From a virus, in the IMG/VR virus record IMGVR_UViG_3300027759_000537, positions 1-20,086 of that record: DNA of 20,086 nucleotides; one strand, given 5' to 3'. Under the pieces are notes generated by a model that worked only from the letters and a program-made list of their open reading frames with translations, had not been told where the DNA came from and made no database searches. Made by a program: the position numbers and the translations under genes. Positions 1 to 20,086 of the stretch are shown piece after piece. Each line of letters starts with the position of its first letter. Position 1 is the stretch's first letter.

Positions 1-2
1 AA

Positions 3-98
3 GAATGTTGCAGATTCTATTCTAAACTTATTGCCCGAAGATGCGTTGGTACTGCAACTACCAGCAATTCCGAGGGCTTTTTTATTTATGAAAAGTAA
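3..98 (+). CDS. possible 3' end of an upstream gene (partial)
   Basis: A frame open from the left edge ends at a TAA at 96-98. It overlaps the start of the next gene by 11 bases in the arrangement ATGAAAAGTAA, a type of tight overlap seen repeatedly in this window. The visible tail ends SNSEGFFIYEK and shows no domain I recognise. The frame of the next gene is also open to the left edge, so an alternative is that the DUF4373 protein simply has a longer N-terminus. Only sequence to the left can decide. Low confidence. Confidence 0.3.
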   Translation, partial: ECCRFYSKLIARRCVGTATTSNSEGFFIYEK

Positions 99-819
99 TA
101 CATATTATTTCAGCCACGATTATAACGCTGCAAATGATACAAAAATCCTGTTTTTACGGCATCAATTAGGAATGGAAGGCTATGGTATTTATTGGTATTT
201 AATTGAACAATTAGCCAACGCTGGAGGCAAATTACCCCTTGAACTTGTCCCTGTACTTGCTATGCAAATGCACTGCACTGATGTAAAAGTCAATGGGGTA
301 TTAATGAATTTTGGCTTATTTACAATTGTTTCAGGGGAGTTTTGGTCGGAAAGATTATCGCATCATTTAGAATTACGATTAAAATTAAGCGAAAGTGGTA
401 AAGCAGGTGCAAATAATAGGTGGGGTAATAGGGTGGCTATTGGGGAGGCTAATGCAAAGGAAAGTAAAGTAAAGGAAATAAAAGAAAAGGAAATTAAAGT
501 AAATAAAAGGAAAGTAGTAGGCACAACCCTTTTTGTAGATAGTGATGTAAATACTATTGAAAAATTTGAACAATCATTTATTGGAACTCAATATGAAATT
601 GCTAACTTCAATTACTATTTTGAGGTCATTAAAAATTGGTCCGATTCTAAAGGCGAAAAAAAGAAGGATTGGATAGCCACCGCAAAAAATTGGATGGCTA
701 GAGATTTAACGGAAGGAAAATTAATAGATAAAAATTATAACCCAAATGCAAAACGAACTAATCCAAATCAGCAACTCTCTTATGCTGAACGAGAAGCCCA
801 AAAACGAAATAGCTTGTAA
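88..819 (+). CDS. DUF4373 (Lin1244/Lin1753-like N-terminal domain) phage replication-associated protein
   Basis: Predicted protein of 243 residues. Residues 1-85 match my memory of the DUF4373 family: an N-terminal YYFSHDYNAANDTKI block, then LRHQLGMEGYGIYWYLIEQL, a winged-helix-like fold often found in replication-initiation or helicase-loader-type proteins of phages and plasmids of Firmicutes and Bacteroidota. A lysine/glutamate-rich linker follows at residues 122-146 (a nearly pure purine tract in the DNA), then a C-terminal part with DWIATAKNWMARD, a motif common at the end of such primosome-type proteins. The ATG at 88 is preferred over an in-frame TTG at 31 because the family starts right at MKSNTYYF. 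The C-terminus overlaps the next gene by 38 bases. A role in DNA replication is inferred from the family and position, with no catalytic residues to confirm it. Confidence 0.75.
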   Translation: MKSNTYYFSHDYNAANDTKILFLRHQLGMEGYGIYWYLIEQLANAGGKLPLELVPVLAMQMHCTDVKVNGVLMNFGLFTIVSGEFWSERLSHHLELRLKLSESGKAGANNRWGNRVAIGEANAKESKVKEIKEKEIKVNKRKVVGTTLFVDSDVNTIEKFEQSFIGTQYEIANFNYYFEVIKNWSDSKGEKKKDWIATAKNWMARDLTEGKLIDKNYNPNAKRTNPNQQLSYAEREAQKRNSL

Positions 820-1456
820 ATTAACCGATAAATACGAACTTAAAATTTATGAGGCAATCAATTCAATGAGTATTAGTAAATGCTCAAAAATAGAAGTAAA
901 AGAGGTACTTAAAACCTGTTTACAATTAAGCGGAACACAAACACCAGCAATGGATGACTTTGACTTTATTGTAGATTTTGTAATGGAAAACTACGGAATA
1001 TTTAAACTAAAGGAATTAAAAACCGCATTTGAAATGTTAGCAGCAGATAAATTATCAGTTGAAAAACATATCATATTTAACCCCAAATTAATCGGTGAAG
1101 TAATGTCTGCCTACAAAAAGATAGCAGTACAGGTAAGACAAAAAACACAAATAAACGAAATAAACGTAACACCAATGCAAGTAAATGAAGAACAAGCCAT
1201 AAAAGATGAGCAAGATTATTGGAACAAATCCGAGCAAAAGAATTGGCGGTTTTTAAACCATCAAGTATTTGACTATTTATGGAAGCGTAAACAAATTAAA
1301 ATATCAAAGGATCAAGGGGAAATGATTAAAGCCAAAGTTAGGGCAGTATTTTTAGCACAATCCAAGAAACCTGATGATATGCTAATAGATGAGGAAACAA
1401 TGAGGCAACAATGTAAAAAATATTCATTAATGATGCACTTTAATAACCAGCTATGA
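782..1456 (+). CDS. conserved phage protein of unknown function, possibly replication-linked
   Basis: Predicted protein of 224 residues, mostly helical, soluble, with no signal peptide or membrane segment. The ATG at 782 gives a 38-base overlap with the DUF4373 gene. An in-frame non-ATG start at 746 would lengthen the overlap to 74 bases and is less likely. The block FKLKELKTAFEMLAADKL followed by NPKLIGEVMSAYKKIA resembles proteins that often follow DUF4373-type genes in Bacteroidota phages, but I cannot name a domain. Coupling to the preceding gene suggests a partner in replication, for example a helicase loader. That is a guess from position only. Its stop overlaps the next tiny ORF as ATGA. 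Confidence 0.7.
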   Translation: MLNEKPKNEIACKLTDKYELKIYEAINSMSISKCSKIEVKEVLKTCLQLSGTQTPAMDDFDFIVDFVMENYGIFKLKELKTAFEMLAADKLSVEKHIIFNPKLIGEVMSAYKKIAVQVRQKTQINEINVTPMQVNEEQAIKDEQDYWNKSEQKNWRFLNHQVFDYLWKRKQIKISKDQGEMIKAKVRAVFLAQSKKPDDMLIDEETMRQQCKKYSLMMHFNNQL

Positions 1457-1524
1457 AAATAATATTAACAATACTAATTTGGGAGGGAATTAAGATTATT
1501 TACTATAAAATAATAAACCGATGA
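1453..1524 (+). CDS. 23-residue hydrophobic micropeptide, doubly coupled
   Basis: A 23-codon ORF starts with the ATG inside the ATGA that ends the previous gene (1453-1456) and ends with a TGA inside the ATGA that starts the next one (1521-1524). The peptide begins MKIILTILIW and continues as an amphipathic, lysine-containing, tyrosine-rich tail. It could be a short membrane peptide. Coupling at both ends is the evidence that it is translated. It could also be only a spacer allowing ribosomes to reinitiate at 1521. Confidence 0.5.
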   Translation: MKIILTILIWEGIKIIYYKIINR

Positions 1525-1772
1525 AAACAGCAATGCAAGAATTAATTGATGAACTTTCTTTTATTGAAGGTTTAAAAGATGAAATAGATTTAAGCCAAAA
1601 ATCTATATTAAAAACTGCTACTATTAAAAATGCACTTGAAAAAGAAAAGCAACAATCTATAAACTTAATAAAACAAACTTGTATGTTTATGGGTGCTTCT
1701 ATTATTGATATAGAAATTAGTAAAATGGAGTTTGAAGATATTTATAACAATTATTATAACCAAAACAAATAA
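1521..1772 (+). CDS. small hypothetical phage protein (83 aa)
   Basis: An 83-residue acidic, helical protein beginning MKTAMQELIDEL and ending in a Tyr/Asn-rich tail (FEDIYNNYYNQNK). The pattern of an N-terminal ELIDEL helix, a central KNALEKEKQQ helix and a C-terminal Y-rich end is familiar from small, uncharacterised proteins in Flavobacterium-type phages, where the function is unknown. The ATG overlaps the stop of the 23-residue ORF. No membrane segment or metal-binding motif is seen. Confidence 0.7.
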   Translation: MKTAMQELIDELSFIEGLKDEIDLSQKSILKTATIKNALEKEKQQSINLIKQTCMFMGASIIDIEISKMEFEDIYNNYYNQNK

Positions 1773-1775
1773 CCT

Positions 1776-1901
1776 ATGAAAGAACTGTTTAAACTAACAA
1801 TTGAGTTTACAAGGATATTTATAGGATTTATCCTAGCTATTATCATATTGGTAACATTTGACTTATACTACGAAATAAAACGATTGATTAAAACCATATA
1901 G
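1776..1901 (+). CDS. 41-residue single-pass membrane peptide
   Basis: ATG at 1776, three bases after the previous stop, TAG at 1899-1901. The 41-residue product has one clear hydrophobic segment at about residues 14-29 (IFIGFILAIIILVTF), flanked by charged residues (MKELFK before, EIKRLIK after), consistent with a single transmembrane helix and a positive C-terminal tail. It fills what would otherwise be an empty 160-base gap. Short membrane proteins of this form can act in lysis (holin- or spanin-like), but no endolysin is adjacent, so no function is assigned. Confidence 0.55.
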   Translation: MKELFKLTIEFTRIFIGFILAIIILVTFDLYYEIKRLIKTI

Positions 1902-1931
1902 TTGTTTTTATACTATAAAACCCTAATTTTG
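1902..1931 (+). promoter_or_regulatory. Bacteroidota-type promoter, likely leaderless start for the NinG gene
   Basis: TTG at 1902-1904, a 19-base spacer, then TAATTTTG at 1924-1931 matching the -7 consensus TAnnTTTG. The ATG at 1936 is only 4 bases after the box, so a start site at the usual distance would fall on or next to the ATG. Confidence 0.55.
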
Positions 1932-1935
1932 CTTT

Positions 1936-2307
1936 ATGGCTTTACAATCAATCCCAAGATTAACCGCAAAGGCTCAACAAATATTTAATCGCTATATAAG
2001 GACTAGAGATAGTCAAGATGGATATTTTACTTGTATTAGTTGCGGTCAGGTTAAAGATTATGAAAGTATGGATGCTGGGCATTATGTACCTGTAAAGGGA
2101 AGTTCAGCATTAAGGTTTGATGAGTACAATGTCAACGGAGAATGTAAATCTTGCAATGGCTTTGACCAATTCCACCTGATAGGCTATCGCAGAAACCTAA
2201 TTGATAAAATAGGTGAACGAATGGTTTTGCACCTTGAAAGCCAACATAGGCTCATAAAGAAATGGTCAAGAACTGAATTAAACGAATTAATAGAAAAATA
2301 CAAGTAA
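1936..2307 (+). CDS. ninG: NinG/Rap-like HNH recombination protein
   Basis: Predicted protein of 123 residues matching the lambda NinG (Rap) family, whose members act on recombination intermediates (Holliday junctions and D-loops) during phage recombination. Visible signatures are a CxxC pair at C33/C36, the DAGHY block at 46-50 giving an HNH-type histidine (H49), the LRFDEYNVNGEC block ending at C70, and a second CxxC (C70/C73) followed by N74. The four cysteines would bind a structural zinc around the HNH-type core. The C-terminal half (YRRNLIDKIGERMV...LE) matches the end of the family. It starts a block with its own promoter-like motif and is coupled to the next small gene by TAATG. Confidence 0.85.
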   Translation: MALQSIPRLTAKAQQIFNRYIRTRDSQDGYFTCISCGQVKDYESMDAGHYVPVKGSSALRFDEYNVNGECKSCNGFDQFHLIGYRRNLIDKIGERMVLHLESQHRLIKKWSRTELNELIEKYK

Positions 2308-2423
2308 TGGCGAAACTTAACGCAGCTGGGAAGGTAAACTTTGGCACAAGAAAAAAAGGTAAGTACAAAAAAAGTAACGGACCAAAAGACAAACCAACAA
2401 AACCATACAATAGACAAGGATAA
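2307..2423 (+). CDS. 38-residue very basic protein
   Basis: ATG at 2307 overlaps the stop of the NinG gene (TAATG) and its own TAA at 2421-2423 overlaps the next ATG the same way. The product begins MAKLNAAGKVNFGTRKKGK and ends KPTKPYNRQG, with about a third Lys/Arg, and is probably disordered. Small proteins with this MAKLN..G.VNFGTRKKG start and a PYNRQG end recur in Bacteroidota phages as I recall them. Their function is unknown, and nucleic-acid binding is a reasonable inference from charge only. Confidence 0.65.
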   Translation: MAKLNAAGKVNFGTRKKGKYKKSNGPKDKPTKPYNRQG

Positions 2424-2617
2424 TGAAAGATACATTTTCAAAGAAAGAATATAACTGCAAGTGTGGAACTTTAAATGCAAGGTACATTTGGCATAGTGAA
2501 CTTAAAACATACACATTGAAATGTAATAGATGCAGTAAAGAATTAAACTTAAACAACTTAAAAAGTAAAGAAGTGCCACAAACTGCATCAATTAGAACAC
2601 CAACAAAGAACCGATAA
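2423..2617 (+). CDS. 64-residue zinc-ribbon-like protein
   Basis: The product has a CKCG motif near residue 13 and CNRC near residue 35, spaced as in a small treble-clef or zinc-ribbon knuckle, followed by a polar, probably disordered tail. It starts and ends in TAATG overlaps with its neighbours, so it is part of a tightly coupled cassette with the basic 38-residue protein and the ParB-domain protein. The metal site is read from the cysteine pattern. What it binds is unknown. Confidence 0.65.
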   Translation: MKDTFSKKEYNCKCGTLNARYIWHSELKTYTLKCNRCSKELNLNNLKSKEVPQTASIRTPTKNR

Positions 2618-3042
2618 TGTTAATCAACGAAATCAAACCAAACCCAAACAATCCTAGAATTATAAAGGATCATAAGTTTAAACAACTGGTTAAGTCAATC
2701 CAAGATTTCCCCCAAATGCTTGAGTTGAGACCTATTGTCATTGATGAAAATAATATGGTTTTAGGTGGCAATATGAGACTAAAGGCTTGTTTAGAAGCTG
2801 GGTTAACCGATGTTCCTGTAATTCACGCAAACAATTTAAGCGAAGCACAAAAGAAAGAATTTATCGTTAAAGATAATGTTGGCTATGGTGAATGGGAGTG
2901 GGATGCTTTGGCAAACGAATGGAACATTGAAGATTTAGATAATTGGGGATTAGATATACCAGCATTCGCAAATGATATAGATCAACCAAAGGACAATGCC
3001 ATAGTAGGTACGACTTGTCCGAATTGTGGTGTAACTTTGTAA
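2617..3042 (+). CDS. ParB/Srx-fold N-terminal domain protein
   Basis: Predicted protein of 141 residues. Residues 1-90 follow the ParB-like nuclease/CTPase fold: INEIKPNPNNPR at the start, LRPIVIDENNMVLGGNMR (the phosphate-binding GGNMR at 50-54 replaces the usual G-N/E-x-R) and RLKACLEAGLTDVPV. Residues 91-141 continue with EWEWDALANEW and LDNWGLDIP, as in phage proteins where a ParB domain is fused to a DNA methyltransferase. Here the protein stops after CPNC (C134/C137) with no methyltransferase. Such genes commonly sit just before terminase genes, as here. The function is unproven: DNA binding or nicking, or a remnant of a ParB-methyltransferase fusion. Confidence 0.8.
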   Translation: MLINEIKPNPNNPRIIKDHKFKQLVKSIQDFPQMLELRPIVIDENNMVLGGNMRLKACLEAGLTDVPVIHANNLSEAQKKEFIVKDNVGYGEWEWDALANEWNIEDLDNWGLDIPAFANDIDQPKDNAIVGTTCPNCGVTL

Positions 3043-3065
3043 AATAGTGAAACAATAGTGAGATT

Positions 3066-3413
3066 ATGGCTAATGAACAAAATTTAACCCCATTTAAGAA
3101 AGGAGAAGTTGCAAACCCTAATGGCAGACCTAAAGGAGTGCCTAATTCAAGAACTCGTTTACTGCGTTTACTTGAACTTGTTACCAAAGTGCGTAACCCT
3201 GTTACAGGCGAAGATGAGGAGTTTACAATAGCTGAACAGTTAGATATGAAGATAATTGCAAAGGCAATGAAATCCGACTTAAGGGCTTATCAGGAAATAC
3301 TTGACCGATTAGAAGGCAGAGCAAAACAAACAACCGACATTAACGCAAACATTCAAGGTAGCGTTCAAATAGTAATACAAGAAGATGAGCGATGCAAACC
3401 AATTGAAGATTAA
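3066..3413 (+). CDS. DUF5681-type protein, probable terminase small subunit
   Basis: Predicted protein of 115 residues. Residues 10-25 carry [15 protein letters not shown], the DUF5681 signature, followed by basic helices and the segment [19 protein letters not shown], typical of small proteins directly before TerL in many phages. The small subunit recognises phage DNA and feeds it to TerL. The assignment rests on the DUF5681 block and on a 29-base overlap with the terL gene. There is no clear helix-turn-helix that I can point to. Confidence 0.7.
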
Positions 3414-4551
3414 TGCAACACCAGTATTCTTTGCCAACAAAAGAGCATACGAAGGCAATTATCCTGTCATTTGCAATGAAGGTGGCACAAGGAGTTCAAA
3501 GTCTTATTCCATTGTTCAGTTACTGATTGAGATAGCCTATAACAATCCAAAGACTAGGATTTCAATTGTATCGCATTCCCTTCCACATATCAAACGAGGT
3601 GTTTATAGGGATTTTAAAAGCATAATGGAGAATTGGGGTTTATGGCAAGACAATGACTTTAGCTTTTCCGATTTTATATACACTTATCCCAACGGATCAT
3701 ACATTGAATTGTTTGGATTAGAAGATGAAAGCAAAGCAAGAGGACCAGCAAGGGATGTGCTATTCATTAACGAAGCCAACTTAATTAAGCGTACACTTTA
3801 CGACCAATTACTAATGCGAACCACAGGCAAGGTTTTCCTTGATTGGAATCCTGCTGACTTTATCAATTATGTTTACGAGATAGCCGACAATCCTGAAAAC
3901 AAACGCATTCATTCTACCTACCTAAATAACCTGCCAAACCTATCCGAATCACAAATAAAAAACATAGAGCAATATAAAAACCTACCTGATGACTTTATGT
4001 GGAAGGTTTACGGATTAGGGGAACGAGGTGCAGCAAAAGAACTTATTTACACACAATGGAAGCAATATGACACCGCACCCGAAGGAGATGTATTTTATGG
4101 GCTTGACTTTGGTTATGTGCATCCAGCTGCACTTATAAAGGTTACCCATCACGAAGGAGAGAATTACTTTGAGGAAATAATTTATCAAAGCGGATTAACT
4201 TTAAGTGATCTAACAAGATTGATAAAGGAGAAAGTGCCTGAACGAGCAACAATCTACGCAGATGCAGCAGAACCAAAATCAATAGAGGAACTTTACCGAC
4301 AAGGGTTTAATATTAAACCTGCACAAAAGGATGTATGGGCTGGAATTGTTAAAATGAAATCTTATCCTATAAACATACATTTCCATAGCAAAAACTTAAA
4401 GCGTGAGTTTATGTCGTACAAATGGAAAAAGGATAAAAACGATAATGTAATTGAGGAACCTGTAAAAGCAAATGATGACGCTTTAGATGCTTCAAGATAC
4501 GCAGTATTTACTCACTTGACAAAACCTAAATTTGCAGTAAGTGTATTTTAA
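3385..4551 (+). CDS. terL: terminase large subunit (ATPase and nuclease)
   Basis: The DNA-packaging motor: it cuts concatemeric DNA and pumps it through the portal. The 388 residues show both domains. The ATPase has a Walker A at 33-40 (GGTRSSKS) and a Walker B at 125-130 (VLFINE, catalytic Glu E130). The RNase H-like nuclease has acidic residues at D241 (GLDFGY), D293 (YADAAEPKS) and D365/D368 ([10 protein letters not shown]). Length and motifs fit the terminase 3/6-type families (PBSX-like). The ATG at 3385 lies inside the preceding gene. The gene ends just before a promoter-like motif, so the packaging block stops here. Confidence 0.95.
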
Positions 4552-4563
4552 CTTAAATTTCTT

Positions 4564-4571
4564 TAACTTTG
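4564..4571 (+). promoter_or_regulatory. TAnnTTTG -7 box before the portal gene
   Basis: TAACTTTG lies in the 36-base gap between terL and the portal gene, 16 bases before the ATG at 4588. No TTG at the expected -33 spacing is seen (the nearest TTTG is 29 bases upstream), so this is a half-supported promoter. Confidence 0.35.
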
Positions 4572-4587
4572 TTTAAATTCTAATAAT

Positions 4588-5967
4588 ATGGGTTTATTTG
4601 ACATCTTCACTAAAAAGAAGATTAACACACTATTTCCAACAATTCCGATGAACTCCCAAATAGCAATTGAAAGGGGTATAGTTACTTGGCAAGGAGCAGA
4701 CCAAAGAAGTTTTGTTGATGATGGATATGTAGCAAACGATATAGTTTACTCAATCATTAAACTAATTACCGACAAAGCTAAAATTGCACCATTCCACGTT
4801 TACAAGGTTGTAGATGAAAAGGCTGCAAAGAAATACAAATCTTTAGCTGCACAAAAAGACATCAACTTAAAAGAACTTGAGACTTTACACAAAAAGGCAT
4901 ACGAACTTTACACAGGAGACCAACGCTTAAACGAGTTGCTTAAATATCCTAACGAGGAAGATTGTTGGAGTGATTTGGTTGAACAATGGTGTGGTTTTAA
5001 GTTAATAACAGGTAACGCTTTCATTTATGGCAAACTTATTGAAGCAGGAAACAATCAGGGCAAACCATTTGAACTATTTGCTTTGCCTAGTCAGTATATG
5101 GCTATTATTGCAAATATCAATGTGTTCCCCCCAACACGAGCTGGGTATCAACTTTATTACGGACAAATGTGGTCATTTGATACAAAAGAAATACTCCACG
5201 ATAAATACTTCAATCCACAATGGGGAGTTACAGGTGGACAGTTATACGGACAAAGCCCATTAAGAGCAGCAGCCAAAAACTTAACAAGATCAAACGAAGC
5301 TAAAACCGCTTCCGTTGCATCATTCCAAAATGGTGGACCTGCTGGAGTTTTATTTATGAACGATGAAAGGTTTGATCCTACAAGTGGTCAAGCACAGGCA
5401 CAAGCACTTAAAACCGCAGTTAGTCAAAAAGGTGGTTCAGCTAACTTTAACTCAATTGCAGTATCAGGTTATAAAGTAGATTGGAAACAAATTGGACTTT
5501 CTCCTGTGGAACTTAATATCATTGAATCGGAAAAATGGGATTTAAAAGCACTATGTAATATCTACGGAGTACCTAGTCAACTTTTAAACGATAGCGATTC
5601 AAAGACCTATAACAATCAAAGAGAAGGGGAAAAGGCATTAACACTTCGTTGTGCCATCCCATTACTTAACTCATTGACTGAAAACCTTAATAGGAAATTA
5701 CATTCCGATTGGGGTTACAAAGGAACAAATCTTTATGTAGATTACGACCTTTCAGTTTACGGAGAATTAGAAGCAAATAAAGCCGAGCAAACTGACTGGT
5801 TAAATACTGCGTGGTGGATTAGCCCTAAACAAAAGTTGGATATTATGAATATTGAAGTTCCTGATTATATTCCTAAAGAGGAATTAGAGAAACTTTACAT
5901 CCCAACAGGATTGCAAACTATTGACCAATTCCAACCTTTGAATATTCCTGATAACCTAAATCCATAA
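4588..5967 (+). CDS. HK97-type portal protein
   Basis: The dodecameric portal at one capsid vertex, through which DNA enters and leaves. The 459-residue length fits the HK97 Phage_portal family. Visible landmarks: an N-terminal stretch with YVANDIVYSIIKLITDKA, the conserved FKLITGNAFIY at 137-147, and LCNIYGVPSQLLND at 322-335 followed by YNNQREGEKAL and LLNSLTENLNRKL, the classic end of the clip and stem region. Position between TerL and a MuF-like protein fits. Two bases separate it from the next ATG. Confidence 0.95.
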   Translation: MGLFDIFTKKKINTLFPTIPMNSQIAIERGIVTWQGADQRSFVDDGYVANDIVYSIIKLITDKAKIAPFHVYKVVDEKAAKKYKSLAAQKDINLKELETLHKKAYELYTGDQRLNELLKYPNEEDCWSDLVEQWCGFKLITGNAFIYGKLIEAGNNQGKPFELFALPSQYMAIIANINVFPPTRAGYQLYYGQMWSFDTKEILHDKYFNPQWGVTGGQLYGQSPLRAAAKNLTRSNEAKTASVASFQNGGPAGVLFMNDERFDPTSGQAQAQALKTAVSQKGGSANFNSIAVSGYKVDWKQIGLSPVELNIIESEKWDLKALCNIYGVPSQLLNDSDSKTYNNQREGEKALTLRCAIPLLNSLTENLNRKLHSDWGYKGTNLYVDYDLSVYGELEANKAEQTDWLNTAWWISPKQKLDIMNIEVPDYIPKEELEKLYIPTGLQTIDQFQPLNIPDNLNP

Positions 5968-5968
5968 A

Positions 5969-6847
5969 ATGATTTGGCAAGATTATAAAAAATTATATGC
6001 CAACGCATTAAAGCAATACTCACCGAAGTTCAAAAAAGAACTACAAAATCAGGTGAACACCTATTGCCGTACATTAGACTATAACGCAATTAGCGATAAA
6101 GCCATTAAAAAGACCATTCAAAAGCTGCATTTGGCTATGGGTGTAAAGATGGCTCAAATTAGTAGTAAGGTCGTAAAAAGGTCAGTAAAGGGCATTTACG
6201 AGTCATTAGAGGTTAAATCAGCGGAAACCGATTTGTTTGCTTACACTATCCTTCAGTATTTGCAAACGCAAGGGCTTGACCAATTAGCATCCGACATAAC
6301 GAATACAACCAAAGACCAAATCCGAAGATACCTAATACAATCAGCCGAGCAAAACCTAACACTACCTGAATCAATTGTTTTATTGAGGGGTGCAGGTATT
6401 ACGGATTATAGAGCAGAGTTGATAGCAAGAACGGAAACAGGAAGGGCTGCCAATATTGGTTCAATGGTTGGTGCAACAAGTACAGGATTAGTAACTGTCA
6501 AAGAATGGATTGCAGCTAAAGACAATAGAACAAGAAGGATTCCACGAGACCAATTTGACCACCTAAATATGGATGGTACTAAAATACCAATGGATGCGAC
6601 ATTTAAATTGCAAAATAAGAAAGGCGGTTTTGACTTAATGTTACATCCTTGCGATTCAAGTGGTAGTGCTGGTGATGTTTGCAACTGCCGATGTACTTTA
6701 GGATATGAGGCACAAAGGGATAAAAATGGCAAACTTTTAAAGCTAGAAGATAACCCACCAAAAGGCAATGTCGGAATGATTTGGGGAATACTAACTAACG
6801 CAGTAGGTATGCAAATAGGAAACTTAATTGCAGACTTGTTTGAATAA
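5969..6847 (+). CDS. MuF-like head morphogenesis protein
   Basis: Predicted protein of 292 residues of the phage Mu gpF / SPP1 gp7 family, minor head proteins that sit near the portal and help head assembly or DNA ejection. The diagnostic region is LIARTETGRA at 151-160, followed by an aspartate/histidine segment (RDQFDHLNMDG) and the cysteine-rich end VCNCRCTLGY at 237-246, matching the family's NCRC motif. The tail after residue 246 (GNVGMIWGILTNAVGMQIG) is glycine- and hydrophobic-rich and may be an internal membrane-active or portal-contact peptide. Position directly after the portal is the usual one. Confidence 0.9.
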   Translation: MIWQDYKKLYANALKQYSPKFKKELQNQVNTYCRTLDYNAISDKAIKKTIQKLHLAMGVKMAQISSKVVKRSVKGIYESLEVKSAETDLFAYTILQYLQTQGLDQLASDITNTTKDQIRRYLIQSAEQNLTLPESIVLLRGAGITDYRAELIARTETGRAANIGSMVGATSTGLVTVKEWIAAKDNRTRRIPRDQFDHLNMDGTKIPMDATFKLQNKKGGFDLMLHPCDSSGSAGDVCNCRCTLGYEAQRDKNGKLLKLEDNPPKGNVGMIWGILTNAVGMQIGNLIADLFE

Positions 6848-6867
6848 TAAAAAAAAATATAACTTTG
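6839..6867 (+). promoter_or_regulatory. promoter with near-leaderless spacing before the prohead protease
   Basis: TTTG at 6839-6842, a 17-base spacer, and TAACTTTG at 6860-6867 fit the Bacteroidota -33/-7 consensus. The ATG at 6873 is 5 bases after the box, so the transcript would start at or 1-2 bases before the ATG. The motif overlaps the end of the MuF-like gene. Confidence 0.6.
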
Positions 6868-6872
6868 TAAAT

Positions 6873-7628
6873 ATGAAAACTTACGCATCAAAAGATTTAA
6901 TTGTTGAAAAACAAGACATCGGCTACGAAGTAATGGATGTAGATACCGAACAACGCAGGGTTAAAGCGGTTTGGGCAAGAACAGGTAATGTAGATTTAGA
7001 CAATGATATTATCGTTCCTGAAGCATTCACAAAGACTTTAAGCGAAAGAGGTCCAGCAGGTAAAAACTTGATATGGTCTTTAGTTGACCATTGTGCTGAA
7101 ATGGAAGCGGTTATTGGTAAGCCTGAACAATTATATGTTGAAGGTGATATGCTTATTGCAATTACTCCAATAGTAATGACCGAAACAGGCGAAGATATTA
7201 TGAAGATGTACGATGCAGGTTTAATTAATCAGCATTCAATTGGATTTACTACAATAAATTCAAGCGTAGGTAAGGATGGAGTAAGAACAATAACTGAACT
7301 TAAACTTTATGAAGGTAGTGCGGTATTATGGGCAGCAAACCCTGAAACACCAACTATTTCAGTAAAGAGTGAAGTAAAAAGAGAGCAATTAGCAAACAGG
7401 CTAGAGAAACTCTTGAAAGCGTTTAAAGGCGGTAAATTTACCGATGAAACCTTTGCGTTGATGGAGATTGAAATAAAAAGAATTCAAGCAGATTTATTGG
7501 AGATTGAAATCGTTAAAGAAATCACTGCGGTCGCAGAAGCACCCCAGCCGATAATTGAGGAAGTCAAAAACAATGATGCGGAAATCTTGAAGGCAATAAA
7601 AGAATTTAATAAAATACTAAAAAAGTAA
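6873..7628 (+). CDS. prohead protease (HK97/S78 family)
   Basis: Capsid maturation protease that trims the N-terminal scaffold domain of the major capsid protein. In the 251 residues, the protease fold covers about 1-180: GNVDLDNDIIVPEAF near 41-55, the catalytic histidine H73 in SLVDHC, the serine S122 in NQHSIGF, and the LWAANPETP block at about 155-163. The last 70 residues (187-251) are charged and helical, a probable coiled coil that may tether the enzyme or act as scaffold. The ATG at 6873 is chosen over an in-frame TTG at 6828 because the upstream part would overlap the MuF gene and cover the promoter-like motif. Only 2 bases separate it from the capsid gene. Confidence 0.9.
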   Translation: MKTYASKDLIVEKQDIGYEVMDVDTEQRRVKAVWARTGNVDLDNDIIVPEAFTKTLSERGPAGKNLIWSLVDHCAEMEAVIGKPEQLYVEGDMLIAITPIVMTETGEDIMKMYDAGLINQHSIGFTTINSSVGKDGVRTITELKLYEGSAVLWAANPETPTISVKSEVKREQLANRLEKLLKAFKGGKFTDETFALMEIEIKRIQADLLEIEIVKEITAVAEAPQPIIEEVKNNDAEILKAIKEFNKILKK

Positions 7629-7630
7629 AA

Positions 7631-8719
7631 ATGGAAAACGTAATTAACGAAATGGCTGATAACCTTAAAGGTTTTCAAGCTAGTATTGAAGCGAAGTTGG
7701 AAGCAACAAACGCTGAAATCCGTGTAGTAAAAGATGAAGCACAAAAACAATTTGATGCTCAAGCTGCTGCACAAAAGAAAAACGCATCTAAACAAGTAAA
7801 GTTTTTAGATGAAGCTATCGTAGAAAAATTAGATGGCAAATTGGATGAAATGGAAAAATCAATGAAATCAAATGGTAAGTATCGTTTAGATTTAAGAGAT
7901 GTTAAGTCAATGACTTTAGGTGCAAGTTTAACAGGAGATGCTCAAGCATCTTACGCTATTAATGCTTCAGTTTTACCTAGTCAAGCTATCAACTTCCGTG
8001 ATTTAGTTCCAACAGTAAGAAGTGAAAGTGGTTTGTATGTATTCTACAAAGAGACTGCAACAACTAACAACATTGCTGCTCAAACTGAAGGTTCAAACAA
8101 AGGTGAGAACAACTACGCATTAAGCGAGGTTAAAGTGGTTAATGATTACATCGCTGGTTTCTCTACATTCTCAAAACAAATGGCTAGAAGTTTGCCTTTC
8201 TTAAGCACAACTTTACCAAGAATGTTGACTAGAGATTTCTTTAAAGCTGAAAACTCTGCTTTCTTTGCAACTGTATCTGCTGCTGCAACAGGTTCTACAA
8301 CAACTGCTGAAACTGTTGATTTAAAGCAATTAGTTGATTATATCGGCAACCAAAAGAGTGCAAACTTTGTATCTTCAGTTGCTTTAGTAAGCCCTGCACA
8401 ATTAGGTCGCTTATTGAAAGAAACAATCACTTTGGGTTACTATGCTGGTAATGGTTCAGTTATCGTTAATCCTAATGGTGGTATGACAATATGGGGAACT
8501 CCTATTATTGCTGCATCTTGGGTTACTGATGATAAGGTTTTAATTATGGATAACAGTTTCGTAGAGCGTATTGAAGTTGAAGGATTAGCTATTGAATTCT
8601 CTTATGAGAATGCATCTAACTTCCAACAAAATATGGTTACTGCGAGAATTGAGTGTTATGAAGATATTAACTTAATGCAACCAACCGCAGCAATCTATGC
8701 TGATTTAGGAAATGTTTAA
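7631..8719 (+). CDS. major capsid protein (HK97 fold)
   Basis: The shell protein, 362 residues. Residues 1-80 are a charged, alanine-rich coiled coil (the HK97 delta or scaffold domain) expected to be removed by the adjacent protease, with the mature chain starting somewhere near residue 95-110. The rest fits the Phage_capsid family: INFRDLVPTVRSESG, NKGENNYALSEVKV (the E-loop region), FSTFSKQMARSLPF, LVSPAQLGRLLK and a C-terminal AWVTDDKVLIMD-like segment. C-ending codons for Phe, Asn and Ile and CGT for Arg appear more often here than in neighbouring genes, as expected for the most abundant protein. A strong terminator follows. Confidence 0.93.
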   Translation: MENVINEMADNLKGFQASIEAKLEATNAEIRVVKDEAQKQFDAQAAAQKKNASKQVKFLDEAIVEKLDGKLDEMEKSMKSNGKYRLDLRDVKSMTLGASLTGDAQASYAINASVLPSQAINFRDLVPTVRSESGLYVFYKETATTNNIAAQTEGSNKGENNYALSEVKVVNDYIAGFSTFSKQMARSLPFLSTTLPRMLTRDFFKAENSAFFATVSAAATGSTTTAETVDLKQLVDYIGNQKSANFVSSVALVSPAQLGRLLKETITLGYYAGNGSVIVNPNGGMTIWGTPIIAASWVTDDKVLIMDNSFVERIEVEGLAIEFSYENASNFQQNMVTARIECYEDINLMQPTAAIYADLGNV

Positions 8720-8741
8720 TCTTAATATTTAGATAAAAAAG

Positions 8742-8769
8742 ACCCCTTACATTTAGTAGGGGGTTTTTT
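8742..8769 (+). terminator. intrinsic terminator after the major capsid gene
   Basis: A 9-bp stem, ACCCCTTAC (8742-8750) with GTAGGGGGT (8756-8764), one G-U pair and an ATTTA loop, followed by a T run to 8769. An A run just before the stem (8735-8740) pairs with the T run, so it could work in both directions. It is the only convincing terminator in the window, 22 bases after the capsid stop. Confidence 0.9.
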
Positions 8770-8782
8770 ATTATATTTATTG

Positions 8783-8790
8783 TAAATTTG
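8783..8790 (+). promoter_or_regulatory. TAnnTTTG -7 box restarting transcription after the terminator
   Basis: TAAATTTG lies 13 bases after the terminator's T run and 12 bases before the ATG at 8803. The region where a -33 box should lie is the terminator itself and has no TTG, so support is from the -7 box and the context only. Confidence 0.4.
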
Positions 8791-8802
8791 TAAAAAAGAT
8801 GT

Positions 8803-9336
8803 ATGTCATATAATAATTTTATCATTGATTTTACTTTGACCGACATAGGTACAGTTGTTGAGCCTGTTACATTAGCAGAGGCAAAATTGTATTGCAGGGT
8901 TACTACAAATGTTGATGATAACCAAATTACCTTGATGATTAAACAAGCAAGGGAAGCGGTTGAAGTAGGTACAGGATTGAGTTTAATAGCAAAGACTGCA
9001 GTTGTATGGTTTACAAATTGGGATGGACACTTCCAGCTGCCTTATGGTCCGATGAATAGTTTTACATCATTAATAGACCAAAACGGAGACACTATTGTTG
9101 CTGCTGATTACACTTTAGTAGGTGGTAAGTTCCCACAATTACAAAGACCACAATTCCAAAACCTAAAGGCAACTTATGTCGTAGGTTACGCAACCATTCC
9201 GAACGATTTAAAGATTGCGATTTTAGATCAAGTTAGTTACGATTACGAAAATAGAGGATTGGATAGTGATACAGGTATTTGTGAAAAGACTTGGAAAGCC
9301 TGTCAACGCTGGACAAGAATAAGCCCAATATTATGA
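8803..9336 (+). CDS. head-tail connector protein (gp6-like)
   Basis: Predicted protein of 177 residues that forms the ring under the portal. It matches the HK97 gp6-like connector (DNA packaging) family: VTLAEAKLYCRVTTNVDDNQ near residue 22, IKQAREAVEVGTGLSL, a central beta section, and ATYVVGYATIPNDLKIAILDQVSYDYENRG near 125-155. Position right after the capsid gene is standard. A short ORF (ATG at 8799) in another frame stops after four codons, so 8803 is the start. The stop overlaps the next ATG as ATGA. Confidence 0.88.
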   Translation: MSYNNFIIDFTLTDIGTVVEPVTLAEAKLYCRVTTNVDDNQITLMIKQAREAVEVGTGLSLIAKTAVVWFTNWDGHFQLPYGPMNSFTSLIDQNGDTIVAADYTLVGGKFPQLQRPQFQNLKATYVVGYATIPNDLKIAILDQVSYDYENRGLDSDTGICEKTWKACQRWTRISPIL

Positions 9337-9674
9337 GGATAGGAAGCAAAAAGGCAAACTATGTTGATGCCAACACAATGTACTCGGAAATAGGCTTATA
9401 TGTGCCTACAATCACCGCTGATGGGCAAGGTGGCTATACAACTACCTATGCCTTACAAGAGGTCGTATTTGGGGATTTTAGACCTATGGATGAGAATAGG
9501 GCATTGTTAGAATTACAATTGAGTTTTACTCGTTCTGCTAAAGTATTTATCAGGTACGATGTAACAATTAACAATATGTATAAAATAGAGGCAGAAGGGG
9601 AAATGTACACAATTCATTCAATAAAGGATGTAGAGAATCAGTTTAGATTTTACGAAATATTAATGTACGCATAA
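9333..9674 (+). CDS. head-tail joining protein (head closure, SPP1 gp16-like)
   Basis: Predicted protein of 113 residues from the ATG at 9333, which overlaps the previous stop as ATGA. An upstream in-frame TTG would run back into the connector gene and is rejected. The sequence shows the small beta-barrel pattern of the Phage_H_T_join / head-closure family: YVPTITADGQGGYTTTY, then VFGDFRPMDENRAL, RSAKVFIRYDV and a C-terminal YTIHSIKDVENQFRFYEILM, where the short barrel ends. It plugs the DNA channel below the connector. Coupled to the next gene by TAATG. Confidence 0.82.
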   Translation: MRIGSKKANYVDANTMYSEIGLYVPTITADGQGGYTTTYALQEVVFGDFRPMDENRALLELQLSFTRSAKVFIRYDVTINNMYKIEAEGEMYTIHSIKDVENQFRFYEILMYA

Positions 9675-10198
9675 TGGCATTCGCAGTAAGTTTAACTGGA
9701 TTTAAAGAACTTGAAGGCAAGTTAAATAACTTATCTACTGCATTAAAAGTTGATGTAAGTGATGAAATAAACGCATCTGCACTAAAAATAGAGAATCAGG
9801 CTAAAAGATTAGCACCTGTAAACTTTGGGCAATTAAGAAATTCAATAGCACTTACAAAAGATGGTGAGTTGACATATTCGGTTGCTGCTAACGCTTCGTA
9901 TTCTGCTTATGTTGAATTTGGCACAGGACCACAAGTAAATGTACCTGCTGACTTTAAATCTTATGCCCAACAATTTAAAGGTAAAAGCGGAGGTAAGTTT
10001 AAGGATATGGTTGAAGCATTAACTTTGTGGGTAAAGCGTAAAGGAATTGGCAATGGTAAAAATGATAAAGGTTTAGCTTATGTAATAGCTTTAAGCATAT
10101 TAAGAAAAGGTATGCGACCACAACCATTTTTAGTTCCAGCTTACGAAATGGAGAAACCTAAACTTATACAAAGACTAAATAAATTATTAAATGCTTAA
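9674..10198 (+). CDS. HK97 gp10-like neck/tail protein
   Basis: Predicted protein of 174 residues of the HK97 gp10-like family, found in the neck between head closure and tail terminator. Diagnostic pieces are APVNFGQLRNSI at 47-58 (family pattern AP.dTG.Lr.SI), YSAYVEFGTG at 76-85 and a C-terminal RPQPFLVPAYE. An extra glycine/lysine-rich loop (about residues 98-125) lies between the last two, and this inserted segment is variable in the family. The ATG overlaps the previous stop, and the end overlaps the next gene by 8 bases. Confidence 0.88.
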   Translation: MAFAVSLTGFKELEGKLNNLSTALKVDVSDEINASALKIENQAKRLAPVNFGQLRNSIALTKDGELTYSVAANASYSAYVEFGTGPQVNVPADFKSYAQQFKGKSGGKFKDMVEALTLWVKRKGIGNGKNDKGLAYVIALSILRKGMRPQPFLVPAYEMEKPKLIQRLNKLLNA

Positions 10199-10598
10199 TC
10201 CTAATATAGAAATAAAGAAATGGTTTTATACCAACTTGACAAGTTCAAGTGCATTACCTGTTTATGATGGGATTGCCCCTGATTCTGCAACTGATGAATA
10301 TATTATTATGACAGGCAGAACATCCGCACAGGATCAAGGTAAAATCAGTTACACCAACTCGGTTACCATTGATGTTGACATTGTCATAAAAAATAGTAAC
10401 TTTGGATATAAAAGAGCCGAAACGATAAGCAATTTAATACTAACTGCAATCAATTCCGACACGAATATTACCCTTGCAAATGGGTTTTATGCTTCAAGTT
10501 TGGTAGTTGGTGCAATTAGAAATTTAGATGGTTTAAACCCTTTGGACAATGTATTTAGAACAATAATAACTTACAATTTAATAATAACTCAAAATTAA
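10191..10598 (+). CDS. tail completion/terminator protein (DUF3168-like)
   Basis: Predicted protein of 135 residues. The pattern IKKWFYTNLTSSSALPVYDGIAPDSA, then EYIIMTGRTSAQDQGK and VDIDIVIKN-type strands, then AETISNLILTAI, matches the small tail terminator proteins (DUF3168-type, gpU-like) that cap the tail tube and join it to the neck. Location between the gp10-like gene and the tail tube gene is the canonical place. No catalytic motif is expected. Similarity is by pattern only. Confidence 0.72.
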   Translation: MLNPNIEIKKWFYTNLTSSSALPVYDGIAPDSATDEYIIMTGRTSAQDQGKISYTNSVTIDVDIVIKNSNFGYKRAETISNLILTAINSDTNITLANGFYASSLVVGAIRNLDGLNPLDNVFRTIITYNLIITQN

Positions 10599-10604
10599 AA
10601 TAAA

Positions 10605-11045
10605 ATGGCAGAAACAAAAGTAAGCGGTAGGGATTATATCCTTTTAGCTGACATAGACGGAGACGCAACATTTAAACCTGTTGCCTGTCTTACGACTAAC
10701 TCATTTACATCAACGAATGACACGATTGATGCAACTTCAAAGTGTGGTAATTCATACACACCAAGTCCTATATTTACTCAATCTTTTGAGTGTGAAGGAT
10801 TTGCAATTGATGAAACAGGAACTCCAAGTAAGGATTCTTACCAACAATTGTATGCAGCACATTATGCTAAAACATCTTTTAATATGAAGATGGGTAAAGC
10901 AACTCCAACTTCAGGAGATATAGTTTATTCAGGTCAAGTTTTTATTAGTGATTTTGCAGTTCAAGCTGATGATGCAGATGATGTTAAATTTACTGCAACA
11001 TTCGTAGTAACAACACCACCATTAACACAAACTGAAACTGCATAA
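10605..11045 (+). CDS. major tail tube protein
   Basis: Predicted protein of 146 residues, beta-rich, with the tail-tube order: a start KVSGRDYILLAD, a middle TSTNDTIDATSKCGNSY followed by TQSFECEGFAIDE, and a C-terminal VYSGQVFISDFAVQADDADDV then FTATFVV. This fits the TP901-1-type major tail proteins that stack as hexameric rings to form the tube. The position just before the tail assembly chaperones and the tape measure supports it. The length is on the short side for the family (about 130-200). It has a second, longer relative at 15405-16109. Confidence 0.85.
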   Translation: MAETKVSGRDYILLADIDGDATFKPVACLTTNSFTSTNDTIDATSKCGNSYTPSPIFTQSFECEGFAIDETGTPSKDSYQQLYAAHYAKTSFNMKMGKATPTSGDIVYSGQVFISDFAVQADDADDVKFTATFVVTTPPLTQTETA

Positions 11046-11049
11046 AACT

Positions 11050-11415
11050 ATGTTTGAATTAAGACTGAACAACAACAAAACAATCCCTTTGAAGTGGGGT
11101 ACTTGGGCGATGAAAAGATTTTGCGAATTAGAGAACAAATCTCTATTAGACTTAATCAATATTTTATCAAGTGGTGCATTTGAATTAGGAACAATAGTGC
11201 ATATAATTCAAGCATCTGCCGAAAGCGGATGTAAGACACTAAATCAACCAATTGAATTTAACGATGTTATCGTTTGCGATTGGATTGATGAGGTTGGTGG
11301 GTTATCTGCAAAGGATGGTCAGCTAATAGATTTTATTAAATTTATGCAGACTTCAATGATTCCTGAAACAAAAGAAAATGCCGAAGTAACCAAAGACAAA
11401 GGAAAAAAAAAATAG
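11050..11415 (+). CDS. tail assembly chaperone (gpG-like)
   Basis: Predicted protein of 121 residues, helical, with a conserved block NNKTIPLKWGTWAMKRFCELENKS and ASAESGCKTLNQPIEF, then DWIDEVGGLS. It ends in a charged tail (KENAEVTKDKGKKK). By position (between tail tube and tape measure) and by the frameshift at its end it is the gpG-equivalent chaperone that coats the tape measure during tail assembly and is absent from the virion. The stop at 11413-11415 follows an A10 run where part of the ribosomes would shift by -1 to make the G-T fusion. Confidence 0.85.
   Translation: MFELRLNNNKTIPLKWGTWAMKRFCELENKSLLDLINILSSGAFELGTIVHIIQASAESGCKTLNQPIEFNDVIVCDWIDEVGGLSAKDGQLIDFIKFMQTSMIPETKENAEVTKDKGKKK
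11403..11412 (+). other. programmed -1 ribosomal frameshift site (A10)
   Basis: The zero frame reads GGA AAA AAA AAA TAG. Ten A residues contain the slippery heptamer A AAA AAA. Slipping one base back avoids the stop and continues AAA ATA GGA ATA TAT AGC with no stop until 11718. This is the standard arrangement between the two tail chaperone frames in long-tailed phages. No strong stimulatory hairpin is obvious just downstream. On this A-rich run, transcriptional slippage could give the same product. Confidence 0.85.
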
Positions 11416-11720
11416 GAATATATAGCTGGGATTCAATAATTATTCTCGCAATAGAAGTTGGCTTGACAATTAATGAGTTTTGGCAACTTACTTGGCGGGA
11501 ATTTTTATTATATAAAAAGGCTTACGAGAATCAGCAGATAAAGGAATGGGAAAGGACAAGAACTTTAGCTTATATGATTTATAGGTCAAATTCAACGGAT
11601 AAAAATCCGAAAAGTATAAAGTCCTTCTTTCCTTTGCCTAGTGATGAAGTAGAAGAAGAAAAGCCTAAACTAACGGATGAACAACTAGCAAGGACATTAA
11701 AGTTGTACGGAGTAAAATAA
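11412..11720 (+). CDS. T part of the frameshifted tail assembly chaperone (gpGT-like)
   Basis: This frame is open from the A10 run to TAA at 11718-11720 and has no ATG near its start (the first usable codon is a TTG at 11463), so it is best read as the second half of a fusion with the upstream chaperone. The total would be about 223 residues (121 + 102). The sequence IYSWDSIIILAIEVGLTINEFWQ and then LTWREFLLYKKAYE matches the T-domain pattern, in which an aromatic WREF-like stretch contacts the tail tube. The C-terminus is charged and ends LARTLKLYGVK. The tape measure ATG follows 5 bases later. Confidence 0.8.
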   Translation: MGIYSWDSIIILAIEVGLTINEFWQLTWREFLLYKKAYENQQIKEWERTRTLAYMIYRSNSTDKNPKSIKSFFPLPSDEVEEEKPKLTDEQLARTLKLYGVK

Positions 11721-11724
11721 TAAA

Positions 11725-13410
11725 ATGGCACAAGAAACATTAAAAATTACGATAACGGCTGACAATAAACAAGCCGTTCAAAATATACAGGAAACTGTTA
11801 CTGCCACAACTCAAATGGGTGCTGCCTTTCAAAGGGTTGCACCTGCAACTAATCAAGTTAATCAGGCATTAGTAAATGTTTCAAGGGTTGCTCAAGATGC
11901 TCCGTATGGTTTTATTGGTATTGCGAATAACTTAAACCCTTTATTAGAATCATTCCAAAGATTAAAAGAGACAACAGGTTCAGCAGGTAGTGCTTTAAAA
12001 GAGATGGCAAAGGGTTTAATGGGTCCAGCAGGTATCGGTCTTGCATTGGGTGTGGTTTCATCTTTGATAGTAGCATTTGGTCCGAAAATAGCAAAGTTTA
12101 TTAATGGTACAAATGAAGCAAGTGAAGCACAAGATAAATTTAAGGAAAGTTTAGATAAGGCACGAGCATCCGCAAGTGAAAGTGGTATTAAATTACTTGC
12201 ATATATTAGAGTTGCTGAAGATGCAACAAATACTGATGCTAGGAGAAAAGAAGCATTAGATGCAGTTAGAAGCGAATTAAGTAAAGTAAATGCTTCATAC
12301 ACTACTACAATTAAGACAACCGATGATGCTAGAAAAGCAGTTACATTATATACTGATGCTTTAGTTGCACAAGCAATTACTTCAAGATATATTGATGAAA
12401 TTGCTGATAAAAATATAAAATTAGCAAATGCTACAAAATTAGCAAAGAAAGCTGGTGAAGATTATGCTGCAACTTTAGAAAGTTCTAAAAAAATGGTCAA
12501 TGGTTATGTTGATGTTTCGGCAACAATGGCACTCGTAACTAATAGAGATAAAAATGCTTTTGATGCAGCAAAAAAATCAGTAACGGATTTAACAAATGGA
12601 ATTGCAGATTTAAATAAAGAAGTATTTACAACAATAGATAATGCGTTAAAATCAAATAATCCATACTATGTAATGGATAAAAGTGCAAAAGAATTAGATA
12701 AAACTATTATAGAAGTAACTAAAAACTATAAAGCGTTTACTAAATTAACTGCCGAACAAGTTGGAACATTTTTACCAACTGATAAACCTGTTTCACCTGT
12801 TGCACCAGCAGCACCACAAATGTTAGGACAAAGAGGTCCATCACAAGCAATTATTGATGCAGCAGCAATATCGGCAGCTGATAAAGAATTAGCTAAATTT
12901 AATTACTTATTAAATGAGGCTGCTACAACGGCAACATTTTTAGCAGATGGAGTTGGTAATATATTTCAATCAATTGCTCAAGGTCAAAATATTGGAGAAT
13001 CAGTTTTAAGTGTATTTAAGGATTTAACTTTACAACTTGCTCAAATGGTTGTAAAGGCTTTAGTATTTAAAGCAATTATGAGTGCGTTAGGAATGGGTAA
13101 GGTTGTTGGAACAACAAGTGATTTAACAGGTGGTTTATTAGGTGGATTAGGAAAGTTATTAGGATTTACTCCAATGGCAGAAGGTGGAATAGTAAGCAAA
13201 CCAACATTTGCAATGGTAGGTGAGGGTGGCGAAAGTGAAGCCGTTATGCCTTTATCTAAATTAGATAGTATATTAGGTAGTGCATTTACAAGTGGTGCTA
13301 ATTCAGGTGGTGGAATGAGTAGCGGTTCATTTGTATTAAGAGGAAATGATTTGGTTTTAGCATTACAAAGGTCTAATTCATCATTAAATTTAAGGAGAGG
13401 TGGCATATAA
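11725..13410 (+). CDS. tail tape measure protein
   Basis: Sets tail length and is later ejected. 561 residues with long helical stretches: DNKQAVQNIQETVT at the start, a hydrophobic segment at about 95-120 (GPAGIGLALGVVSSLIVAF), heptad-rich helices in the middle, a second hydrophobic region at about 450-480, and the typical tape-measure end MAEGGIVSKPTFAMVGEGGE followed by AVMPLSKL. No lysozyme or peptidase domain is seen. At roughly 1.5 angstrom per residue the tail would be near 80-85 nm, an inference. It ends in a Gly/Ser-rich tail that overlaps the next gene by 11 bases. Confidence 0.92.
   Translation: MAQETLKITITADNKQAVQNIQETVTATTQMGAAFQRVAPATNQVNQALVNVSRVAQDAPYGFIGIANNLNPLLESFQRLKETTGSAGSALKEMAKGLMGPAGIGLALGVVSSLIVAFGPKIAKFINGTNEASEAQDKFKESLDKARASASESGIKLLAYIRVAEDATNTDARRKEALDAVRSELSKVNASYTTTIKTTDDARKAVTLYTDALVAQAITSRYIDEIADKNIKLANATKLAKKAGEDYAATLESSKKMVNGYVDVSATMALVTNRDKNAFDAAKKSVTDLTNGIADLNKEVFTTIDNALKSNNPYYVMDKSAKELDKTIIEVTKNYKAFTKLTAEQVGTFLPTDKPVSPVAPAAPQMLGQRGPSQAIIDAAAISAADKELAKFNYLLNEAATTATFLADGVGNIFQSIAQGQNIGESVLSVFKDLTLQLAQMVVKALVFKAIMSALGMGKVVGTTSDLTGGLLGGLGKLLGFTPMAEGGIVSKPTFAMVGEGGESEAVMPLSKLDSILGSAFTSGANSGGGMSSGSFVLRGNDLVLALQRSNSSLNLRRGGI
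13392..13397 (+). promoter_or_regulatory. Shine-Dalgarno-like AAGGAG before the GTG start of the hub gene
   Basis: AAGGAG lies inside the end of the tape measure gene, two bases before GTG at 13400. It is one of very few SD-like sites in the window. The spacing is shorter than usual, so its role is uncertain. Confidence 0.35.
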
Positions 13411-15391
13411 CTTAAAATACCAAATAACTGCTGCAACCAAAAACAATGAAGTTGCGGTTGTAGAAATGTATATTGATGAAGTAGTCGCTGCGGTAATTGA
13501 ATATCCTGCAACTGCAATTCAATTGCAATACATCCCTAGAAGCGATGATATTTACGAACCTATTTATGCAAGTCAATTAAATGTCAGTATTGATGTAACG
13601 GATGATGATGCTAATATGCCTGACTTTACAACATTGAACGATAGGAAATATTTAGTTAAATTATTTATAGATGAGGTAATTTATTGGCAAGGTTGGGTTT
13701 TAAGTGATCTTGTTCAATACTCATTTACCACAGGTAGAAAAGAATTAGCTTTTAATGCTATTGATGGACTTGGAATGTTAGATTATATTCCTTTTACATT
13801 TACGGAAACTAATGTAGCAGGTAACACTAAATTAAGCCCACAAACAGTACTTTACTTTTTATATAGTTGTTTAGGTGAAATAGGATTCCCAACAGGATTG
13901 AATTTAATAACTGCTTGTTCTTATTATGCAGCTGGAATGGATAATCGTGGTGATGGTAGCGAATATGAACCATTTAATCAAAGCTATTTACGACCTGTTT
14001 ACTTTCAAAATGATGATGAAACATACGAAACTTGTTTAATTGTTTTGACTAAAATATTAAAGTCATTTGGTTGCAAAATTTATCAAGCCAATGGGAAATG
14101 GATGATTGTAGCAGTTAATGAGTTTGCTGCTGCTCCATATTTTGCTTACACTTACTTTACGGAATACGATGCAGATGGCTTATTAGTAGATTCAGGCACA
14201 TTTAATACATTAAGCGAAATACAACCATATACAGGAAATACAAGCGGTTTATACTTTACTAATAATAGCCAAATGAAGCTATTTAAGAAAGGTTATAACA
14301 ATTTCAATTATAGATACGATATCAGTTACGCACCTAATTATATTTCAAATTCAAACCTAAAGAATTTAACGAGTGGATTTCCTACATTATGGGGAACATT
14401 TAATCAAGGTTCAGGTGGAAGCGTATCGGTTGTAAATAAACCATATGAGGCAAGTGATTGGTTTTATATGATATTAGGAACATCAACAGGTGTTACAGGA
14501 TTAACGGAAGTTCATACTAATCCTGTTGGATATGTAACTGCAAATGATACATTAACATACACACAAACATTTTATGCTCAACCTGTTGACAAAGTAAGAG
14601 GACAAATTCAAATACAATTAACTGGAATAGGCGGTGGTGCTGCAATTTACTATATCAATGTTGATGGCATTTGGCAAGATGCTTCAGTTGCACCTTTTGA
14701 TAATTATTATCAAGTTCCTTTAGTAGAGGAAGATAAAATAAACACAGTTACAATAACAACTCCACCAATACCTGAAAATGGCACTTTGGCAATTACTTAT
14801 ATGCTTACAAGGGATATATTTGATTGTGCTACCTATGCAAAAGTTGGAGCATTTGGATTGACATTTGATTCTCCTTTATCATTGATTACATCTACTTCAA
14901 TAATTGATGCAAATAATCAATATCAATTAGAAATGGATTTGCCTTTGGGTTATCCAATATATCAAGGAGATGGTGTTGATAGAGTTGAAGCAAATATGGC
15001 ATACGGAACTATTCAACAATTAGTATCAGGTAACTTTGTATCTGCAACAGGATGGTATCGTTACGGACCTTATACAACCCCTACTGATGGTTTAAGCGAA
15101 ACTATAATGAAGGAATACATAAACAATTATAGAAGGAACTTAATAAATGTTGATTGCAACCTATTTGGAATAACAACGACTAATGGCAATTTTGCTGCAA
15201 ATAAGTTATTACAAATATTAGATACTGATCCAGCACAAATAAACATTGAAGATAATAGATATATGACAGGCAATATGACTATTGATATTGTAGGATGTGA
15301 AACTCAAGCTACTTTATTAGATATTTCTAATGAGGAACTTGCAAGTACAATAGAAACAATATTCACAGTAAACGGAGTACCTTTTAATTAA
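13400..15391 (+). CDS. large tail protein, probable distal tail/baseplate hub
   Basis: Predicted protein of 663 residues, acidic and beta-rich. The GTG at 13400 is the only start before residue 23 because an in-frame stop lies at 13391-13393, and it gives the N-terminus MAYNLKYQI. Residues 1-130 look like a beta-barrel hub domain (LFIDEVIYWQGWVLSD, then YSFTTGRKELAFNAIDGLGML). The rest is aromatic-rich with many Asn/Tyr/Thr, as in structural tip proteins. In long-tailed phages the genes after the tape measure encode the distal tail and hub proteins, which supports the role. I recognise no enzyme motif, and the exact family is not certain. Confidence 0.65.
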   Translation: MAYNLKYQITAATKNNEVAVVEMYIDEVVAAVIEYPATAIQLQYIPRSDDIYEPIYASQLNVSIDVTDDDANMPDFTTLNDRKYLVKLFIDEVIYWQGWVLSDLVQYSFTTGRKELAFNAIDGLGMLDYIPFTFTETNVAGNTKLSPQTVLYFLYSCLGEIGFPTGLNLITACSYYAAGMDNRGDGSEYEPFNQSYLRPVYFQNDDETYETCLIVLTKILKSFGCKIYQANGKWMIVAVNEFAAAPYFAYTYFTEYDADGLLVDSGTFNTLSEIQPYTGNTSGLYFTNNSQMKLFKKGYNNFNYRYDISYAPNYISNSNLKNLTSGFPTLWGTFNQGSGGSVSVVNKPYEASDWFYMILGTSTGVTGLTEVHTNPVGYVTANDTLTYTQTFYAQPVDKVRGQIQIQLTGIGGGAAIYYINVDGIWQDASVAPFDNYYQVPLVEEDKINTVTITTPPIPENGTLAITYMLTRDIFDCATYAKVGAFGLTFDSPLSLITSTSIIDANNQYQLEMDLPLGYPIYQGDGVDRVEANMAYGTIQQLVSGNFVSATGWYRYGPYTTPTDGLSETIMKEYINNYRRNLINVDCNLFGITTTNGNFAANKLLQILDTDPAQINIEDNRYMTGNMTIDIVGCETQATLLDISNEELASTIETIFTVNGVPFN

Positions 15392-15392
15392 T

Positions 15393-15400
15393 TAACTTTG
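15393..15400 (+). promoter_or_regulatory. TAnnTTTG -7 box 4 bases before the second tail-tube-like gene
   Basis: TAACTTTG, with the ATG at 15405 only 4 bases later. There is no TTG at the expected -33 position, so the promoter is half-supported. If used, the transcript would be leaderless. Confidence 0.4.
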
Positions 15401-15404
15401 TAAT

Positions 15405-16109
15405 ATGGCAGATAAAGTACAGGGCAATAATATAATGTTGTATTATCACGAACCAGCTTCGGTAACTTATCCTGATGGTAGGGATATTCCGTTTTCGTGT
15501 TCTACAAATTGCACATTTAGTGTGAATGTTGACCAAAAAGAGGTAACAAGCCAAACGAGTGCGTGGTATAGAGAATACAAGAACGATACTGCAACTTGGA
15601 GTGTAACTTGTGATGGTCTTATAACTTTGGATGGTTATGGCTATTTATTCTTACTACAACAACAACAAGATAGAACTACTATTTTAGTAAAGTTTGTTAT
15701 TGATAACGGAGTTGATGGTTTGGTAGTGATTAGTGGTAATTGTAACTTAACAAGTTTACAAATAAACGCACCTTATAAGGACATAGCAACATATAGTGTA
15801 GCGTTACAGGGTACAGGTGCTTATGGAACAACAGGAACGACAATCAATCCTGAAGGGGTTGTAATTGTTGCTGGAGGTGCGGTTTACACAAAGGGAACTA
15901 TTGCAGCAGGTGGAGAAACCACAATTACTTATTCGGATATGATAGGTAAGGCTTGTCTTTATGTTTCTCGTGGTGGTATTGATGTTCAGGATATTTTAAC
16001 AACAGGAACACCAGTTGATGAGCAAGTTAAGTGGGTAAGTGCGACAGGGATATTGACATTTGGAAGGGTATTAGAAAGTGGTGAGTTTATTAGGGCATTA
16101 TTTCAATAA
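15405..16109 (+). CDS. second tail-tube-like protein with an extra C-terminal domain
   Basis: Predicted protein of 234 residues. Residues 1-145 follow the tail-tube pattern: QGNNIMLYYHEP, FSVNVDQKEVTSQTSAWYRE, a TWSVTCDGLITLDGYGYLFLLQ core, then an end like LTSLQINAPYKDIATYSVALQGTG. Residues 146-234 form an extra beta-rich domain (VVIVAGGAVYTKGT...FGRVLESGEFIRALFQ). A Gln run at about 84-87 comes from a CAA triplet repeat. It lies after the hub gene, not beside the main tube gene, so a tail-tip or tube-initiation ring is a better guess than a normal tube subunit. A tail-fibre adaptor is the alternative. Confidence 0.7.
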   Translation: MADKVQGNNIMLYYHEPASVTYPDGRDIPFSCSTNCTFSVNVDQKEVTSQTSAWYREYKNDTATWSVTCDGLITLDGYGYLFLLQQQQDRTTILVKFVIDNGVDGLVVISGNCNLTSLQINAPYKDIATYSVALQGTGAYGTTGTTINPEGVVIVAGGAVYTKGTIAAGGETTITYSDMIGKACLYVSRGGIDVQDILTTGTPVDEQVKWVSATGILTFGRVLESGEFIRALFQ

Positions 16110-16131
16110 TTTAGTTATAAATTAATATAAG

Positions 16132-19100
16132 ATGGCAAATCAAATTGTAGTTTCAGCAGGTGCAAAAGTTAGGAATTTAAGTGGGGTTTTAACGGCTACA
16201 AGTGGAGTTGTCAGTTTTCTGCCTATTGATGTTTCATTAGGTATTCCGCAACTTGATGTCAATGGTAAGATTTTAGTAAGTCAGCTACCTAACTCGGTTA
16301 TGGAGTATAAAGGAACTTGGGATGCTTCTACAAACACACCAACCCTTGCAAATGGCACAGGAAATCAAGGGGATGTGTATTTATGTAATGTAGCAGGAAC
16401 AGTTAACTTTGGTGCTGGTCCTATTGCTTTTGTGGTAGGAGATCAAGTTATTTATAGTGGTTCAATATGGCAAAGGGCATCGGGATCAACAGGAACAGTT
16501 ACAAGTGTGGCGATTACTGAAAGCGGAGATTCTTTAAATATTACAGGCTCACCAATTACTACAAGCGGAACGATTAACATAGGGTTCAACGGAACAAATC
16601 TTCAATATGTAAACGGAGCAGGAAACTTGACAACCTTTCCTATATTAACAGGTTATGTGCCATATACAGGAGCAACCGCTAATCTTAATTTAGGGATTTA
16701 TTCATTTATTGCAAATGATGGAGCATACAATACTGAAATGTCTCCATCTTATTTTGGAGTAGAAAATGCAGCTGGAACTATATTTGGTTTATTAGAATAT
16801 AATAAATTAACCTTAACAAATAGCACAGGTGCAGGTTCAACTATGATAGTAAATGCTCAAGGGTTGATATTCCCTGATGCAAGTGTTCAAATAAGTTCAT
16901 ATACCGATGCAAAAGCAAGATTAGCATTAAGTTTAACAACAACAGGAACAAGTGGAGTAGCGACTTATAATAATACAACAGGGGTATTTAATATTCCTAA
17001 CTATGGTTCAGCCTTAACAGGCTATGTTCCCTACACAGGTGCAACTCAAGATGTAGATTTAGGTGCGTTTAAATTGAATGCTCAATCTTTACATATTAAA
17101 GGAACAGGAGGGAATGGACATTTAGGATTAAAGCATCAATCAGCAAGTGCAACCGCATCGGCTAATGAGGTGTCTTTATTTGCAGATAGTCTTGGAGATT
17201 TAAGTTGGTTAAATGGTAACTTATATTTAAGCAAGTTTATTACATCAGGTAATACTGCTGCAAGGTCTTATACATTCCCAAATGCAAATGGAACAGTTGC
17301 TTTAACAAGTGATTTATCAAATTATGTAGATTTAACTACTGCACAAACAATAGGTGGAACAAAGACTTTTACTGATGCTACTAAAAACAACGGAGGTATA
17401 TTTTTACAAAATGCTTCAAGTAGTTCATTAGCAGGATATATGAATTTAGGTGGATTGACTAATGGATTAAAGTTTACAAGTGGTGGTGGTATTAGTAATT
17501 CATTTACTTTGCCATCTGCAACAGGATATACTTTTACTTTCCCTAATGCAACAGGAACGATAGCTTTAACTAGCGATATTCCTTCATTGGTAGGATATGT
17601 TCCATATACAGGAGCAACAGGAGCGGTTGATTTAGGTGTTAATTCTTTAAGTGCATCATATTTATATTTGAACGGAGCAACTAGTCCAATGTCAGGTCAA
17701 CTTAATATGAAGATTGGAACAACTTCCCCAGGCAATACAGGAGGTTATTATAATATTTTGCCTTATTCTGATGGAAAGTTATATTTTACTTCATATTTAT
17801 CAAGTCTTTCTAACACAAGAATATTTATTTTAGATTCAGCCGGAATAACTGCAAATACACCAAGAACATTTACATTTCCTGATGCAAGTGGCACAATAGC
17901 ATTAGTTGGTGGCAGTGGTGTAGGAACAGTTACAAGCGTAGCTGCTTTAACAATAGGTACAAGTGGAACGGATTTAAGTTCAAGTGTTGCTAATAGTACA
18001 ACAACCCCTGTAATTACTTTAAATGTACCAACTGCGAGTGCAGCGAATAGAGGTGCATTATCAAGTGCGGATTGGACAACATTCAATTCAAAGCAGGGAA
18101 CAATAACCTTAACCACAACAGGGACAAGTGGTGCAGCGACCTTTAGTTCAAACACTTTAAATATTCCTAACTATGCTCCCGATTTAAGTGGATATGTAAC
18201 ATTAGCAACTACTCAAACAATAAGTGGTTTAAAAACATTTAGTAGTAATTTAACTGCTTATGGAACATTAACAATAGGACAAACAGGAGTTACTAATGGG
18301 ATTATAAATAGTAACGATGGAATGTACTTTAATATTGATGCAGATGCTTCAGGAAGTACACCTGAATTTATGTTTGGTAAAGGCAGAAGTGGAACAAGTG
18401 GTGGAACAACATTTCTTACTATAGCTAACACAGGAGCAGCTACATTCTCTGCAAATATTGCTTCAAGTGCATATACTAATGGTACTTTAATAGTAACAGG
18501 TGGAGTTGGAATAAGTGGTCAAATTTTTACTAATAATACTATTAATACAACTGATGGTTATTATTCAAGCAAAGCAGGTTCTGATAGTATAGGAAGTGGT
18601 GCATATATGCAATTTTCAAATATTGGATATATTCAAGCTAATGCAAGTAGTGGGTTAGATTTTTGGACTTTACCAACAGGTGGTGGTGGTTGGGAAAAAA
18701 GAATGAGATTAACAAATGGCGGTAATTTCTTAATAGGAACTACTACTGATTCAGGCTACAAGCTAGATGTTAATGGTACAGGAAGGTTTAGTGGAGCATT
18801 AACATCATATAATAATGGACTAGGATTATCTCTTAAATCAACTACTAATAATGGCAGTTATTTAGAATTTGCTCATAATTCAGCAGGTACTTATGCTTAT
18901 ATAGGAAGTGCTTATCACTTATTAGTAAGCCCTAATAATATAGCAAATAATTTAGCAATTAGAGCAGAAGGTGATTTGGTACTTACAACAGGTGGATATA
19001 CTCCAAGACTTACCATAGCATCCACAGGAGCAGCTACATTATCAAATTTAGCAGGTACAGGAAGCAGAGCAGTATTAGCTGATGCTAATGGTTTATTATC

Positions 19101-19395
19101 AGCACCTGTTTCCGATATATCAGTAAAGCAAAATATTACACCTATTGGTTATGGTTTAAATGAAATATCTAAAATGAATCCTGTATGGTTTGATTTTATT
19201 GATGAATATAAAAACTTTGGCGAAGGCAGACAAAATGGTAATATAGCACAAGAAATGGAAGCAATAATACCTGAAGCGGTATTTACTACTCCATCAACAG
19301 GTAAAAAGGGAATTAATTACGACCAATTACACGCAGTTTATATTAAAGCTATTCAGCAATTAGAGGAAAGAATAAAGCAATTAGAAAATAAATAA
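16132..19395 (+). CDS. long tail fibre with C-terminal S74 self-cleaving chaperone domain
   Basis: A 1087-residue fibre, presumably trimeric and receptor-binding. Residues 1-30 are a short cap, then LDVNGKILVSQLPNSVMEYKG starts the shaft. The shaft (130-980) is Gly/Thr/Ser-rich with internal repeats GYVPYTGAT (174, 297, 488), FPNAxGTxALTSD and TTTGTSGxAT...IPNY. The last 94 residues are the intramolecular chaperone (peptidase S74): SDISVKQNITPI with the catalytic pair S994 and K999, NGNIAQEMEAIIPEAV, INYDQLHAVYIKAIQQLEE. Cleavage before S994 would release the chaperone after trimer folding. The DNA has no ATG-proximal promoter motif, so it is probably transcribed with the gene before it. Confidence 0.93.
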   Translation: MANQIVVSAGAKVRNLSGVLTATSGVVSFLPIDVSLGIPQLDVNGKILVSQLPNSVMEYKGTWDASTNTPTLANGTGNQGDVYLCNVAGTVNFGAGPIAFVVGDQVIYSGSIWQRASGSTGTVTSVAITESGDSLNITGSPITTSGTINIGFNGTNLQYVNGAGNLTTFPILTGYVPYTGATANLNLGIYSFIANDGAYNTEMSPSYFGVENAAGTIFGLLEYNKLTLTNSTGAGSTMIVNAQGLIFPDASVQISSYTDAKARLALSLTTTGTSGVATYNNTTGVFNIPNYGSALTGYVPYTGATQDVDLGAFKLNAQSLHIKGTGGNGHLGLKHQSASATASANEVSLFADSLGDLSWLNGNLYLSKFITSGNTAARSYTFPNANGTVALTSDLSNYVDLTTAQTIGGTKTFTDATKNNGGIFLQNASSSSLAGYMNLGGLTNGLKFTSGGGISNSFTLPSATGYTFTFPNATGTIALTSDIPSLVGYVPYTGATGAVDLGVNSLSASYLYLNGATSPMSGQLNMKIGTTSPGNTGGYYNILPYSDGKLYFTSYLSSLSNTRIFILDSAGITANTPRTFTFPDASGTIALVGGSGVGTVTSVAALTIGTSGTDLSSSVANSTTTPVITLNVPTASAANRGALSSADWTTFNSKQGTITLTTTGTSGAATFSSNTLNIPNYAPDLSGYVTLATTQTISGLKTFSSNLTAYGTLTIGQTGVTNGIINSNDGMYFNIDADASGSTPEFMFGKGRSGTSGGTTFLTIANTGAATFSANIASSAYTNGTLIVTGGVGISGQIFTNNTINTTDGYYSSKAGSDSIGSGAYMQFSNIGYIQANASSGLDFWTLPTGGGGWEKRMRLTNGGNFLIGTTTDSGYKLDVNGTGRFSGALTSYNNGLGLSLKSTTNNGSYLEFAHNSAGTYAYIGSAYHLLVSPNNIANNLAIRAEGDLVLTTGGYTPRLTIASTGAATLSNLAGTGSRAVLADANGLLSAPVSDISVKQNITPIGYGLNEISKMNPVWFDFIDEYKNFGEGRQNGNIAQEMEAIIPEAVFTTPSTGKKGINYDQLHAVYIKAIQQLEERIKQLENK
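16651..17619 (+). repeat. three GYVPYTGAT-coding repeats in the fibre gene
   Basis: 27-base copies at 16651-16677, 17020-17046 and 17593-17619 encode GYVPYTGAT, each followed by a conserved xxxxDLGxxxL-type stretch. Synonymous changes between copies show selection at the protein level, consistent with repeated shaft modules, not a recent duplication. Confidence 0.85.
16933..18174 (+). repeat. TTTGTSG...NIPNY module, two copies in the fibre gene
   Basis: Copies at 16933-17004 and 18109-18174 encode LTTTGTSGxAT...NIPNY with different lengths between the ends. Between them lie FPNAxGTxALTSD-type copies at 17275-17313, 17539-17577 and a diverged one at 17875-17904. The modules alternate, so the shaft is built of a small set of reused units. 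Confidence 0.75.
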
Positions 19396-19397
19396 AT

Positions 19398-19706
19398 ATG
19401 AAACAAATTTCTCCTATCCAAAGTTGGATAAATGGAAAATCAGTAACTGCAACAATCTTTAATATGTATGTAATTGGTGGGGTGCTAGGTTCATCTGCAT
19501 CGTTTTACTACTCATTATTAGATAGTGATTTAGCTAATGTAGCACAAGGCAACTTAACAATGAGTGGGGATGCTTACGCTGCTTGGGGTAATGATGATGA
19601 GTATGCGTGGAATTGGGCAGCATCTACTAACCAACTTAACCTTACAATCATTGGAGATTATGTTCCACCTGTGCCTGAAGTAGTTGAGCCAACAAATAGT
19701 ATTTAA
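19398..19706 (+). CDS. small protein after the fibre, possible fibre accessory
   Basis: Predicted protein of 102 residues starting 2 bases after the fibre gene. It begins MKQISPIQSWINGK, with a central block SASFYYSLLDSD and AQGNLTMSGDAYAAWGNDDEY, then LNLTIIGDYVPP and a short proline-rich acidic tail. The pattern of this block recurs in small genes next to tail fibres in Bacteroidota phages, as I remember them, with no defined function. Tip or fibre assembly is the likely role from position alone. No membrane segment is seen. Confidence 0.65.
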   Translation: MKQISPIQSWINGKSVTATIFNMYVIGGVLGSSASFYYSLLDSDLANVAQGNLTMSGDAYAAWGNDDEYAWNWAASTNQLNLTIIGDYVPPVPEVVEPTNSI

Positions 19707-19717
19707 TCCTATATTTG
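19684..19717 (+). promoter_or_regulatory. promoter before the right-edge gene
   Basis: TTG at 19684-19686, a 23-base spacer, and TATATTTG at 19710-19717 fit the Bacteroidota consensus at the long end of the spacer range. The ATG at 19734 follows 16 bases after the box, leaving a leader of about 12 bases. Confidence 0.45.
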
Positions 19718-19733
19718 TAAAAAATCAAATCAA

Positions 19734-20086
19734 ATGAAATATCAACAACTCAACACCCTAGTCGCATCAATTAATGCGGTTATTGGTTCACAAGAAACTA
19801 AAGTTCAAAAGAAATTATTTAAGATTTATGAAAAAGTCAAATCCTACCACGAAAGCTATCAAGCCCAAGTTGAAGAACTCCGCCTTGATAACGCATCAAC
19901 CGATGATAAAGACATTTTATTATTGGATGAAAAAAATGGTTACAAGTTTACTAAAGAAAGTATCAAAAAGCTAACTGCTCAAGTTAAAGAACTAGGGGAA
20001 AAGGAATTTGAGTTTACACCTATTGAAGTGGTTAATTCTTCAGGACTTAAAGAATTTACATTCCTTCAAGATTGGACAACAGGTAT
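19734..20086 (+). CDS. unidentified gene running off the right edge (partial)
   Basis: ATG at 19734 opens a frame with no stop to the end of the window (117 codons so far). The N-terminus MKYQQLNTLVASINAVIG leads into a charged helical stretch (KVQKKLFKIYEKVKSYHESY, then ELRLDNASTDDKDILL) and ends in FEFTPIEVVNSSGL. The coding pattern (repeated GAA/AAA/GAT, third-position A/T) is far better than that of the overlapping frame at 19774-19974. The style of a helical acidic protein after the tail genes recalls small uncharacterised phage proteins such as the DUF1617 type, but I cannot confirm this. It begins a new promoter block. Confidence 0.75.
   Translation, partial: MKYQQLNTLVASINAVIGSQETKVQKKLFKIYEKVKSYHESYQAQVEELRLDNASTDDKDILLLDEKNGYKFTKESIKKLTAQVKELGEKEFEFTPIEVVNSSGLKEFTFLQDWTTG

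Follow-up and report, generated by a model that had tools for sequence, protein, structure and literature searches.

Where two overlapping reading frames meet at a homopolymer, as they do between two tail genes of this virus, the question is whether they are expressed as one fused protein and, if so, whether it is the ribosome or the RNA polymerase that slips. The window, that is, the whole stretch of DNA analysed, comprises the 20,086 bases of a viral record and has a GC content of 34.5%. Its tail genes from the terminator to the tape measure, together with the junction and the RNA features described below, are on the + strand.

The G and T frames and their setting

The upstream gene, G (11050..11415), encodes a zero-frame product of 121 amino acids reading ...DKGKKK*, with GGA AAA AAA AAA TAG as its last codons; the ten A's form a run at 11403..11412, and the stop codon TAG (11413..11415) follows immediately on its 3' side. 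The -1 frame is open from 11367, just past a TGA at 11364-11366, to a stop at 11718-11720. The T domain (11412..11720, 102 amino acids plus stop) is read in this frame, with a translation that begins IGIYSWDSIIILAIEVG... An earlier note on this DNA had described the zero-frame end and a -1 frame open to 11720, as the reading frames confirm, and had remarked that the second frame has no nearby ATG; the first possible start is a TTG at 11463, and no ATG, GTG or TTG precedes it. A slippery heptamer of the X_XXY_YYZ type is present in frame, as A_AAA_AAA inside GGA AAA AAA AAA. Nine-A matches occur three times in the window, where dinucleotide shuffles give an expected 5.0; the A10 run by itself is not beyond chance at 34.5% GC, and it is its conservation that is. 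The sole other run of at least eight A's in the window is an A9 at 6849-6857, intergenic and just past a stop codon.

The gene order around the junction is that of a siphophage tail module: an HK97-gp10-like gene, the tail terminator (10191..10598; phrog_176, E 2.9e-5), the major tail protein (10605..11045; phrog_1407, E 9e-19, with PF06199 above its cut-off), G, T and the tape measure protein (11725..13410; phrog_12798 tape measure, E 3.9e-8). For T, the matches are the C-terminal half of the phrog_441 tail assembly chaperone (E 6e-5), phrog_16333 (E 2.4e-13) and, weakly, PF06223 Phage_tail_T (E 0.0023, below the Pfam cut-off). G by itself gives weak profile matches only (phrog_4224, 0.0023; no Pfam match). 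In the fused relative L146, phrog_441 spans both halves (residues 42-180, E 6.9e-4). The T frame overlaps G in -1 and has no start of its own ahead of the conserved domain, and the pair lies between the major tail protein and the tape measure. Frame, gene order and conservation of T support the earlier proposal that the A10 run is a -1 recoding site of a G/GT tail chaperone pair.

Other searches were less informative. The G query alone had no match in the phage collection, the genome contigs scanned for T relatives yielded none, and PDB sequence searches returned nothing meaningful. AlphaFold models were too poor to use (mean pLDDT 61.5 for T and 42.2 for G), and the VIA-align comparison of the T model with 11 chains gave a best Z of 2.2, with tail chaperones absent from the list.

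By T and major tail protein, the closest named relatives are phages of Flavobacterium and Cellulophaga, from which we infer a Bacteroidota host; on sequence kinship, the window is probably a siphophage of a Flavobacteria-like host. Further downstream, at 16132-19395, the window also carries a long fibre-like ORF with repeated GYVPYTGAT-type motifs, the end of which resembles an intramolecular chaperone domain.

Conservation of the frame relation and of the run

Relatives were gathered with four T queries (window, phi17:1, 11b and phi10:1), a G query and a run-blind pattern; three of the relative lists comprise the best 80 of 184, 252 and 104, and the pattern scan comprises the matches listed. 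Of the 388 sources with a T match, a count that takes in the window, 37 ended too close to the junction on the upstream or downstream side, and 133 had a region identical to that of another source; the 351 with sufficient sequence gave 218 distinct 550-nt junctions among the matches listed. At these, the T frame is in -1 in 214, in +1 in three (Cellulophaga isolates) and in frame in one (L146), and the run is A9 to A11 in 217, that is, at least nine A's in all but phi10:1, which has A8. When the junctions listed were clustered at 85% identity, 39 of the 40 clusters had at least nine A's in all members, as did 23/24 at 80%, 9/10 at 75% and 6/7 at 70%, the clusters sharing descent and not being independent. 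A set of 149 listed loci with both halves, which includes the window copy and repeat fetches of some contigs and from which 6 of 155 loci missing one half were dropped, has T in -1 at 148 loci, with L146 again the one case of T in frame. The overlapping frames, the T domain read from the run onward and the length of the run are conserved across these relatives.

The exactness of the run bears on whether a sequencing error in the homopolymer accounts for the break between the frames, a reading that we find hardly credible. Homopolymers are error-prone, and several isolate genomes seem one A short compared with their kin. However, the run-blind scan found exactly A10 at 104 of the 105 usable loci listed and A11 at one (of 113 loci examined, 8 lacked enough upstream sequence), and these loci come from many metagenomes. 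The 11b group has a different exact length, A9 in 37/37 usable loci (1/38 was too short); in one further locus set, 4/76 loci were too short. These data already contradict the error reading. The earlier note had envisaged that a corrected A9 or A11 might place both parts in one frame; in the window's clade this is unlikely, the assemblies of many metagenomes agreeing on A10.

The same comparison addresses whether T is instead translated separately, by reinitiation after the TAG or from an internal start, with no fusion made. Annotators do assign T its own start, both in the Cellulophaga phages and in 11b, where the ATG lies within the domain. In 38 of the 40 cluster representatives among the matches listed, however, the T frame is free of ATG, GTG and TTG up to the 3' end of the run, and the other two come from Cellulophaga groups in which the representative's T is in +1. 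Moreover, the T residues between the run and the first start are conserved although some of their codons vary. In L146 (3001-3645), the A10 run is kept but bases just upstream are missing, so that G and T form one continuous frame, a natural single-frame fusion in which a slip would give the short form. Because T residues upstream of any start are conserved, because most representatives have no such start and because L146 reads through in a single frame, a G-T fusion is supported and separate translation of T appears very unlikely.

Run length, RNA structure and the level of slippage

The codons that spell the run differ between groups. The window's family uses GGA AAA AAA AAA TAG and GAA AAA AAA AAT TAG, both giving A10, and elsewhere GTT AAA AAA AAA G and GTA AAA AAA AAG G both give A9. 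The 11b/phi10 group has 91 listed junctions with T in -1. In seven of them an A precedes the Lys codons, and the third of these codons is AAG six times and AAA once; in the 84 with another base at that place, the third codon is always AAA. Outside the run, AAG makes up 190/835 Lys codons. The third Lys is therefore AAG only after a preceding A, which keeps the run total at nine, the seventh preceding-A junction being A11. In the first register, an in-frame A_AAA_AAA with three Lys codons would likewise give A9; it is the GAA AAA AAA AAT junctions and the AAG swaps that a heptamer-plus-three-Lys account fails to explain.

Elsewhere in coding sequence such runs are scarce. As a control, 143,868 nt of coding sequence away from the junction, taken from the 40 representative sources, were compared with synonymous shuffles (n=300), the ORFs being mechanically called (ATG, at least 100 codons, one strand) and not annotated genes. 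Runs of at least eight A's numbered 9 against 24.5 expected and runs of at least nine numbered 2 against 9.0, with 0/300 shuffles as low in either case. Exact A7 in the A_AAA_AAA phase was mildly avoided (29 against 36.3; 18/300 as low), and in-frame A_AAA_AAG was not (10 against 11.1; 127/300 as low). Among the other coding runs of A7 or more, 2/89 reach nine A's, as against 39/40 junction clusters, these clusters not being independent. Long runs are thus avoided, in contrast to A_AAA_AAG, everywhere but at the junction, which suggests that selection acts on run length at the junction and that RNA polymerase slippage is a likely contributor to recoding. The earlier note had raised such slippage as a possibility, and the retention of at least nine A's in nearly every listed cluster, with such runs avoided elsewhere, makes it a serious one. 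The avoidance may itself stem from replication slippage.

Published observations on transcription point both ways. In the accessible part of PMC1088944, selection against A/T runs is described as evident at nine in a large proportion of bacterial genomes. Insertions during transcription of A/T runs are mostly single bases and increase with run length, according to the available sections of PMC5574713, which predicts the -1 relation. E. coli RNA polymerase, in the text available from PMC6260861, slips more readily on poly(T) than on poly(A), which counts against a strong polymerase effect.

Plain ribosomal shifting would likewise account for the near-uniform -1 relation, and it is the better match to the stem found downstream in the window's clade. 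The earlier note had seen no strong stem, a statement that does not hold: a conserved RNA stem lies 3' of the run at 11435..11509, pairing 11435-11439 with 11505-11509 and 11442-11449 with 11495-11502, with an inner helix of 11456-11460 and 11484-11488. Downstream of the run, the window sequence has a better fold than its shuffled versions (z -3.1), and synonymous-shuffle z values range from -2.3 to -5.8 (mean -4.05) in 6/6 clusters of the window's family, against a mean of -0.52 and a lowest value of -2.19 in the other 34. Among 31 distinct sequences of the family, the two stem helices pair in 98.5% and 99.6% of cells, with one-sided changes only, and RNAalifold predicts the stem. The Leu codon CTC, used for 4/478 Leu in the window genes, occupies the stem position in 106/106 of the matches listed. 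The stem is thus conserved and is probably a real RNA structure. It lies downstream, where a stimulator of ribosomal shifting would be expected, and speaks for some ribosomal slippage in the window's clade and against a purely transcriptional route.

A nearer hairpin, directly 3' of the run (11415..11434) in sister clades, is badly formed in the window and lies outside the RNAalifold consensus. It is formed in 91.9% of cells among the same 31 sequences, with one pair changed on both sides (G-C in 12, A-U in 9, G-U in 2 and unpaired in 8). The covariation behind the downstream structure is thin: as many two-sided pairs arise in 108/500 column shuffles, and none falls within the RNAalifold consensus.

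A purely ribosomal -1 frameshift as in lambda, with tandem tRNA-Lys slipping on A_AAA_AAA, the stem as stimulator in the window's clade and no useful part for transcription, is accordingly a reading to be taken seriously, though on balance we consider it somewhat doubtful. Besides the -1 relation at nearly all listed junctions, the stem and its CTC codon, it draws on the description of the GT shift in lambda and other phages as ribosomal (in the portion of PMC5009743 available) and on two tail-chaperone fs-genes that showed 6% and 7% frameshifting when tested (in the accessible part of PMC3711429). Seven A's would be sufficient for such a shift, however, and yet at least nine are kept in almost all listed clusters. 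Beyond the window's clade, the remaining 34 clusters have little structure out of the ordinary, and RNAalifold predicted zero pairs in 32 representatives of the 11b/phi10 group. The main helix of the window-clade stem begins 22 nt beyond the run, a longer spacing than is usual for frameshift stimulators. In Flavobacterium johnsoniae, which may not be the window's host, Shine-Dalgarno sequences are rarely used and shifting at prfB is poor, as stated in the available text of PMC12421855.

We lean slightly towards a slip that takes place partly at the RNA polymerase, with ribosomal -1 slippage and the stem acting on the same run in the window's clade. Most expression would yield G, halted at the TAG right after the A10 run, and a minority of events would shift -1 on the run to give a G-T fusion that, by analogy with lambda, would bridge the tape measure and the major tail protein. 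RNA polymerase would add one A to runs of at least nine, one extra A being equivalent to a -1 shift, and in the window's clade ribosomes would also slip by -1 on the in-frame A_AAA_AAA, aided by the conserved downstream stem. That the fusion is expressed, what it does and how far polymerase and ribosome each contribute to the slip are inferred from these features of the sequence.

Known recoding systems and isolate phages

The lambda gpG/gpGT pair and the conserved frameshift of tail assembly chaperones were reportedly described by Xu et al. 2004. The accessible part of PMC5009743 describes a lambda G/GT arrangement like that of the window, located between the major tail protein and the tape measure and with overlapping frames, a -1 relation, a short G and an extended GT. 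The lambda-type slip site is a seven-base heptamer, in place of which the window site has a run of at least nine A's. In six AT-rich Firmicutes siphophages, the last 120 nt of G contain at most 4-7 A's in a run, and in one of these, A118, no -1 extension was seen. Programmed transcriptional slippage at A9/T9 is described for Thermus dnaX, Shigella mxiE and IS elements in the available parts of PMC1088944 and PMC5009743. The window group resembles these systems in its uninterrupted run of at least nine A's, conserved in length, and in the avoidance of long runs elsewhere in coding sequence; it differs in that the window's clade has a downstream stem too. No report of transcriptional slippage at tail assembly chaperones was found in the accessible portions of the listed open PMC papers on tail assembly chaperones, phage tails, Bacteroidetes and Flavobacterium.

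Flavobacterium phage 11b and Cellulophaga phages phi10:1, phi12:1, phi12:3, phi17:1, phi18:1 and phi18:2 have the same tail gene order at the junction as the window, with a run of A8-A10. T is in -1 in 11b (A9) and phi17:1 (A10), and in +1 in phi12:1, phi12:3, phi18:1 and phi18:2 (A9) and in phi10:1 (A8). The Cellulophaga contrast, A9/+1 in L156, L276, L277 and L278 against A10/-1 in L157, was considered as proof of transcriptional slippage and dropped, homopolymer undercalls being sufficient to explain it; the +1 cases may be such undercalls or real length polymorphism. The sequencing method of the Cellulophaga genomes was not found in the available part of PMC11946311.

In four more Bacteroidota phages, the analysis covered 1,700 nt upstream of the tape measure gene; P12024S has no annotated tape measure to anchor such a comparison. 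Croceibacter phage P2559S (L402:14700-14800) has a G/T-like overlap at A8 with T in +1, so that A8 or A9 with T in +1 is seen in three lineages (phi10:1; phi12:1 with the phi18 group; P2559S). A recognisable overlapping G/T pair was not found within this distance in P12002L, 6H or RAP44; 6H has an A9 inside an upstream ORF that precedes a DUF4468 gene. In the GC-rich Salinibacter phage 5_3 (L279:1307-1900), the two genes ahead of the tape measure overlap within a G-rich stretch and lack an A run.

Considering all of this, the best reading of the locus is a lambda-type G/GT pair on a poly-A site, recoded by transcriptional slippage, ribosomal -1 shifting or both. It is quite possible, if short of probable, that a large group of probable Bacteroidota siphophages makes its tail chaperone pair mainly through polymerase slippage on at least nine A's, which would replace or supplement the ribosomal shift, and that the window's clade has added a stem-loop, so that one site would be recoded at two levels. 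Lambda G:GT serves in textbooks as an example of ribosomal frameshifting. According to the accessible text of PMC5009743, tail assembly in lambda depends critically on the G:GT ratio, and if run-length-dependent polymerase slippage sets this ratio in the present group, the same outcome would have been reached by another machine. Isolated phages such as phi18:1 would allow a direct test of the idea, and annotators gain a simple rule for merging two hypothetical proteins.
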